64,000 nt of DNA, from the NCBI GenBank assembly GCA_934572535.1, contig CAKTLJ010000002.1, positions 76,965 to 140,964 on the forward strand, written 5' to 3'. Positions 1-64,000 of the stretch are shown here, piece by piece. Each line of letters begins with the position of its first letter. Position 1 is the stretch's first letter. The position numbers and the translations under genes were made by a program. The notes under the pieces were generated by a model. It saw only the letters and a list, made by a program, of their open reading frames with translations. It was not told the DNA's origin and did no database searches. Origin of the DNA: an uncultured Eubacteriales bacterium. Its GTDB lineage: Bacteria > Bacillota > Clostridia > Oscillospirales > Oscillospiraceae.

Positions 1-1
1 C

Positions 2-265
2 GGCCGGAAGGAAAATCGCTTTGGCATTACCGTCGGCACCAAGCTGGGCCACGCCGTGGTCCGCAACAAGGTCCGCCGTCGTCTGCGGGAGATCTATCGG
101 CTCAATGAGGACAAGCTGCTGCCCGGTCACGATATTGTCGTCGTGGCCAGGGTCCGGGCGGTCCACAGCCGGTATGCCGATCTGGACAAACAGTTCCTCC
201 GCCTGGCAAAAAAACTCCAGCTCCTTCGCCCCCAGGGAGACCCTCCCCAGGAGAAGGGGCCATGA
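2..265 (+). CDS. rnpA: Ribonuclease P protein component, 5'-truncated by the window edge
   Basis: The frame is open from base 2 and gives the C-terminal 87 residues of the RNase P protein, the basic subunit that binds the catalytic RNA and helps mature tRNA 5' ends. The family signature rich in Arg and Asn is present ([12 protein letters not shown], encoded around 54-90), followed by the usual acidic-basic helix. The N-terminal third lies outside the window. The stop overlaps the yidD start as ATGA at 262-265, the standard rnpA-yidD coupling. This order places the window near the replication origin in most Firmicutes (family knowledge). Confidence 0.93.
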
Positions 266-480
266 AGGCTGTCCTTTTATGGATGATCCGGTTTTACCGG
301 ACCTATGTCTCACCCGGCCGTCCCCCCTGCTGCCGCTTCATCCCGACCTGCTCGGCGTATGCCCTGGAGGCCGTAGAGAAATACGGCGCGGTGAAAGGGG
401 GATCTCTTGCCCTGCGCAGGATCCTGCGGTGCCACCCCCTGCACAAGCAGGAGAGCATCGAGTATGACCCGGTCCCCTGA
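262..480 (+). CDS. yidD: Membrane protein insertion efficiency factor YidD
   Basis: This encodes 72 residues, the normal length of YidD, a small inner-face membrane-associated protein thought to help YidC-dependent insertion. Family features visible are the N-terminal amphipathic segment, the YVSP motif, the cysteine cluster [11 protein letters not shown], and the later [12 protein letters not shown] block. The start overlaps the rnpA stop, so it is translationally coupled. It lies 110 bp before yidC, as expected for the rnpA-yidD-yidC-jag row. Confidence 0.93.
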
Positions 481-590
481 CGGCAGCCTTCCTCTCCGGC
501 CTGTCACCGGAGCACTCCCGGCCTCCCTGACGGAAGGGTCTTCCCCAGGCGCCGGGAGCCAGACCCCAACCAACACTTGGAGGCATATCA

Positions 591-1916
591 ATGAGCATCA
601 TCTTAACCCCCTTCGCGAAACTCGTCCTGCTGTTCTATGACCTCACCGGCAGCTACGGCGTTTCCCTGATCCTCTTCTGTTTGGTCATCCGCGCGGTCCT
701 CTTCCCCATTTTCTTAAAGGGCAGAAAGAGTATGCTGGCCATGAACGGCCTGGCCGAGCAGCAGAAGATCCTCCAGCAAAAGTACGCCCGGGACCGGGAG
801 CGCTATGGCATCGAGCTGCAAAAGCTCTATGAACGGGAAGGCGTGAAGCCCTCTGGCGGCTGCCTGTGGTCCATGCTCCCCCTGGTCTTCCTGATGCCTC
901 TGTACGGTATCGTCAGAAAACCTCTGACCTACCTGCTGAGCATGAGCGAGGACACCTTCAACGCCGTGTCCAACCTGCTCTACGGCACGGTCAAGAGCTA
1001 CTCCACCGATCAGCTTGGCATGGCCCAGGACGTTTTCCTGAACTATGACAAGATCATCTCCGCCATCCCCGAGCTGTCCGGTATGCCCAAGATCGACTTC
1101 ACCTTCCTGGGCATGAACCTGTCCAACACCCCCCACCTGATGTTCTGGCGGCAGGAGGACGTGGGCGTTGCCTTCGGTCTGTGGATGATCCCCATCATCT
1201 CCGCCCTGCTGGGCGTGGTGTCCATGATCGTCACGAACAAGATCAACGCCTACCTCACCGGCGTGACCCGTCCCTCGGACCCCACCACCCGCTCCACCAT
1301 GCTGCTGATGCCCCTCATGTCCCTGTGGATCTGCTTCACCCTGCCCGCGACCCTGGGTCTGTACTGGGTGGCAAACAGCGTCTTCGCCATCTTCTCCGAG
1401 TTCCTGAACATCCCCTTCCTGAAGACCTATCTGAAGAAGATGAAGGAGGACAAGGCCAAACGGATCGAGGAGGAAAAGGAGCGCGTCAAGCACGAGAAGA
1501 AGGTCCAGGCCGAGGCCAAGAAAAAGGCCCAGGAGGAGATGCGCCGCATCCAGATGGAGCGCAAGCTCAACAAGAGCATCGCCACCGCCAGCCGCGTGGG
1601 CCTGCGGACCTATGCCCGGGGCCGGCTCTATGACCCCGATCGCTACCCCACCTTCCCCTACCGGGACCCCAACGTCCTCTATCGGGAGGAGCGGGACAAG
1701 CAGCAGGCAGAGGCGGAGGAGGCCCAGGCAGCCGACCAGGCCGAGCTGGACCAGCCCGCCGCCATGCCGGACCAGGTCGCCGAGACTCCCGTGGAGGAGG
1801 CTGTGACCGCGCCCGCGGAGAAGGCTCCCGTCCAGCCCGAAGCGGCTTCGGAGGAGGAGGACTTCGTGGAGGAATCCTTCCTGGAGGCGTCCGAGGACGA
1901 CCAGGAAGAAGTTTAA
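591..1916 (+). CDS. yidC: Membrane protein insertase YidC/Oxa1 (SpoIIIJ type)
   Basis: A 441-residue insertase that inserts and folds membrane proteins with or without SecYEG. ATG at 591 follows a GGAGG site at about 581. The hydrophobic core has an Arg at residue 34 inside the first transmembrane segment, the position of the conserved groove arginine, and a cytoplasmic helical hairpin follows at about 45-85. Later segments include the PLMSLWICFTLPATLGLYW stretch typical of the family. No lipobox is visible, unlike Bacillus SpoIIIJ. The C-terminal 150 residues are a charged Lys/Glu/Ala tail, longer than in Bacillus; basic tails of this kind can contact ribosomes, though that role is inferred here. 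Confidence 0.95.
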   Translation: MSIILTPFAKLVLLFYDLTGSYGVSLILFCLVIRAVLFPIFLKGRKSMLAMNGLAEQQKILQQKYARDRERYGIELQKLYEREGVKPSGGCLWSMLPLVFLMPLYGIVRKPLTYLLSMSEDTFNAVSNLLYGTVKSYSTDQLGMAQDVFLNYDKIISAIPELSGMPKIDFTFLGMNLSNTPHLMFWRQEDVGVAFGLWMIPIISALLGVVSMIVTNKINAYLTGVTRPSDPTTRSTMLLMPLMSLWICFTLPATLGLYWVANSVFAIFSEFLNIPFLKTYLKKMKEDKAKRIEEEKERVKHEKKVQAEAKKKAQEEMRRIQMERKLNKSIATASRVGLRTYARGRLYDPDRYPTFPYRDPNVLYREERDKQQAEAEEAQAADQAELDQPAAMPDQVAETPVEEAVTAPAEKAPVQPEAASEEEDFVEESFLEASEDDQEEV

Positions 1917-1955
1917 TCGCTACATCGTTCTAAGAAATAAGGAGAAGAAAGCCTT

Positions 1956-2741
1956 ATGGTAAAATGGATTGAAGCCACGGGCAGAACCGAGGACGCTGCC
2001 GTTCAGAACGCCCTGGCAGAGCTGGGCCTGGATCGGGACAGCGTCTCCGTGGAGGTCCTGGAGCGCGCCCGGAGCGGCTTTCTGGGCTTTGGCAGCTCTC
2101 CGGCCAAGGTAAAGGTCACCTATGAGGTCCCCGACGAGGTCCCCGCGGCGAAGCCCGCCCCGGCCCCGGCGGAGCCTGCCGTGGCCCCTGCCGCTCCCGT
2201 GGAGGAAGAAGCCCCCGCGCCCGCCGCTGAGGAAGCCTCCCCTGCCCCTCAGGCCGTGGTCAACGCCAAGGGCGTGGATCTGGAGGACCGCATCCGCGCC
2301 TTCCTGTCCGGCCTGCTGGACCACATGGGGGTGGCGGCGGAGATCAACATCTCCCCCAAGGCGGACAACGGCGTCCTGGTGACCCTGGAAGGCCCCAAGC
2401 TGGGCGCTCTCATCGGCCACCGGGGCGAGACCCTGGACGCCATCCAGCAGCTGACCAACTACGCCGTCAACCGGGGCCGCACCCATCGCGTGCGCATCCA
2501 CATCGACGCCGAGAACTACCGCGCCAAGCGGGAGGAATCCCTCAAGCGCCTGGCCAACAAGGTGGCGGCCAAGGTGGTCAAGTACCGCCGCAACATCACC
2601 CTGGAGCCCATGAACGCCTACGAGCGCCATGTGATCCACGAGACCCTTCAGGATTACCCCGATGTAATCACCTATTCCACGGGAACCGAGCCGAACCGCC
2701 GCACGGTGGTGGCCTTCTCCCGCGGCAAGCACGCATATTGA
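1956..2741 (+). CDS. jag: RNA-binding protein Jag/KhpB
   Basis: A 261-residue protein with an N-terminal Jag domain (about 1-50), an Ala/Pro/Glu-rich linker (about 60-105), a KH domain (about 110-190, with the GxxG loop as IGHRGETL) and an R3H domain (about 195-260, containing RHVIH). Jag/KhpB binds RNA and influences cell elongation and division in Firmicutes. The ATG at 1956 has an AAGGAGAAG site. It follows yidC by 39 bp, as is usual. A terminator-like hairpin follows, so the rnpA-jag row probably ends here. Confidence 0.94.
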   Translation: MVKWIEATGRTEDAAVQNALAELGLDRDSVSVEVLERARSGFLGFGSSPAKVKVTYEVPDEVPAAKPAPAPAEPAVAPAAPVEEEAPAPAAEEASPAPQAVVNAKGVDLEDRIRAFLSGLLDHMGVAAEINISPKADNGVLVTLEGPKLGALIGHRGETLDAIQQLTNYAVNRGRTHRVRIHIDAENYRAKREESLKRLANKVAAKVVKYRRNITLEPMNAYERHVIHETLQDYPDVITYSTGTEPNRRTVVAFSRGKHAY

Positions 2742-2748
2742 ACAAGCA

Positions 2749-2787
2749 ACGGCGGGGGAGGGCTGTACTCCCCTGCCGTCTGTTTTT
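2749..2787 (+). terminator. Rho-independent terminator after jag
   Basis: Inverted repeat ACGGC.GGGGAG / CTCCCC.GCCGT with a 7-base loop, followed by TGTTTTT. It closes the yidC-jag transcription unit. Confidence 0.75.
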
Positions 2788-2847
2788 ATCACCCATCCAC
2801 CGGTGGATCGCTTCCGCCGCACCCGTTACCATCAGGAGGGAACCTCT

Positions 2848-3789
2848 ATGACATTCCGAGATCGTATCCACCCCCAGCTCCGGGCCTGGTATGACGACTC
2901 TCCCGGCTTCGACTTTGACAACCTGGAGGAGTTCGTGCCCAAGTGCAACGCCGCCGAGCTGGCAAACCTGAAGGAAGATCCCCAGGTCTCCGTCCGCGAC
3001 CAGATGATCCCCGGCCCCGACGGGGCACCCGACGTGAAGGTCCGCATCTACGAGCCCAAGGACCGGGGGAGCGAGCCGCTGCCCTGCCTCTTCTTCTACC
3101 ACGGCGGCGGCTTCCTCTTCGGCACCGTCTACCGGCAGGAGACCCTGTGCCAGCAGTACGTAAAGAACGTGGGCTGCGTGGTGGTCTCCGTGGAGTACCG
3201 TCTGGCGCCCCAGTGGAAGGCCCCCGCCCCCCTCATGGACTGCTACGCCGCCCTCACCTGGGTCTATGACCAGGGCGCGGCCATCGGCGTGGACAACGCC
3301 CGGCTGGCGGTCTCCGGCCTGTCTGCCGGGGGGAACCTGGCGGCGGCCGTGGCCCTCTACGCCCGGGACAAGAAGGGGCCAAAGCTCTGCTTGCAGATGC
3401 CCCTCTACGGGGAGCTGGACTACACCCTGGACTCCTTCTCCGCCCATGAGATCACCGACCCCAAGGTCTGGTGCCGGTACAACTGCGAAAAGTCCTGGGA
3501 GCACTTCCTGCCCGTGGGCCGGATGCCCAACGAGTACGACTCCCCCACCCTGGCCAAGGACCTGACCGGCCTGCCGCCCCTGTTTTCCTACATCGGCCAG
3601 CTGGACCCCGGGCGCAACGAGAACATCGCCTACTGGAACCGGCTGCTGGACGCGGGCGTGGAGGTCGAGTACCACGTCTTCCCCGGCTGCTACCACTGCT
3701 TCGAGCTGGGCGTCCCCGACGCCGACTACAGCAAGCGGGCCTACGAGCTGATGTTCGCCGCGCTGCGGAAGGCCTTTGCGGTGGAGTGA
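2848..3789 (+). CDS. Alpha/beta hydrolase of the HSL/acetyl-esterase family
   Basis: A 313-residue cytoplasmic carboxylesterase-like protein. The start at 2848 is chosen because AGGAGGG lies seven bases upstream; an in-frame ATG at 2803 has no such site. The HGGGF oxyanion-hole motif of hormone-sensitive-lipase-type esterases is at about residue 90. The nucleophile elbow reads GLSAGGN, where most members have GDSAGGN, so the residue before Ser is changed. The likely acid and base are the Asp in GQLDP and the His in CYHCFE. No signal peptide is seen. The substrate cannot be told; it sits alone between jag and holB. Confidence 0.85.
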   Translation: MTFRDRIHPQLRAWYDDSPGFDFDNLEEFVPKCNAAELANLKEDPQVSVRDQMIPGPDGAPDVKVRIYEPKDRGSEPLPCLFFYHGGGFLFGTVYRQETLCQQYVKNVGCVVVSVEYRLAPQWKAPAPLMDCYAALTWVYDQGAAIGVDNARLAVSGLSAGGNLAAAVALYARDKKGPKLCLQMPLYGELDYTLDSFSAHEITDPKVWCRYNCEKSWEHFLPVGRMPNEYDSPTLAKDLTGLPPLFSYIGQLDPGRNENIAYWNRLLDAGVEVEYHVFPGCYHCFELGVPDADYSKRAYELMFAALRKAFAVE

Positions 3790-3843
3790 CAAAACGATCC
3801 CCAAATACACGCCCAATGTGGAAAAAAGGAGGGAAGACCCGCC

Positions 3844-4581
3844 GTGGACCGAGAAGATCAGCTGCGAACCCGCATGAAAAGGCGGCAGTTATCCCACGCC
3901 TACCTGCTGGTTGGGGAAAACCGCCGGACCCTGGCGGATACCCTGGCCGCCGCCTGGGTGTGTACGGGGGACGAGCCCCCCTGCGGCCGGTGCGCCGGGT
4001 GCCGAAAGGCCAGCCTGGGCATCCATCCCGACATCATCCGGGCCGACCCCGAGGGAGAGGGCCTGAAGGCCGAGGCCGTCCGCGCCCTTCGGTCCGACGC
4101 CTACATCCGCCCCAACGAGGCCCCGAAAAAGGTCTACATCCTGGAGCACGGAGAGCTTCTCAACCCAACGGGGCAGAATATCCTGCTCAAGCTCATAGAG
4201 GAGGGGCCGTCCTACGCCTGCTTCCTCTTCCTCTCCCCCAACCCTGAGCTGCTGCTGTCCACCATCCGCTCCCGCTGCGAGACCCTTCGGGCCGACGGGG
4301 AGGAGGCGGCACGGGCCAGCGAGGCGGGAGAGACCCTGGCCGGGCTCATCCTGTCCGGGGCCGCCCCCCAGGAGACCCTCCCCTTCCTCATCTCGCTGGA
4401 GAAGAAGGACCGGGCGGAGATCGCCCTCCTGCTGGAGCAGACCCACGCCCGCCTGGTCCGGGCCTTGCCCCAGCGGCCGGAGCTCATGGGGCTCATCGAC
4501 AGGCTGGCCCCCATCCGGGCGGCCTGCGAGTTCAACATCAGCGCCGGTCACCTCACCGGCTGGATCGCCTCCGTCCTGTGA
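3844..4581 (+). CDS. holB: DNA polymerase III delta' subunit
   Basis: A 245-residue clamp-loader subunit, shorter than the usual 300-330. The GTG start follows AAAGGAGGGA. The zinc-binding cysteines (CTGDEPPCGRCAGC, about residues 40-53) and the sensor motif SRCETLR are present. The P-loop position is degenerate (GENRRT), as expected for a delta' that does not hydrolyse ATP. The C-terminal collar domain is short. It lies directly before ricT, the common holB-yaaT arrangement, although tmk is absent from the usual position upstream. Confidence 0.9.
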   Translation: MDREDQLRTRMKRRQLSHAYLLVGENRRTLADTLAAAWVCTGDEPPCGRCAGCRKASLGIHPDIIRADPEGEGLKAEAVRALRSDAYIRPNEAPKKVYILEHGELLNPTGQNILLKLIEEGPSYACFLFLSPNPELLLSTIRSRCETLRADGEEAARASEAGETLAGLILSGAAPQETLPFLISLEKKDRAEIALLLEQTHARLVRALPQRPELMGLIDRLAPIRAACEFNISAGHLTGWIASVL

Positions 4582-4612
4582 GGCCCCCATTCTCATCCTA
4601 AGGAGAACACCT

Positions 4613-6055
4613 ATGGCAGAAATCATCAGCGTTCGCTTTCGCAGCGAAGGCAAACAATATTATTTTGACCCCCAGGGGCTGGTGTGCCACCCCGGTGACG
4701 GCCTCATCGTAGAGACCGCCAGCGGCATCGAGTTCGCCAACTGCGTCCGGGGGAACTTTACCCTGGCGGAGGCCGAGCTGGCCGCGCCCCTTCGTCCCGT
4801 CCTCCGCCAGGCCACCAAGGCAGATATGCAGGTGGTCGAGCGCAACCGGGAGAAGGAAAAGTACGCCTTCAGGATCTGCCAGGAAAAGATCTTGGAGCAT
4901 GACCTGGAAATGAAGCTGGTCAACGTGGAGTGCAGCTTTGAGGGCACGAAGATCCTCTTCTTCTTCACCTCCGAGGGCCGCGTGGACTTCCGCGGCCTGG
5001 TCAAGAGCCTGGCCGCCATCTTCCACACCCGCATCGAGCTGCGCCAGATCGGCATCCGCGACGAGGCCAAGATGCTGGGCGGCCTGGGCATCTGCGGCCG
5101 TCCCTTCTGCTGCGCTTCCTTCCTGCGGGACTTTCAGCCCGTGTCCATCAAGATGGCCAAGACCCAGAACCTGTCCCTGAACCCCACCAAGATCTCCGGC
5201 ACCTGCGGCCGCCTGATGTGCTGCCTGAAGTACGAGCAGGAGGCCTATGAGGACCTCATGAAGGACGCCCCCCGGATGGACTCCTTCGTGGAGACCCCCG
5301 ACGGCGCGGGCACGATCATCAGCGTGAATACCCTCCGCGAAAAGGTCCGGGTCCGCCTGGACGACGAGCCGGACTCTTTGAAGACCTATCACAACAGCGA
5401 GATCCGGGTCGTCCGCAGCGGCAAGGGCAAGCGGCCCGAGGGCTATGTGCAGCCGCCCAAGGAGGAGCTGGCCAAGCTGCGGAAGGTCACCGAGTCCCCC
5501 GAGGACCAGTACCGCCGGGAGCAGGCCGCCCTGGCCGCCGCGCTGGACGACTTCCTGGCCGAGCACGGCAGCAGACAGCATCCGGAGCCGCACGCGGGGC
5601 ACAGTTCCCGCCGCCGCCGCGGCGACAAGGGCAAGAAGGCCGAGCAGGCCGAAAAGGCCCTGGAGGCCGCCGTGGAGCGGGAGAAGGAGAAGCAGGAGGC
5701 GAAGGAGAGATCCCGCCGCCGCCGTGGCGGAGGCCACGGGAAGAAGGAGGCCCCCGAGGCCGAGGCCGCCAGACAGCAGCCCGAGGCCCACAAGCCTCCC
5801 GTCGAGGGCAAGAAGGAGGGGACCTCCCGCCGCCGTCACCGGGGCGGCCGCGGCCGCGGCCACGGCGCGGGCGCGCCCAACCCGGAGCAGGTCCCGCAGA
5901 CCGCCCAGGAGAAGGCAAAAAAGCCCCAGAAGCCCAAGACCGACCACCCCGAGGGCAAGGCCGAGGGCGGCAAGGGCGGCCGCCCGCACTGGCACAAGCG
6001 GGGCCACCGCCGGAACGACGGTGGCGGCAAGCCCACCCCGCCGGCCGAAGGCTGA
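4613..6055 (+). CDS. ricT: PSP1-domain protein RicT (YaaT)
   Basis: A 480-residue protein whose first 270 residues are the PSP1/RicT core. In Bacillus RicT works with RicA and RicF in an Fe-S-containing complex that affects RNase Y and phosphorelay control. Conserved cysteines occur as GICGRPFCCASF and TCGRLMCCLKYE. Residues about 270-480 form a low-complexity tail of Lys, Arg, Glu and Gly, with several RRRRG/HGRGH-like blocks that are not part of the Bacillus protein; such tails are common in RNA-binding proteins. Start: ATG after TAAGGAGAACACCT. Confidence 0.92.
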   Translation: MAEIISVRFRSEGKQYYFDPQGLVCHPGDGLIVETASGIEFANCVRGNFTLAEAELAAPLRPVLRQATKADMQVVERNREKEKYAFRICQEKILEHDLEMKLVNVECSFEGTKILFFFTSEGRVDFRGLVKSLAAIFHTRIELRQIGIRDEAKMLGGLGICGRPFCCASFLRDFQPVSIKMAKTQNLSLNPTKISGTCGRLMCCLKYEQEAYEDLMKDAPRMDSFVETPDGAGTIISVNTLREKVRVRLDDEPDSLKTYHNSEIRVVRSGKGKRPEGYVQPPKEELAKLRKVTESPEDQYRREQAALAAALDDFLAEHGSRQHPEPHAGHSSRRRRGDKGKKAEQAEKALEAAVEREKEKQEAKERSRRRRGGGHGKKEAPEAEAARQQPEAHKPPVEGKKEGTSRRRHRGGRGRGHGAGAPNPEQVPQTAQEKAKKPQKPKTDHPEGKAEGGKGGRPHWHKRGHRRNDGGGKPTPPAEG

Positions 6056-6081
6056 GAGCACAACGAAACACCACGCATCGC

Positions 6082-6117
6082 GCAAGCCTCCCTTGTGAAA
6101 AGGGGGGCTTGCTTTTT
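6082..6117 (+). terminator. Terminator after ricT
   Basis: GCAAGCCtCCC pairs with GGGgGGCTTGC across a 9-base loop and is followed by TTTTT, ending the holB-ricT unit. Confidence 0.85.
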
Positions 6118-6250
6118 CGTCCGCGCCCGGCAGGGGGAAAGCCGGGATCTCACAAAAAGCCAGCATACGCCCGGCCCCCATCCCCATTCCCCGGGAAAAG
6201 GATCCTCCGCTCAAGGGCCTGCTGGACCGGCTGAAAAAGCGCCGGGCATC

Positions 6251-6279
6251 TTGACACCCCTGCTCCTACCCCGTATAAT
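6251..6279 (+). promoter_or_regulatory. Consensus sigma-A promoter for the DUF1292 gene
   Basis: TTGACA at 6251-6256, a spacer of exactly 17 bases, and TATAAT at 6274-6279. Both hexamers match the housekeeping consensus perfectly, which is rare, so the small downstream gene is probably strongly transcribed. Confidence 0.9.
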
Positions 6280-6322
6280 CAGGACAAAGATCAAGCGGGA
6301 TCCCGCGGAAAGAAGGCATACT

Positions 6323-6628
6323 ATGGCTGAGATCATTGATATTTCCGGAACCCCCGAGGAGGAGAACCTCTTCCTGCTGGAGGACGAGAACGGAAACGAA
6401 GTTCCCTTTGAGTTTGTGGACCTGATGCAGTACGAGGGGGAGGAGTACCTCTTCCTCCTGCCCGTTCAGGACGACGACGGCGAGGTGGTCATCCTCCACG
6501 TGGACACGGTGGAGGGCGACGAAGAGCTGTACAGCGGCGTGGAGAGCGACGAGCTGCTCACCATCCTCTTCAACATGTTCAAGGAAAAGTACCAGGATCT
6601 GTACGAGTTTGCGGACGATGAGGACTGA
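6323..6628 (+). CDS. DUF1292 family acidic protein
   Basis: A 101-residue, very acidic protein of the DUF1292 (YrzB-like) family, with the family blocks ENGNEVPFEFVD and YLFLLPV. No molecular function is established for the family. The start at 6323 lies after AGAAGG and inside the transcript of the consensus promoter 44 bases upstream; longer in-frame extensions would begin before that promoter and are rejected. It is a single-gene unit, closed by a perfect-palindrome terminator. Confidence 0.85.
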   Translation: MAEIIDISGTPEEENLFLLEDENGNEVPFEFVDLMQYEGEEYLFLLPVQDDDGEVVILHVDTVEGDEELYSGVESDELLTILFNMFKEKYQDLYEFADDED

Positions 6629-6655
6629 TCCCGTCCCGCGTGACCCGTCAACGAC

Positions 6656-6690
6656 AAAAGCCCTTCCTCAGCTGAGGAAGGGCTTTTCTT
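6656..6690 (+). terminator. Perfect-palindrome terminator after the DUF1292 gene
   Basis: A 32-base perfect palindrome centred on CAGCTG with AAAAGCCC / GGGCTTTT ends, followed by CTT. Symmetry means it could act in both directions, helping to insulate the gene from the convergent hbd unit. Confidence 0.85.
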
Positions 6691-6710
6691 GTTGGCATTG
6701 TTGCAGAGCA

Positions 6711-6749
6711 CGAAAAAAACCGCCCCGTGGAGATTCCACGGAGCGGTTT
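6711..6749 (-). terminator. Terminator of the crt-hbd unit
   Basis: On the minus strand AAACCGC.TCCGTGGA-type arms fold around a 3-base loop with one mismatch and run into a stretch of T residues (A run at 6713-6719 on the plus strand). Confidence 0.85.
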
Positions 6750-6781
6750 GTCTATGCAATGAGAGAGCCGGGGGCTGGAGA

Positions 6782-7630
6782 TCAATACTTGTAGAAGCCC
6801 TCGCCGGTCTTCTGGCCCAGCAGGCCTGCGCGGACCATCTTCTTCATGGTCAGAGCGGGACGATACTTGGAGTCGCCGGTCTCGGTGAAGATGGTCTCCA
6901 TGATGGCCAGGCAGATGTCCAGACCAACCAGGTCAGCCAGAGCCAGGGGGCCCATCTTGTGGTTTGCGCCGTACATCATAGCGGTGTCGATGTCTTCCTT
7001 GGAAGCGATGCCGTTCTCCAGAACGATGATAGCCTCGTTGATCATGGGGAACAGGATGCGGTTGACAACAAAGCCGGGAGCCTCGCCGACCTCGACGGGG
7101 GCCTTGCCGATCTCAGCAGCGCAGTCATAGACAGCCTTGAAGGTCTCGTCGTTGGTACGAGCGCCGCGGATGACCTCGACCAGCTTCATAGCGGGAGCGG
7201 GGTTGAAGAAGTGCATACCCAGGACCTTCTCAGGACGCTTGGTAGCAGCAGCGATGGCGGTGATGGAGATGGAGGAGGTGTTGGAAGCCAGGATGGTCTC
7301 GGGCTTGCACAGCTCGTCGAGCTCCTTGAAGATGCTCTTCTTGATGTCCAGGACTTCGATAGCAGCCTCGACGACCAGGTCGCAGTCAGCAGCCTCAGCC
7401 AGTTCCACGGTGAAGGAGACGCGGCCCAGGACAGCAGCCTTCTGCTCCTCGGTGATCTTGCCCTTGGCGACCTTCTTCTCCATGTTCTTGGTCAGGACGC
7501 CCTCGCCGCGCTGGATGAAAGCTTCTGCGATGTCGCGGACGATGACGGTCTTGCCTGCCTCAGCGAAAACCTGAGCGATGCCCATGCCCATGGTGCCAGC
7601 GCCCAGGACCATGATCTTATTGATAGCCAT
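6782..7630 (-). CDS. hbd: 3-hydroxybutyryl-CoA dehydrogenase
   Basis: A 282-residue NAD(P)-dependent enzyme that reduces acetoacetyl-CoA to 3-hydroxybutyryl-CoA in butyrate formation. The Rossmann motif GAGTMG is at residues 10-15. The catalytic His lies in GMHFFNP, followed by the conserved Glu in KLVEVI, and NRILFP begins the C-terminal dimer domain. Length is standard for the clostridial family. TAGGAGGAA lies seven bases before the ATG. It is downstream of crt on the same strand, but the 290-bp spacer holds a crt remnant and several hairpins, so the pair may not be tightly coupled. Confidence 0.96.
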
Positions 7631-7683
7631 GATAGTGTTCCTCCTAAATTAGGTTGTATAAAAATTTTTTTTGACAAGGTAAG

Positions 7684-7710
7684 TAGGGGGCGATGTTGCA
7701 TCGCCCCCTA
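7684..7710 (-). repeat. Perfect 12-bp hairpin between crt and hbd
   Basis: TAGGGGGCGATG / CATCGCCCCCTA arms around TTG. No T run follows on either strand, so it looks like an mRNA stem rather than a normal terminator. Confidence 0.6.
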
Positions 7711-7734
7711 CGCGAAAACAAAGGGGGTAGCGGA

Positions 7735-7798
7735 TCAGCGGTTCTTGAACTTCTCCAGCTTGCGCTTCTCCACAAATGCCTTCATAGCGTCCTTCTGG
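7735..7798 (-). pseudogene. Remnant of a second crotonase gene (last 20 codons and stop)
   Basis: Read on the minus strand this segment encodes the same final 20 residues and stop as the intact crt at 7920. The two copies differ at four third-codon positions only, all silent (Phe, Arg, Glu and Ala codons). Homology runs from 7733 to 7798 and breaks off at the Gln codon, where unrelated sequence begins. No start or remaining crotonase sequence is present. The silent-only changes suggest the lost copy was once a functional, selected gene. Confidence 0.85.
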
Positions 7799-7818
7799 AA
7801 AAATTCAACTTGCTTTGC

Positions 7819-7901
7819 CGGGAATGAATCCCGTCAAAACCAAGGTTTTGCTGCGCAAAACGCTTGTCGGCGCCTCCGGGCGCCGTCCCTGCGGGTGCAG
7901 G
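7819..7901. repeat. Array of four short hairpins in the crt-hbd spacer
   Basis: Four consecutive perfect inverted repeats: CGGGA-ATGAA-TCCCG, GTTTTGC-TGC-GCAAAAC, GGCGCC-TCCG-GGCGCC and CCTGC-GGGT-GCAGG. Together with the crt remnant they fill the spacer. No open frame is supported here. Confidence 0.65.
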
Positions 7902-7919
7902 TGCCGGACCCAGGAGCGA

Positions 7920-8696
7920 TCAGCGGTTCTTAAACTTCTCCAGCTTACGCTTTTCCACAAAAGCCTTCATAGCGTCCTTCTGGTCCTCGGTGCCGAAGCA
8001 GGTGGCGAAGGCCAGAGCCTCGTAGGTGACGGCGGTGGTGATGTCGCAGTCGATGCCGCGGCGCAGAGCCATCTTGGAAGTGCGGATAGCGACCTGAGCC
8101 TTGGAAGCGATCTTCTCAGCCATGGCAACGGCCACGTCCATCAGCTCCTCGGGAGCGACAACGCGGTTGACCATGCCGATCTTCTCGGCCTGCTTGGCGT
8201 CGATAGTATCAGCGGTGAAGATCAGCTCCATAGCGGGGCCGGTGCCGATGATACGAGCCATACGCTGGGTGCCGCCGAAGCCGGGGATGATGCCCAGACC
8301 GACCTCGGGCTGGCCGAACTTTGCCTTCTCGGAAGCGATACGGATATCGCAGGCCAGGGACAGCTCGCAGCCGCCGCCCAGAGCGAAGCCGTTGACAGCA
8401 GCGATGGTGGGCTTGGGGAACATGTCCACGCGCAGCAGCAGGCTGTTGCCCAGTTCGGAGAAGGCCAGACCTTCCTCCACGTTCATGTTTGCCATTTCGC
8501 CGATGTCAGCGCCGGCGACGAATGCGCGGCCCGCGCCGGTGAAGACGACAACATAGATGTCATCATCGTGCTCGACCTGATCCAGAGCCTTGGTCAGATC
8601 AGCGAAAACAGCGGAGCTCAGAGCGTTCAGAGCCTCGGGACGGTTCATGGTGATGATACCGACGTTGCCCTGCTTGGTTACTTCTACGAAAGCCAT
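7920..8696 (-). CDS. crt: Crotonase (3-hydroxybutyryl-CoA dehydratase)
   Basis: A 258-residue enoyl-CoA hydratase family enzyme that dehydrates 3-hydroxybutyryl-CoA to crotonyl-CoA. The CoA-binding loop AGADIGEM and the oxyanion-hole region NGFALGGGCELSLACDI are present, with the two catalytic Glu positions in GGGCE and in FGQPEVGLG. The C-terminal KDAMKAFVEKRK helix is standard. A GGAGGTAAC site precedes ATG at 8696. It is the first gene of the minus-strand unit, with a promoter at 8783-8811 and hbd downstream. Confidence 0.95.
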   Translation of the reverse strand: MAFVEVTKQGNVGIITMNRPEALNALSSAVFADLTKALDQVEHDDDIYVVVFTGAGRAFVAGADIGEMANMNVEEGLAFSELGNSLLLRVDMFPKPTIAAVNGFALGGGCELSLACDIRIASEKAKFGQPEVGLGIIPGFGGTQRMARIIGTGPAMELIFTADTIDAKQAEKIGMVNRVVAPEELMDVAVAMAEKIASKAQVAIRTSKMALRRGIDCDITTAVTYEALAFATCFGTEDQKDAMKAFVEKRKLEKFKNR

Positions 8697-8727
8697 TGTG
8701 TTACCTCCTGAAAATTGGGGATACGAT

Positions 8728-8811
8728 CCAATCGAAATTGGTTATACGGTCGCTTTTCCACCCGTATAGAACTATCAGAGCTAGTATACTTCAATTTCCT
8801 CGGTGGGACAA
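8728..8811 (-). promoter_or_regulatory. crt promoter with two inverted repeats in the leader
   Basis: On the minus strand TTGTCC (8811-8806), a 17-base spacer and TATACT (8788-8783) form a good housekeeping promoter. The leader then holds TATACGG-n12-CCGTATA (8743-8768) and CCAAT-CGAA-ATTGG (8728-8741). These could be operators or leader stems; no known regulator motif is recognised. Confidence 0.65.
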
Positions 8812-8836
8812 GGCAAATTTCCTTGCTGATTTTGCT

Positions 8837-8862
8837 AAAAAATAAGAATGAAACGCTTCATT
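8837..8862 (-). terminator. Weak terminator after the DUF554 gene
   Basis: A 6-bp stem (AATGAA / TTCATT on the plus strand) followed on the minus strand by CTTATTTTTTAG. The T tract is good but the stem is short. Confidence 0.5.
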
Positions 8863-8890
8863 TCTGTCTACTTTTGGTGCATGATTTGCG

Positions 8891-9592
8891 TCATTTCAGA
8901 CATTCCACCAGCGGAAGATAGGCCAGCGGCAGGAAGACGGCGGGGAGCATATTGCCGACCCTCAGGGGCTGCCTGGGCAGGCGCAGCATGTTCAGGCCGA
9001 TGCCGATGATGAGGCAGCCGCCCACGGCGCTCATCTCGGTGACGACGGCGTCCTGGAGGAACCCGCCGACCAGGGCAGCCAGCAGGGTGATGCCCCCCTG
9101 GTAGACCAGGATGGGGACGGCGGAGAAGGCCACGCCCGCCCCCAGGGCGGTGGCCAGACTCATGGCGGTGATGCCGTCGATGACCGATTTGGAGACGAGG
9201 ATGGAGTAGTCCCCGTGTATGCCCGCCTCGATGGAGCCGACGATGGCCATGGCCCCCACGCAGAAGAGCAGGGAGGCGGTGACGAAGCCCTCGGTGAAGG
9301 TGCTCTCCTGCCCGCCGCTTCCCTCCACCCGGTCCCGGAGGCGGCGGCCCAGGCTGTCCAGGTGGACCTCGATGTTGAGGGCCTCCCCCAGGAGAGTGCC
9401 CAGGACCAGGCAGACCACCACGCAGAGCGTGTCGTTCGTGCCGATGGCGGAGCGGATGCCGATGGACACCACGCAGAGGCCCAGCGCCTGCGTCAGCACG
9501 TCCAGAAACCGCTGGGGGAGCCTGCCCTTGAGCAGCAGCCCCAGGGCGCTGCCGAGGAGGATGAGGAGACAGTTGATCACGGTGGCAAGCAT
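8891..9592 (-). CDS. DUF554 family integral membrane protein (YdfK-like)
   Basis: A 233-residue polytopic membrane protein with about six hydrophobic segments and the DUF554 block EGFVTASLLFCVGAMAIVG. Function is unknown in the family. The start at 9592 is preferred over an upstream in-frame ATG because AAAGGA lies at the right distance. It has its own strong promoter and appears to be a single-gene unit located upstream of, and on the same strand as, the crt promoter. GSIEAGIHGDYSILVSKSVIDG is a typical conserved loop. Confidence 0.85.
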   Translation of the reverse strand: MLATVINCLLILLGSALGLLLKGRLPQRFLDVLTQALGLCVVSIGIRSAIGTNDTLCVVVCLVLGTLLGEALNIEVHLDSLGRRLRDRVEGSGGQESTFTEGFVTASLLFCVGAMAIVGSIEAGIHGDYSILVSKSVIDGITAMSLATALGAGVAFSAVPILVYQGGITLLAALVGGFLQDAVVTEMSAVGGCLIIGIGLNMLRLPRQPLRVGNMLPAVFLPLAYLPLVECLK

Positions 9593-9660
9593 AGGCGGGT
9601 CGTCCTTTCTGCGTCGCGTTTTTTGGGAAACGCGGTCCCGGCTCAAAATATTGCGTCAAT

Positions 9661-9689
9661 ATCATATCCACTTTCCCACCCGTTGTCAA
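9661..9689 (-). promoter_or_regulatory. Promoter of the DUF554 gene
   Basis: Minus strand: TTGACA (9689-9684), 17-base spacer, TATGAT (9666-9661). Perfect -35 and 5/6 -10. Confidence 0.85.
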
Positions 9690-9780
9690 ATCACGGCGGG
9701 TCGCAGGGAGAAGGATGGGGCTAAATTGGAGCAAACCAATAAAAAGAAAAATTTTTTCACAAAAAAACTGGTATTTTTGC

Positions 9781-9809
9781 TTGAAAAACAGCGGGAGGTA
9801 TGGTAATAT
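9781..9809 (+). promoter_or_regulatory. Promoter of hpf
   Basis: TTGAAA at 9781-9786, 17-base spacer, TAATAT at 9804-9809 preceded by TG (extended -10). It leaves a leader of about 90 bases before hpf. Confidence 0.6.
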
Positions 9810-9908
9810 ACGGATAGAGACCACAAGAGACAAACAAATAGAGGAAGCAGTACGAAATCATAGACATTTACGATCGAGACCTGCTGGCATTAGAAAGGAG
9901 TAGTCATT

Positions 9909-10454
9909 ATGAAGATTACATTTTCTACCAAAGAAATGACTGTCCCCCCTCGGGTTTACAGCCATGCGGAGCAGCGGATCAACGAACTGACCCCTCTGTT
10001 CCGTACAGAACCGGAAGCTGTTGTCGTCTTCAGCGCTGAAAACGGCAAGCATGTGATCGAGCTCACCATTCTTTCCGGGTCCACCATCATCCGTGTGGTG
10101 GAGAAGACCTCTGACATGATGGTTTCCGTGGACGCTGCCGTGTCTTCCGTCCGCCGTCAGCTGCGGAAGAACCAGACCAGACTGGGCAACCAGCTCAACA
10201 TCGACGCCTTCGAGAAGGATGCGGATGAGCTCATCTTCATCCCCGAGGTGGACCGCTTCGACGCCCCCGCCTATCAGGTGGTGCGCTCCAAGCAGTTCGA
10301 GTTCGGCCCCATGACGGTCGAAGAGGCCATCCTCCAGATGAACCTCATTGGCCACGCCTTCTTTGCCTTCCGCAACGAAGAGCGGGACAACGCCTTCTCC
10401 GTGGTGTACCGCCGCAACGATGGCGGCTACGGCATCCTGGTGGATAAGACCTGA
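9909..10454 (+). CDS. hpf: Ribosome hibernation promoting factor, long form
   Basis: A 181-residue long-form Hpf that dimerises 70S ribosomes into inactive 100S particles in slow growth. The N-terminal S30AE domain spans about 1-100. After a short linker the C-terminal dimerisation domain starts near residue 120 (QVVRSKQFEFGPMTVEEA) and ends with GGYGILVDKT. The GAAAGGAG site is eight bases before ATG. It is a single-gene unit with its own promoter and a 13-bp terminator. Confidence 0.95.
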   Translation: MKITFSTKEMTVPPRVYSHAEQRINELTPLFRTEPEAVVVFSAENGKHVIELTILSGSTIIRVVEKTSDMMVSVDAAVSSVRRQLRKNQTRLGNQLNIDAFEKDADELIFIPEVDRFDAPAYQVVRSKQFEFGPMTVEEAILQMNLIGHAFFAFRNEERDNAFSVVYRRNDGGYGILVDKT

Positions 10455-10507
10455 CCCTATGAAATACCCTCCGTTGCGAGGACAGAATACAGCATCGATG
10501 CATCACG

Positions 10508-10544
10508 CGCTGCCCGGACCATCGGTCCGGGCAGCGTTTGTTGT
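10508..10544 (+). terminator. Terminator after hpf
   Basis: A 13-bp perfect stem (CGCTGCCCGGACC / GGTCCGGGCAGCG) with loop ATC, followed by TTTGTTG. Confidence 0.85.
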
Positions 10545-10636
10545 CGGGAAAGCTGCCACCCTGCCCGGATCAGCGGTCACGGCGGCATGAAACCCTCCCC
10601 TCCCTCATAGAGTAGACCGAAAAGGGAGGTGAGCCG

Positions 10637-12184
10637 ATGCGCGCTGTGGTCCTGCTGACCCTCACGGGGGTCTTGTCCCAGCTGGTGGGGTTTTTCTACC
10701 GGGTCTGTCTGACCCGCCTGGCCGGGGCGGAGATCCTGGGGCTGTATCAGCTCATCCTGCCCGTCTATTCGGTGCTGCTGTCCATGACCTCCGTGGGGCT
10801 GACCACGGCGGTCTCCAACCTCTCCGCCCGGTATGAGGCCCTGGGCAGCCGCAGGGCCATCCACCAGCTGCGGGGCGAGGCGGTGCGGCTCTTTTTCCTG
10901 CTGGCCGTCCTCCCCTGCGCCCTCCTCCTCGTCGGGTCCGACGCGGCCTCCGTGGCCATCCTGGGGGACGCGCGGACGCGGCTGGGCCTGCTCCTGCTGG
11001 TCCCCTGCCTCCTGCTCACCGGCACGGAAAACCTCCAGAAGCACTACTTCTACGGCACCGGCCGGGTGACGCCCGCCGCCCTGACCGAGCTGGCCGAGCA
11101 GGTGCTGAAGGCCGTGGTCATCCTGGCCCTCCTGGTGGTCCTGCATCCGGCCAGCCCGGAAAAGGCGGTGGGCACCATCGTCCTGGGCATGGTCCTGTGC
11201 GAGGTGCTCTCCGCCCTGACGCAGACCGTCCTCTTCCGGCTTTCCCTGGGTCATCCAAGCCGTCTCAGGGGGGCGCGGGTGGAGAGGGCCGTCCTCCGGC
11301 GGCAGATCGGGCAGATCGCCCTGCCCCTGGGCTGCGCCGCGCTGCTGGGGGACCTGATCTCCTCGGCCAACGCCGTCCTCATCCCCCGCCTGCTGGTGCT
11401 GCGCGGGATGGACCAGGGGGCGGCAGTGTCCGCCTACGGCGTCACCTTCGGCATGACCCTGCCCCTGCTCCTGCTCCCCACGGCCTTCCTCAGCGCCCTG
11501 GGGCTGGTCCTCGCCCCCCGGCTCGCCCGCTGCTCTGCCCTGGGGGACCGGGAGGGCATCCGCCGCCAGGTCCGCCGGTCCGTGGGGGCCTCCAACCTGA
11601 TCCTCATCCCCGCCCTGGCGCTGCTGGCGGTGCTGGGGTCGGCCATCGGCACGGCCTTGTATCGGGAGCCTGCCGTGGCGGACCACCTGCCCCTGCTGGC
11701 CTTGGGGGTCCTCTTCTCCTGCTGGCAGTCCCTCTTCTCCTGGGTCCTCAACGGGGTCAACCGCCAGGGGGCCTCCGCCGGGATCGCCCTGGTGTGCGAC
11801 GGCCTCCAGCTCGTCCTGACCTGCCTGACGGTGGGGCGGTTCGGCATGGGAGGCTACGCGGTGAGCTTCGTGCTGACCTCGCTGCTGGGCGCGGCCCTCA
11901 GCTGGAGGGTGGTTTCCCGGGAGATCGGCCTGCGGCTGCCGGGGTTCGTCTGGTTCACCGCCCCCACCCTGGCCGCCTGCCTGGCGGCCTCCTGCGGGGA
12001 CCTCATGGAGACCGTCCTGCTTCGGGGCGGGCTGGAAGCCCTTCCGGCGGCCTGCGGCGCGCTGGTCTTCGGCCTGCTGCTGTATCTGGCGGGCCTGGAG
12101 GCCATGGGGGTCAGCCAAACCTGGAAGGGAAGCACGCGCGCCTGGGACGGGGGTTTACTCCCGACGAAAAAGCGGGTACAATAG
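10637..12184 (+). CDS. SpoVB-like polysaccharide/lipid II flippase family protein (MVF superfamily)
   Basis: A 515-residue membrane protein with about 14 hydrophobic segments. The N-terminus (LSQLVGFFYRVCLTRLAGAE, then GLYQLILPVYS) is typical of the SpoVB/YtgP branch, which exports lipid-linked precursors for cortex or wall synthesis. Length matches the family. ATG at 10637 follows GGGAGGTGAGCCG. It is followed 26 bp later by tadA and may share its transcript. Whether it is the sporulation SpoVB or a vegetative paralogue cannot be decided. Confidence 0.85.
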   Translation: MRAVVLLTLTGVLSQLVGFFYRVCLTRLAGAEILGLYQLILPVYSVLLSMTSVGLTTAVSNLSARYEALGSRRAIHQLRGEAVRLFFLLAVLPCALLLVGSDAASVAILGDARTRLGLLLLVPCLLLTGTENLQKHYFYGTGRVTPAALTELAEQVLKAVVILALLVVLHPASPEKAVGTIVLGMVLCEVLSALTQTVLFRLSLGHPSRLRGARVERAVLRRQIGQIALPLGCAALLGDLISSANAVLIPRLLVLRGMDQGAAVSAYGVTFGMTLPLLLLPTAFLSALGLVLAPRLARCSALGDREGIRRQVRRSVGASNLILIPALALLAVLGSAIGTALYREPAVADHLPLLALGVLFSCWQSLFSWVLNGVNRQGASAGIALVCDGLQLVLTCLTVGRFGMGGYAVSFVLTSLLGAALSWRVVSREIGLRLPGFVWFTAPTLAACLAASCGDLMETVLLRGGLEALPAACGALVFGLLLYLAGLEAMGVSQTWKGSTRAWDGGLLPTKKRVQ

Positions 12185-12210
12185 AGAAAATCACCCAAGG
12201 AGGAAGCCCC

Positions 12211-12684
12211 ATGGAACACACCGACTATATGCGCGAAGCCCTCCGCCTGGCCCGGGAGGCCTATGAGGCCGGAGAGGTCCCCGTGGGCTGCGTCATCGTG
12301 AAGGACGACCGGATCGTGGGCCGGGGACGCAACCGCCGGGAGGAGAAGCAGTCCGCCCTCTCCCACGCCGAGCTGGAGGCCATCGCCGACGCCTGCGAGA
12401 CCCTGGGGGGCTGGCGGCTGAAGGGGACCAGGCTCTACGTGACGCTGGAGCCCTGCCCCATGTGCGCCGGGGGCATCCTCTCCGCCCGGGTCCCCGAGAT
12501 CTACTACGGGGCCAAGGACGAGGGTTTTGGGGCCTGCGGCTCCATTTTGAACCTCTTTGAGGAGAATTTCCGCCACCATCCCAAGATCGTGGGGCACATC
12601 CTGGAGGAGGAGTGCAAGGCCCTGCTGCAAACCTTTTTCACCCAGGTTCGGGAGAAACGTCCTGAAAACTTAAAGATTTTGTAA
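12211..12684 (+). CDS. tadA: tRNA-specific adenosine deaminase
   Basis: A 157-residue zinc deaminase that converts A34 to inosine in tRNA-Arg(ACG). The zinc and proton-shuttle motifs HAE (about residue 55) and PCPMCAG (about 85) are intact, and the C-terminal SILNLFEE helix is typical. AAGGAGGAAGCCCC precedes ATG at 12211; the frame is open far upstream inside the previous gene, but only this start has a ribosome site. Its stop overlaps the first of the direct repeats at 12680. Confidence 0.95.
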   Translation: MEHTDYMREALRLAREAYEAGEVPVGCVIVKDDRIVGRGRNRREEKQSALSHAELEAIADACETLGGWRLKGTRLYVTLEPCPMCAGGILSARVPEIYYGAKDEGFGACGSILNLFEENFRHHPKIVGHILEEECKALLQTFFTQVREKRPENLKIL

Positions 12685-12723
12685 CATTTCTAGGCTTTTT
12701 TTGTAACATGTCTTTGGTATGAT
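12680..12723 (+). promoter_or_regulatory. Direct repeats in phase with an extended -10 promoter
   Basis: TGTAACATTTC at 12680 and TGTAACATGTC at 12702 are exactly 22 bases (two helix turns) apart. They are followed by TGGTATGAT, an extended -10 at 12718-12723, with no recognisable -35. This layout fits an OmpR/PhoB-family activator site. It resembles the TGTGACACTTT pair at 13869. Confidence 0.5.
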
Positions 12724-12729
12724 GACCCT

Positions 12730-12812
12730 GCAAGAATCAAGAAAGCTTCTTTTCATTTTTTAACCTTCTTAAAGTCAAGGGCAGCGAGTGGTTTCCGCTG
12801 CCCTTGATTTTT
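12730..12812 (+). ncRNA. Candidate small RNA ending in the terminator downstream of tadA
   Basis: A transcript from the 12718 promoter would start near 12730 and stop at the terminator at 12775-12812, giving about 83 nucleotides with no coding potential and a U-rich single-stranded middle. The alternative is that this is only the 3' end of the tadA mRNA. Confidence 0.3.
12775..12812 (+). terminator. Terminator after tadA or the candidate small RNA
   Basis: A 12-bp perfect stem (TCAAGGGCAGCG / CGCTGCCCTTGA) with a 9-base loop, then TTTTT. Confidence 0.9.
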
Positions 12813-12831
12813 ATGTTTTTGCAAAAATCAA

Positions 12832-12860
12832 TTGCCTTGGCGAATGCCGCGTGCTATCCT
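12832..12860 (+). promoter_or_regulatory. Promoter of the DMT transporter gene
   Basis: TTGCCT, 17-base spacer, TATCCT with TGC directly before it (extended -10). Confidence 0.55.
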
Positions 12861-12898
12861 TAGTTCAATGAGGAAACGAATTTTTAGGATGTGATGGA

Positions 12899-13801
12899 AT
12901 GAAGCCTGCTGTCAAGGGACATCTGCTGGCCCTCCTGGCCGTGGCCATCTGGGGTATGACCTTTATTGCCTCCAAGGTCCTGGTGGGGCTTCTGGACCCC
13001 TATTGGTACATTGTCATCCGCTTTTTCCTGGCCTGGGCCTTCCTCTTCCTCCTCTCCCCCAAGCCCGCGCGGCTACTGCCCTGGCGGCGGGAGGGGCGGG
13101 TGATCCTCTGCGGCATTGTCGGCGTGACCCTGTACTACATCTTCCAGAACGGCGCGCTGGTGTACGGCACGGCCTCCAACACGGGCGTCATCACGGCCTG
13201 CGCCCCCCTCTTCACCGCCCTGATCCTGTGGCTCTTCGGGCGGCGGGTGAAGCTCTCGCCCCTGTTTGCCCTGGGCTTCGCGCTGTGCATCGGCGGCGTG
13301 GCGGCCATCTCCTTCGCCGGGGGCGGGTCGGGCCTTCACCTGCTGGGCGACGGCTTCGCCCTGGTCTCGGCCGTCGCCTGGAGCGTGTACAGCATCCTCA
13401 TCGCGTGGGTCGAGGAGCCAAGCCTGTCGGGCCTTCAGATGACCCGGAAGGCCCTGTTCTGGGGGACGCTCCTCACCGTCCCGCCCGCCCTCGCGCTGGG
13501 GCAGCCGGTGCCGGTGGAGACCTTTACCCAGGGCGGCCTGGTCTTCTGGGGGAATTTGCTGTTTGTGGCCCTGTGCTCGTCGGCCCTGTGCTACCTGCTG
13601 TGGGGCCTGGCCACCAACCTCATCGGGGCGGTCACGACCAGCGTGTACCTCTACCTGCTGCCCGTGATCTCCGTCATCGGCTCCGCCCTCATCCTGGGAG
13701 AGACGGTGCGCGTGACGACGGTGGTGGCCATCGGGGCCATCCTGGTGGGCCTGGTCTTCTCCCAGCGCGGCCACCGGCCAACGAAGACCCCTGCGTTGTG
13801 A
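12899..13801 (+). CDS. DMT-superfamily transporter (EamA type)
   Basis: A 300-residue protein with ten hydrophobic segments made of two EamA repeats, each starting with a pattern like AVAIWGMTFIASKVLVG. These are metabolite exporters or permeases of varied substrate, often amino acids. The second half contains the conserved YLLPVISVIGSALILGE stretch. ATG at 12899 follows a modest AGGA site. It is alone between two terminators, so it is a single-gene unit; the substrate is unknown. Confidence 0.88.
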   Translation: MKPAVKGHLLALLAVAIWGMTFIASKVLVGLLDPYWYIVIRFFLAWAFLFLLSPKPARLLPWRREGRVILCGIVGVTLYYIFQNGALVYGTASNTGVITACAPLFTALILWLFGRRVKLSPLFALGFALCIGGVAAISFAGGGSGLHLLGDGFALVSAVAWSVYSILIAWVEEPSLSGLQMTRKALFWGTLLTVPPALALGQPVPVETFTQGGLVFWGNLLFVALCSSALCYLLWGLATNLIGAVTTSVYLYLLPVISVIGSALILGETVRVTTVVAIGAILVGLVFSQRGHRPTKTPAL

Positions 13802-13816
13802 GAATCGGAAAACACA

Positions 13817-13854
13817 GACCCGACGAGGACTTCCATCCTCGTCGGGTCTTCTCG
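13817..13854 (+). terminator. Terminator after the DMT gene
   Basis: A 13-bp perfect stem (GACCCGACGAGGA / TCCTCGTCGGGTC), 6-base loop, then TTCTCGT; the T tract is weak. Confidence 0.7.
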
Positions 13855-13868
13855 TATCCCCCCGCGCC

Positions 13869-13935
13869 TGTGACACTTTTGTGACACTTTCCCGGCAGTT
13901 TCGCGGGGGAAGTTCGAGGCCGTCCCTGGTATGAT
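13869..13935 (+). promoter_or_regulatory. 11-bp tandem direct repeat and extended -10 promoter of the secreted-repeat gene
   Basis: TGTGACACTTT occurs twice head to tail (13869-13890), one helix turn apart, as expected for a dimeric OmpR-family regulator. TGGTATGAT (extended -10, hexamer 13930-13935) lies 39 bases downstream and lacks a -35, suggesting activator dependence. The nearest candidate regulator is the response regulator at 14829. Confidence 0.55.
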
Positions 13936-13990
13936 ACAGACAAGGTCGAGGCACGACCGAACATACTTCAAAAAAGGAGCGTAACACACC

Positions 13991-14737
13991 ATGAAAAAGA
14001 AAACTGTTTGGAGCTTTTTGCTGGCACTGGCCTTGGCGACCACGACCATCGGGACCTCGGCGGTAGCCTTCGCCGCAGAGCCGACCCCCACGGAACCGGC
14101 GACCACCGTTGCCACGGAGGCCACCGAGAAGGAAGACGCCATCTGGAAGCAGATCGAGGCGCTGGGGAAGAAGAGCGACGCCATCTTCGAGAAAAACGCA
14201 GCCCTGTGGGCCAAGGTGGACGAGGCCTACGTCGCCCTGCCCGAGGACTACGACTTCGAAGGCTTTGACGAGGCGGCCTTTATCCGCGGCCTGACCACCC
14301 TGACCGACGCGGAGAAGACGGCGCTTCTGGCGGACATCAAGGAACTCAACGTGCTGGACACCCAGATGGAGGCGCTGTACGCCCAGCTGCCCACCTACGA
14401 CGACGTGACCCTGGAGGAGCAGGCGCTGGACAAGGCCGACCCCAAGGTGATGGCTCAGATCGACGCGCTGGAGCAGGAGTATGACCGCCTCTGCGAGAAG
14501 AACGCCGACCTGTGGGCCAAGGTGGACAAGGCATACTTCGCCCTGCCGGAAGACTACAACTTCGAGAACTACGATGAGGTCGCCTTTATCCGCGGCCTGA
14601 GCACCCTGACCGACGCGGAAAAGGACGCGCTCGTCGCCGACTACAACCGTCTGATGGAGCTGGATGACCAGCTGCTCCAGCTGTACGAGTCCGTCTGGGG
14701 CAACAGCGGCTGCGAAGGCGGCATTTGCCCCCTTTGA
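13991..14737 (+). CDS. Secreted protein with two internal repeats, function unknown
   Basis: A 248-residue protein not recognised as a named family. It begins with a signal peptide (MKKKTVWSFLLALALATTTI, cleavage near residue 30 after AVAFAA). The mature part is acidic and contains two copies of about 85 residues: one with LWAKVDEAYVALPEDYDF and RGLTTLTDAEK, the other with LWAKVDKAYFALPEDYNF and RGLSTLTDAEK, predicted mainly helical. The last residues contain two cysteines (CEGGICPL). AAAAAGGAGC precedes ATG. The two-component system follows directly, so it may be the output or sensed partner of that system (inference). Confidence 0.8.
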   Translation: MKKKTVWSFLLALALATTTIGTSAVAFAAEPTPTEPATTVATEATEKEDAIWKQIEALGKKSDAIFEKNAALWAKVDEAYVALPEDYDFEGFDEAAFIRGLTTLTDAEKTALLADIKELNVLDTQMEALYAQLPTYDDVTLEEQALDKADPKVMAQIDALEQEYDRLCEKNADLWAKVDKAYFALPEDYNFENYDEVAFIRGLSTLTDAEKDALVADYNRLMELDDQLLQLYESVWGNSGCEGGICPL

Positions 14738-14780
14738 CGGCCAGAGGATTTTCTGGTAGGATAAACCAAATACCTCGCCG

Positions 14781-14802
14781 ATGCTGCGCGTATGCGCAGC
14801 AT
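14781..14802 (+). repeat. Hairpin in the leader of the response regulator gene
   Basis: ATGCTGCGC-GTAT-GCGCAGCAT, a 9-bp perfect stem just upstream of the ribosome site; CCAAAT/ATTTGG flanks could lengthen it. It may attenuate read-through from the secreted-protein gene. Confidence 0.5.
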
Positions 14803-14828
14803 TTGGCGCTGCGTTCAGGGAGGCCGCT

Positions 14829-15527
14829 ATGGGACATTCCATCTACTTGGCTGACGATGAGAAGAACATCCGGGAGCTGCTCCACAGCTTCCTCGCAAGC
14901 GACGGGTATGACGTGCGCTCCTTTGAAAGCGGCGATGCGCTGCTGGAGGCGTTTCATCGGGAACCGGCGGAGCTTGTGATCCTGGACATTATGATGCCCG
15001 GCACGGATGGGCTGGCGGTGTGCAGAGAGCTGCGCGCCGTCTCCGACATCCCCATCATCCTGCTCACGGCCAAGGACAGCGAGCTGGACTATGTCATGGG
15101 CATCAGCCAGGGCAGCGACGACTACCTCACCAAGCCCTTCCGCCCGACGATACTGCTCATGAAGGTCAAGGCGCTGCTGCGCCGCGTGGAGATGGACCGC
15201 GGGAAGGCGGCGGCAGAGGACGAGCTGCGCTACGGGGACATCCGCTATTCCGCCACGGAGAACGCCGTCTTTTTCGGCGCTGCGAGCGTGGCGCTCACCC
15301 AGACCGAGCTGCGGCTGCTCAGCTATATGATGAAGCAGCCGGAGAAGGCCTATTCCCGCGAGGAGCTGCTCAGCGCGGTGTGGGGCTTCGACTCGGAGGT
15401 GGAGACCCGCGTGACGGACGAGACCCTTCGCCGCATCCGAAAAAAGCTGCTGCAAGCGGGCAGCCGGGTCAGCGTGAGCACGATCTGGGGCTTTGGGTAT
15501 AAGCTGAAGGAGGGGGGAGCGCCGTGA
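14829..15527 (+). CDS. OmpR-family response regulator
   Basis: A 232-residue regulator with an N-terminal receiver domain (acceptor Asp53 in VILDIMMPG, conserved Thr and Lys in LTAK and YLTKPF) and a C-terminal winged-helix domain from about residue 130 (REELLSAVWGF, then the TIWGFGYKL wing). The start at 14829 follows AGGGAGG; an in-frame ATG 48 bases upstream lies inside the leader hairpin. The stop overlaps the kinase start by four bases. It probably binds the 11-bp direct repeats upstream of the secreted-protein gene (inference). Confidence 0.95.
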   Translation: MGHSIYLADDEKNIRELLHSFLASDGYDVRSFESGDALLEAFHREPAELVILDIMMPGTDGLAVCRELRAVSDIPIILLTAKDSELDYVMGISQGSDDYLTKPFRPTILLMKVKALLRRVEMDRGKAAAEDELRYGDIRYSATENAVFFGAASVALTQTELRLLSYMMKQPEKAYSREELLSAVWGFDSEVETRVTDETLRRIRKKLLQAGSRVSVSTIWGFGYKLKEGGAP

Positions 15528-16741
15528 AAAACATCAAGCAGCGGATCGTGTATCTGATCCTCGGGTCCGCCCTGCTTCTCTTTGCCCTGTTCATCCTGGC
15601 GGTGAACGTCATTATCCCGGCCCACTTTGTCAGCGAGGCCAAAAAGGCGCTGCTCGACGAAGTGGCGTACCAGAACCGCGCCGCATCCGACCCCTACGAT
15701 GGCGTATCCTCCGCCGAGGAGGCGGAGGGCACGGAGGAGGGCTACTTCTTTACGCCCAGCATCGTCTTCCTGGAGCTGGAGAGCGAGCACCGCCCCAACA
15801 CCTGGAGCCGGGACATCTACCGGATGGAGAAGGAGCTGCTGGCGTACTGTGAAGCGCGGGAGCTGCCCTTCGACCAGTGCTACACCTTCAAAACGGACAG
15901 GCATCACCTGGTCTTTCTGTGCACGCGGGAGGAGCACGCGGAGCCGCCGTACTCCTACATCATGTACATAGACATCGGCCCGATCACCCGCTACATCGTG
16001 ACGCTGAACTGGGTCTTCTTCGCGCTCCTGCTCGCGATCTCCTCCGTCATGTGCCTGCTGGGCTTTCGCTTCGGCCGCGACATCGAGAAGGAGGCGGAGC
16101 GCCAGCAGACCTTCTTTCAGAACGCCTCCCATGAGCTGAAAACGCCGCTCATGGCGATACAGGGCTACGCGGAGGGCATACAGGCGGGCGTCATGGATGC
16201 GGGCGGCGCGGCAGAGGTGATCTTGACGGAAAGCGAGCGCATGACGGAGCTGGTGGAGGAGCTTCTGGACCTCTCCAAGTTCGACATGGGCCGCCAGCAG
16301 CTCACCCTCTCCGCCGTGGACGTCCGGGAACTGCTCTACGACAGCATCCGCGCCGTGGAGCCAGCCGCCGCCCACAGCGGCATCGCCATCGTCCCGGCCT
16401 TCCCCGACGCGCCCGTCCTGGTCAGCTGCGACGACACCCGGATGCGCAGGGCGGTCACGAATATCCTGACCAACGGTCTGCGCTATGCGCGCAGCGAGCT
16501 GCGCCTGACCTGCCGCCGCGACAAGCGGCACGTGACGATCCAGATACAGGACGACGGAGACGGGATCGCCGAGGCGGACCTTCCGCACATCTTCGACCGC
16601 TTCTACATGGGGCAGAGCGGAAAATCCGGCATTGGCCTCGCCCTGACAAAGGAGATCATCCACCTGCACAAGGGGACGGTCCGCGCTTACAACGGGGACA
16701 TCGGCGCCGTGTTCGAGATAACCCTCCCGGCGGGAAAATAA
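15524..16741 (+). CDS. Sensor histidine kinase
   Basis: A 405-residue membrane kinase. Transmembrane segments lie near residues 8-32 and 163-187, enclosing an extracellular sensor domain of about 130 residues with no recognised fold. A HisKA domain follows with His203 in NASHELKTPL, then a HATPase with N box (RRAVTNILTNGLRYA), G1 (DDGDGIAEADL), F (IFDRFY) and G2 (GIGLALTK). GTG start overlaps the response regulator stop and has AAGGAGGGGGGA upstream. The sensor domain may detect an envelope signal; the neighbouring secreted protein is a candidate partner. Confidence 0.95.
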   Translation: MKNIKQRIVYLILGSALLLFALFILAVNVIIPAHFVSEAKKALLDEVAYQNRAASDPYDGVSSAEEAEGTEEGYFFTPSIVFLELESEHRPNTWSRDIYRMEKELLAYCEARELPFDQCYTFKTDRHHLVFLCTREEHAEPPYSYIMYIDIGPITRYIVTLNWVFFALLLAISSVMCLLGFRFGRDIEKEAERQQTFFQNASHELKTPLMAIQGYAEGIQAGVMDAGGAAEVILTESERMTELVEELLDLSKFDMGRQQLTLSAVDVRELLYDSIRAVEPAAAHSGIAIVPAFPDAPVLVSCDDTRMRRAVTNILTNGLRYARSELRLTCRRDKRHVTIQIQDDGDGIAEADLPHIFDRFYMGQSGKSGIGLALTKEIIHLHKGTVRAYNGDIGAVFEITLPAGK

Positions 16742-16763
16742 CGGACGCGCCCTGCGCGCAAAG

Positions 16764-16808
16764 CGACAGCCCAGACCACAGTTATGCGGTCTGGGCTGTC
16801 GGTTATTT
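16764..16808. terminator. Terminator between the kinase gene and the convergent transporter operon
   Basis: A 14-bp perfect stem (CGACAGCCCAGACC / GGTCTGGGCTGTCG) with a 10-base loop. On the plus strand GTTATTTTAT follows. It may also stop transcription arriving on the minus strand, where the T tract is poor. Confidence 0.75.
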
Positions 16809-16825
16809 TATGTTGTGCTGCGCGC

Positions 16826-17815
16826 TCAGCGTTCCTCTCGGAAGTAGCTCAGGCCCAGGCTCTCCGGGGGCTGGTTGGAGCGGCTGTGCTTCAGGCTCAC
16901 GAAGACCAGCACCACGGCGGTGACGATGTAGGGCACGATGTCGTAGATGGAGGCGGGGATGAAGGAGATGGGGTAGTAGTACCGCATACAGGCCAGCCCG
17001 CCGAAGATGAGGGAGCACCACAGGGCGCGGGTGGGGCTCCACACGGCGAAGATGACCAGGGCGACGGCCAGCCAGCCGTAGCCATTGATGCAGTTGTGGA
17101 CCCACGCGCCGCCCACACCGGCCCCGGCGTTCATCACCAGATACAGGCCGCCCAGGCCGGTCATGGACCCGCCCAGGACGGTGGCCAGGTAGCGGTATCT
17201 GGTCACGCTGATGCCCGCCGCGTCGGCGGTGGCGGGGCTTTCGCCCACGGAACGCAGATTCAGGCCCGTCCGGGTCCGGCCCAGGAAGTAGGCCAGGAAG
17301 ACCGCCAGGAGGACGGCCAGATAGACCATGAAATTGTGGGAGAAGAGGAGCTTCCCGATCACCGGCAGGTTCACCAGGGGGGCCGGGAAGACGGGGCTGT
17401 TGAACAGGCTCTTCACCGCGGCGCTCACCGACAGGAAGCCGGAGGGGTCGGCGTGGCCGATGGCCTCTCCGAAGTAGTTGCCAAAGCCGGTGCCGAACAT
17501 GGTCAGGGCCAGACCGGTGACGTTCTGGTTGGCCCGGAGGGTGATGGTGAGGACGGAGAACACCAGCGCGCCCAGCCCCGCGCAGACCAGGGCGCAGACC
17601 AGGGCGATCAGCAGGGCGACGTAGGGGTTGGTCCCGCCGGCCTTCTCGTAGTAGTAGGGGCCGACGATCCCGGCGATGCCGCCCATGAACATCATGCCCT
17701 CCACGCCCAGGTTCAGGTTGCCGGACTTCTCGGTGAGAAGCTCGCCCAGCACGCCGAAGAGGAGCGGGGCCGCCGCCAGGATCCCGGCGGAGAGAAAGTT
17801 GATGAGGTTATTCAT
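16826..17815 (-). CDS. Nucleoside-type ABC transporter permease (NupQ-like)
   Basis: A 329-residue inner-membrane permease of the BPD-transp-2 fold used by BMP-dependent nucleoside and sugar transporters. The N-terminal segment contains LLFGVLGELLTEKSGNLNLGVEGMM-type sequence, whose EKSG.NLGVEG loop is diagnostic of this subfamily. About eight to ten hydrophobic segments follow. The start overlaps the previous permease by eight bases. It is the last gene of the xpt-bmp-ATPase-permease-permease unit. Confidence 0.9.
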   Translation of the reverse strand: MNNLINFLSAGILAAAPLLFGVLGELLTEKSGNLNLGVEGMMFMGGIAGIVGPYYYEKAGGTNPYVALLIALVCALVCAGLGALVFSVLTITLRANQNVTGLALTMFGTGFGNYFGEAIGHADPSGFLSVSAAVKSLFNSPVFPAPLVNLPVIGKLLFSHNFMVYLAVLLAVFLAYFLGRTRTGLNLRSVGESPATADAAGISVTRYRYLATVLGGSMTGLGGLYLVMNAGAGVGGAWVHNCINGYGWLAVALVIFAVWSPTRALWCSLIFGGLACMRYYYPISFIPASIYDIVPYIVTAVVLVFVSLKHSRSNQPPESLGLSYFREER

Positions 17816-18932
17816 GGCTTGCCCCTCCCTTCTCCGGGGCGGCGGAGCCGCTGCGCCGGAAGATCAGCCGGTAGTTGATGAAGAACTCGCAGCCCAGCAT
17901 GAAGAAGAGGATGATGGCCGAGAGCACGTCCGCCGCCGAGGCGGGGATCTTGAAGCTGGTCTGGATGGCGTTGGAGCCCTTGGTGAGGATCGCCAGCAGC
18001 CCGGCGATGAGGACCATGGCGAAGGGGTTCAGGTGGGCCAGCCAGGCCACGATGATGGCGGTGAAGCCCACGCCGCCGGAGGTGCCGCCGTTGAGCGTGT
18101 AGTCCGCGCCGGAGACCACCAGAAAGCCCATGAGCCCGGCGATGGCGCCGGAGAGGAACATGGTGCGCATGATGATCCGCTTCACGTTCATCCCGGCGTA
18201 GCGGGCGGTGCTCTCGCTCTCGCCCACCACGGAGATCTCATAGCCGTGCTTGCTGTATCGCATGTACACGAAGATGCCCACGGCGAGGGCCAGCACGATC
18301 AGCCAGCCCACATGCACCCCGAAGAGCTTGGGCAGGCGGGCGTTCTGGCCGAACATGGCGATGATGGGAAAGCCCGTGCCCGAGGGGTCCTTCCAGGGGC
18401 CGTTCTGCAAATAGCTCTCGATGCCGAGGGCGATGTAGTTGAGCATCAGGGTGAAGAGGGTCTCGTTGGTGCCCCAGCGGGCCTTGAAGAAGGCGGGGAT
18501 CAGACCCCAGAGGCCACCGGCCACGATGCTGGCCAACGCCATGACCGGCAGGAGGACGGGCTTGGGCAGGGCCTCCCCCCAGAAGAGGGCGAAGTAGGTG
18601 GCCCCGATGGCGCCGGCCATGATCTGGCCCTCCGCGCCGATGTTCCAGAATTTCATCTTGAAGGCGGGGGCGATGGCCAGGGCCGCGCCCAGCAGGGGGA
18701 TGGCAACCCGGGCCGTGACCCGCCGGGCGGAGGGTCCGCCCAGAGAGCCGGAGAGGATCTCCTTGTAGACCGCCAGGGGGTTGTGGCCCAGGACCAGGAT
18801 GAAGAGGGAGCCAACGACCAGGGCCAGCAGGATGGCCCCCAGGCGGATGGCCCACTTCCGGCCCCGGCTCAGGTCTTCCCGCTTGGCCAGGCGGACCAGA
18901 GGCTCCCGCTGGCTGTGCTTATGTTCCGTCAT
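17808..18932 (-). CDS. Nucleoside-type ABC transporter permease (NupP-like)
   Basis: A 374-residue permease with a cytoplasmic N-terminus and about ten hydrophobic segments, including the family stretch FWNIGAEGQIMAGAIGA, which marks the coupling region in BMP-type permeases. It pairs with the downstream permease to form the channel. The start overlaps the ATPase stop by 14 bases, implying translational coupling. ATG at 18932. Confidence 0.9.
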   Translation of the reverse strand: MTEHKHSQREPLVRLAKREDLSRGRKWAIRLGAILLALVVGSLFILVLGHNPLAVYKEILSGSLGGPSARRVTARVAIPLLGAALAIAPAFKMKFWNIGAEGQIMAGAIGATYFALFWGEALPKPVLLPVMALASIVAGGLWGLIPAFFKARWGTNETLFTLMLNYIALGIESYLQNGPWKDPSGTGFPIIAMFGQNARLPKLFGVHVGWLIVLALAVGIFVYMRYSKHGYEISVVGESESTARYAGMNVKRIIMRTMFLSGAIAGLMGFLVVSGADYTLNGGTSGGVGFTAIIVAWLAHLNPFAMVLIAGLLAILTKGSNAIQTSFKIPASAADVLSAIILFFMLGCEFFINYRLIFRRSGSAAPEKGGASHE

Positions 18933-20466
18933 GGTCGCGTACCTCCCCCACTTGGGTCATCATCAGGCCGATCTCTTCCTTGGTCACCGTGCGGCCGTCG
19001 GCGATGCCGCTGACCTTGCCGCCGCAGAGGACCAGAATGCGGTCGCACAGCTCCAGCAGCACGTCCAGGTCCTCGCCCACGTAGATCACCGCCACGCCCT
19101 TGGCCTTCTGCTCGTTGAGCAGGTGGTAGATGGTGTAGGAGGCGTTGATGTCCAGGCCCCGCACCGGGTAGGCGGCCATGAGCAGCGAGGGGGCGGAGGC
19201 GATCTCACGCCCCACCAGGACCTTCTGCACGTTGCCGCCGGAGAGCTTCCGCACCGGGGTGTTGATGCTGGGCGTGACCACCTCCAGCTTTTCCCGGATC
19301 TCTTCGGCCAGGGAGCGGAAGGGTTTCGTGTCCGGGAAGAAGCGGCCGCTCTGGTCGTAGCTTTTCAGCATCATGTTGCCGGTCATGCCCATGGAGCCGA
19401 CCAGGCCCATGCCCAGCCGGTCCTCGGGGACGAAGGCCAGGCTCACGCCCAGGTTGCGGATCTCCAGGGGAGAGCGGCCCACCAGGGACTCCACCTGATC
19501 CGGGTCCTTGGGATCGTTGTAGAGGATCTGGCCGCTGGAGACCGGGTGGAGCCCGGCGATGGCCTCGCACAGCTCCTTCTGGCCGGACCCGGCGATGCCG
19601 GCAATGCCCAGGATCTCCCCGCCCATGGCGGAGAAGGAGACCCCGTCGAGGACCTTGACGCCCTGGCCGTCCAGGCAGGTCAGGTCCTTGACCACCAGCC
19701 GCCGCCGGGGGTCTTTCGGCTGGGGCCGGTCGATGTTCAGGGTGACCGCCCGGCCCACCATCATGTCGGTGAGGGCCTGGGCGTTGGTGGAGCGGGTCTC
19801 CACGGTGTCGATGTACTCGCCCTTGCGGAGGATGGAGACCCGGTCGGAGATGGCCATGACCTCGTTGAGCTTGTGCGTGATGATGACGATGGCCTTTCCG
19901 TCGGCCTTCATGTTCCGCAGGACGGAGAAGAGCTTTTCCGTCTCCTGCGGGGTCAGGACGGCGGTGGGCTCGTCCAGGATGAGCAGGTCGGCCCCCCGGT
20001 AGAGGACCTTGATGATCTCCACGGTCTGCTTTTCCGACACGGCCATGTCGTAGATCCGCTTGTCCGGGTCCAGGTCGAAGCCGTACCGGGTGCTGATCTC
20101 CCGGATCTGGCGGGAGATGGCCTTCCGGTCAAACTTCCCCTTCTCCCGCAAGCCCAGCACGATGTTCTCCGCAGCGGTGAACACGTCCACCAGCTTGAAG
20201 TGCTGGTGGATCATGCCGATCTTCAGGTCCAGGGAGTCCTTGGGGGAGCGGATGGCCACCTCTTCCCCGTCCACCAGGATCTGACCGCTGTCGGGGAAGT
20301 AGATGCCCGCCAGCATGTTCATGAGGGTGGTTTTTCCGCTGCCGTTCTCGCCCAGCAGGGCCAGGATCTCTCCCTTTTTGATGGATAGGCTCACGTTGTT
20401 GTTGGCCACCACACTGCCAAAGGTCTTGGTCACGTTCCGCAGTTCCACAGCGTTGACTGACTGCAA
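18919..20466 (-). CDS. Nucleoside-type ABC transporter ATPase, two domains (NupO-like)
   Basis: A 515-residue protein with two fused ABC domains that powers import. The first has Walker A GENGSGKTT and Walker B LLILDEPTAVLT; the second has the degenerate P loop AGIAGSGQKE usual in sugar and nucleoside importers, and the LSGGN signature. A TTG start at 20466 is chosen because GAGGTGA lies at proper spacing; the in-frame GTG at 20475 is part of that ribosome site. The gap of about 170 bases to the bmp gene contains a 13-bp stem. Confidence 0.92.
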   Translation of the reverse strand: MQSVNAVELRNVTKTFGSVVANNNVSLSIKKGEILALLGENGSGKTTLMNMLAGIYFPDSGQILVDGEEVAIRSPKDSLDLKIGMIHQHFKLVDVFTAAENIVLGLREKGKFDRKAISRQIREISTRYGFDLDPDKRIYDMAVSEKQTVEIIKVLYRGADLLILDEPTAVLTPQETEKLFSVLRNMKADGKAIVIITHKLNEVMAISDRVSILRKGEYIDTVETRSTNAQALTDMMVGRAVTLNIDRPQPKDPRRRLVVKDLTCLDGQGVKVLDGVSFSAMGGEILGIAGIAGSGQKELCEAIAGLHPVSSGQILYNDPKDPDQVESLVGRSPLEIRNLGVSLAFVPEDRLGMGLVGSMGMTGNMMLKSYDQSGRFFPDTKPFRSLAEEIREKLEVVTPSINTPVRKLSGGNVQKVLVGREIASAPSLLMAAYPVRGLDINASYTIYHLLNEQKAKGVAVIYVGEDLDVLLELCDRILVLCGGKVSGIADGRTVTKEEIGLMMTQVGEVRDHDGT

Positions 20467-20592
20467 GCGCTTCACCTCTTTCTTTTCTCTGTTCGAATTC
20501 TCTTGTTATGGGTGTTATGGGTCTGGAAAGGACACAGGAAAACCAGCGGCGGTCCGTGGGCTTTCCCGCGCCGTTTCCCGGGAAAGGAACTT

Positions 20593-20622
20593 CGTGCACC
20601 CCTGCCGGAGCAGGGGTGCACG
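20593..20622 (-). promoter_or_regulatory. Intercistronic stem-loop between bmp and the ATPase gene
   Basis: A 13-bp perfect stem (CGTGCACCCCTGC / GCAGGGGTGCACG) with a 4-base loop and no T tract. In binding-protein operons such stems usually stabilise the upstream mRNA so that the lipoprotein is made in excess; that role is inferred. Confidence 0.65.
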
Positions 20623-20639
20623 GGGTATCCAAATGGGAC

Positions 20640-21803
20640 TCAGGACAGGACGGTGATGCCGTCTACGATGTAGTCGAAGGAGGGGGCGGAGGAGTCCTTG
20701 TTCTCCTCATAGAACTCGCCCTCAGCCAGGTTCAGCTCCTTGTCCTCGGCGTTCACGCCGTGGAGAGGACCGGCAAAGACCTGGACAGAGCCGTCGGCGA
20801 TCCCGGCGGCGGCGGCCTCGATGGCCTCCTTGGTGCCGTCAGCGAGGATGGCCTCGTTCAGGTCGGACAGGTAGCAGGCGTTCTCCGCGTAGCTGCCGCA
20901 CCAATCCTGGTCGATGGCTTCGCCGGAGAGCAGGCAGCCCAGAGCGTACTCATAGTAAGCGCCCCAGTTGATGCGGGCGGAGACCAGCGCGGCGTTGGGC
21001 GCCACGGGGACCATGTCGTCGTTGTAGCCCACGGCGAAGACGCCGTTGTTCTCGGCGGTGGTGGCGGGGGCGGAGGTGTCGGAGTGCTGGGAGATCACGT
21101 CGCAGCCCTGGTCGATGAGGGCCTGGGCGTTGGTGGCTTCCTTGGTGGCGTCGGACCACTCGTTGGTGTAGTTGACCATCATGGTCACGTCGGGGTTGAC
21201 GCTCTTAGCGCCCAGATAGAAGGCGGTGTAGCCGGAGATGACCTCGGCGTAGGGCTTGGCGGCCACATAGCCCAGGATGTTGCTCTCGGTCTTCAGACCG
21301 GCGGCGATGCCGGCCAGGTAGCGGGCCTCATAGATCTTGGCGAAGTAGTTGTGGGTGTTGTCCAGGTCGTCGGAAGCGCTCTGGAAGCCGGTGGCGTGGC
21401 AGAACTGGATGTTGGGGTAGTCGGGTGCGGCCTCGACCATGTACTGCTCGTGGCCGAAGGAGTCGGCAAAGATGCCCTGGCAGCCGGCGTCGATCAGCTC
21501 GCCGATGGCGTCGGCGCAGGTGGAGTCCTCGCCGATGTTGGTCTTCACCACGACCTGGGTGTCATAGTCCAGGCCCAGGGTCTCGCAGGCGGCCTTCATG
21601 CCCTCGATGTGGTTCTTGTTGTAGGCATCGGCGGCCTCGCCCACCAGGATGAGGCCGACCTTCAGGTCCTCGGGCGCGATACCGGTGGTTTCGGCGGTAT
21701 CGCCGCCGGTCTGATCCTTCTCAGGGGCGGGATCGCCGCCGCAGGCGGCCAGGCCCAGGGTCAGCACACCGGCCATGAGCAGAGCAAGAATACGCTTTTT
21801 CAT
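20640..21803 (-). CDS. BMP-family substrate-binding lipoprotein
   Basis: A 387-residue lipoprotein of the Bmp/PnrA family that captures purine nucleosides outside the membrane. The signal peptide ends in the lipobox LGLAACGG (Cys about 21). The mature protein has the basic-membrane-protein periplasmic-binding fold, with SDLNEAILADGTKEAIEAA near the end. It is encoded between xpt and the ATPase, so the ligand is most likely a purine nucleoside (inference from context). The ribosome site is AGGAGGAAT. Confidence 0.92.
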   Translation of the reverse strand: MKKRILALLMAGVLTLGLAACGGDPAPEKDQTGGDTAETTGIAPEDLKVGLILVGEAADAYNKNHIEGMKAACETLGLDYDTQVVVKTNIGEDSTCADAIGELIDAGCQGIFADSFGHEQYMVEAAPDYPNIQFCHATGFQSASDDLDNTHNYFAKIYEARYLAGIAAGLKTESNILGYVAAKPYAEVISGYTAFYLGAKSVNPDVTMMVNYTNEWSDATKEATNAQALIDQGCDVISQHSDTSAPATTAENNGVFAVGYNDDMVPVAPNAALVSARINWGAYYEYALGCLLSGEAIDQDWCGSYAENACYLSDLNEAILADGTKEAIEAAAAGIADGSVQVFAGPLHGVNAEDKELNLAEGEFYEENKDSSAPSFDYIVDGITVLS

Positions 21804-21831
21804 TTGTTTGGATTCCTCCTATGTTTTATTT

Positions 21832-21847
21832 GCCGCGCAGGCGCGGC
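21832..21847 (-). repeat. Short stem between xpt and bmp
   Basis: GCCGCGC-AG-GCGCGGC, a 7-bp stem without a T tract in the 93-base gap. Confidence 0.4.
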
Positions 21848-21896
21848 TTCATAACGGCGGATGCCGGAATGAACGGGACGATGGGGCGCGCCGCCC

Positions 21897-22481
21897 TCAC
21901 TCGCAGAAGACCACGCCGGTCTCCTCGCTCATGGACTGGATACGGGCCAGGGATTCCACCCGGACGCCTTCGCCGCGCAGGAGCGCGCCGCCGGGCTGGA
22001 AGGCCTTCTCGATGACGATCCCGGCCCCCACGACCTCGGCCCCGGCCTGGTGGACGATCTCGATGAGGGCGTGCAGGGCGCTGCCGTTGGCCAGGAAATC
22101 GTCGATGATGAGGACCTTTTCCCCGGCGTGAAGGAAGTCCTTGGAGACAAAGATGTTGTAGGGGCGCTTGCTCTGGGTGAAGGATTCCACCTGGCTGATG
22201 TACACATCCCCGGCGATGTTCTTGGTCTTGTTCTTCTTGGCGAAGACCAGGGGCAGGTTGCCGAAGGCCTGGGACGCGCCGTAGGCAATGGCGATGCCGG
22301 AGGCCTCGATGGTGAGGATGCGGTCCACCTGGCAGTCGGCAAACCGGGCCCGGAAGGCCTTGCCGATCTCCCCCAGGAAGACCACGTCCATCTGGTGGTT
22401 CAGGAAGCTGTCCACCTTCAGGATCTCGTTGGTGCCTCTGATCTTTCCCTCTTCGCGAATACGCTGTTTCAGCTGTTCCAC
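21897..22481 (-). CDS. xpt: Xanthine phosphoribosyltransferase
   Basis: A 194-residue type I phosphoribosyltransferase, the exact Bacillus Xpt length, converting xanthine and PRPP to XMP. The PRPP motif VLIIDDFLANGSA is at about residues 125-137, and the N-terminal segment NHQMDVVFLGEIG is family-specific. A GTG start has GAGGGGA eight bases upstream. As the first gene of the nucleoside transporter unit it links uptake to purine salvage. The leader lacks a standard purine riboswitch but has a possible pseudoknot. Confidence 0.95.
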   Translation of the reverse strand: MEQLKQRIREEGKIRGTNEILKVDSFLNHQMDVVFLGEIGKAFRARFADCQVDRILTIEASGIAIAYGASQAFGNLPLVFAKKNKTKNIAGDVYISQVESFTQSKRPYNIFVSKDFLHAGEKVLIIDDFLANGSALHALIEIVHQAGAEVVGAGIVIEKAFQPGGALLRGEGVRVESLARIQSMSEETGVVFCE

Positions 22482-22521
22482 AGTGAAGTCCCCTCTCTCT
22501 GTCTGTCTCTCGATCCGTTTC

Positions 22522-22547
22522 CGATATTTGTGCCCGTATCGTGGGCA
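22522..22547 (-). promoter_or_regulatory. Possible H-type pseudoknot in the xpt leader
   Basis: On the minus strand TGCCC (22547-22543) pairs with GGGCA (22535-22531). CGATA in the resulting loop (22541-22537) is complementary to TATCG (22526-22522) four bases beyond the stem. The two helices share no bases, so both could form at once. It lies about 40 bases before the GTG start. Confidence 0.35.
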
Positions 22548-22561
22548 TATGATAATATCTT

Positions 22562-22590
22562 ATTCTACTTCATCCAGCCAGCCCTTTCAA
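22562..22590 (-). promoter_or_regulatory. Promoter of the xpt-transporter operon
   Basis: Minus strand: TTGAAA (22590-22585), 17-base spacer, TAGAAT (22567-22562). The expected leader is about 73 bases. Confidence 0.75.
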
Positions 22591-22718
22591 GATGGGAATG
22601 CTTACAAAAAAATCACGGAAAAGCAGGGGGCGCCCCGTGGGTTTTTGTAGGATTTTACGACAAGTTTTTCGGCGGCAAAAAAGCAGGCGCGAAAATTCGG
22701 GAAAAGCGACAGTTTTTC

Positions 22719-22747
22719 TTGACTTTTTTTGACCGGGCCGTTAAACT
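22719..22747 (+). promoter_or_regulatory. Promoter of the CoA-transferase gene
   Basis: TTGACT, 17-base spacer, TAAACT. It is divergent from the xpt promoter in the 329-base gap between the two genes. Confidence 0.7.
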
Positions 22748-22810
22748 GAGCCTGACTAAATTTTCACCCCATTTTTGATTCTTTTATTTTTGAAAAGGAG
22801 GACACGAACG

Positions 22811-24154
22811 ATGGATTTTCAGGCACTGTACAACAGCAAGCTGACCACCGCTGAGGAGGCCGTCAAGGTCGTCAAGTCCGGCGACTGGGTGGACTATACC
22901 TGGTGCACCAGCCACCCCGTGGCACTGGACAAGGCTCTGGCCGCCCGTCAGAACGAACTGGAGGACGTCAAGGTCCGCGGCGGCGTGACCATGTGGATGC
23001 CCGAGATCTGCAAGGCAGACGACGCAGGCGATCACTTTGCATGGCACTCCTGGCACTGCTCCGGCATCGACCGTAAGATCATCTCCAAGGGCATGGGCTT
23101 CTTCTCCCCCATGAGATACTCCGAGCTGCCCCGCTTCTATCGCGAGAACCTGGACCCCGTGGACGTGGTCATGCTTCAGGTCCCCCCCATGAATGAGCAC
23201 GGCTTCTTCTCCCTGTCCCTGGCTCCCTCTCACCTGGCTGACATGTGCGCCCGCGCCAAGTGCATCATCGTGGAAGTCAACGAGAACATGCCCTGGGTCT
23301 GTGGCCTGACCGGCACCGAGCTGCACATCAACGACATCACCATGGTCGTTGAGGGCGAGAACCCCAACGTGGCGACCCTGGGCTCCACCGGTGACCCCAC
23401 CGAGGTGGACCTGGCCGTGGCAAAGCTCGTGGTCAACGAGATCCCCAACGGCGCCTGCCTGCAGCTGGGCATCGGCGGTATGCCCAACACCATCGGCTCC
23501 CTGATCGCACAGTCCGACCTGAAGGACCTGGGCGTTCACACCGAGATGTATGTTGACGGCTTCGTGGACATGGCGCTGGCCGGCCAGATCACCGGCAAGA
23601 ACAAGGCAGTCGATCCCGGCCGTCAGATCTTCGCCTTCGCCGCCGGCTCCAAGAAGATGTACGACTACATGACCTGCAACCCCGAGGTCATGGGCGCTCC
23701 CGTTGACTACACCAACGACGTCCGCGTCATCGCGCAGCTGGACAACTTCATGTCCATCAACAACTGCATCGACGTGGACCTCTTCGGCCAGGTCAACGCA
23801 GAGTCCGCAGGCATCCGCCACATCTCCGGCACCGGCGGCCAGCTGGACTTCGCCATGGGCGCTTACATGTCCAAGGGCGGCAAGTCCTTCATCTGCATGT
23901 CCTCTTCCATGACCGACAAGAACGGCAACCTGAAGAGCCGCATCGTCCCCACCCTGACCAACGGCTCCATCGCGACCGACCCCCGTACCTGCGTGCACTA
24001 CCTGGTCACCGAGTACGGCATCGTCAACCTGAAGGGCCTGAACGTCTGGGAGCGTGCCGAAAAGATCATCTCCATCGCACACCCCGACCTGCGTGAAGGC
24101 CTCGTCCAGGACGCAGAGAAGATGGGCATCTGGAGACGTTCCAACAAGCGCTGA
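22811..24154 (+). CDS. but: Butyryl-CoA:acetate CoA-transferase family enzyme
   Basis: A 447-residue class I CoA-transferase. The sequence closely follows the Roseburia-type enzyme that swaps CoA from butyryl-CoA to acetate: [17 protein letters not shown] near the start, [10 protein letters not shown] (about 218), and the segment VHTEMYVD with the probable catalytic Glu near residue 243. WRRSNKR ends the protein as in But proteins. Start: AAAAGGAGGACACGAACG then ATG. 4-Hydroxybutyrate CoA-transferase (AbfT) is a close alternative that sequence alone does not exclude. It is a single-gene unit with its own promoter and terminator. Confidence 0.8.
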
Positions 24155-24172
24155 TCCGATCCTCGTTTTTTA

Positions 24173-24204
24173 CAAAAGCCTCCCGGCCGGGAGGCTTTTG
24201 TTTT
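24173..24204 (+). terminator. Terminator after the CoA-transferase gene
   Basis: A 28-base perfect palindrome (CAAAAGCCTCCCGG and its complement) followed by TTTT. Confidence 0.9.
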
Positions 24205-24322
24205 GCCCAACAGAGCGGCGAAAGAAAACTTTTCCCCTCGACAGGCTTCCCGATCCTTCCCTTCCAGGAAATGGTAAACTCCGAATGTACCTTGGAAGCA
24301 GGCCCTGAAAGGAGGACGAGCC

Positions 24323-25141
24323 ATGCCGGTTCTGTATAAGCGCGGGCTGCTGGAGAGCACCCGCGTCACCATGCTCTCCCCGGAATACATATCCCCCAAC
24401 CCCGACCAACCACGCCGCTACTTCGAGCCAGACGGGCTGGCGGAGCTGGCGGACAGCATCCGCGCCCACGGCATCCTCCAGCCGCTCACCGTGCGCCGCA
24501 AGGGCGGCGGGCGGTACGAGCTGATCGCCGGGGAGCGCCGCCTGCGGGCGGCTGTGATCTGCGGCCTGCGGGAGGTCCCCTGCCTCATCATGGACGTGGA
24601 CCGGGAGAACTCCTGCCTGCTGGCCCTCATTGAAAACCTCCAGCGGCGGGACCTGGACTTCTGGGAGGAGGCCAAGGCCCTGGAGCGTCTGATCGGGGTC
24701 TACGGCCTGTCCCAGGAGGAGGCCGCCGCCAAGGTGGGCAAGTCCCAGTCGGCGGTGGCCAACAAGCTGCGGCTGCTCCGCCTGCCGCAGGAGGCCCTGG
24801 AGCTGCTGCGGAAGAACGGATTTTCCGAGCGACACGCCCGGACGCTGCTCCGCCTGCCCACGCCGGAGGTCCAGAAGGAGGTGGCCGCCCTGGCGGTCAA
24901 GGAGGGTTGGACCGTGGCGCGCACGGAGCAGTATGTGGACGAGCTGCTGCGGACCGACGTCCCGGCGAAGAAGACGAGGCGTCCCCTCTTCATCCGGGAT
25001 GTGCGCTTCTTCCTCAACACCCTGGACCACAGCCTGACCGTGATGCGCTCGGCCGGGGTGAACGCCCAGTGTCACCGGGCGGAGGAGGGGGACGACCTCC
25101 TGCTGACCATTCGCATTCCCAAGGCAAAGCCTCCTGTTTGA
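24323..25141 (+). CDS. noc: ParB-family nucleoid occlusion protein Noc
   Basis: A 272-residue ParB-like protein. It has the N-terminal ParB/CTPase region with the GERRLR box (IAGERRLRAA, about residues 70-79), the ENLQRRDL segment, and a helix-turn-helix (SQEEAAAKVGKSQSAVANKL). The Noc assignment rests on position before parA-parB and the divergence from the second ParB. Noc inhibits division over the nucleoid in Bacillus; here it could also be a second ParB. Start: ATG after GAAAGGAGGACGAGCC. Confidence 0.85.
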   Translation: MPVLYKRGLLESTRVTMLSPEYISPNPDQPRRYFEPDGLAELADSIRAHGILQPLTVRRKGGGRYELIAGERRLRAAVICGLREVPCLIMDVDRENSCLLALIENLQRRDLDFWEEAKALERLIGVYGLSQEEAAAKVGKSQSAVANKLRLLRLPQEALELLRKNGFSERHARTLLRLPTPEVQKEVAALAVKEGWTVARTEQYVDELLRTDVPAKKTRRPLFIRDVRFFLNTLDHSLTVMRSAGVNAQCHRAEEGDDLLLTIRIPKAKPPV

Positions 25142-25175
25142 AGCACAGTTTCCTTGCGCTTTCCCTTTCTTTCCT

Positions 25176-25208
25176 ATGGATGTTTCACGTGAAACATCCA
25201 TATTTTTT
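25176..25208 (+). other. parS site inside a terminator-like palindrome
   Basis: The 16-mer TGTTTCACGTGAAACA (25181-25196) is a perfect ParB-binding parS site. It is the core of a 26-base perfect palindrome (25176-25201), and TATTTTTT follows, so the transcript could fold into a terminator for noc. Confidence 0.95.
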
Positions 25209-25253
25209 ACCTTTGCCGCCGCGCGCGGCGGCGGAAATTCCTTCTCCGGCGTC

Positions 25254-25282
25254 TTGCCAAATACCCTTTGAATCGGTATAAT
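25254..25282 (+). promoter_or_regulatory. Promoter of the parA-parB operon
   Basis: TTGCCA, 17-base spacer, TATAAT (25277-25282). It rules out the in-frame start at 25268, which lies upstream of the transcription start. Confidence 0.85.
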
Positions 25283-25342
25283 AGAACTCCACCCTATATT
25301 TTGCGGGATTTTGCTGAACACGGGAAGAAGGGACGGATGACC

Positions 25343-26116
25343 ATGGCGAAAACCATAGCCTTTGTCAATCAAAAGGGCGGCGTGGGAAAGACCACCAGCT
25401 GCGTGAACCTTGGCGCCTGCCTCCGGGCGGCCGGGGCGCGGGTGATGGTCTGCGATTTCGACCCCCAGGGCAACGCCACCTCGGGCTTCGGCGTGGACAA
25501 GGGGGCGGTCTTCCCCACCGTCTACGACGTGCTCATCGGCGGCGCGCCGGTGGAAAACGCCATCGTGCACACCCCCTATGCCGACGTTCTCCCGGCCAAC
25601 AAGGCCCTGGCCGGGGCCTCGGTGGAGATGATCGCCATGGACCGGCGGGAGTACCTGCTGAAGGACGCCCTGGCCAAGGTGCAGGAGGACTATGACTTTG
25701 TGCTCATCGACTGCCCCCCTTCCCTGGAGCTGCTGACCCTCAACTGCCTGTGCGCCGCCGATGCGGTGCTGGTCCCCGTCCAGTGCGAGTATTACGCCCT
25801 GGAGGGACTCAGCGACCTGCTCTCCACGGTGCGCATCGTCAAGAGCCGCCTGAACCCCGCCATCCAGATGGAGGGGCTTCTGCTGACCATGTACGACGGC
25901 CGGACGAACCTGTCCATGCAGGTGGCCGAGGAGGTCAAGCGCCACTTCCCCGGAAAGGTCTTTGCCACCGTCATCCCCCGGAACGTCCGCCTGTCCGAGG
26001 CCCCCAGCCACGGCAAGCCCGTGAACGCCTATGACGGCGCCTCCCGCGGGTCGGTGGCCTATAAGCTGCTGGCCGAGGAGTTCCTCAAGCAAAATCCGTT
26101 GGAAAGGAAGGAATGA
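25343..26116 (+). CDS. parA: Chromosome partitioning ATPase ParA/Soj
   Basis: A 257-residue Walker ATPase that acts with ParB at parS sites in origin segregation. The deviant Walker A is KGGVGKTT (residues about 11-18), with FDPQGNAT and the LIDCPPSL Walker B. The ATG at 25343 has AAGGGA nine bases upstream and fits the typical MAKTIAFVNQKGG start; two earlier in-frame starts are less suitable. The stop is five bases before parB. Confidence 0.96.
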   Translation: MAKTIAFVNQKGGVGKTTSCVNLGACLRAAGARVMVCDFDPQGNATSGFGVDKGAVFPTVYDVLIGGAPVENAIVHTPYADVLPANKALAGASVEMIAMDRREYLLKDALAKVQEDYDFVLIDCPPSLELLTLNCLCAADAVLVPVQCEYYALEGLSDLLSTVRIVKSRLNPAIQMEGLLLTMYDGRTNLSMQVAEEVKRHFPGKVFATVIPRNVRLSEAPSHGKPVNAYDGASRGSVAYKLLAEEFLKQNPLERKE

Positions 26117-26120
26117 CAAA

Positions 26121-26993
26121 ATGGCCTTAGGAAGAGGGCTGGATGCGCTGCTGGGTGACAGCTCCCTGCACACCCAGGAGGGCGGCTCGGTGACCCTCCC
26201 CATCTCCCAGGTGGAGCCGGGCCTGAACCAGCCCAGAAAACACTTTGACGAGGACGCCCTGGCCGAGCTGTCCGCCTCCATCCGTCAGCACGGGGTCTTG
26301 CAGCCCCTGACGGTGCGTCGTCTGGCCAAGGGGAACTACCAGATCATCGCCGGGGAGCGCCGCTGGCGGGCCGCCCGGATGGCGGGGCTGACCGAAGTGC
26401 CCGCCATGATCATCGAGGCCGATGACCGAAAGGTCATGGAGCTGGGCCTCATCGAAAACCTCCAGCGGGAGGACCTGAACCCCATGGAGGAGGCGGCGGG
26501 CTACCGCACCCTCATCCGGGACTACGGCCTGACCCAGGAGGAAGCCGCCCGGCGGGTGAGCCGTTCCCGCCCGGCGGTGGCCAACGCCATGCGTCTGCTG
26601 GCCCTCCCGCAGGAGGTCCAGTGGCTCATTGAACAGGGCAACCTGTCCGCCGGACACGGACGCGCCCTCCTCTCCCTGCCCACGGCCGAGGCCCAGATCG
26701 CCTTCGCCGAGGAGATCATGGGAAGGGGCTGGTCCGTCCGGGAGACGGAGGAACGGGTGCGCCGGACGCTCCAGGAGGGGGACAGCCCCGCCCAGCCGAA
26801 GCCGGGACCCGACCCCCGCCGCACCTATTATAAGGAGGCGGCGCGGCAGCTCACCACCGGCCTGGGCCGGAAGGTGACGATCTCCCAGGGGAAGCAGAAG
26901 GGCAAGATCGCCCTGGAATACTACGATCAGGAGGATCTGGAGACCTTGATGAAGGCCTTGGAGACCCTCCCAGGAAGGGAGGCGGGACGTTGA
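26121..26993 (+). CDS. parB: Chromosome partitioning protein ParB/Spo0J
   Basis: A 290-residue CTP-dependent DNA clamp that loads at parS. The MALGRGLDALLGD opening is the ParA-contact region. The GERRWRAARMAGL box (about 80-92), ENLQREDLNPMEEA, a helix-turn-helix and a C-terminal dimerisation domain follow. GGAAGGAATG is the ribosome site. Two perfect parS sites lie at 25181 and 27524, flanking the operon. The stop overlaps the TTG start of the next gene. Confidence 0.96.
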   Translation: MALGRGLDALLGDSSLHTQEGGSVTLPISQVEPGLNQPRKHFDEDALAELSASIRQHGVLQPLTVRRLAKGNYQIIAGERRWRAARMAGLTEVPAMIIEADDRKVMELGLIENLQREDLNPMEEAAGYRTLIRDYGLTQEEAARRVSRSRPAVANAMRLLALPQEVQWLIEQGNLSAGHGRALLSLPTAEAQIAFAEEIMGRGWSVRETEERVRRTLQEGDSPAQPKPGPDPRRTYYKEAARQLTTGLGRKVTISQGKQKGKIALEYYDQEDLETLMKALETLPGREAGR

Positions 26994-27520
26994 ACCCCGA
27001 AGGATCCAAGCGGGCGGAGACCGCCGAAGCGGAGACCCCAGCCCAGCAAGCGCCCCAGCAGGACCCGAAGCCGCCCCGCGAGGAGCGGAGCAAGACGCGG
27101 CCGGTGACGGTCTATCTGGTCGGGCTGTTTGCGGTGGTGTTTCTCCTGCTGCTGCTGTCCTTCTTCATGCAGCAGCGCAACCAGCAGGCCCTGGAGGACC
27201 TGAACGAATCCGTGTCCGCCAGCCAGGACCTGACTGCCTTGCAGATGGACAAGCAGCGGCTGGAGTTTGAGCTGCAAAAGACCAAGGAGTCGCTGGCCCG
27301 GGCCGAGGAAAGCCTGGAAAAGCTGGAAAAGCAGGCCCAGGCCCTGGAATGGCTGCGCCAGATGGAGGCCGCGTCCCGCTCCTCCTACACGGGCCTGAAG
27401 ACCCTGGTGGAGCAGTTCGAGGAGGCCGACCTGGTGGAGTACCTGCCCACGGAGTCCGTGGTGGAGGGCGCGAGCGCCCCGGCGGACGTCTATCGGCGGC
27501 TTTACGCCATGATCTATTGA
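26990..27520 (+). CDS. Bitopic membrane protein with a coiled coil, function unknown
   Basis: A 176-residue protein not recognised as a named family. Residues 1-37 are cytoplasmic and rich in Glu, Pro and Lys; residues about 38-60 form one transmembrane segment (VYLVGLFAVVFLLLLLSFF); residues about 65-120 have heptad-like Leu/Lys/Glu repeats of a coiled coil; the last 55 residues may be globular. TTG start overlaps the parB stop, so it is likely cotranslated with ParB. Four bases after its stop lies the second parS. The topology resembles small division proteins such as DivIC, but length and motifs do not match. Confidence 0.75.
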   Translation: MNPEGSKRAETAEAETPAQQAPQQDPKPPREERSKTRPVTVYLVGLFAVVFLLLLLSFFMQQRNQQALEDLNESVSASQDLTALQMDKQRLEFELQKTKESLARAEESLEKLEKQAQALEWLRQMEAASRSSYTGLKTLVEQFEEADLVEYLPTESVVEGASAPADVYRRLYAMIY

Positions 27521-27523
27521 CTT

Positions 27524-27539
27524 TGTTTCACGTGAAACA
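27524..27539 (+). other. Second perfect parS site
   Basis: TGTTTCACGTGAAACA, identical to the site at 25181, located four bases after the stop of the preceding gene and 52 bases before serS. Confidence 0.97.
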
Positions 27540-27590
27540 CACAGGAGACGAGGAACCGTTCCTGTAATTTTTATCTATGAGGTGATAACC

Positions 27591-28880
27591 ATGCTGGACA
27601 TCAAACGCATCAAGGAAGATCCCGACAAGGTGAAGGCCGGTCTGCGCGCCAAGGAAGTCAACTGCGACGCGGAGGTCGATCGCATCCTGGCGCTGGACAA
27701 GGCGCGCCGCGACGCCATCTTTGCCACCGAGCAGATGAAGGCCGAGCAGAACAAGGTCTCCAAGACCATCCCCCAGATGAAGAAGGCCGGGGAGGACACC
27801 TCCCCCGTCTTTCAGCGCATGGGCGAGCTGAAGAACGAGATCGCCGCCAACGACGAGAAGCTGCGCGGCATCGAGGCCGAGTACCGCGCCCTGATGCTCT
27901 CCCTGCCCAACCTGCCCGACGAGGACCTGAAGCCCGGCGGCAAGGAGAACAACGAGCCGCTGCGCTACTTCGGCGAGCCGCACAAGTTCGACTTCGAGCC
28001 GAAGCATCACGTGGACCTGTGCACCGACCTGGGCTTCATCGACTACCCCCGGGGCGTGAAGCTGGCCGGTTCCGGCTTCTGGATGTACACCGGGATGGGT
28101 GCGCGGCTGGAGTGGGCGCTGCTGAACTACTTCATCGAGACCCACCTGGCCGACGGCTATGAGTTCATCCTGCCCCCCCACATGCTGGAGTACCAGTGCG
28201 GCGAGACCGCCGGTCAGTTCCCCAAGTTCGCCGACGAGGTCTACAAGATCCAGAACCCCACCGACGACCGCACCCACTACATGCTGCCCACCGCCGAGGC
28301 TGCCCTGGCCAGCATCTACCGCGACGAGATCCTCAGCGAGGCAGACCTGCCCAAGAAGCTCTTTGCCTACACCCCCTGCTTCCGCCGGGAGGCCGGTTCC
28401 GCCCGCGCCGAGGAGCGCGGCATGGTCCGCGGCCACCAGTTCAACAAGGTGGAGATGTTCCAGTTCACCCGCCCCGAGGACTCCAACGACGCCTTCGACG
28501 AGCTGGTCACCAAGGCAGAAAACCTGGTGAAGGGCCTGGGCTTCCACTTCCGCACCGTGAAGCTGGCCGCCGGGGACTGCTCCGCCTCCATGGCCCGGAC
28601 CTACGACATCGAGATCCAGATCCCCTCCATGCAGGGGTACAAGGAGGTCTCCTCCGTCTCCAACGCCCGGGACTACCAGGCCCGCCGCGGCAACATCCGC
28701 TTCCGCCGCGAGAGCACCGGCAAGCCCGAGTTCCTGCACACCCTGAACGGCTCCGGCCTGGCCACCAGCCGCATCTTCCCCGCCATGGTCGAGCAGAACC
28801 AGCTCGCGGACGGCTCCATCAAGGTGCCCGAGGTCCTGCAAAAGTACCTGGGCGGCCTCGAGGTCATCAGCAAGAAGTGA
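27591..28880 (+). CDS. serS: Seryl-tRNA synthetase
   Basis: A 429-residue class II synthetase. The N-terminal coiled-coil arm (about 30-105) that holds the long tRNA-Ser arm is present. Motif 2 is the FRREAGSARAEERGMVRGHQF-region Arg pair and motif 3 is GSGLATSR. ATG at 27591 follows GAGGTGATAACC; the upstream in-frame GTG is part of the ribosome site. No T-box leader fits in the 70-base gap, which contains parS. Confidence 0.97.
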   Translation: MLDIKRIKEDPDKVKAGLRAKEVNCDAEVDRILALDKARRDAIFATEQMKAEQNKVSKTIPQMKKAGEDTSPVFQRMGELKNEIAANDEKLRGIEAEYRALMLSLPNLPDEDLKPGGKENNEPLRYFGEPHKFDFEPKHHVDLCTDLGFIDYPRGVKLAGSGFWMYTGMGARLEWALLNYFIETHLADGYEFILPPHMLEYQCGETAGQFPKFADEVYKIQNPTDDRTHYMLPTAEAALASIYRDEILSEADLPKKLFAYTPCFRREAGSARAEERGMVRGHQFNKVEMFQFTRPEDSNDAFDELVTKAENLVKGLGFHFRTVKLAAGDCSASMARTYDIEIQIPSMQGYKEVSSVSNARDYQARRGNIRFRRESTGKPEFLHTLNGSGLATSRIFPAMVEQNQLADGSIKVPEVLQKYLGGLEVISKK

Positions 28881-28925
28881 GCGACAAGCGGTAAGATACA
28901 TATAAAAATAGAAAGGACGTGCACC

Positions 28926-29402
28926 ATGGCAGACGTAACCAAGAAGGCCCGGGGATTTTTCGCTGAATTCAGGGAATTCATCAACCGCGGCAACGTGATG
29001 GATATGGCGGTCGGTGTCATCATCGCCACCGCCTTCGGCAAGATCACCACCTCCCTGGTCAACGACGTGGTCATGCCCTCCATCGGCTATTTCTTCGGCG
29101 GCACCGACCTGTCCCAGCTGGACATCGTTCTCAAGCCCGAGGTCATCGACGCGGCCACCAAGGAGGTCCTGGAGCCCGCCGTGGCCATCGGCATCGGCAC
29201 CTTCCTGACCACCATCATCGACTTCCTGCTGGTGGCCCTGGTGGTCTTCTGCGTCATCAAGGCGATGAACGCGGCCAAGGACAAGATGGACGCCCTGAAG
29301 AAGAAGGAAGCCGAAGAGGAAGCCGAGGAAGCGGCCGAGCCCTCCGCAGAGGAAAAGCTCCTCGTGGAGATCCGCGACCTGCTGAAGGAGCAGAAAAAGT
29401 AA
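28926..29402 (+). CDS. mscL: Large-conductance mechanosensitive channel
   Basis: A 158-residue pentameric channel subunit that releases solutes on osmotic downshock. TM1 contains RGNVMDMAVGVIIATAFGK, the pore-lining segment, TM2 lies at about 90-112, and the C-terminal charged helix ends with KLLVEIRDLLKEQ. It is slightly longer than Escherichia coli MscL because of an acidic insertion before the last helix. AGGACGTGCACC precedes ATG. Confidence 0.96.
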   Translation: MADVTKKARGFFAEFREFINRGNVMDMAVGVIIATAFGKITTSLVNDVVMPSIGYFFGGTDLSQLDIVLKPEVIDAATKEVLEPAVAIGIGTFLTTIIDFLLVALVVFCVIKAMNAAKDKMDALKKKEAEEEAEEAAEPSAEEKLLVEIRDLLKEQKK

Positions 29403-29444
29403 ACAGCCGCTTCCCAACGAATACACACGAGAAGGAGAATCCCT

Positions 29445-29624
29445 ATGGAACCGGACAAGCGCCCCGAGGAGCCCATCCAGTCCCCTCTTCTGGAACAGAA
29501 GCAGGCGCGTAAGCCCACCAGCCGAGCCACCCGCATCAAGGCCTGGATCGGCGTGGCGGTCATGATCCTTCTGACCATTGGATATTTTTACGTGTTCTAT
29601 TCCGGACAGATCATCGGCTGGTGA
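29445..29624 (+). CDS. Small single-pass membrane protein (59 residues)
   Basis: A short gene with a clear GAAGGAG site seven bases before ATG at 29445. The product has a hydrophilic N-terminus with many Pro, Gln and Lys and one hydrophobic segment at about 34-50 (IGVAVMILLTIGYFYVF), ending in GQIIGW. It lies between mscL and rsmG with gaps of 42 and 9 bases and probably shares their transcript. It has no recognised family, and its function is unknown. Confidence 0.75.
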   Translation: MEPDKRPEEPIQSPLLEQKQARKPTSRATRIKAWIGVAVMILLTIGYFYVFYSGQIIGW

Positions 29625-29633
29625 GGTGAGAGT

Positions 29634-30353
29634 ATGACAGAAGAACAAAAGCAGGGGCTTCGGGTGGGCCTGACCCACCTGGGGCTCTCCCCCACGGAGC
29701 AGGCGGTGGAGCAGCTCAGCCGCTACTGCGACCTGCTCCTGGAAAAGAATCAGGTCATGAACCTGACCGCCATCACGGACCCGGACCAGGTGGTGACGCT
29801 CCACTTCCTGGACAGCGCCGCCCTCCTGCCCACCAAGGCGCTGACGGGCAAGAGGATCATCGACGTGGGCACCGGCGCGGGCTTCCCCGGCCTGGTGCTC
29901 AAGATCCTGGACCCCACCATCCAGCTGACCCTCCTGGACACCCTGGGCAAGCGAATGGACTGGCTGGAGGAAGTGGCCGGGGAGCTGGGCCTGGAGGGCA
30001 TCACCTTCTGCAAGGGCCGGGCGGAGGAGCTTTCCCACCGGAAGGAGCACCGCGACCAATACGACGCCGCCGTCTCCCGCGCCCTGGCCTCCATGCCCCT
30101 GCTGGCCGAGCTGTGTATGCCCTATGTCAAGCAGGGCGGGCTCTTCTTCGCCATGAAGAGCAACAAGACCGACGAGGAGATCCAGGCGGCCGAGCCCATC
30201 ATCGCCAAGCTGGGCGGAGAGAAGCCCTTTGTCATGGATTATCCGGTCCCCGGCACGGAGGTTTACCACCGGATCGTGGCGGTTTACAAGGGCGGGACCA
30301 CGCCCAAGGGCTACCCGCGGAAGTGGACGAAGATGAAAGAAGCAAATGCGTAG
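29634..30353 (+). CDS. rsmG: 16S rRNA (guanine-N7)-methyltransferase RsmG
   Basis: A 239-residue SAM-dependent enzyme that methylates G527 of 16S rRNA. The SAM motif IDVGTGAGFPG lies near residue 75, preceded by MNLTAITDPDQVVTLHFLDS, and SRALASMPLL follows. Normally it follows mnmG in the origin cluster; here it follows serS-mscL instead. ATG after GAGGTGAGAGT. Confidence 0.96.
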   Translation: MTEEQKQGLRVGLTHLGLSPTEQAVEQLSRYCDLLLEKNQVMNLTAITDPDQVVTLHFLDSAALLPTKALTGKRIIDVGTGAGFPGLVLKILDPTIQLTLLDTLGKRMDWLEEVAGELGLEGITFCKGRAEELSHRKEHRDQYDAAVSRALASMPLLAELCMPYVKQGGLFFAMKSNKTDEEIQAAEPIIAKLGGEKPFVMDYPVPGTEVYHRIVAVYKGGTTPKGYPRKWTKMKEANA

Positions 30354-30382
30354 TATTTTTTAGCATCTTTGCACAAAAATAG

Positions 30383-30411
30383 TTGCAACTTTCATGGAAA
30401 TATGCTAAACT
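30383..30411 (+). promoter_or_regulatory. Promoter of the MinD-like gene
   Basis: TTGCAA, 17-base spacer, TAAACT with TGC before it (extended -10). AGGAGG lies 14 bases downstream of the -10. Confidence 0.7.
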
Positions 30412-30432
30412 GGAGCAGAAGTTTCAGGAGGA

Positions 30433-31176
30433 ATGGCAGTGGGTACTGTAATCGTCATTACATCCGGAAAAGGCGGCACGGGGAAAACCTCCCTGACCGG
30501 CGGCGTAGGCGCCGCCCTGGCCCTGCGGGGACACAAGGTCCTCTGCATCGACGGGGACGTGGGCCTGCGCAACCTGGACATCACCCTTGGTATGGCCGAT
30601 GCCGCGCTGATGGACTTCAGCGACGTCATAGCCGGTCGCTGCGACCTGGACCGGGCCGTTGCCCCTCACCCGACTGTTTCAAACCTGTATTTGCTGACCG
30701 CGCCCTTGACCCTGCCGGAGGATTTCCCCGGCGAGGAGGGCTTCCGCCGCCTGCTGGAGCAGGCCAGGCGCCTGTATGACTACGTCCTCGTGGACTCCCC
30801 CGCCGGATTGGGAGACGGCTTCCGTCTGGCTGTCTGCGGGGCGGACCGGGCCATCGTGGTGGCGGTGAGCGATCCCTCTTCCCTCCGTGACGCCCAGCGG
30901 GTGGTCACCCAGCTCAGTCACATGGAAACCGTCCACCTGGTGGTCAACCGGGTCCGGGGGCGGCTCCTGCGGCGCATGGGGACCACCATCGACGACGCCA
31001 TGGACACCGCCGGGCTGCCCCTGCTGGGGCTGGTGCCGGAGGACCCCCAGGTGACGCTGGCGGCGGGAAGCGGCCGACCTCTGCTCCAGCTCTCGCAGAA
31101 GGGAGCGGCGCAGGCCTTTGGGAACATCGCCCGCCGGATCACCGGCGAGCAGGTGCCCCTCATGCGGATCCGGTGA
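30433..31176 (+). CDS. MinD/ParA-family ATPase
   Basis: A 247-residue Walker ATPase with deviant P loop SGKGGTGKTS (residues 11-20), CIDGDVGLRNLD (switch I, typical of MinD) and YDYVLVDSPAGLG (Walker B). MinD is the best match. However, the C-terminus (ARRITGEQVPLMRIR) does not show a clear amphipathic membrane-targeting helix, and no minC, minE or divIVA-linked gene is adjacent. AGGAGGA precedes ATG. The next gene is an altered methylglyoxal synthase homologue. Confidence 0.85.
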   Translation: MAVGTVIVITSGKGGTGKTSLTGGVGAALALRGHKVLCIDGDVGLRNLDITLGMADAALMDFSDVIAGRCDLDRAVAPHPTVSNLYLLTAPLTLPEDFPGEEGFRRLLEQARRLYDYVLVDSPAGLGDGFRLAVCGADRAIVVAVSDPSSLRDAQRVVTQLSHMETVHLVVNRVRGRLLRRMGTTIDDAMDTAGLPLLGLVPEDPQVTLAAGSGRPLLQLSQKGAAQAFGNIARRITGEQVPLMRIR

Positions 31177-31255
31177 GAAACGGGAGACATTCCTCGAGTT
31201 TAAGTCTGAGCGGGTCCGTCCTTCCGGACGGCGCGCAGCGAAAGGATGAGCCTGA

Positions 31256-31672
31256 ATGAATATCGCTTTGATGAGTCACGACCACAAGAAAGAGCTGATG
31301 GTCCAGTTCTGTATCGCTTACTGCGGCATCCTATCCAAGCATACAGTCTGCGCCACCAACACCACCGGCCGTCTCGTTGCGGAAGCCACCGGCTTGCCCG
31401 TCCGCCTGTTCCTGTCCCACGCCCACGGCGGCAGCCAGCAGATCGGCGCACGGATCGCCTACAACGAGATCGACATGGTCCTGTTCTTCTCCGACCCCCG
31501 GTCCAGCGACCTGGACCCGGACCTGAAGTACATCAACCAGATGTGCGATCAGTACAACATCCCCTTCGCCACCAACGTTGCCACCGCGGAGATCATCATC
31601 CACGGTCTGGAGCGCGGCGATCTGGACTGGAGAGAGATCATCAATCCCTCCATCAAGCCGGTCACCGTGTAA
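31256..31672 (+). CDS. mgsA: Methylglyoxal synthase homologue with a changed catalytic residue
   Basis: A 138-residue protein with the MgsA fold, which normally turns dihydroxyacetone phosphate into methylglyoxal. SHDHKKELM, NTTGRL, SDP and IPFATNVATAE match the family. The catalytic loop reads HGGSQQ (Ser60), whereas active enzymes known to me have GGDQQ, whose Asp is the catalytic base (Asp71 of Escherichia coli MgsA). The phosphate loop is TNTTG instead of TGTTG. The protein may be inactive in the standard reaction or have another role. AAAGGATGAG precedes ATG. Confidence 0.82.
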   Translation: MNIALMSHDHKKELMVQFCIAYCGILSKHTVCATNTTGRLVAEATGLPVRLFLSHAHGGSQQIGARIAYNEIDMVLFFSDPRSSDLDPDLKYINQMCDQYNIPFATNVATAEIIIHGLERGDLDWREIINPSIKPVTV

Positions 31673-31691
31673 ACCGATACAGCCTGAAAGC

Positions 31692-31737
31692 AAAAATGCG
31701 TCCTCGTTCCGGAAATCAGGGACGAAGACGCATTTTT
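31692..31737 (+). terminator. Terminator after the mgsA-like gene
   Basis: AAAAATGCGTC pairs with GACGCATTTTT and a second arm (TCGTTCC / GGGACGA) extends the stem, giving about 18 pairs with one mismatch; T-rich end included. Confidence 0.85.
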
Positions 31738-31817
31738 AATGACGCGCCCCACCGGGCAGGCCGCCGGACCGGCGGGACCTGCCGCCCCTGAAATCAAGAA
31801 GAAAGCGAGGTCCTAGT

Positions 31818-33179
31818 ATGGATCGTATCAAGCCCCGGACTCTGTCTGGTTTTATGGAACTCCTCCCCGCCCCGCAGATGCAGTTTGAGCGGATGCTGGA
31901 CAGTCTGCGCACCACCTATGCCCTCTACGGCTTCACCCCCCTGGACACCCCCGTCATCGAGTCCGCCGAGATCCTCCTGGCCAAGGGCGGCGGCGAGACC
32001 GAGAAGCAGATCTACCGCTTCACCAAGGGGGACAGCGACCTGGCCCTGCGGTTCGACCTGACCGTTCCCCTGGCCAAGTACGTGGCCCTGAACTACGGTC
32101 ACCTGACCTTCCCCTTCCGCCGCTACCAGATCGGCAAGGTCTACCGGGGCGAGCGCGCCCAGCGGGGCCGCTTCCGGGAGTTCTACCAGTGCGACATCGA
32201 CGTGATCGGCGACGGCAAGCTGGACATCTCCAACGAGGCTGAGATCCCCTCCATCATCTACAATGCCTTCCGCTCCATGGGCCTGGAGCGCTTCAAGATC
32301 CGGGTGAACAACCGCAAGATCCTCACCGGCTTCTATGACATGCAGGGCCTGGGGGCGCAGTCCGCCGACATCATGCGCACCGTGGACAAGCTGGACAAGA
32401 TCGGCCCCGACAAGGTCCGGGACCTGCTCGTGGAGTCCGGCGTGTCCCAGGAGGCCGCCGGGGAGATCCTCACATTCATCGCCATCACCGGCTCCAACCA
32501 GGCGGTCCTGACCGCCCTGGAGGGCTACCGGGGCCGCAACGAGACCTTCGACCAGGGCGTGGACGAGCTGGCCACCGTGGTGAAGTACCTGGCCGCCTTC
32601 GGCGTTCCCGAGGAGAACTTCGCCGTGGACCTGACCATCGCCCGGGGCCTGGACTACTACACCGGCACCGTCTACGAGACCGTCATGCTGGACCACCCGG
32701 AGATCGGCTCCATCTGCTCCGGCGGCCGCTACGACAACCTGGCCGGGTACTATATCGACAAGCCCCTGCCCGGCGTGGGCATCTCCATCGGCCTGACCCG
32801 CCTGTTCTATGTCCTGGGCGAGCAGGGTTACTTCAACGAGGACATGGTCACCGCCCCCACCGACGTGCTGGTGCTGCCCATGACCGACGACCTGGCGCCC
32901 GCCATCTCCTTTGCCACCCTCCTGCGGACCGGCGGCATCCGCGCCCAGGTCTATGGCGAGCAGAAGAAGTTCAAGGCCAAGATGAGCTATGCCGACAAGC
33001 TCAGGATCCCCTACGTGGTCTTCCTGGGCGAGGATGAGATCAGCAAGGGTGTGGTGAAGGTCAAGGACATGGCCAGCGGCGACCAGCAGGCCCTCTCCCC
33101 GGAGGAGGCTGTGGCCCTCATCCGCGCCGCCAAGGAGAAGCACACCCGCCAGAAGCCCATCCAGGAGAAGCAGGCATGA
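31818..33179 (+). CDS. hisS: Histidyl-tRNA synthetase
   Basis: A 453-residue class II synthetase. Motif 1 region GFTPLDTPVIES, motif 2 FRRYQIGKVYRGERAQRGRFREF (contiguous, with the conserved Arg residues) and the histidine loops ARGLDYYTGTVYE and SGGRYDNL are present, followed by the anticodon-binding domain from about 350. No T-box leader precedes it. Its last four bases overlap the start of a membrane protein gene. Ribosome site GAGGTCCTAGT before ATG. Confidence 0.96.
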   Translation: MDRIKPRTLSGFMELLPAPQMQFERMLDSLRTTYALYGFTPLDTPVIESAEILLAKGGGETEKQIYRFTKGDSDLALRFDLTVPLAKYVALNYGHLTFPFRRYQIGKVYRGERAQRGRFREFYQCDIDVIGDGKLDISNEAEIPSIIYNAFRSMGLERFKIRVNNRKILTGFYDMQGLGAQSADIMRTVDKLDKIGPDKVRDLLVESGVSQEAAGEILTFIAITGSNQAVLTALEGYRGRNETFDQGVDELATVVKYLAAFGVPEENFAVDLTIARGLDYYTGTVYETVMLDHPEIGSICSGGRYDNLAGYYIDKPLPGVGISIGLTRLFYVLGEQGYFNEDMVTAPTDVLVLPMTDDLAPAISFATLLRTGGIRAQVYGEQKKFKAKMSYADKLRIPYVVFLGEDEISKGVVKVKDMASGDQQALSPEEAVALIRAAKEKHTRQKPIQEKQA

Positions 33180-33640
33180 CCGCCGCGGTGCGCAAGACCC
33201 TCGTCCTCCTCCTCTTCGTCCTCTGCATCGGGGCCATCTTCCTCTTCCTGCCCAGAAACTTTGAAAAGGCGATGGGAGACGGCTTCGCCCCGGAGAAGGT
33301 GGCGTGCATCCAGGCGGACCTGCTGCCCGTGGGGGGCGAGTCGCCCCGGCACGTGACCCTCCGGCAGGGGGAGGAGGCATTCGGCAAGCTGCTGGCCCTC
33401 CTGCAAGCGCCGACCTACTCCCGCACCCTCAGCAAGAGCAGCGAGATCACCCTGGGCTATGAGGTCCAGCTGTCCTTTGGCAGCAGCGAGGCCTGGGCCT
33501 GGCGGTATCAGTTTATGGGCGGCAAGCTGGTGGAGGCGGGGCCATATGACCGCGCCAAAACCTATCAGCTCTCCGGCGGGGCAGAGACACAGCAGGCCAT
33601 TCTGGACTATCTTCTGACCCTGGAGCCGGAGGCGTCGTGA
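33176..33640 (+). CDS. Single-pass membrane protein, paralogue of the next gene
   Basis: A 154-residue protein not recognised as a named family. One hydrophobic segment at about 8-25 is followed by an extracellular domain with the motif GYEVQLSF and a C-terminal SGGAETQQAILDYLL. Start overlaps the hisS stop (ATGA). The next gene shares the topology and the DYEVQL and SGG-QQ-ILD motifs, so the two arose by duplication. Function unknown. Confidence 0.7.
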   Translation: MTAAVRKTLVLLLFVLCIGAIFLFLPRNFEKAMGDGFAPEKVACIQADLLPVGGESPRHVTLRQGEEAFGKLLALLQAPTYSRTLSKSSEITLGYEVQLSFGSSEAWAWRYQFMGGKLVEAGPYDRAKTYQLSGGAETQQAILDYLLTLEPEAS

Positions 33641-33658
33641 CCGAGAAAGGAGACTGCC

Positions 33659-34132
33659 ATGAACGTGAAGACCAAACGCGCCATCGCGGTGGTTGAGCTG
33701 GTCATCGTGATCGCCCTGGTGGTGTGGGCGCTCTATCCCCGCAGCATCGACCAGGCCCTGGGGATCGACCGGGAGGCCGTGACCCAGGTGCAGGTGAGCC
33801 TGTCGGGCGTGGGCGCGCGGCAGGGAGAGGAGCAGACATTCACCCTCTCCCCCGGCGACCCGGGCTGCGAAGCCCTGCTGTCCCTGCTGTCCTCCCAGCG
33901 GTACATTCCCATCTATCTGGACAAGGACACCCGCACTGCGAGCCTGGACTATGAGGTCCAGCTGACCTTTTTCCAGGGGGAGGCGGCGTACGCGATGAAC
34001 TTCTCCGGAGACAAGCCCATCTGGTTCGTGGGCAGCGGGATGCGGGACCGTTCCTTCCGCACCTCCGGCGGAGAGGCCTTCCAGCAGGAGATCCTGGACC
34101 TGGTGCGCAAGCAGGTCCAGAGCGCGGCCTGA
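33659..34132 (+). CDS. Single-pass membrane protein, paralogue of the previous gene
   Basis: A 157-residue protein with a hydrophobic segment near 9-27 (IAVVELVIVIALVVWAL), a predicted extracellular domain with DYEVQLTF and a C-terminal SGGEAFQQEILDLV. GAAAGGAGACTGCC precedes ATG. It lies 18 bases after its paralogue, in the hisS transcription unit, and before the aspS promoter. Function unknown. Confidence 0.7.
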   Translation: MNVKTKRAIAVVELVIVIALVVWALYPRSIDQALGIDREAVTQVQVSLSGVGARQGEEQTFTLSPGDPGCEALLSLLSSQRYIPIYLDKDTRTASLDYEVQLTFFQGEAAYAMNFSGDKPIWFVGSGMRDRSFRTSGGEAFQQEILDLVRKQVQSAA

Positions 34133-34158
34133 CAGGCGCGCGCCGCGCAAAATTCTTC

Positions 34159-34187
34159 TTGACCCCTCTGCCAACCTGGCGTATTCT
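34159..34187 (+). promoter_or_regulatory. Promoter of aspS
   Basis: TTGACC, 17-base spacer, TATTCT; a second TATACT six bases later is too far for this -35. Confidence 0.75.
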
Positions 34188-34228
34188 TATACTACTACCG
34201 AATCAACTGACAATGGAGTGAACAACCA

Positions 34229-36034
<1,806 letters not shown>

Positions 36035-36055
36035 ACGCCGGTTAGAGACAAATAA

Positions 36056-36099
36056 AACAAGGGAGTCCCTGCGAAAAGGCAGGGGCTCCCTTGTTTTTG
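36056..36099. terminator. Bidirectional terminator between aspS and xth
   Basis: A 17-bp stem (AACAAGGGAGTCCCTGC with its complement; one mismatch) and 6-base loop. TTTGT follows on the plus strand and TTTTATTTG on the minus strand. Confidence 0.88.
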
Positions 36100-36113
36100 T
36101 CAAGCGGGTCAGG

Positions 36114-36878
36114 TCAGTCCGTCAGCACCAGCTCCACCGGGCAGTGGTCGCTGCCGAAGATCTCCGGGTGGATCTTGGCGTCCTCCACCCGGTCCATGAG
36201 GCGGTCGGAGACGATGAAGTAGTCGATGCGCCACCCGGCGTTCTTCTCCCTGGCGTGGAAGCGGTAGCTCCACCAGGAATAGGCCCCCTCCAGGTCGGGG
36301 TACTTGGCCCGGAAGGTGTCGGTGAAGCCCGCCCCCAGCAGCGCGGTCATCTTCCCCCGCTCCTCGTCGGTGAAGCCCGCGTTGCGGCGGTTGCTCTTGG
36401 GGTTTTTCAGGTCGATCTCCCGATGGGCGACGTTCAGGTCCCCGCAGAGGATCACGGGCTTGACCTGGTCCAGCGCCTGGAGGTAGGCGCGGAAGGCGTC
36501 CTCCCAACGCATACGGTAGTCCAGCCGCTTCAGCTCGGTCTGGGAATTGGGGGTGTAGCAGCAGACCAGGTAGAAGCCGGGGTACTCGGCGGTGATGACC
36601 CGGCCCTCGTGGTCGTGGTCGTCGATGCCAAGCCCGTAGGTGACGGTCAGAGGGGATCGCTTGGTGAAGACGGCCACCCCGGAGTAGCCCTTCTTCTCGG
36701 CGCTGTTCCAGAACTGGTGGTAGCCGGGCAGCTTCACCTCGTCGGCCTGCCCGGCGTGGTGCTGGAGCTTGGTCTCCTGGAGGCAGAAGATGTCCGCGTC
36801 CAGGGTCTGGAAGGAGTCCATAAAGTCCTTTTTTAAACAGGCCCGCAGGCCGTTGACGTTCCAGGATATGAGTTTCAT
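36114..36878 (-). CDS. xth: Exodeoxyribonuclease III / AP endonuclease
   Basis: A 254-residue Mg-dependent enzyme that nicks abasic sites in base-excision repair. ISWNVNGLRA, LCLQETKL, the GDLNVAHREIDL active-site loop and the final GSDHCPVELVL are present. The start at 36878 follows GGAGAACCACAC; an upstream in-frame ATG would add 23 unrelated residues. A TGCTATAAT -10 lies 37 bases upstream. Confidence 0.95.
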   Translation of the reverse strand: MKLISWNVNGLRACLKKDFMDSFQTLDADIFCLQETKLQHHAGQADEVKLPGYHQFWNSAEKKGYSGVAVFTKRSPLTVTYGLGIDDHDHEGRVITAEYPGFYLVCCYTPNSQTELKRLDYRMRWEDAFRAYLQALDQVKPVILCGDLNVAHREIDLKNPKSNRRNAGFTDEERGKMTALLGAGFTDTFRAKYPDLEGAYSWWSYRFHAREKNAGWRIDYFIVSDRLMDRVEDAKIHPEIFGSDHCPVELVLTD

Positions 36879-36914
36879 GTGTGGTTCTCCTACTCTAAGA
36901 TAACATATCGCTTC

Positions 36915-36923
36915 ATTATAGCA
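36915..36923 (-). promoter_or_regulatory. Extended -10 promoter of xth
   Basis: TGCTATAAT on the minus strand. The -35 position reads TTTCCT, a poor match. Confidence 0.6.
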
Positions 36924-36974
36924 GAAAATCCAAGAAGAGGAAACCATATGCCGCCAACTTGAAGGAAAAAGACC

Positions 36975-37095
36975 GACGGAGCGAAGAGAGGGTCTCTTCG
37001 CTCCGTCTGCTTTTGCTCTGCTTATTGAGCATAAAACGCTGATATAACATTGGGCTAACCGCCGTACAACGACGTCCCATTAACAATGTTATCTT
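36975..37095. other. Structured intergenic segment, candidate RNA gene
   Basis: The 270-base gap between xth and mrp holds no supported gene. On the minus strand 37095-37040 folds as GATAACAT/ATGTTAT-type outer arms, TGGG/CCCA and CGTCG-TTGTA-CGGCG. Downstream is a 15-bp stem (36975-37007, arms of GACGGAGCGAAGAGA) that ends in TCTTTTT on the minus strand. AAGATAACAT also recurs inverted at 36897. The role is unknown. Confidence 0.4.
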
Positions 37096-37105
37096 GGCAT
37101 GAAGC

Positions 37106-37140
37106 GCCCCCGTTGTCAAGCAGACAACGGGGGCTGTTTT
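37106..37140. terminator. Hairpin after mrp
   Basis: A 12-bp perfect stem (GCCCCCGTTGTC / GACAACGGGGGC) with a 5-base loop; TGTTTT follows on the plus strand, GCGCTTC on the minus strand. It lies just after the mrp stop. Confidence 0.6.
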
Positions 37141-37150
37141 GCGAAGAGGC

Positions 37151-37984
37151 TCAGCCCTTTTCGTGGGCGAGGATGGCGTCGGCCACGGGGGTCAGGTACT
37201 TGCCCTCCAGCTCCTCCACGGCGCCCTTGTCCATGGCTTCGGCCATGGTGTGGTCCATGGGGATCTGGGCCAGGATCTTGACGTTCTGGTCGTTGGCGAT
37301 CTGCTCCAGGTTGCTCTTGCCGAAGATATAGTGCTTTTCGCCGCACTTATCGCACTGGAAGTAGCTGTAGTTCTCCACCACGCCCAGGATGGGCTTGTTC
37401 ATCATCTCGGCCATGCGGACGGCCTTGGTGACGATCAGGGAGACCAGGTCCTGGGGAGAGGTGACGACCACGATGCCGTCCACGGGGATGGACTGGTAGA
37501 CGGTCAGGGGCACATCGCCGGTTCCGGGGGGCATATCGATGAAGAGGTAGTCCAGCTCGCCCCAGTTGACGTCGCTCCAGAACTGCTTGACCACGCCGCC
37601 CACCAGGCTGCCGCGCCAGACCACGGGGTCAGCGGGGTTTTCCAGCAGCAGGTTCAGGGACATGATCTTGATGCCGCCCAGGGTCAGCTCGGGCAGGATG
37701 GACTCGCCGTCGCTGACGGCGCGGGTGTTCATGCCGAAGGCCTTGGGGATGGAGGGGCCGGTGATGTCGGCGTCCATGATGCCGACGCGGTAGCCCTTCT
37801 TGGCCATGGCCACGGCCAGGTTGGCGGTGACGGAGGACTTGCCCACGCCGCCCTTACCGGACATCACGGCGTAGACGTGCTTGATGGAGGAATGCTTGTT
37901 CAGGGGTGCGATGAGGTCCTTCTCCTCGATGGTGGAGCAGCTGGAGCCGCAGGTGCTGCAGTCATGCGTACATGCTTCAGACAT
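37151..37984 (-). CDS. mrp: Mrp/ApbC-family Fe-S cluster carrier ATPase
   Basis: A 277-residue P-loop protein that binds and transfers Fe-S clusters. It has an N-terminal cysteine cluster (CTHDCSTCGSSC, residues 5-16), the deviant Walker A SGKGGVGKSS, MDADITGPSIPKAFG, and the CxxC pair in FQCDKCGEKH that bridges the cluster. It is the last gene of the minus-strand dtd-MBL-hemZ-kinase-mrp row. ATG at 37984 has a weak GGAAAGGAAG upstream. Confidence 0.95.
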   Translation of the reverse strand: MSEACTHDCSTCGSSCSTIEEKDLIAPLNKHSSIKHVYAVMSGKGGVGKSSVTANLAVAMAKKGYRVGIMDADITGPSIPKAFGMNTRAVSDGESILPELTLGGIKIMSLNLLLENPADPVVWRGSLVGGVVKQFWSDVNWGELDYLFIDMPPGTGDVPLTVYQSIPVDGIVVVTSPQDLVSLIVTKAVRMAEMMNKPILGVVENYSYFQCDKCGEKHYIFGKSNLEQIANDQNVKILAQIPMDHTMAEAMDKGAVEELEGKYLTPVADAILAHEKG

Positions 37985-38044
37985 GGTTTCTAAGACTTCC
38001 TTTCCTGTAAGAAATGATAACGGGCCAACGGCCCAGGGGTCGAT

Positions 38045-38983
38045 TTATTTGTATTCGTAGCTTCCCCCGCCGATGAACTCCCGCAGGAGGGAGTCGGGGT
38101 GGACCAGGGCGGGGTCGATGTCGTGGAAGTGCTGGAAGGCCTCGCACAGGGCCAGCAGCTCTCTCCGCCGGACGTTTTCCTGGGGGACGGCCTCCATGAG
38201 GGGGGAGGCGTAGTATTTGATGACGGAGACCTCGTAGGGCAGGGAGGAGTCGAACATATAGTTGGCGCGGTTCTTGAAGGGAGAGATATAGAGCTTCTCG
38301 CCCCGGCGGACGTTGGCCCACATGTCCATGGTCTCGGCCACGCTGGTCCCCCGGAAGTTGTAGTCACGGACGGCCCGGCGGGCCAGCCGCATCCAGGTCC
38401 CCTTGAACTGGAGGTTCTCCCCGTCCAGCACGTCGGAGCGGGCGGAGATATAGATGCAGGCGGCCTGGGGGAAGCGGCCGGCGCAGGCGTCGTTGAGGGC
38501 GTGGATGCCCTCGAAGATGGCCACCTCGTTTTTCTTCAGGCGCAGGGGGGTGCCCAGGCTGTCGTTTCGCATCTGGCGGGCGAACTCGAACTTGGGGACC
38601 AGGATGGTCTCCCCCTTGGAGAGCAGGGAGAAGTGGGTGTTCAGCAGGTCCATGTCCATGCACCGGGGGGATTCAAAGTCCAGCATCCCGTCGTCGGTCC
38701 GGGGGGCCGTCCTGGGGTCCAGGGTCTTGAAGTAGTTGTCCATGGAGATGGTGTGGGAGAGAACGCCCCGCTTTTCCAGTTCCTCCTCGATCTTCATCGC
38801 GGTGGTGGTCTTTCCGGAGCCGGAGGGGCCGGAGAGCAGCACGATGGGGCTGCGCGTCAAGTTGTTGAGGATCACCTCGGCGGCCGCGCTGACCTTTTGG
38901 GTGTATTGGTCGTCGGACTCCTCCAGAAAGCCCTTCACGTCCTGGTTGATGCGGCGGTTGATCTCCTGGAGCTGATAAGCCAT
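38045..38983 (-). CDS. Uridine kinase-like nucleoside kinase
   Basis: A 312-residue P-loop kinase of the uridine kinase/phosphoribulokinase family. Walker A is GPSGSGKTT (about residue 50), followed by SMDNYFKTLDPR and VAIFEGIHALND, as in Udk. It lacks the N-terminal TGS-like domain of larger clostridial homologues. AAGGAGGCATTATC precedes ATG at 38983; an upstream start has no site. The nucleoside substrate is uncertain. Confidence 0.82.
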   Translation of the reverse strand: MAYQLQEINRRINQDVKGFLEESDDQYTQKVSAAAEVILNNLTRSPIVLLSGPSGSGKTTTAMKIEEELEKRGVLSHTISMDNYFKTLDPRTAPRTDDGMLDFESPRCMDMDLLNTHFSLLSKGETILVPKFEFARQMRNDSLGTPLRLKKNEVAIFEGIHALNDACAGRFPQAACIYISARSDVLDGENLQFKGTWMRLARRAVRDYNFRGTSVAETMDMWANVRRGEKLYISPFKNRANYMFDSSLPYEVSVIKYYASPLMEAVPQENVRRRELLALCEAFQHFHDIDPALVHPDSLLREFIGGGSYEYK

Positions 38984-39019
38984 GATAATGCCTCCTTTCG
39001 GGCAGGTCAAGGACATAGG

Positions 39020-40486
39020 TCACAGTTCAGGCAGAAAAAAGGTTTTTTTGTCCTGCATGACCCGGGAAATGTCGCGAATATACTCCTGGGGGTACTTGGG
39101 GTTGGCCTTTCGGCGGACGCAGCCGTCCCCGATGGTCTTGGTGACCCCACCGGCGCCCAGGGAAAGAACGGTGTGCAGCTCCTCCATCATGCAGATATTA
39201 TACGCACTCTCGCAGCCCGGCTTGCACCAGCCTACGTTTTCAAAGGAGCCGGACATGAATTTCTGCCGGTAAAGATAATAGGGCAGGTACCCGGCCGCGC
39301 GCAGGGAGTCCCAGGCGAAGGCCAGCATCCGGGCCACCGCCTCCCCCGAGGGGAGCGGGGCGTCCTCCTGCCGGAGTCTGGCCCCCCGTTTCAGGGCCAG
39401 GGTGTGGACGGTGATGTTTTCCGGGTCCATGGCGATGACCTGGCCGAGGGTCTCCGCGAAGCCGGAGACCGTGTCGGCGGGCAGACCGGCGATGAGGTCC
39501 ATGTTGACGGCCCCCACCTTGGTCTCCCGGGCCAGGTCGTAGGCCCGGCGGATGTCCTGCGCCCGGTGGCCGCGGCCAATGGCCGCCAGCACCGCGTCGG
39601 ACATGGTCTGGGGATTGACCGAGATGCGGTTGCCGCCGCCGTCCCGGATGGCTTCGAGCTTTTCCCGGGTGATGGTGTCCGGCCGCCCGGCCTCCACGGT
39701 GAACTCCGTGCCGGGCGCCAGGGCAAAGGCCCGGTGGATGGCCTCCAGCAGGCGGCGCAGCTGGTCCGCCTCCAGGGTGGTGGGGGTGCCGCCGCCGATG
39801 TAGACGGTGCGGACGGTCTTCCCTGCCGCCCGGGCGGCGGCCCCGGCGGCGTCGATCTCCCGGAGCAGGCAGTCGAGGTAGTCGGGGATGCGCTGGTTGG
39901 CCGAGCCGGAGGAGGAGATGAAGGAGCAGTAGGCGCAGCGGGTGGGACAGAAGGGGATGCCCGCGTAGAGAGAGATCTCCCCCGGCTGCAAGGTGCGCTT
40001 GAGGGCATAGCTGGCCTGGGCGCAGTCCATGGCCAGCCGCCGCCGCGCGGGAGAGACCCGGTAGCGGTCCCGGAGCATGGCCTCCGCCTGCGCCGGGGTG
40101 GCCCCCTCCTCCATGGCCTTGGTGGGGAGCTTCACCGGGCGGACCCCCGAGAGCATCCCCCAGGGCGGCTCCTGCCCCAGGCAGTCGATGGCGGCCAGGT
40201 AAAAGGCCCGCTGCAAGGTCCTGCGGGTCAGGCGGGTGGCCACCACGGGGTCGTCCGCGGGCAGCGCCGCCGTCTGGACCCGGCACCGGCGGGAGAAGGT
40301 CCGGCCCTCCCGCCGCAGAAGGGCCGAGGCGGTGGACCAGACGGGGCCGCGGGAGAAGGACAGCTCCAGCTCGTTGTCCCCGCCGGGCGGCGTCTCCGGG
40401 TAGAGGGGCCGCTCCTGGGGGAAGAGGGTGAGCAGGGTCTGCTCCACGGCGTATTTTTCGGTGTGGCCGGAGAAAAAGAGCTTCAT
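39020..40486 (-). CDS. hemZ: Coproporphyrinogen dehydrogenase HemZ (radical SAM)
   Basis: A 488-residue radical-SAM protein of the HemZ family. The cluster motif CPTRCAYCSF is at about residue 175, followed by VYIGGGTPTTLE and GAVNMDLIAGLP. A C-terminal KFMSGSFENVGWCKPG block marks the HemZ group rather than HemN. HemZ proteins occur in gut Clostridia without a full haem pathway, so the true substrate is uncertain. ATG overlaps the stop of the MBL gene upstream. Confidence 0.9.
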   Translation of the reverse strand: MKLFFSGHTEKYAVEQTLLTLFPQERPLYPETPPGGDNELELSFSRGPVWSTASALLRREGRTFSRRCRVQTAALPADDPVVATRLTRRTLQRAFYLAAIDCLGQEPPWGMLSGVRPVKLPTKAMEEGATPAQAEAMLRDRYRVSPARRRLAMDCAQASYALKRTLQPGEISLYAGIPFCPTRCAYCSFISSSGSANQRIPDYLDCLLREIDAAGAAARAAGKTVRTVYIGGGTPTTLEADQLRRLLEAIHRAFALAPGTEFTVEAGRPDTITREKLEAIRDGGGNRISVNPQTMSDAVLAAIGRGHRAQDIRRAYDLARETKVGAVNMDLIAGLPADTVSGFAETLGQVIAMDPENITVHTLALKRGARLRQEDAPLPSGEAVARMLAFAWDSLRAAGYLPYYLYRQKFMSGSFENVGWCKPGCESAYNICMMEELHTVLSLGAGGVTKTIGDGCVRRKANPKYPQEYIRDISRVMQDKKTFFLPEL

Positions 40487-41100
40487 CGCAGGGCTTGCAG
40501 GACGAAGGGGTTGCTGGCCCGCTCCGCGTCCAGAGAGGTCAGCCGCTCATGGCCGGGGCAGACCCGCAGGTTGCCCTCCAGCCCGGCCAGACGCTTGAGG
40601 GAGGCGAGGATCTGGCCGACGGAGCCGCCGATGAAGTCGGTGCGGCCGCAGGAGCCGGCGAAGAGGGTGTCCCCGGCGAAGAGGATGTCCCCCACCAGGA
40701 AGCACAGGGAGCCGGGAGAGTGGCCGGGGGTGTGAAGGACCTGGATGGGGTGGCCGGAGAAGTCGATGACGTCCCCCTCCCCCACGGTCTTGATGTTGGG
40801 CACGGGGGCCAGGAGCATATACTGGTCGCCCCTGCCGTCCCAGTTGACCTCCCGCTTGTGGACATAGACGGGAACGTCGGGCCACTTGGCCAGCAGGCCG
40901 GGCAGGCCCAGCACGTGGTCAAAGTGGCCGTGGGTGATGAGGACCATGGAGAGGGAAAGCCCGGCCTTGCGGATCTCCCGGTCGATGCCGTCGGCGTTGT
41001 CGCCGGGGTCCACGACGGCGCAGAGCTTGGCGTCGGGGTCCTCCAGCAGGTAGCAGTTGGTGCCGATCTGGCCCACCTGCATTCGTTTGATCTGTAACAT
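40483..41100 (-). CDS. MBL-fold metallo-hydrolase (glyoxalase II-like)
   Basis: A 205-residue beta-lactamase-fold hydrolase. The metal motif THGHFDHV (about 57-64) and later His and Asp residues (VLHTPGHSPGS, FAGDTLF) are intact. The product is similar to YcbL-type hydroxyacylglutathione-hydrolase-like proteins. The start at 41100 follows GAGGTGATTTCT. Conserved neighbours in Firmicutes are dtd and hemZ, as here; substrate unknown. Confidence 0.88.
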   Translation of the reverse strand: MLQIKRMQVGQIGTNCYLLEDPDAKLCAVVDPGDNADGIDREIRKAGLSLSMVLITHGHFDHVLGLPGLLAKWPDVPVYVHKREVNWDGRGDQYMLLAPVPNIKTVGEGDVIDFSGHPIQVLHTPGHSPGSLCFLVGDILFAGDTLFAGSCGRTDFIGGSVGQILASLKRLAGLEGNLRVCPGHERLTSLDAERASNPFVLQALR

Positions 41101-41152
41101 AGAAATCACCTCGAATGGGAAAGGATGGGAGTGTCTCTGTGCGGGGATGCGG

Positions 41153-41596
41153 TCACATGGCGTCCGTATCCATCCAGATGGTCACGGGGCCGTCGTTGAC
41201 CGAGGAGACGGCCATGTCCGCGCCGAAGTCGCCGTGCTCCACCCGGAAGCCCCGCTGGCGGCAGAGCGCCAGGAAGTGCTCATACAGAGGGATGGCCACA
41301 TCGGGCTTGGCGGCCTTGGTGAAGCCGGGGCGGCGGCTCTTGATGTCGGCGTAGAGGGTGAACTGGGAGACCACGAGCAGGGAGCCGCCCACGGCCTCCA
41401 GGTTCAGGTTCATTTTGCCCGCCTCGTCGGAAAAGACCCGCAGGCCGCAGATCTTGTCCGCCAGCTTTTCTGCCTGGGCCTCGGTGTCCTCCGGGGCGAT
41501 GCCCAAAAGGACCAGAAAGCCCTGTCCGATCTGCCCCACGGTCTCTCCGTCGATGGTGACGGCGGCCTGGGACACTCTTGTTACCACTGCACGCAT
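41153..41596 (-). CDS. dtd: D-aminoacyl-tRNA deacylase
   Basis: A 147-residue proofreading enzyme that removes D-amino acids from tRNA. Diagnostic motifs SQFTLYAD (about 78-85) and NDGPVT (near 134) carry the active-site cross-subunit elements. CAGGAGGATGTGCC precedes ATG. It is the first gene of the row transcribed from the promoter at 41650-41679. The usual upstream relA is missing. Confidence 0.96.
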
Positions 41597-41649
41597 GGCA
41601 CATCCTCCTGTGAATCGTTGTCATTAAATAAGGGTATCCAGCGTCGTTC

Positions 41650-41679
41650 AGTATAGCACGGGGAGAGAGGAAAGGTCAA
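41650..41679 (-). promoter_or_regulatory. Promoter of the dtd-mrp row
   Basis: Minus strand: TTGACC, 18-base spacer, TATACT preceded by TGC. Confidence 0.8.
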
Positions 41680-41763
41680 TGCCGTTCTGGGGGAGAAAGT
41701 GGAGAGAGCGGGGAACTTTTTGGCCCAGAGCGCCGTCTAAGGAAAAAAAGGAGGGATCTTCCG

Positions 41764-42507
41764 ATGAAAAAATGGATATGTATTCTGCTCGCCTGCCTGC
41801 TTCTGAGCCTGCTGACCGCCTGCGGCCAGGGGCAGACCGACCCGGCCGCGGGGACGGACAAACTGCCGGAGGGGGCCGTGACCCTCACCTGCCGGGTCGT
41901 CCGGGAGGACGACGGCGCGCTGCTTCTGGCCCAGCTCGACGGCGGCGCGGCGGATGTGTACACCGCCTCGTTCCGGGGCGCTGCGGTGGAGGAGGGCGAC
42001 CTGGTGGACGTGACCTTCTCCGGGGACATCCTGGAGAGCTACCCCGCCCAGCTGGGGCAGCTGCTTCGGCTCACCGTCCGCCCGGAGGGCTTCGACGACC
42101 TGTGCGAGTGCTATCTGGAGGTCCTGGACGACCTGCTGGAGGAGGACGAAGGCCTGCGCCACGGCGTCATCCAGCTGGGCCTGGACCTCTCCCAGACCCG
42201 CCTGACCCCCGCCGAGCGGAGCGCCGTGGCCGTGGCCCTGGGGGGCGAGACGGACCTGCCCGTGGTGGAGGGCACCTGGCGGGAGCTGGCCGACCAGGGC
42301 TATATCGACGAGGAGGCGCTCTGCTGGGAGGACGGGCTGTTCCTGTCCATCAAGGAAACGGAGACGACGGCGGAGAATGCCGTTGCCTTCGACGCGCAGG
42401 CCTGGCGCAGCGGCCTGGGGGCCATCTTCTTCTGCGACTGCACCGCCACCCGGTCGGCCAACGGCCACTGGTCGGACTACCGGGTGGGGGCCTTCGCGGT
42501 GTCCTGA
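41764..42507 (+). CDS. Lipoprotein of unknown function
   Basis: A 247-residue secreted lipoprotein, not recognised as a named family. The signal peptide ends in a lipobox (LLTACGQ, Cys about 20). Residues about 37-100 look like an OB-like beta-rich domain (VTLTCRVVREDDGALLLAQL), followed by an acidic helical region and a C-terminal segment with FFCDCTATRSANGHW. AAAGGAGGGATCTTCCG precedes ATG. It is divergent from dtd. Confidence 0.75.
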   Translation: MKKWICILLACLLLSLLTACGQGQTDPAAGTDKLPEGAVTLTCRVVREDDGALLLAQLDGGAADVYTASFRGAAVEEGDLVDVTFSGDILESYPAQLGQLLRLTVRPEGFDDLCECYLEVLDDLLEEDEGLRHGVIQLGLDLSQTRLTPAERSAVAVALGGETDLPVVEGTWRELADQGYIDEEALCWEDGLFLSIKETETTAENAVAFDAQAWRSGLGAIFFCDCTATRSANGHWSDYRVGAFAVS

Positions 42508-42510
42508 CGC

Positions 42511-42823
42511 GCCCCCTGCGCGCAAGGGCGCAGGGGCGGAGGCCGTCCGCCCCTGCATGGGAAAACCTGTTCACATCTTCACAAATCCGACCGCCCGAGG
42601 GGACAGGCAGCGCCTGTCCCCTTCCGCTTGTCGAAAAAGGCAGCGCCTTTTCCGACAGAGGGGGATAGCAGGCCGCCGCGCGCAGGTCCTGTGCGCCTCT
42701 GGCGCCCACGCCCCACACTTGCGGCCTGAGAAGTATGTTCTCCGACGTACACGCCGCCGGAGAACAGGATCGTACCGTTTTCGCGGCCTGCGGGCCGCGA
42801 ACTCTGCGAGGCCTCTTAGAGAG
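42511..42823. repeat. Hairpin-rich spacer upstream of miaB
   Basis: The 416-base gap has no supported gene but contains at least five inverted repeats. They are at 42511-42537 (GC-rich arms), 42599-42621 (GGGGACAGGC-AGC-GCCTGTCCCC), 42629-42657 (TGTCG.AAAAGGC-AGC with its complement), 42737-42765 (GTTCTCCG / CGGAGAAC) and 42780-42801 (TTCGCGGCC-TGCG-GGCCGCGAA). The third resembles the stem at 59153-59187. T tracts are absent, so they are not ordinary terminators. Confidence 0.65.
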
Positions 42824-42840
42824 TCTCCGAGGGGACTGTC

Positions 42841-42869
42841 TTGAAAAAAGCGTCAAATCATGCTATACT
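42841..42869 (+). promoter_or_regulatory. Promoter of miaB
   Basis: TTGAAA, 17-base spacer, TATACT preceded by TGC (extended -10). Confidence 0.85.
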
Positions 42870-42923
42870 GTATTTTGTATTATTATCTGCATTTCGCAAA
42901 TCCAAAACCCGGAGGGACCGACC

Positions 42924-44327
42924 TTGAAAGAGACCCTGACCATCGCCCCGGCGGAGATCGACCGCCAGCTTTCGCTCTGCGACCAGATCCGCGCCCTGCT
43001 GGACGGCCGCCCCGGCCAGAAGAAGGCCTTTGTGGACACCTACGGCTGCCAGCAGAACGAGGCCGATTCCGAGCGCCTGCGGGGCTATCTGGCCCGGATG
43101 GGCTATGCCTTTTCCGACACCGAGGAGGGGGCCGACCTGGTCCTGCTGAACACCTGCGCCATCCGGGAGCACGCCGAGCAGCGGGTCTTCGGCAACGTGG
43201 GCGCCTTGAGCCACACCAAGCGCCGCCACCCGGCCCAGGTCATCTGCGTCTGCGGCTGCATGGCCCGGCAGGACCACGTGGCCAAGCGGCTGAAGCAGTC
43301 CTTCCCCTATGTGGACCTGGTCTTCGGCCCCCAGCTGCTGTGGCAGTTCCCCGAGCTGCTCCTGCGGAAGCTGGAGCAGGGCAAGCGGGTCTTCGAGACG
43401 GAGGACGTCCCCGGTTCCGTGGCCGAGGGCATCCCGGTGGTCCGGCAGAACCAGATCAAGGCCTGGGTCTCCATCATGTACGGCTGCAACAACTTCTGCA
43501 CCTACTGCATCGTCCCCTACGTCCGGGGGCGGGAGCGCAGCCGCAGGCCCGAGGACATCCTGGCGGAGGTCCGGGAGCTGGCCCGGGCCGGATACAAGGA
43601 CATCACCCTCCTGGGCCAGAACGTGAACTCCTACGGCAAGGATCTGGGCCTGGGGGTGGACTTCGCCTGGCTCCTGGAGCAGGTGAACGAGATCCCCGGG
43701 GACTTCGTGATCCGATTCATGACGAGCCACCCCAAGGACGCCTCCGAGCGGCTCTTTGACGCGATGGCCCGCTGCGAAAAGGTGGCCCCCTGCCTGCATC
43801 TCCCCTTCCAGTCCGGCAGCAGCCGGGTGCTGAAGGCCATGAACCGGCGCTACACCCGGGAGAGCTACCTGGAGCTGGTCCGCCAGCTGCGCGCCCGCAT
43901 CCCCGACGTGGTCCTCACCTCCGACGTGATCGTGGGATTTCCCGGGGAAACCCAGGCGGAGTTCGAGGAGACGCTGCGCCTGATCGAGGAGGTCCGCTAC
44001 GACGCGCTGTTTACCTTCGTCTTCTCGCCCCGGCGGGGCACGCCCGCCGAACGGCTGGACGACCCCATGCCCAAGGCGCAGAAGAGCGCCAACTTCCAGA
44101 CGCTGCTCCAGCGGCAGAACGAGATCTCCGGGGAAAAGCACCGGGCCTACGTGGGCAAGACCTACCGCTGCCTGGTGGACGGCGTGGGAGCCGACGGACG
44201 GCTCTCCGCCCGGACGACCGGCGGCCGCCTGATCCACCTGGAGGGGGACGAAGTCCTCATCGGGACCTGGCAGCAGGCCCGCATCACCGGCTCCTCCACC
44301 TGGGCGCTGTTTGGAGAGGTCGTGTGA
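42924..44327 (+). CDS. miaB: tRNA-2-methylthio-N6-dimethylallyladenosine synthase
   Basis: A 467-residue radical-SAM methylthiotransferase that modifies A37 after MiaA. It has the three N-terminal cluster cysteines (in TYGCQQNE, LNTCAIRE and CGCMARQ), the radical-SAM motif CNNFCTYC (about residue 190) and a C-terminal TRAM domain from about 400. The TTG start at 42924 is set by GGAGGG seven bases upstream; longer in-frame extensions run through the hairpin array. miaA lies 5 kb downstream beyond mutS and mutL. Confidence 0.95.
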   Translation: MKETLTIAPAEIDRQLSLCDQIRALLDGRPGQKKAFVDTYGCQQNEADSERLRGYLARMGYAFSDTEEGADLVLLNTCAIREHAEQRVFGNVGALSHTKRRHPAQVICVCGCMARQDHVAKRLKQSFPYVDLVFGPQLLWQFPELLLRKLEQGKRVFETEDVPGSVAEGIPVVRQNQIKAWVSIMYGCNNFCTYCIVPYVRGRERSRRPEDILAEVRELARAGYKDITLLGQNVNSYGKDLGLGVDFAWLLEQVNEIPGDFVIRFMTSHPKDASERLFDAMARCEKVAPCLHLPFQSGSSRVLKAMNRRYTRESYLELVRQLRARIPDVVLTSDVIVGFPGETQAEFEETLRLIEEVRYDALFTFVFSPRRGTPAERLDDPMPKAQKSANFQTLLQRQNEISGEKHRAYVGKTYRCLVDGVGADGRLSARTTGGRLIHLEGDEVLIGTWQQARITGSSTWALFGEVV

Positions 44328-44397
44328 GCCGGAACCGCTTTGCCTTCCCACGCCGGGGAACGGGCGCACATTCACTTTAGAAAACGAGGATACGTCC

Positions 44398-46986
44398 ATG
44401 GCTGAACTCACCCCCATGAAAAAGCAATACATCGACATCAAGGCGCAGAACCCGGACTGCCTGCTCTTTTTCCGCCTGGGGGACTTTTACGAGATGTTCG
44501 ACGAGGACGCCAGGGTGGCCGCCGAGGAGCTGAACCTCACCCTCACCACCCGGGACCGGAACAAGCCCCCGGCGCAGCGCACCCCCATGTGCGGGGTCCC
44601 CTACCACTCCGCCGAGGCCTACATCGCCCGCCTCATCGCCAAGGGCTACAAGGTCGCCATCTGCGAGCAGACCGAGGACCCCGCCAAGGCCAAGGGGCTG
44701 GTGGACCGGGAGGTCATCCGGGTGGTCACGCCCGGCACCCTCATCGAGGAGAACCTGCTCGACGAGGGAAGAAACAACTTCCTGGCCGCCCTCTGGGCGG
44801 GCAGCGAAGGGGCGGGCCTCTGCTTGGGGGACATCTCCACCGGCGAGGTCTTCCTCACGGGCTTCTCCGCCGACGCCTGGCAGGACCTGGCGCGCAACGA
44901 GCTTGCCCGCTTCGGCCCCAGCGAGGTCATCCTCTCCCCCGGCGCCTGCGACCCGGCGCTGATGGAATTTCTCCTCGACAAGGTGGGCTGCCGGGTGGAG
45001 CAGGCCCCCGAGGGCCGCTTCCACCTGGACAAGGCCCAGGAGGTGGCCCGGCGGCAGTTCGCCTCCGGCCTGGACCAGCTTCCCGAGAATGCCTTCCCGG
45101 CCATCCGGGCGGCGGGGGGACTGATGGACTACCTCTACGAGACCCAGAAGACCGACCTGTCCTACATGAACGCCCTCCGGTACTACGAGACGGGGCGGTT
45201 CATGTCCCTGGACCTCTCCGCGCGGCGGAACCTGGAGCTGACCGAGACCCTGCGGGGCAAGGAGAAGAAGGGCTCCCTCCTCTGGGTCCTGGACCGGACC
45301 CGGACCGCCATGGGCCGCCGCCTGCTGGTGAGCTGGCTGGAGCGCCCCCTGCTGGACCCGGTGGCCATCTCCCGCCGCCTCGACGCGGTGGGCTGGCTGG
45401 TGGACAACCCCGTGGAGCGGGGCGAGCTGACCCAGATCCTCCGGGAAGTCACCGACCTGGAGCGCCTCATCTCCCGCATCGTCTACGGCACCGCCGGGGG
45501 CCGGGACCTGGTGTCCCTCTCCGCCGGGCTGAGCAAGCTCCCCTTCCTGCAAAACCTGCTGCCGGAGAAGTCGCCCGGCCTGCTGGCCAAGCTCCGCCGG
45601 GAGCTGACCGGCCTGCCCGCGCTCTGCGACCTCATCGACCGGGGCCTTGTGGACGAGCCGCCCTTCTCCGTGCGCGAGGGCGGCCTCATCCGCCCGGGCT
45701 ACAGCCAGGATGTGGACCGGCTCCGGGACATCCTGACGGACACCAAGGGCGTGATCGCCCAGATGGAGGCCCGGGAGAAGGAAAAGACCGGCATCAAGTC
45801 CCTGAAGGTGGGCTTTAACAAGGTCTTCGGCTACTACATCGAGGTCTCGAAGTCCTACTATGAGCTGGTCCCCGCGGACTACATCCGCAAGCAGACCCTG
45901 GTCAACTGCGAGCGCTACATCACCCAGGAGCTGAAGGAGATGGAGCACACCATCCTCTCCGCCCAGGAGCGGATCGTGGCGCTGGAATACGAGCTCTTCC
46001 GCGAGCTCCGGGACCGGACGGCGGCGCTCGCGCCCCAGATCCAGGAGATCGCCGGGGCGGTGGCCCGGGCCGACGTGCTGACCTCCTTCGCCGTGGTGGC
46101 CGCCGAGAACGACTACTGTATGCCCCGGGTGGACCTGTCGGACCGGCTGGAGATCACGGAGGGCCGCCATCCCGTGGTGGAGCGGATGCGCGCGGACGCC
46201 TTCTTCGTCCCCAACGACACCCACATGGACGGCCGGGACAACCTGGCCGCCATCATCACCGGTCCCAACATGGCCGGAAAGTCCACCTACATGCGTCAGG
46301 TGGCCCTCGTCGTCCTCATGGCCCAGATGGGCTCCTTTGTCCCCGCCCGGTCGGCCCACATCGGCATCGTGGACCGCATCTTCACCCGGATCGGGGCCTC
46401 CGACGACCTGGCCGGGGGCCAGTCCACCTTCATGGTGGAGATGACCGAGGTGGCCGAGCTGCTCAAGCACGCCACCCCCCGCAGCCTCCTGATCCTGGAC
46501 GAGATCGGACGGGGGACCTCCACCTACGACGGCATGGCCATCGCCCGGGCCGTCCTGGAGTGGTGCGCCGACCCCAAGCGGCTGGGGGCCAAGACCCTCT
46601 TCGCCACCCACTACCACGAGCTCACCGTCCTGGAGGGCCAGCTGGCGGGGGTGAAGAACTTCAACATCGCCGCCCGCAAGAAGAAGGACGAGATCATCTT
46701 CCTGCGAAAGATCGTCCCCGGCGGGGCCGACCAGAGCTACGGCATCGAGGTGGCCAACCTGGCGGGCGTCCCCCCCAAGGTCATCCGCCGGGCCAGAGAG
46801 ATCCTGCGGGAGCTGGAGACCGCCCAGCCCCTCCCGTCCGGCCCAGCCGCCCGGGAGGAGGACCAGGTCTCCCTGACCGCCCTGGGGGAGGAGGAGGTCC
46901 TGCGCACCCTGCGCGCCACCCCGGTGGAGACCCTGACGCCCCTCCAGGCCCTGAACCTCCTGCACGAATGGAAGGAAAAACTTTAG
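44398..46986 (+). CDS. mutS: DNA mismatch repair protein MutS
   Basis: An 862-residue mismatch sensor. The mismatch-reading motif is at the N-terminus (GDFYEMF, with the Phe-x-Glu wedge as FYE). The ATPase has Walker A GPNMAGKSTYMRQ (about 620-632), the SFVPA loop, and Walker B LLILDEIGRGTSTYDG. The C-terminus lacks an obvious beta-clamp motif beyond residue 850. GAGGATACGTCC precedes ATG. It forms the usual miaB-mutS-mutL-miaA-hfq row. Confidence 0.97.
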   Translation: MAELTPMKKQYIDIKAQNPDCLLFFRLGDFYEMFDEDARVAAEELNLTLTTRDRNKPPAQRTPMCGVPYHSAEAYIARLIAKGYKVAICEQTEDPAKAKGLVDREVIRVVTPGTLIEENLLDEGRNNFLAALWAGSEGAGLCLGDISTGEVFLTGFSADAWQDLARNELARFGPSEVILSPGACDPALMEFLLDKVGCRVEQAPEGRFHLDKAQEVARRQFASGLDQLPENAFPAIRAAGGLMDYLYETQKTDLSYMNALRYYETGRFMSLDLSARRNLELTETLRGKEKKGSLLWVLDRTRTAMGRRLLVSWLERPLLDPVAISRRLDAVGWLVDNPVERGELTQILREVTDLERLISRIVYGTAGGRDLVSLSAGLSKLPFLQNLLPEKSPGLLAKLRRELTGLPALCDLIDRGLVDEPPFSVREGGLIRPGYSQDVDRLRDILTDTKGVIAQMEAREKEKTGIKSLKVGFNKVFGYYIEVSKSYYELVPADYIRKQTLVNCERYITQELKEMEHTILSAQERIVALEYELFRELRDRTAALAPQIQEIAGAVARADVLTSFAVVAAENDYCMPRVDLSDRLEITEGRHPVVERMRADAFFVPNDTHMDGRDNLAAIITGPNMAGKSTYMRQVALVVLMAQMGSFVPARSAHIGIVDRIFTRIGASDDLAGGQSTFMVEMTEVAELLKHATPRSLLILDEIGRGTSTYDGMAIARAVLEWCADPKRLGAKTLFATHYHELTVLEGQLAGVKNFNIAARKKKDEIIFLRKIVPGGADQSYGIEVANLAGVPPKVIRRAREILRELETAQPLPSGPAAREEDQVSLTALGEEEVLRTLRATPVETLTPLQALNLLHEWKEKL

Positions 46987-47101
46987 GGTTTGCTTACAAT
47001 TTGTCCATATTTTTGCGATAACATGATACCATATCCCGTGTTTTTTGCGCGGCCCCGCGCCGGGCAAAGCACACAGTAACGTCTGAAAGAAGGTGTGTCC
47101 C

Positions 47102-49033
47102 ATGCCAGAGATCCAGGTGCTCGATCCCCACGTTGCCGACCTGATCGCCGCCGGTGAGGTGGTGGAGCGCCCGGCCTCCGTGGCCAAGGAGCTGGTGGAA
47201 AACGCCATCGACGCGGGGGCCACCTCCGTCACCGTGGAGATCCAGCGGGGCGGCATGGCCCTCATCCGTGTGGCCGACAACGGCTGCGGCATTCCCTGGG
47301 ACCAGTGCGAGACCGCCTTTCTCCGCCACGCCACGAGCAAGCTGCGGGTCTCGGAGGACCTGGCCGCCATCGGGACCCTCGGCTTCCGGGGCGAGGCCCT
47401 GGCCGCCATCTCCGCCGTGTCCCGGGTGGAGCTGTTCACCCGCACCCCCGAGGAGGCGCTGGGGACCTCCCTGTCCATCGAGGGCGGCGTCCTCCTGGCC
47501 AAGGAGCAGGCGGGCTGCCCCCTGGGGACCACCCTGGTGGTCCGGGACCTGTTCTACAACACCCCGGCCCGCTTGAAGTTCATGAAGCGGGACGCCGCCG
47601 AGGGGGCCGCCGTCTTCGCCCTGGTCCAGAAGCTGGCCCTCTCCCACCCGGAGGTGGCGGTCAAGTTCATCCGGGACGGGAAGCAGGAGCTGCTGACCCC
47701 CGGAGACGGGAAGCTGCGCTCGGCCCTCTACGCCGTCTTCGGCCGGGACATCGCCCTGGGCTTCACCCCCGTGCAAGGGGAGGGCGAGGAGGTGACCGTC
47801 ACCGGCTTCGTCTCCCTCCCGGCCTGCTGCCGGGGGACCCGAGGCTATCAGCACTTCTTCGTCAATGGCCGCCAGGTGAAGTCCCGGCTGCTGATGACCG
47901 CCCTGGAAAAGGCCTATGAGAACCAGCGGATGGTGGGCAAGTTCCCCGGCTGCGTCCTCCAGGTGAAGCTCAAGGCCAGCGCCGTGGACGTGAACGTCCA
48001 CCCGGCCAAGACCGAGGTGAAGTTCCTCTCCGACCGGAAGGTCTTCGACGGGGTCTACTACGCCGTCCTCTCCGCCCTGAACGGGCAGGAGGAGCATCCG
48101 GCCATGGCCTTCGCCCCGCCGCGCGAGACGCTGCGGACCACGGGACAGACCCTCCCCCTGCGGGACGGGCCGAGCCGTCCCGCCCCGTCCATTCTGCGCC
48201 CCGTGGAGAGAGGTTTTTCCCCGGCGGACACCCCGCTCTCCCCAAAGCCCCCGGAGTTTTCCCCCAAATCCGCCGAGAAATCCACCGTTTTCCACAGAAA
48301 TGTGGAAAAACCAGTGGAAAATGTGGAAAAACCGGAGGAGAAGGGGGAAACGTCCCCGCCGCCCTCCCCGCGGACACCGCCGCCCGCGCCGGAGCAGCTG
48401 CGGATGCCCTCTCCGCCGCCGCCCCTGGTGGTGGAGCGGGCCGAGCCTGCGCCCCGCCCCCAGGAGGAGACCCCCTGGCGGCTGGCCGGGGAGGTCCTCC
48501 AGACCTACCTCATCGTGGAGCGGGGCGAGGAGGTCCTCTTCATCGACAAGCACGCCGCCCACGAGCGGATGCACTTCGACCGGATGAAGGCGGCGGGCTA
48601 CCGGCCCATGGCCCAGACCCTTCTGGCCCCGGTCCTCTTCACCCCCGCCCCGGAGGAGGGGGCCGTCCTGCTGGACAACCTGGACCTGCTCCGCCGCTTC
48701 GGCTTCTCCTGCGGGGACTTCGGCGGCGGCGTGATCGCCGTCCGGGAGATCCCGGACTACCTGGAGCCGGGCCGGGCGGAGGAGGCCCTGGGCGAGGTGG
48801 CGGCCAAGCTCCTGGCCGGAGCCGGGGCCGACCCGGACGCCGCGCGGGACGCCGTCCTGCACACCATGGCCTGCAAGGCCGCGGTGAAGGGCGGGCAGAA
48901 GAACAGCCGCGAGGAGCTGCTGGTGGTGGCCCGGGCCGTGGTGTCCGGCCAGGTGAAATACTGCCCCCATGGCCGTCCGGTGGCCATCACCATGACGAAG
49001 GCCCAGCTGGAAAAGCAGTTTAAACGCGTGTAA
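47102..49033 (+). CDS. mutL: DNA mismatch repair endonuclease MutL
   Basis: A 643-residue protein. The N-terminal GHKL ATPase has ENAIDAGA, DNGCGI and GFRGEALAAI. A Pro/Glu-rich linker runs from about 340 to 450. The C-terminal domain keeps DKHAAHER and CPHGRP metal-site motifs of the endonuclease type; the last acidic position after HAAHER is Asp rather than Glu. The start at 47102 has AGAAGGTGTG upstream. The linker DNA holds a cluster of DnaA-box-like 9-mers. Confidence 0.95.
   Translation: MPEIQVLDPHVADLIAAGEVVERPASVAKELVENAIDAGATSVTVEIQRGGMALIRVADNGCGIPWDQCETAFLRHATSKLRVSEDLAAIGTLGFRGEALAAISAVSRVELFTRTPEEALGTSLSIEGGVLLAKEQAGCPLGTTLVVRDLFYNTPARLKFMKRDAAEGAAVFALVQKLALSHPEVAVKFIRDGKQELLTPGDGKLRSALYAVFGRDIALGFTPVQGEGEEVTVTGFVSLPACCRGTRGYQHFFVNGRQVKSRLLMTALEKAYENQRMVGKFPGCVLQVKLKASAVDVNVHPAKTEVKFLSDRKVFDGVYYAVLSALNGQEEHPAMAFAPPRETLRTTGQTLPLRDGPSRPAPSILRPVERGFSPADTPLSPKPPEFSPKSAEKSTVFHRNVEKPVENVEKPEEKGETSPPPSPRTPPPAPEQLRMPSPPPPLVVERAEPAPRPQEETPWRLAGEVLQTYLIVERGEEVLFIDKHAAHERMHFDRMKAAGYRPMAQTLLAPVLFTPAPEEGAVLLDNLDLLRRFGFSCGDFGGGVIAVREIPDYLEPGRAEEALGEVAAKLLAGAGADPDAARDAVLHTMACKAAVKGGQKNSREELLVVARAVVSGQVKYCPHGRPVAITMTKAQLEKQFKRV
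48288..48330. other. Cluster of DnaA-box-like 9-mers inside mutL
   Basis: TTTTCCACA at 48288 (plus), and TGTGGAAAA at 48301 and 48322, with AGTGGAAAA at 48313 between. The first three match the TTATCCACA box with one mismatch each. The segment also encodes a VEKP repeat of the linker, so coding repetition is an alternative explanation. Confidence 0.35.
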
Positions 49034-49081
49034 GAGCTTTCGCGATCCCCGAGAATCCCTACAGCCAAAGGAGGCCCCACT

Positions 49082-50026
49082 ATGCCCCCCAAAATCGTCA
49101 TCATCTGCGGGCCGACCGCCACGGGAAAGACCAAGCTGGGCGTGGCCCTGGCCAAGCGGTGCGGCGGCGAGGTCGTCTCCGCCGACTCCATGCAGATCTA
49201 CCGCCACATGGCCATCGGCACCGCCCGCCCCTCGCAGGAGGAGATGCAGGGCGTCCCCCACCACATGCTGGGCGTGGCCGAGCCATGGGAGAACTACAGC
49301 GTGGCCCGCTATGTGGAGGAGGCCTCGGCCTGCGTGGACGACATCCTGGCCCGGGGCAAGCGCCCCTTCGTGGTGGGCGGCACGGGGCTGTACCTGGACG
49401 CCCTGCGCGCCGGGCGCACCTTCTCGGACTTCCGGCCCGAGAGCGGCCACCGGGCGCGGCTCCGGCAGCGCGCCGCCCAGGGCGGCCTGCCCGACCTATG
49501 GAACGACCTGCGGCGCATCGACCCCGAGACCGCCGAAAGGCTCCACCCCAACGACGAGAAGCGCGTCATCCGGGCCTTGGAGGTCTGGTACGAGACCGGG
49601 GAGACCATCTCCGCCCACAACCGCCGGACCCAGGCCATCCCCCCGCGCTACGAGGCCTGCACCATCGCCCTCACCTACCAGGACCGGCAGGCTCTCTATG
49701 CCCGCATCGACCGGCGGGTGGACCAGATGATGGAGCAGGGACTGGCCGAGGAGGTGCGCGCCCTTCTGGCCATGGGCGTTCCCCAGGACGCCACCGCCAT
49801 GCAGGCCATCGGCTACAAGGAGCTGGCCGACGCCGTGGCGAACCACGGCGACCTGCGGGCCGCGGCGGAGGAGATCAAGCTCCGCTCCCGGCAGTACGCC
49901 AAGCGGCAGCTCTCCTGGTTCCGCCGGGACAAGGAAGCGCACTGGATATATTTGGAGAATGACCCGGATTTTTCCTCTGTCGTTCAGGATTCGACGGATT
50001 TTCTTCGCCGGAAGGGATTACCATAG
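49082..50026 (+). CDS. miaA: tRNA dimethylallyltransferase
   Basis: A 314-residue enzyme that adds a dimethylallyl group to A37, the substrate of MiaB. The P loop GPTATGKT, SADSMQIYR, GTARPS and VVGGTGLYL motifs are in order, and a C-terminal QYAKRQLSWFRRD helix ends the domain. AAAGGAGGCCCCACT precedes ATG. The next gene is hfq, as is usual. Confidence 0.97.
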   Translation: MPPKIVIICGPTATGKTKLGVALAKRCGGEVVSADSMQIYRHMAIGTARPSQEEMQGVPHHMLGVAEPWENYSVARYVEEASACVDDILARGKRPFVVGGTGLYLDALRAGRTFSDFRPESGHRARLRQRAAQGGLPDLWNDLRRIDPETAERLHPNDEKRVIRALEVWYETGETISAHNRRTQAIPPRYEACTIALTYQDRQALYARIDRRVDQMMEQGLAEEVRALLAMGVPQDATAMQAIGYKELADAVANHGDLRAAAEEIKLRSRQYAKRQLSWFRRDKEAHWIYLENDPDFSSVVQDSTDFLRRKGLP

Positions 50027-50057
50027 ACGCAGCCTAAAGATAAAGGAGTGCGTCAAT

Positions 50058-50312
50058 ATGCAGACTGCAACCGCAACACAAACCAGAAAACGCAACTTAC
50101 AGGACCTACTTCTGTCCAAACTGCGCCGCAGCCGGATGGGGGCCACCGTCTTTTTGGTCAATGGCTTCCAGATCCGGGGAGAGATCCGGGGGTTTGACGC
50201 CTTCGTGGTCGTCATCTACAGCGACGGGAAGCAGCAGATGGTGTACAAGCACGCCATCTCGACCATCGTTCCCGAGCGGCCGCTGTCCTGGGAGGAGGAA
50301 GGCAGCGACTAA
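50058..50312 (+). CDS. hfq: RNA chaperone Hfq
   Basis: An 84-residue Sm-like protein that supports sRNA-mRNA pairing. The Sm1 region includes NLQDLLLSKLRR and FLVNGFQIRGEIRGFDAFVV, and Sm2 includes the diagnostic YKHAIST motif. The short acidic tail ends in EEEGSD. AAAGGAGTGCGTCAAT precedes ATG at 50058. The start lies 31 bases after the miaA stop. Presence of hfq supports searching for sRNAs in this genome. Confidence 0.97.
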   Translation: MQTATATQTRKRNLQDLLLSKLRRSRMGATVFLVNGFQIRGEIRGFDAFVVVIYSDGKQQMVYKHAISTIVPERPLSWEEEGSD

Positions 50313-50325
50313 GGAAGGCATACGT

Positions 50326-51549
50326 ATGAACAAGCAGGGAGCAACATTTCAACGAATCATTGTACCGGTCGTCATCGCGGCCATTGTGATCTATCTGATC
50401 TTTTCTGCCTGGAACGGACTGCGCGACCCCTATTCCTTCGTGATCGTCTACGCCGACACCATGGAGGAGAGCGTCAGCACCGAGGGCTGGGTGGTCCGCT
50501 CCGAGGAGCCGGTGAGCGGCGGCGGAGGCGGCCTGGTCCAGCTCAAGCGAAACGAGGGCGAGAAGGTCTCCGCGGGCGCGCCCATCGCCATGGTCTATCA
50601 GGACGAGAACTATGTGGAAAACCAGGAGGAGCTGCTGCGGACCAGGTCGGACCTGGCGGCCCTTCAGTACGCCACCTATGACGAGTCCCCCTCCGGCGCG
50701 GTCCTGGAGGACCAGATGATGTCCGCCCTGCGCGAGCTGCGGGTCGCCGCCTCCTCGGGGGACTACACCAACCTCTCGGAGGAGACCGCGACCTACCGCA
50801 AGCTGGTGCTGCGGCGGGAGTTCCTCCTCTCCGACGAGGCGGCGGCGGCGATGAACGCGGCGGCCACGGAGCTGTACACGAAGTATGAATCCCTGCAAAA
50901 CTATCAGTCCGGGGCCACCGAGATCACGGCGGCCCGGGCGGGTATGTTCTCCTCCCATCTGGATGGGTATGAGACCCTCCTTTCCCCCAAGTCGCTCGTC
51001 GGCCTGCTCCCGGGAGAGCTGGCGGCCTTTTCCGAGCTGGCGCCCCTGTCCGATGAGGGCAGCCTGGGCAAGCTGGTCACCAACCCCGTGTGGTACCTCG
51101 CGGCGACCCTCCCCGGAGAGTACGCCTCCCTGCTGACGCCCGGTCAGTCGGTGTCCGTCTACTTCGACTCCATCTCCAAGACCCTGGCCATGCAGGTGAA
51201 CAGCGTGGGCGAGATCCAGGACGGACAGGTGGTGGCGGTCTTCCGCTCCGCCCGGAACGAGCACGAGGCCGAGGAGCTCCGCCAGGAGAGCTGCCGCATC
51301 ATCCTGGAGAGCGAGGAGGGCATCCTCGTTCCCAAGGAAGCGCTGCGGGTCTGGGAGGGCGAAAACGGCGTGTTCGTCTCCTCGGCCTATACCGCCGTCT
51401 TCCGCCCGGTGAAGATCCTGGCGGAGAACGACGACTACTACCTGGTGAAGCCCAACCCAAAGAACGAGAACGACACAAGAATTCTTCGGCCGGGAGACGA
51501 GGTCATCCTCGCGTCCGCCGAGCTATCTGATGGAAAGGTGGTACATTGA
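50326..51549 (+). CDS. HlyD-like membrane protein in the division cluster
   Basis: A 407-residue protein with one N-terminal transmembrane segment (about 9-28) and a large extracellular part. It has a lipoyl/barrel-sandwich-like half (VVRSEEPVSGGGGGLVQLKRNEGEKVSAGAPIAMV region), a central helical hairpin and a C-terminal beta domain, as in HlyD adaptors. No ABC or MFS partner is adjacent. It lies between hfq and ylmE, four bases before ylmE, in a row with sepF and divIVA. Role unknown. AAGGAAGGCATACGT precedes ATG. Confidence 0.75.
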   Translation: MNKQGATFQRIIVPVVIAAIVIYLIFSAWNGLRDPYSFVIVYADTMEESVSTEGWVVRSEEPVSGGGGGLVQLKRNEGEKVSAGAPIAMVYQDENYVENQEELLRTRSDLAALQYATYDESPSGAVLEDQMMSALRELRVAASSGDYTNLSEETATYRKLVLRREFLLSDEAAAAMNAAATELYTKYESLQNYQSGATEITAARAGMFSSHLDGYETLLSPKSLVGLLPGELAAFSELAPLSDEGSLGKLVTNPVWYLAATLPGEYASLLTPGQSVSVYFDSISKTLAMQVNSVGEIQDGQVVAVFRSARNEHEAEELRQESCRIILESEEGILVPKEALRVWEGENGVFVSSAYTAVFRPVKILAENDDYYLVKPNPKNENDTRILRPGDEVILASAELSDGKVVH

Positions 51550-51552
51550 CTT

Positions 51553-52284
51553 ATGCCAGAAACCAAGAGCTACGAGACCATAGCCGCCAACGTGGCAGCT
51601 GTGCGGGAGAACATGCGCCGGGCCGCTGAGGCCGCCGGCCGGGACCCCAGCGAGATCACCCTGGTGGCCGCGACCAAGGTCCAGACCTCCGAGACCATTC
51701 GCAACGCGATCAAGGCGGGGATCACCGTCTGCGGCGAGAACCGGGTCCAGGAGCTGGTGGCCCACCTGGAGGACAACGCCTACGAGGGGGCCAAGGTCCA
51801 CTTCATCGGCCACTTGCAGACCAACAAGGTCAAGTTCGTGGTGGGCAAGGTGGACATGATCGAGTCCATCGACTCCGTCCGCCTCATGGACGCGGTGGAA
51901 AAGCAGGCCGCCAAGGTGGACGTGGTCCAGGACATCCTGCTGGAGGTCAACATCGGCGACGAGGAGAGCAAGGGCGGCGCGGCCATCGACGAGATCCTGG
52001 CCCTGGCCCGCCACGCCATGGAGTGCCCGCACCTGAATCTGCGGGGCATTATGTGCATCCCGCCCGCCACGGCCTCCGACGAAGAAAATCGCGCCTTTTT
52101 CCAAGAAACTTATCACCTTTTTGTTGACATGAGGGAGAAATTAGGGGATAATGGCCCTAATATAGACTGCCTTTCCATGGGCATGAGCGGAGATTATCCC
52201 CTCGCGATCGAGGGTGGGTCCACCATGGTGCGCGTGGGCACCGCCCTGTTCGGCGCACGTCCGCCATGGCATCCCCAGGGATGA
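51553..52284 (+). CDS. ylmE: PLP-homeostasis protein YggS/YlmE
   Basis: A 243-residue PLP-binding protein of the YggS (PLPBP) family involved in vitamin B6 balance. The PLP Lys is in VAATKVQ (about 38), followed by GENRVQEL, FIGHLQTNK and the final SMGMSGDYPLAIEGGSTMVRVG-type phosphate-binding loop. It precedes sepF, the normal ylmE-ylmF order. ATG at 51553 directly follows the previous stop. Confidence 0.95.
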   Translation: MPETKSYETIAANVAAVRENMRRAAEAAGRDPSEITLVAATKVQTSETIRNAIKAGITVCGENRVQELVAHLEDNAYEGAKVHFIGHLQTNKVKFVVGKVDMIESIDSVRLMDAVEKQAAKVDVVQDILLEVNIGDEESKGGAAIDEILALARHAMECPHLNLRGIMCIPPATASDEENRAFFQETYHLFVDMREKLGDNGPNIDCLSMGMSGDYPLAIEGGSTMVRVGTALFGARPPWHPQG

Positions 52285-52334
52285 GGCCGATTCGCTGTGC
52301 CATTTTTCACATAATTTAGGGGGTTACGAATACC

Positions 52335-52841
52335 ATGGGATTCTTAGACGAACTCAAGCGCCTCACCCATCCCTATGAGGACGAGATGGAAGACGATTAC
52401 GACGAAGACGAATATCTGTACGAAGACGAGGACGAGGAGGAAGAGGCCGCGCCGCCCCCGCCCCCGCCGGTCCGGGAGGAGCCTTCCCGCCGCCGGGAGC
52501 ACGCCGCGCCGCCGCCCCGTCCGTCCAGCCCCGGCGGAGACAAGGTGGTCAACATCCACGCCACCACCCAGATCCAGGTGGTCCTGGTCAAGCCCAAGCG
52601 CTATGACAACGCCGCCGAGATCGCCAACCACCTGCGCGACAAGCGCACCGTGGTCCTGAACCTGGAGGACACCGACGAGAACGTCGCCCGCCGCCTGCTG
52701 GACTTCCTGTCCGGCGTGGCCTACGCCCAGGAGGGCGAGATCAAGAAGGTCGCCAAGCAGACCTTCCTGGTGACCCCCTTCAACGTCCGCTTCGAGGGCG
52801 ACCTGCTGGACGAGCTGGAAAACGGCAAGATCTTCTTCTGA
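52335..52841 (+). CDS. sepF: Cell division protein SepF
   Basis: A 168-residue FtsZ-binding protein. The N-terminal membrane-binding amphipathic helix (MGFLDELKRLTHP) is followed by a very acidic stretch (about 15-38), a Pro-rich linker, and the SepF globular domain from about 73 (VVLVKPKRYDNAAEIANHL) to the end. It anchors and bundles FtsZ filaments. TTTAGGGGGTTACGAATACC precedes ATG with a modest site. divIVA follows. Confidence 0.95.
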   Translation: MGFLDELKRLTHPYEDEMEDDYDEDEYLYEDEDEEEEAAPPPPPPVREEPSRRREHAAPPPRPSSPGGDKVVNIHATTQIQVVLVKPKRYDNAAEIANHLRDKRTVVLNLEDTDENVARRLLDFLSGVAYAQEGEIKKVAKQTFLVTPFNVRFEGDLLDELENGKIFF

Positions 52842-52915
52842 CAGGGAGAAGCCGACCCCGGGCGGGTCCCCCCGCCCCGACCAAATAGAAAAAGATGGGA
52901 TAGGAGTGATCGAGT

Positions 52916-53689
52916 ATGTTGACACCACAGGAAGCGGAAGCGCATGTGTTTCCAAAAGCATCCTTCGGCGGCTATAACATGCTGCAGGTAGACACCTTCC
53001 TTGATAGCCTCATTGAAGACTACCGCACGCTATATCAGGAGAACATCTCCCTGAAAAATAAAATGAAGGTTCTGGTGGACAAGGTGGAGGAATACCGCGC
53101 CACCGAGGACGCCATGCGCCGCGCCCTGCACTCCGCCCAGAAGATGGCTGAAGAGATGGTCCGGGAGGGCGAGGCCAAAAAGAAGGCCGCCATCGAGGAG
53201 GCCGTCCTGGAGGTCAAGCGCCAGAGCGAGGCCACCCGCGCCGAAATGGCCAAGGAGGAGGCCGTCATCGCGACCAAGATCCGGGCGGTGCAGACCGCCC
53301 TGGCCAACGAGGAGGCCCGGCTGGAGGCCGCACGGACCTCCACCGCCACCTACATCGGCCGGCTCAAGGAGCTCTACACCAACGAGCTGCAATACATCGG
53401 GGGCCTGTCCGAGCTGACCGCAGAGAAGGCCGCCTCTGCCGCCCAGGCCGAGACCCGGCCGGAGCCTGCCCCCGCCCCCGCGGAGGCGCCCGCCGCCGCG
53501 CCCGCCGAGGCCCCTGTGACCACCCCGGAGGTGACGGTCTCCGCCGAGGAGCAGGAGGCCGTGGCGCAGGACATCGAGGCCTCCATGGCCAAGATATTTG
53601 ACGACCCCGCCGAGGACGCGGCCGGGGACCTGGGCGACACCCGGGCCTTCGACCAGATCCAGTTCGGCAAGGACTACGAGATCGAGTAA
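52916..53689 (+). CDS. divIVA: DivIVA-domain cell pole/division protein
   Basis: A 257-residue coiled-coil protein. The N-terminal DivIVA lipid-binding domain has FGGYNMLQVDTFLDSL (about 17-32), followed by a long coiled coil (about 40-170) and an Ala/Pro/Glu-rich C-terminal half ending in FDQIQFGKDYEIE. It marks curved membrane at poles and septum. GGGATAGGAGTGATCGAGT precedes ATG. It ends the hfq-to-divIVA row, and a terminator follows. Confidence 0.92.
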   Translation: MLTPQEAEAHVFPKASFGGYNMLQVDTFLDSLIEDYRTLYQENISLKNKMKVLVDKVEEYRATEDAMRRALHSAQKMAEEMVREGEAKKKAAIEEAVLEVKRQSEATRAEMAKEEAVIATKIRAVQTALANEEARLEAARTSTATYIGRLKELYTNELQYIGGLSELTAEKAASAAQAETRPEPAPAPAEAPAAAPAEAPVTTPEVTVSAEEQEAVAQDIEASMAKIFDDPAEDAAGDLGDTRAFDQIQFGKDYEIE

Positions 53690-53722
53690 CAAATCCTACG
53701 CGCAATGACGCGCGAAAAACGC

Positions 53723-53762
53723 GGAACCTGGCCGGCTCACCGGGCAGGTTCCCTCCTTTTCT
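53723..53762 (+). terminator. Terminator after divIVA
   Basis: GGAACCTG/CAGGTTCC outer arms with an inner CCGG/CCGG pair, then CTCCTTTTCTT. It is not a T-box: the conserved T-box bulge is not present. Confidence 0.7.
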
Positions 53763-53819
53763 TGCGGGAAAACGGAGAGCACTACGAAGACAGCAACAGA
53801 GAGAGGAATGAAAGCAACT

Positions 53820-56576
53820 ATGGCTCAGGATTACAACGCAACCATCAACCTGCCGAAGACGGACTTCCCCATGCGCGCCGGGCTGCCCAAGCGGGAGCCC
53901 GACATGCTGGCAAACTGGAAGAAGATCGACATTTACGGGGAGCTGCTGAAGAAGAACGAGGGCAAGCCCCGCTTCTCCCTTCACGACGGCCCCCCCTTCT
54001 CCAACGGCGCGCTCCACATGGGTCACGCCCTGAACAAGTCCATCAAGGACATCATCGTCCGCTCCTACGCCATGCGCGGGTACTACACCCCCTACATCCC
54101 CGGCTGGGACAACCACGGGATGCCCATCGAGTCCGCCATCATCAAGCAGAACAAGCTCAACCACAAGCAGATGCCTGTGCCTGAGTTCCGCTCCGCCTGC
54201 CACGAGTTTGCCCAGCACTATGTGGACGTCCAGAGCGAGGGCTTCCAGCGGATGGGCGTCGTCGGCGACTGGGAGCACCCCTACCTGACCATGAACCCCG
54301 GCTTCGAGGCCGAGGAGGTCAAGGTCTTTGGCGAGATGTACAAGAAGGGCTACATCTACAAGGGCCTCAAGCCCGTCTACTGGTGCCCCCACGACGAGAC
54401 CGCGCTGGCCGAGGCCGAGATCGAGTATCAGGACGACCCCTGCACCACGGCCTTTGTGAAGTTCCCGATGCACGACGACCAGGGCAAGCTCGGCCAGTAT
54501 GACAAGAGCAAGCTCTTCTTCGTGATCTGGACCACCACCATCTGGACCCTGCCCGGCAACCTGGCCATCGCCCTCCACCCCGACGAGGAGTACGTGCTGG
54601 CGAAGGCCCCCAACGGCGAGGTCTATGTCATGGCCCGCGCCCTGACCGAGAAGGTCATGCAGATCGGCGGCTTTGCGGAGTATGAGATCCTGGAGGCCCA
54701 CCCCGGCGCCTTCTTTGAGAACATGCTGGCCGACCACCCCTTCCTGCCCAAGACCTCCCGCCTGGTGCTGGCCGACTACGTCACCATGGAGTCCGGTACC
54801 GGCTGCGTCCACACCGCCCCCGGCTTCGGCGCGGACGACTACCAGACCTGCAAGCGCTACGGCATGGACATGGTGGTGCCCGTGGACGACCAGGGCCGCC
54901 ACACCGACTACGCCGGGAAGTACGCCGGGCTGAAGACCGAGGCCTCCAACGCCGTCATCCTGGAGGACATGAAGGCCTCCGGCGTGCTCTTCGCCTCCGA
55001 GGAGATCACCCACTCCTACCCCCACTGCTGGCGCTGCAAGAAGCCCATCATCTTCCGCGCCACCCCCCAGTGGTTCTGCTCCGTGGAGGCCTTTAAGGAC
55101 GACGCCTGCGACGCCTGCGAGGAGGTCCGCTGGATCCCCGCCTGGGGCCTGGACCGCATGAAGGCCATGATCCGCGAGCGCAACGACTGGTGCATCTCCC
55201 GTCAGCGCCGCTGGGGCCTGCCCATCCCCGTCTTCTACTGCAAGGACTGCGGCAAGCCCATCGTCACCGACGAGACCATCCAGCTGATCTCCGACCTCTT
55301 TGCCGCCGAAGGCTCCAACGCCTGGTTCGCCAAGGAGGCCGCCGACATCCTGCCCGCCGACTTCACCTGCCCCCACTGCGGCAAGCGCGCCGGGTTCGAC
55401 AAGGAGGAGGACACCCTGGACGGCTGGTTCGACTCCGGCTCCTCCCACCTGGCTGCCATGAAGCGCGACCAGGGCTTCTGGCCCGCCGATGTCTACATGG
55501 AGGGTCTGGACCAGTATCGCGGCTGGTTCCAGGCGGCCCTGCTCACCGCCGTGGGCTCCACCGGCGTGGCCAAGGCGCCCTTCAAGCAGTGCCTGACCCA
55601 CGGCTGGACCGTGGACGGCGAGGGCAAGGCCATGCACAAGTCCCTGGGCAACGGCATGGACCCCTATGAGATCATGAACAAGTACGGCGCGGACCTGCTC
55701 CGCCTGTGGGCCGCTTCCGCCGACTACCACGCCGACGTCCGCTGCTCCGACAAGATCTTCAAGCAGCTCTCTCAGAACTACCTCAAGTTCCGCAACACCG
55801 CCCGCTACTGCCTGGGCAACCTGGACGGCTTCGACGCCAACCGCCTGGTGGCCCCCGCCGACATGGAGGAGCTGGACCGCTGGGCCATCACCCGCCTCAA
55901 CGCCCTCATCACCCGCTGCTTCCAGGCCTATGACGACTATGAGTTCAGCGTCATCACCCACGCCGTCAACGACTTCTGCGTGGTGGAGATGTCCAACTTC
56001 TACCTGGACATCATCAAGGACCGCCTGTACTGCGAGGGCAAGGACGCCCGGGAGCGCCGCTCCGCCCAGACCGCCCTCTACCTCATCCTGGACACCATGG
56101 CCAAGCTCATGGCCCCCATCCTCTGCTTCACCTGCGACGAGATCTGGCTGGCCATGCCCCACGCCGAGGGCGCGGATGTGCGCAACGTGCTCTTCAACGA
56201 CATGAACCAGCCCTTCGCCGACTATGCCCTGGACGAGGCTGCCATGGCCAAGTGGGACAAGCTCATCCAGGTCCGCGACGTGGTCAACGGCGCGCTGGAG
56301 GCCGCCCGCGCCAGCAAGCAGATCGGCAAGAGCCTGGAGGCCAAGGTGGACCTCACCGTTCCCGCCGAGGACGCCTTCCTGGCCGAGATGGACGGCGACG
56401 CCCTGGCCGACCTGCTGATCGTCTCCCAGGTCGCCGTCACCGTGGGCGATGCGATCACCGCCGCCGTGGCGCCCGCCGCCGGGGACAAGTGCCAGCGCTG
56501 CTGGAAGGTGCTGCCCACCGTCAACGCCGAGGGCCTCTGCCCCCGCTGCGCCAAGGTCCTCCAGACCCTGGCCTGA
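53820..56576 (+). CDS. ileS: Isoleucyl-tRNA synthetase
   Basis: A 918-residue class I synthetase. The HIGH motif reads GALHMGHAL and the KMSKS-like loop reads KAMHKSLGNG. An editing domain lies at about 190-390. The C-terminal zinc finger (CQRCW then CPRC) is intact. The ATG at 53820 is chosen because MAQDYNATINLPKTDFPMR is the family start; the in-frame ATG at 53808 sits directly on the GAGAGGA site. No T-box leader is visible in the 130-base gap. Confidence 0.96.
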   Translation: MAQDYNATINLPKTDFPMRAGLPKREPDMLANWKKIDIYGELLKKNEGKPRFSLHDGPPFSNGALHMGHALNKSIKDIIVRSYAMRGYYTPYIPGWDNHGMPIESAIIKQNKLNHKQMPVPEFRSACHEFAQHYVDVQSEGFQRMGVVGDWEHPYLTMNPGFEAEEVKVFGEMYKKGYIYKGLKPVYWCPHDETALAEAEIEYQDDPCTTAFVKFPMHDDQGKLGQYDKSKLFFVIWTTTIWTLPGNLAIALHPDEEYVLAKAPNGEVYVMARALTEKVMQIGGFAEYEILEAHPGAFFENMLADHPFLPKTSRLVLADYVTMESGTGCVHTAPGFGADDYQTCKRYGMDMVVPVDDQGRHTDYAGKYAGLKTEASNAVILEDMKASGVLFASEEITHSYPHCWRCKKPIIFRATPQWFCSVEAFKDDACDACEEVRWIPAWGLDRMKAMIRERNDWCISRQRRWGLPIPVFYCKDCGKPIVTDETIQLISDLFAAEGSNAWFAKEAADILPADFTCPHCGKRAGFDKEEDTLDGWFDSGSSHLAAMKRDQGFWPADVYMEGLDQYRGWFQAALLTAVGSTGVAKAPFKQCLTHGWTVDGEGKAMHKSLGNGMDPYEIMNKYGADLLRLWAASADYHADVRCSDKIFKQLSQNYLKFRNTARYCLGNLDGFDANRLVAPADMEELDRWAITRLNALITRCFQAYDDYEFSVITHAVNDFCVVEMSNFYLDIIKDRLYCEGKDARERRSAQTALYLILDTMAKLMAPILCFTCDEIWLAMPHAEGADVRNVLFNDMNQPFADYALDEAAMAKWDKLIQVRDVVNGALEAARASKQIGKSLEAKVDLTVPAEDAFLAEMDGDALADLLIVSQVAVTVGDAITAAVAPAAGDKCQRCWKVLPTVNAEGLCPRCAKVLQTLA

Positions 56577-56592
56577 TCCCAAGCAACGCAGC

Positions 56593-56627
56593 CCCGCGGC
56601 CGGCCGTATGGTCGGCCGCGGGTTTAT
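56593..56627 (+). terminator. Terminator-like hairpin after ileS
   Basis: CCCGCGGCCG / CGGCCGCGGG stem with a 10-base loop, followed by TTTATT. The T tract is short. Confidence 0.6.
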
Positions 56628-56651
56628 TGATGTAAGAGAGGAGGCGTTCGC

Positions 56652-57707
56652 TTGCGCTCTACGGTATCTTCCCCGACCCGCAGCGCCGGTCTGGACACGG
56701 TCAAGGCCGTGGCCATCTTCGGCACGGTCATGATCCACGCCACCGCCGTGGGCGGCTTCGGGTGGGAGCTTGGCTCCCCGGCCTGGACGGCCAACCTGTT
56801 TTGGAGCAGCCTGCTCCGCTGCGCGGTCCCCCTGTTTCTGATGTGCTCCGGGGCCTTGTTCCTTGCCCCGCAGCGGGAGCTGCCCCTGGGGACCCTGTGG
56901 AAAAAGTACATCCTTCGCATCGTGGTCGCCCTGCTCTTCTGGGCGGCGGCCTATCTGCTCTGGGGCCTGTATCTGGACGGGAACCTGACCTGGGCCGGGC
57001 TGGCCCAGGCGGCGCGGGACTTCTTCAAGTTCCGCCACCGCACCCACCTGTACTACCTGGTCATCATGGTGCTGGTCTACGCCGCCCTGCCCCTCACCCG
57101 CCTCTTCACGGCCCAGGCGGGGCGGACGCTGCTGACCTACGGCCTGGGGCTGTGGCTGGCGTGCGGGAGCCTCCTGCCCACCCTCTTCGCCGTCTGGCCC
57201 TTCGCCCGGATGGAGGGCGTCGTCCGGCAGCTGGCCCTGCCCTTCGCCTGGATGGCCATTGGCTTCGGGGTCCTGGGCTGGCTCATCCACACCCGGGGCG
57301 GCGCCGTGCGGCCCGGGATCTACGCGCTGCTGTATCTGGCGGGCTTTGCCCTCACCTTCTTCGGCACCTGGGTCCTCTCCCTGCGCCAGGGGGCGCTGGC
57401 GGACCTCTGCCTCCAGGGCTACACCCCGGGCGTGGTGATGCAGGCGGCGGGCCTGTTCGGCCTGTGCGCCCATCGAACCCCCGCGGGAAGGGCCAGGCGG
57501 CTGGTGGAGACGCTCTCCCGGTCCTCCTTCTGCATCTACCTCGTCCACCTCTTCTTCCTGGACCGGCTGCTGCTGGCGGGGTATTACACCGGGACCCTCT
57601 TCCCCCTCTGGGCCGCCCCGGCGGAGACCCTCTTCCTGGTCCTCTGCGGCTTTGTGACCTGGCTGCTCCTGAAACGCATCCCCTGGGTCAACCGCTATCT
57701 CATCTGA
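56652..57707 (+). CDS. Acyltransferase 3 family membrane protein
   Basis: A 351-residue protein with about ten hydrophobic segments, typical of the acyltransferase-3 (OafA/NolL/WecH) family that acylates exported glycans. AGLDTVKAVAIFGTVMIHA carries the conserved His near residue 30, and the last third contains SFCIYLVHLFFLD. TTG start with GAGAGGAGGCGTTCGC upstream. It lies 21 bases before lspA, so they may be cotranscribed. Acceptor unknown. Confidence 0.85.
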   Translation: MRSTVSSPTRSAGLDTVKAVAIFGTVMIHATAVGGFGWELGSPAWTANLFWSSLLRCAVPLFLMCSGALFLAPQRELPLGTLWKKYILRIVVALLFWAAAYLLWGLYLDGNLTWAGLAQAARDFFKFRHRTHLYYLVIMVLVYAALPLTRLFTAQAGRTLLTYGLGLWLACGSLLPTLFAVWPFARMEGVVRQLALPFAWMAIGFGVLGWLIHTRGGAVRPGIYALLYLAGFALTFFGTWVLSLRQGALADLCLQGYTPGVVMQAAGLFGLCAHRTPAGRARRLVETLSRSSFCIYLVHLFFLDRLLLAGYYTGTLFPLWAAPAETLFLVLCGFVTWLLLKRIPWVNRYLI

Positions 57708-57728
57708 ATCTACAAGGAGGCGATTTCC

Positions 57729-58208
57729 TTGCCCATCCCCTTCTTCCTCCTGGCCGCCGTCCTGGCGGCGGCGGACCAGGCGGTGAAATATCTGGTCCGC
57801 GCGAACATCCCCCTGGGCCAGCATCTGACCGTCGCGCCGGGGGTCATGGACCTGACCTTTGTGAAAAACACCGGCGCGGCCTTCTCCCTCCTGGCGGAGC
57901 ACACCTGGCTGCTCGCCCTCCTGTCCGGGGCGGCGGCAGTCGTCCTGGCCGTCCTGCTGGTCAAAAAGCCCTTCCCCCATCGCTCGGGACAGCTGGCCCT
58001 GGGCCTGCTGCTGGGCGGCGCGGTGGGCAACTTCATCGACCGGCTCCTCCTGGGCTATGTCACCGACATGTTCGCCTTCACCTTCGTGCGCTTCCCCGTC
58101 TTCAACGTGGCGGACATTGCCGTGGTGGCGGGGGGCATCCTCCTGTGCATCCACGTGGTCCTCTTCATGCGGGAGGAGGACAAAAAGGAGGGCGGCCCAT
58201 GCTCGTGA
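57729..58208 (+). CDS. lspA: Lipoprotein signal peptidase
   Basis: A 159-residue inner-membrane aspartyl peptidase that cleaves prolipoprotein signal peptides. Four hydrophobic segments are visible. The catalytic Asp residues lie in GAVGNFIDR and FNVADIAV. TTG start at 57729 with AAGGAGGCGATTTCC upstream. It overlaps rluD by ten bases, the usual lspA-rluD order. Confidence 0.96.
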   Translation: MPIPFFLLAAVLAAADQAVKYLVRANIPLGQHLTVAPGVMDLTFVKNTGAAFSLLAEHTWLLALLSGAAAVVLAVLLVKKPFPHRSGQLALGLLLGGAVGNFIDRLLLGYVTDMFAFTFVRFPVFNVADIAVVAGGILLCIHVVLFMREEDKKEGGPCS

Positions 58209-59116
58209 CCCTCACCGTGGAGACCGGCGGCCAGCGGGCCGACCAGTTTCTCGCCCAGTCGCTGAACAACCTGACCCGCTCCGCTGCCCAGAAGCTTCTG
58301 GAGGGCGGCCACGTCCTCCGGGCGGGGAAGGCGCTGAAGAAAAACGACCGGCTGAACCCCGGGGACGAGATCTCCGTCCTCATCCCCGACCCCACGGAGG
58401 TGGAGATCCTCCCCCAGGACCTCCCGCTGGACGTGATCTATGAGGACGAGGACGTGATCGTGGTCAACAAGCCCGTGGGCATGGTGGTCCACCCGGCCCC
58501 CGGCCACCCCGACGGCACCCTGGTCAACGCCCTGCTGCACCACTGCGGGGACAGCCTCTCCGGCATCAACGGGGAGCTGCGGCCCGGTATCGTCCACCGC
58601 ATCGACCGGGACACCAGCGGCCTCATCATCGCCGCCAAGAACGACGGCGCGCACCTGGCCCTGGCCGAGCAGCTCCAGGACCACTCCCTCTATCGGGAGT
58701 ATGAGGCGGTCGTCGTGGGCGGGCTCAAGGAGGACGCGGGGACCGTGGACCTGCCCATCGCCCGCCACCCCACCGACCGGAAGAAGATGGCCATCAACCA
58801 CTACAGCGGCCGCCGCGCGGTCACCCACTGGACGGTCCTGCGCCGCTACCCGGGCTACACCCACATCCAGTGTCGGCTGGAGACCGGACGCACCCACCAG
58901 ATCCGCGTCCACCTGGCCGCCCTGGGCCACCCGGTCCTGGGGGACCCGGTGTACAACGGGGCGCGAAAGGGCTTTCCCGAGCTGGTCGGCCAGTGCCTCC
59001 ACGCCCGGCGGCTGTCCTTCGTCCACCCCCGGACGGGAGAGCGGATGACGCTGGAGGCCCCGCTGCCCGGCTACTTCACCGCCACCCTGGCCCGCTGCCA
59101 GCGGCTGGAGGGATAA
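58199..59116 (+). CDS. rluD: RluD-family 23S rRNA pseudouridine synthase
   Basis: A 305-residue enzyme of the RluD/YlyB family. The N-terminal S4 domain (RADQFLAQSLNNLTRSAAQKLLEGG) is followed by the catalytic motif GIVHRIDRDTSGL with the active Asp, and RLETGRTHQIRVHLA. ATG at 58199 is inside the lspA end, with AAAAAGGAGGGCGGCCC upstream. The exact uridine cannot be told by sequence alone. Confidence 0.94.
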   Translation: MLVTLTVETGGQRADQFLAQSLNNLTRSAAQKLLEGGHVLRAGKALKKNDRLNPGDEISVLIPDPTEVEILPQDLPLDVIYEDEDVIVVNKPVGMVVHPAPGHPDGTLVNALLHHCGDSLSGINGELRPGIVHRIDRDTSGLIIAAKNDGAHLALAEQLQDHSLYREYEAVVVGGLKEDAGTVDLPIARHPTDRKKMAINHYSGRRAVTHWTVLRRYPGYTHIQCRLETGRTHQIRVHLAALGHPVLGDPVYNGARKGFPELVGQCLHARRLSFVHPRTGERMTLEAPLPGYFTATLARCQRLEG

Positions 59117-59123
59117 AACCCAA

Positions 59124-59149
59124 TAAAAAAACGCCCCCATTCGGGGACG
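59124..59149 (-). terminator. Terminator of lexA
   Basis: Minus strand: CGTCCCC-GAAT-GGGGGCG followed by TTTTTTT. It lies 80 bases beyond the lexA stop. Confidence 0.7.
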
Positions 59150-59152
59150 ACA

Positions 59153-59187
59153 GCTTGTCGGAAAAGGCTGCGCCTTTTCCGACAAGC
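59153..59187. repeat. 16-bp stem with TGC loop, repeated at 42629
   Basis: GCTTGTCGGAAAAGGC-TGC with its exact complement. The same stem, with two changes and an AGC loop, occurs at 42626-42657, showing a dispersed repeat. Confidence 0.7.
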
Positions 59188-59189
59188 AG

Positions 59190-59221
59190 AGGGGCCGATG
59201 GTTTCATCGGCCCCTTTTTTT
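59190..59221 (+). terminator. Terminator after rluD
   Basis: AGGGGCCGATG-GTTT-CATCGGCCCCT, then TTTTTT. An 11-bp perfect stem. Confidence 0.9.
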
Positions 59222-59228
59222 CAGGGGA

Positions 59229-59822
59229 TCAGTAGCGCCGCATCAGGCCGACCACCTTGCCGATGATCTGGGCGCAGGTGCCGTCGATCGGCTCGTAGTC
59301 GGGGTTTTCCGGCAGGAGCCAGACCGCGCCGTCCTTCAAAGACAGGGTCTTCACCGTGGCCTCGTCCTCAAAGAGGGCCACCACGATCTCGCCGTTGTGG
59401 GCCTCGGGCTGCTTGTGGACGATGACCAGGTCGTCGGGCAGGATGCCCGCGTTCAGCATGGACTCGCCCCGGACCTTCAGGGCGAAGTATTCCTCCGGGT
59501 GGGGGCCGGTGCGGAAGGAGATGTATTCCTCGATGCACTCCTCGGCCAGAATGGGCGCACCGGCGGCCACGCTGCCCACGACGGGGACCTGGTCCTGGGG
59601 CGGCCCGGAGGGCTCCGTCAGGGTGAGGGAGCGGGGCTTGCCGTCCTCCCACTGGACGACCCCGGCGGCCCGGAGGTTGTTCAGGTGGAACTTGACCGTG
59701 GAGGGAGATCTTACCCCCACGCTGTCGCCGATCTCCCGGACGGTGGGGGGATAGCCGTAGGCCCGGGAGAAGTCCCGGATGAAGGCGCAAATCTTCTGCT
59801 GCTTGGGGGTGAGGTTACTCAT
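59229..59822 (-). CDS. lexA: SOS repressor LexA
   Basis: A 197-residue repressor. The N-terminal winged helix (residues 1-65, recognition helix SPSTVKFHLNNL) is followed by the self-cleavage site Ala87-Gly88 (SVAAGAP) and the catalytic Ser121 (GESM) and Lys158 (EATVK). GGGAGGGCGACGCC precedes ATG at 59822; the open frame continues far upstream but has no site. Its promoter carries a LexA operator, so it is autoregulated. Confidence 0.96.
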   Translation of the reverse strand: MSNLTPKQQKICAFIRDFSRAYGYPPTVREIGDSVGVRSPSTVKFHLNNLRAAGVVQWEDGKPRSLTLTEPSGPPQDQVPVVGSVAAGAPILAEECIEEYISFRTGPHPEEYFALKVRGESMLNAGILPDDLVIVHKQPEAHNGEIVVALFEDEATVKTLSLKDGAVWLLPENPDYEPIDGTCAQIIGKVVGLMRRY

Positions 59823-59855
59823 GGCGTCGCCCTCCCATCTCTTATGGTTGGCTGT

Positions 59856-59895
59856 ATTGTAGCACAGAAGACGAAAAAAGTCAAACGTATGTTCT
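59856..59895 (-). promoter_or_regulatory. lexA promoter with overlapping LexA operator
   Basis: Minus strand: TTGACT (59884-59879), 17-base spacer, TACAAT (59861-59856) preceded by TGC. The 12-mer GAACATACGTTT (59894-59883) matches the Gram-positive LexA box GAAC-n4-GTTC with one mismatch and overlaps the -35, so binding would block RNA polymerase. Confidence 0.85.
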
Positions 59896-59932
59896 AAAAA
59901 GTCCCTCGGCGGAGACCCCGCCGAGGGACTTT
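59896..59932 (-). terminator. Terminator of the rlmB/pseudo-ATPase unit
   Basis: A 12-bp perfect stem (GTCCCTCGGCGG / CCGCCGAGGGAC) with a 5-base loop; on the minus strand TTTTT follows. It lies immediately upstream of the lexA operator. Confidence 0.85.
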
Positions 59933-59947
59933 GCGGAAGAAACGCGG

Positions 59948-62602
59948 TCAGAACTGGGGCGTCCACAGGGAGATCAGCAGCACCGGCACGAACCAGAGCA
60001 GCAGGAAGAGGGACAGGTTCCAGGCGCACATGGAGCTGAGCGCCCCCGCGCTGGACAGGGTGGCGGTGAGGAAGACGCCGATGCAGGCGCTGACGTTCAC
60101 GAACCAGCTGGCCAGCTTGCCCGAGCGGCGGATGCGCTTGGCCCCGATGACGGCCTCGGCAAAGGGGGGCAGGCCCTCCTTGCACAGGACGGCGACGATG
60201 GCGTCGCTGTGGACCTGGTTGGGGCCGGACAGGGTCACGCGCCGCTGGAGGTCCGGGAAGGCGAGCTGGTCCATCGGCAGCCGCCCCCGCAGGCGGAGCC
60301 GCTGGGGGGTCAGGTTGAAGTCCCGGGTCACCAGGACGGGGTGGAGCTTGTGGGCAAAGAGGGCCCGCAGGGCGGGGATGATGTCCGGGTGCAGGTTGTA
60401 GCGCAGCACGAACATGGCGGCGATCTCGGCGTCGATGGCGCAGAAGACCGCGTCCTTGGCCCGGATGCCCTGGGGGAGGGACACGCCCTGGCGGCTCATG
60501 AAGTCGCTGTTGCCCACCAGGATCTGCTGGTTCTGGATCTGGGCCACCAGGCCGTTCTCCTGCATGATGAGCTTGTCCACCCCGATGTAGGCCCCGTGCG
60601 CCTCGTGCAGGATCCGGTCGAAGACGTAGGTCAGGCCGGAGCCGGAGGCGCGCACCGCCGAGGCGGCGAAGGAGACGGCCCGGTCCATGGTCCAGTTCCC
60701 AAAGGGGCGGGCGGTCACCATGGTCACGGTGCCGGGGGGATAGACGTCGTAGTCGCTGAGCATGGCGGCCTTGCAGCCCTTGCTGGCCAGCGCGCCCGGC
60801 CAACCGGCCAGGGCCACGCCCAGCTTGGCGAGCTTCTTGCCCAGGAGGCGCAGGGGCAGGCTGAACACCATGGAGGCCCCCAGGGTGGAGGCGGCGGTGA
60901 AGAGGGCCGACAGGGACCAGAACGCCAGCCAGGGCTGGTGATGGGCCACGGTGGTGATCATGGACAGGACGACGCAGGCCACCAGCAGCACCGGGGTCAG
61001 CCGCTGGAAGCGGAACTCCCCGTCGCTGAGGGTGCGGATGCGGCTTCCGAAGCCCTTGGGCAGGCCGATCCACTTGCGGAAGACGGACTGGTTCGTCAGC
61101 ACATTGGGGTCGTGGGTGACGACGTAGGGCTGGGCCACCGAGGCGGCGGTGCGGCAGGCCTGGCAGCGGGCCGACTGGGTGAAGTACTGGCCCATCAGGT
61201 GGAAGGTCAGCACCAGGCTGCAGGGGGCGAAGAAGGGGATGGTCTCGGTCCGCAGCTGGAAGGCCAGCAGGGAGAGGCCGTCCACCAGGGTGAAGAGGGC
61301 GGCCAGCAGGGCCAGGGTGTCCCCGTCGGGGGCCTTGTTGGTGAGCTGGACGAGCCCGTTCTTCAGCACGCTGCCGCACAGGATGGCCACCACCACGAAG
61401 AGGGCCATGCTCACGGGCAGGAAGAGGGCGGAGGGGATGAGCGCCGTCAGGGCGGCGATGGGCCCCAGGCCGCTCTCCAGGAAGGAGAGGAGCAGGAGGA
61501 CGCCGGTGACGGCGACCGAGGCGATGCACCTGCCCTTGAGGGCAGGGAGGCCCTGGCTGTACTCCAGGACCAGCTGGGCCGCCGGTGCGTCCGGGGGGAC
61601 CTCCGGCGCGGGACGGCCCTTGCGCTCCCGGCGGAGCCGGAAGCCCTCCGCCTGCGCGGCGGCCGCGCCGCCCTGGGGCTTGCTGAAGGGGGGCGTTTGG
61701 CGGGTCTTTTCCGACGAGGCGGGCTGGTCACCGCCCGGCTGGGCCTGGGCCTCGGCTTGGGGCGGCGTCTCCGGCTGGGGCTCTGCCCCGGCCTCTGCCT
61801 CTGCCCCGGCTTCCCCCTGGGGCGGCGCGTCTGGCTGCGGTTGGGCGTCCGCCTGGGGCTGTGCCTCCGCTTGCGGCTGCGCCTGGGCGGGGCCTTCGGC
61901 GGCTTGCGTCTGGGCGGGCTGTTCCGCCGGGGCTTCGGCCTGGTCGGCGGACGCCGCCTTCGGCGGCTCAGTCTGCTTGGCCGGTTGTGCCTGTTGCGTG
62001 GCCTGTGCCTGCTGGGCGGGAGCCGCCTGCTGGACGGGAGCTTCCTGCTGGACCTTCCCGGGGTCGGGGGTGAAGGTGATGAGGTCCGGCCCGTCCCCCT
62101 CGGGGACCCCGGTCTGGGCCGGAGGCGCGTCCGCAGGCTTGGGCTGCTGTGCGGGCTGTGCCTGCTTGGGCGGCTGCGGCGGTTGGGCGGGCTGTGCCTG
62201 CTTGGGCGGCTGCGGCGGTTGGGCGGGTTGCGCCTGCTTGGGCGGTTGTGCCGGTTGGGCGGGCTGCGCCTGCTTGGCAGGTTGTGCCTGCTTGGCAGGC
62301 TGCGGCGGTTGGGCGGGCTGTGCTTGCTTGGCGGGCTGCGCGGGTTGCGGCGGCTTAACGGGCTGGGCCTGCTTGGCAGGCTGCGGCGGCTGGACGGGCG
62401 GCTTGGGCTGCGGGGCAGCGGGCGGGGGCGTCACCGGTTGGGGCGCGGCGATGGTGGGCTGGACCGGGGACGTTGGAGGGGCCGGGGTCTGTGGCTCCTC
62501 CGGGGGCAGGGGGACCGAAGGCGTGGGTGTGGGGTCCGGCGGGGTGTAGTCGGCGTATTCCCACAGAATGTCCCCTAAGGTAAAGTTGTTGTCATCGGAC
62601 AT
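59948..62602 (-). CDS. Pro/Gln-rich protein with a degenerate P-type ATPase fold
   Basis: An 884-residue protein. Residues 1 to about 300 are low-complexity (Pro, Gln, Ala, Lys repeats). The rest is a polytopic membrane protein whose segment order follows heavy-metal P-type ATPases. Residues 606-630 align with the phosphorylation loop but read SDYDVYPPGT where DKTGT is expected. VGNSDFM (about 695) matches the nucleotide-domain VGN motif. LVTRDFN (about 757) replaces the TGDN motif, and SDAIVAVL (from about 798) replaces the region after GDGxND. The ATPase is therefore probably inactive. It starts 22 bases after the rlmB stop. Function unknown. Confidence 0.75.
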   Translation of the reverse strand: MSDDNNFTLGDILWEYADYTPPDPTPTPSVPLPPEEPQTPAPPTSPVQPTIAAPQPVTPPPAAPQPKPPVQPPQPAKQAQPVKPPQPAQPAKQAQPAQPPQPAKQAQPAKQAQPAQPAQPPKQAQPAQPPQPPKQAQPAQPPQPPKQAQPAQQPKPADAPPAQTGVPEGDGPDLITFTPDPGKVQQEAPVQQAAPAQQAQATQQAQPAKQTEPPKAASADQAEAPAEQPAQTQAAEGPAQAQPQAEAQPQADAQPQPDAPPQGEAGAEAEAGAEPQPETPPQAEAQAQPGGDQPASSEKTRQTPPFSKPQGGAAAAQAEGFRLRRERKGRPAPEVPPDAPAAQLVLEYSQGLPALKGRCIASVAVTGVLLLLSFLESGLGPIAALTALIPSALFLPVSMALFVVVAILCGSVLKNGLVQLTNKAPDGDTLALLAALFTLVDGLSLLAFQLRTETIPFFAPCSLVLTFHLMGQYFTQSARCQACRTAASVAQPYVVTHDPNVLTNQSVFRKWIGLPKGFGSRIRTLSDGEFRFQRLTPVLLVACVVLSMITTVAHHQPWLAFWSLSALFTAASTLGASMVFSLPLRLLGKKLAKLGVALAGWPGALASKGCKAAMLSDYDVYPPGTVTMVTARPFGNWTMDRAVSFAASAVRASGSGLTYVFDRILHEAHGAYIGVDKLIMQENGLVAQIQNQQILVGNSDFMSRQGVSLPQGIRAKDAVFCAIDAEIAAMFVLRYNLHPDIIPALRALFAHKLHPVLVTRDFNLTPQRLRLRGRLPMDQLAFPDLQRRVTLSGPNQVHSDAIVAVLCKEGLPPFAEAVIGAKRIRRSGKLASWFVNVSACIGVFLTATLSSAGALSSMCAWNLSLFLLLWFVPVLLISLWTPQF
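62151..62294. repeat. 36-bp tandem repeat in the Pro/Gln-rich domain
   Basis: Four copies with an exact 36-base period (starts at 62151, 62187, 62223 and 62259), each encoding 12 residues of the PPKQAQPAQPPQ type. Degenerate copies continue to about 62400. Copy number may vary between strains. Confidence 0.85.
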
Positions 62603-62624
62603 AGGAAAGCCTCACAAATCGGAA

Positions 62625-63407
62625 TCACAGGCGCTGGCGGACGGCTTCGTAGAGCAGGATGGCGGCGGCAGCGCTGGCGTTGAGGGAGTTGAGTTTGCCC
62701 TTCATGGGGATGCGCACCAGGAAGTCGCAGGTCTCGCTGACCAGGCGGCCCATGCCGTCGCCCTCGGAACCGATGACGATGACGGCGGGCCCCTTCAGGT
62801 CGGCCTCGTAGAGGGAGGTGGTCCCGTCGGCGGCGGTGCCGAAGATCCACAGCCCCTCCTTTTTCAGGTCCTTGAGCAGGGAGGGCAGGTTGGCCACCCG
62901 GGCCACGGGCAGGTGGGAGACCGCCCCGGCGGAGGTCTTGGCCACCACGGCGGTGAGTCCGGCGCTCCTGCGCTTGGGGATCACCACGCCGTGGGCCCCG
63001 GCGCACTCGGCGGTGCGGATGACCGCGCCCAGGTTGTGGGGGTCGGAAAGCTCGTCGCAGACCACGAGCAGGGGCGGCTCGCCCCGGTCCCGGGCAAGCT
63101 GGAGGATGTCCTCCACGGAGACGTACTCCCGCACGGAGGCCACGGCGATGACGCCCTGGTGGGCGTGGGTGCGGCTCATCTTATCCAGCTTGTTCTTGTC
63201 GGCGTCGGCCACCACGATGCCCTGCTTGCGGGCGGTGGAGGCGATATGACCCAGGGCGGCGTCCACCTCGCCCTTCATGATAAAGATCTTGTCGATGTTG
63301 GTCCCGGCCCGGAGGGCTTCGATGACCGCGTTGCGGCCCTCGATGATGCCGTCGGCCTCCTCCTGAGGTGGGCGGGCGGGACGGGGATCACTGCGTTTTT
63401 CTTTCAT
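62625..63407 (-). CDS. rlmB: TrmH-family 23S rRNA (guanosine-2'-O)-methyltransferase
   Basis: A 260-residue SPOUT methyltransferase. After a basic N-terminal tail comes the substrate-binding domain (EGRNAVIEALRAG), then the knot motifs NLGAVIRTAECAG, IVIGSEGDGM and LNASAAAAILLYE. The start at 63407 has CGGAG four bases upstream; the longer in-frame start would precede the promoter at 63481. It forms a unit with the downstream pseudo-ATPase gene. Confidence 0.94.
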   Translation of the reverse strand: MKEKRSDPRPARPPQEEADGIIEGRNAVIEALRAGTNIDKIFIMKGEVDAALGHIASTARKQGIVVADADKNKLDKMSRTHAHQGVIAVASVREYVSVEDILQLARDRGEPPLLVVCDELSDPHNLGAVIRTAECAGAHGVVIPKRRSAGLTAVVAKTSAGAVSHLPVARVANLPSLLKDLKKEGLWIFGTAADGTTSLYEADLKGPAVIVIGSEGDGMGRLVSETCDFLVRIPMKGKLNSLNASAAAAILLYEAVRQRL

Positions 63408-63480
63408 AATACTCCGATCCTGGCCGGAGAGCGGCCAAAGGAAGAATTTTGGGTAGAACTCGTCCATTTTGGACATACCG

Positions 63481-63489
63481 ATTATAGCA
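63481..63489 (-). promoter_or_regulatory. Extended -10 promoter of rlmB
   Basis: TGCTATAAT on the minus strand, 74 bases before the start; the -35 is poor. Confidence 0.6.
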
Positions 63490-63588
63490 TGGATTTGGGT
63501 CGAGCAAAAGGGGTTTTCCCGGGAAATTCCTTCCGCAGGAGAATTGCGGCCCGGCGGAAAAAGTTTTTTGAAAACTTGCAAATTGGCG

Positions 63589-63617
63589 TTGACAAATGGA
63601 GCGGGATTTGGTATCAT
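63589..63617 (+). promoter_or_regulatory. Promoter of the tRNA cluster
   Basis: TTGACA, 17-base spacer, TATCAT, ending 36 bases before tRNA-Val. A stable-RNA-type strong promoter. Confidence 0.85.
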
Positions 63618-63652
63618 ACACCTTGCGCCTGGGGAATACTCTGGGCTGACTC

Positions 63653-63728
63653 GGGAGCATAGCTCAGCTGGGAGAGCACATGCCTTACAAGCATGGGGTC
63701 ACAGGTTCGAGCCCTGTTGTTCCCACCA
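63653..63728 (+). tRNA. tRNA-Val (anticodon TAC), CCA encoded
   Basis: Acceptor arms GGGAGCA and TGTTCCC pair with one G-U. The D arm AGCTCAGCTGGGAGAGC, an anticodon loop CTTACAA and the T arm ACAGG-TTCGAGC-CCTGT are all present, followed by ACCA. Confidence 0.97.
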
Positions 63729-63736
63729 ATCCATCT

Positions 63737-63813
<77 letters not shown>

Positions 63814-63867
63814 CTTTTTCTCTTGACGGAGAGGAGCCTCGTTCGTCATCCGAAGGATGGGGGAAAG

Positions 63868-63886
63868 GTCCCTTCCGCGTCGCCAC
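63868..63886 (+). repeat. Duplicate of the tRNA-Asp 3' end
   Basis: GTCCCTTCCGCGTCGCCAC is identical to 63796-63814, the 3' half of the T arm and acceptor of tRNA-Asp, 72 bases downstream. The 53 bases between are not tRNA-like. It could be a leftover attachment site or tRNA fragment. Confidence 0.75.
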
Positions 63887-63927
63887 ATTTTTTATTTTAT
63901 ATTTTGATTCCTTTGGGATCAAGATTT

Positions 63928-64000
<73 letters not shown>

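Follow-up and report, generated by a model that had tools for sequence, protein, structure and literature searches.

A P1B-type ATPase family without its catalytic motifs, encoded beside rlmB across a bacterial order

The locus and its transcription unit

The window, which is the whole stretch of 64,000 nucleotides analysed here, comes from an uncultured Eubacteriales bacterium and carries a gene for a protein with the architecture of a heavy-metal pump, preceded by rlmB (Table 1). We refer to its product as the pseudo-ATPase. The gene starts 22 nt after the rlmB stop codon, on the same strand and with a plausible ribosome site, and the pair is closed by an intrinsic terminator (-30.3 kcal/mol, z -6.27; absent from the list of a simple terminator scan). 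Beyond it lies lexA, which has its own sigma-70-like promoter match (59884-59856) and, next to the terminator, a possible LexA box, with one mismatch to the consensus. Since such a match is expected by chance 0.72 times per window, the weight of this box comes from its position. With a terminator of its own before lexA, and with a separate promoter match for lexA, rlmB and the pseudo-ATPase gene likely form one transcription unit that lexA merely adjoins; the coupling to rlmB proposed in the preliminary description is in keeping with such an operon.

Table 1. Features of the locus, with positions in the window and residue numbers of the pseudo-ATPase.
Feature	Position	Strand	Description
Candidate SOS (LexA) box	59882..59895	(-)	AGAACATACGTTTG; overlaps the -35 of the lexA promoter-like site
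Intrinsic terminator	59896..59932	(-)	closes the rlmB/pseudo-ATPase unit; 15-bp stem, T tract
Pseudo-P1B-ATPase gene, whole	59948..62602	(-)	884 aa, long disordered N-region
C-terminal part	59951..60172	(-)	residues 811-884; membrane helices M5 and M6
Cytosolic headpiece	60173..60823	(-)	residues 594-810
Replaced motif TGD	60314..60325	(-)	residues 760-763; now RDFN
Replaced motif I (DKTGT region)	60728..60757	(-)	residues 616-625; now SDYDVYPPGT
Membrane helices MA, broken MB, M1-M4	60824..61549	(-)	residues 352-593, AF2 model
Shrunken actuator-domain remnant	61025..61144	(-)	residues 487-526, between M2 and M3, AF2 model
Disordered P/Q/A-rich tether	61601..62542	(-)	residues 21-334; tandem repeats; pLDDT mostly 28-45
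N-terminal short motif	62543..62590	(-)	residues 5-20; NNFTLGDILWEYADYT
rlmB	62625..63617	(-)	SpoU-family rRNA methyltransferase (Pfam PF00588 and PF08032); longest ORF, the true start may be further in

Fold, lost motifs and tether

A first structure model, computed at full length with 22 close relatives, reached a pLDDT of 45.9; the core is described here from another AF2 model, which adopts the P1B-ATPase fold, matches CopA from model residue 21 onward and contains all eight P1B membrane helices with confidence. By sequence the kinship is distant: a Pfam scan of the window protein returned no family, metal-binding domains included, and its NCBIfam match (TIGR01511, E 2.4e-4) lies far below the cut-off, while TIGR01525 is matched by 11 of 24 diverse relatives, at best with 4e-8. 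When the profile of these 24 relatives was searched against the PDB, it retrieved 15 sequences at E <= 0.01, all of them P-type ATPases and headed by CopA (1.3e-14). Although a profile matched 16/16 true ATPases, that set had been chosen by profile matches, so that only its reversed sequences, none of which matched (0/16), serve as a control; one background ORF reached E 0.0023 in that search. The structure model and the family searches thus uphold the P-type ATPase layout that the preliminary description had read from the letters of the DNA.

Protein searches with two queries gave 883 and 938 matches at E <= 1e-3, of which the best 120 each were listed, and near and distant members form a single family (hhalign E 3.2e-98). 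One member, P0142, bears the precomputed label PF28211.1, which the Pfam scan made here did not report; the label may mean that a more recent Pfam release has a family for part of the protein.

The pseudo-ATPase has in common with the P1B copper ATPases (CopA, 3rfu/4bbj; ATP7B; HMA4) the fold, the extra N-terminal helix pair, M1-M6 and the N-domain. Its differences were counted over 343 distinct members (the listed best matches of three protein searches, plus L001-L065 and L122-L141), which are not independent, near-identical Evtepia-type sequences dominating the listings: (i) The cytosolic domains are reduced. The actuator domain has become a beta hairpin with a short helix, and the headpiece combines an intact N-domain fold with an eroded P-domain, which ahead of M5 and M6 lacks the strand of GDGxND and a large part of its second half; in the AF2 model, only two helices and one strand follow RDFN. 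(ii) A phosphorylated Asp is the defining feature of P-type ATPases, and DKTG stands at the motif I place in none of the 343 members, its single occurrence being in a disordered N-region. The replacement reads DxD[LIV][FY]PxG, with P622 in 341/342, D619 in 333/342 and D617 in 320/342 members. The phospho-Asp column aligns one residue before D617 and holds mostly T (164), L (114), Q, S or K, with D in 8/343 (L130-L135, L141, P0163). D-x-D precedes [LIVF][FY]P in 317/343, shifted by one residue in the alignment; divergent members of the order have lost it (DAKDLFP in L130, DASLLFP in L133, HATDLFP in L129). In L130, D-A-K-D-L-F-P aligns without a gap to D-K-T-G-T-L-T, and the sequence looks like an intermediate on the path from a pump. 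(iii) TGD has given way to RDFN, whose columns are nearly uniform (D in 339, N in 325, F in 323 and R in 322 of about 341 members), and GDGxND occurs in 0/343; the loose pattern G[DE]Gx[ND], counted anywhere in the sequence, is found in nine. (iv) No TGE(S) actuator motif is in place; the eight members with TGE[SATP] have it before the core. (v) [SN]EHP, which carries the ATP-binding His of the N-domain, was found in none of the 343, the His column holding S in 305 members and H in 17/17 control rows. (vi) The metal site of M4 (CPC, CPH or SPC) is missing throughout, and the five stray patterns of this type among the 343 members lie elsewhere: three are FFSPCAL before M2, one is in the actuator remnant and one near the C-terminus. 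(vii) The protein has a long N-terminal tether, whose end carries a new motif. The catalytic signatures that had been called altered in the window protein are therefore gone or replaced as described (DKTGT, TGD and GDGxND alike), and since none of the 343 members keeps DKTGT in place, this is not the decay of one copy.

The tether, already described as long, disordered and repeat-rich, spans about 310 residues here, the median of the family N-region being 254. The short motif at its start contains a helix at residues 9-17 in the low-confidence model, and in a loose form it is present in 311 of the 336 members with a usable start, versus 3/1675 shuffled N-regions; among the other 25, about 11 are by eye near variants and several look truncated. 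A 15-column profile of the motif gave one strong match in each of eight genomes (E 1.5e-5 to 3.5e-4), namely the family protein itself, a test that is partly circular because seven of the eight had supplied a query row; the eighth, G167, had supplied none and still matches at 2.0e-4. That the motif might be common to other proteins of the same genomes was rejected, the next-best match in the eight having an E of 0.319. L122-L124 have no N-region at all and keep both the core and rlmB, so at some loci the tether can be dispensed with. Within the tether, a second stretch, GPDLIxFTPDP (residues 171-181, window 62060-62092), is conserved among close relatives.

Spread and gene neighbourhood

The groups sampled, which we take to be the Oscillospiraceae and Oscillospirales of GTDB, are centred on Evtepia gabavorous (G005), placed by NCBI in Eubacteriales incertae sedis. 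A close-relative profile matches 270 of 300 genomes of its family at E <= 1e-3, and among the matches listed all but those of G117, G197 and G231 reach 2.2e-24 or lower. The core profile finds matches at E <= 1e-25 in 241/295 genomes of the order, one in each except G713 among the matches listed; 20 of these loci were read at length. In the class, 289/341 genomes match at E <= 1e-5, and only 14 of the matches listed have E-values of 4.8e-29 or below. The match that follows has 3.4e-17; all 16 loci read from this lower set have DKTGT. Five of 348 genomes of the phylum match at E <= 1e-20, all five being in the order list. Among the matches listed for the family and the order, a single frame is interrupted by a TGA and all others are open; where no match was found, the genome may be incomplete or its copy may fall below the threshold. 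The dead pump is thus order-wide, with a match in roughly four out of five of the genomes sampled from the order.

Its companion is rlmB, which lies upstream on the same strand in 43/43 loci (40 diverse loci plus L002, L005 and L006); in a 44th, L018, no rlmB was seen and the sequence ends early. The gap, taken from longest ORFs, runs from -115 to 155 nt and is within 60 nt in 33 loci, with seven rlmB genes overlapping the pseudo-ATPase by 1 to 115 nt. Among 124 core-bearing loci rlmB was found in 111, always upstream and on the same strand, and in the remaining 13 the sequence ahead of the core is no longer than 1503 bases; by distinct protein, it stands beside 87 of 96, the other nine having too little DNA to tell. 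The pair persists down to roughly 20% identity while the flanking genes change, which points to selection for the pair. Of the two neighbours named in the preliminary description, rlmB is therefore retained in the relatives, whereas lexA is not: it lies downstream in 5/42 loci and within 130 nt in 3/42, and, having in the window a separate terminator and promoter-like site, it was dropped as a partner. Other recurrent neighbours are an EF-G-family GTPase, downstream on the same strand in 19/42 loci (Pfam confirmed the EF-G domains in L055:4684-6744), a divergent upstream gene that by eye we take to be ftsH (11/42), and an upstream gene, presumably metK and also named by eye (7/42).

Possible roles of the pseudo-ATPase

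The fold, the loss of the catalytic motifs, the conservation, the N-terminal motif and the gene order are computed facts, and a dead pump kept beside rlmB across an order, at every locus with enough DNA to tell, suggests repurposing, probably as a membrane scaffold. We favour, with about even confidence, the view that a P1B-type ATPase without its catalytic parts has been kept under new constraints as a membrane scaffold or receptor, which is the most economical reading of lost catalysis combined with a long tether that carries a docking-type motif. Such a protein would not pump; its eight membrane helices would hold the headpiece (the N-domain and the stripped P-domain) at the membrane, the tether would extend into the cytosol, where the short helix at its end should dock on a partner, and the close spacing to rlmB (22 nt here) would tie its production to that of RlmB. 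The N-terminal motif presumably binds this partner, and it is the adjacency of rlmB alone that points to one from ribosome maturation or translation, perhaps RlmB itself or something near. An unlikely elaboration has the helix catching RlmB or the 50S precursor that RlmB modifies, so as to hold late rRNA methylation at the membrane, and perhaps adds gating by a ligand that binds the headpiece in place of ATP. Having kept the architecture of a pump while losing its catalytic parts and fixing other residues where these stood, the family offers a clean test of what such a fold can do when it no longer pumps. The steady pairing with rlmB is a testable lead to a possible new link between membrane and ribosome in little-studied gut bacteria.

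Pseudoenzymes often regulate active paralogues, and the protein could be a pseudo-subunit controlling an active P1B-ATPase in its own cell, by mixed dimers or metal sensing for example. A true heavy-metal P-type ATPase does lie over the family cut-off in 39/39 family-bearing genomes examined, but the control genomes match as well (14/14, 13 of them over the cut-off), so this co-occurrence says nothing. The place behind rlmB in 111/111 loci and the loss of the CPC metal motif from M4 speak against such a regulator, which we think unlikely. The conservation of D617 and D619 near the old active site makes residual chemistry possible, and the general HAD motif I is DxD, so that DxD and RDFN could form the phosphatase or phosphotransferase site of a new, HAD-like membrane-bound enzyme, P622 and D761 being all but fixed and the two aspartates nearly so. 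However, the nucleophile column lies one residue before D617, GDGxND is missing in 343/343 and the divergent L130, L133 and L129 do without DxD, which leaves an enzyme distinctly improbable. The stretch after RDFN, where the Lys of HAD motif III and the acidic residues of motif IV would be expected, has two helices and one strand in the AF2 model.

ZipA/FtsK-type membrane proteins join a membrane part to a long flexible P/Q-rich linker with a binding end, and the layout here is similar: a short predicted helix, the putative binding end, is joined to the membrane core by about 300 residues of P/Q-rich linker; we know of no common fold or neighbours. As a ZipA-like envelope or cell-division anchor, the protein would owe its place beside rlmB to expression only, and we give this a small chance, since no division gene was recognised among the recurrent neighbours, as named by few queries and by eye.

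An ATP-independent carrier or channel would make direct use of the eight confidently modelled helices, within which a few polar residues are conserved (R358, S411, T429, S565, S572, N862). Columns of at least 3.5 bits are, however, concentrated in the headpiece (42/217, against 17/276 in the other named segments), although regional means overlap (M6 2.66 bits, part of the P-domain 2.58); no Cys or His of the membrane helices reaches 2.8 bits, and the acidic residues that do (D428, E529, E816) sit at the ends of membrane segments. This pattern leans towards a scaffold or receptor over a metal carrier, and transport without ATP appears very improbable. A decayed pump gene or annotation artefact would fit the lost catalytic motifs but is a negligible prospect, given one open copy in most genomes of the order, new near-invariant motifs and pN/pS below 1 (four pairs give 0.23 to 0.60 for the core, and three give 0.22 to 0.39 for rlmB).

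The family is absent among the matches listed in openly licensed full-text literature, whether for catalytically dead P-type ATPases or for rlmB within the order. The closest published case found is the guanylate cyclase GC-beta of Plasmodium, which carries a degenerate P4-ATPase domain (PMC6592433); it differs in being eukaryotic, of P4 type and fused to guanylate cyclases, and is not an order-wide bacterial family.

A role for the pseudo-ATPase as a replacement of yacP/rae1 was also considered. PF05991 matches occur in 21/39 genomes, so the pseudo-ATPase is no simple stand-in for yacP/rae1; all but one of these 21 have the match in a frame of 855-1405 aa. In two relatives (L163:1-1986 and L164:1480-3462), an EF-G-like GTPase carries this YacP/Rae1-type NYN domain as a fusion at its end.
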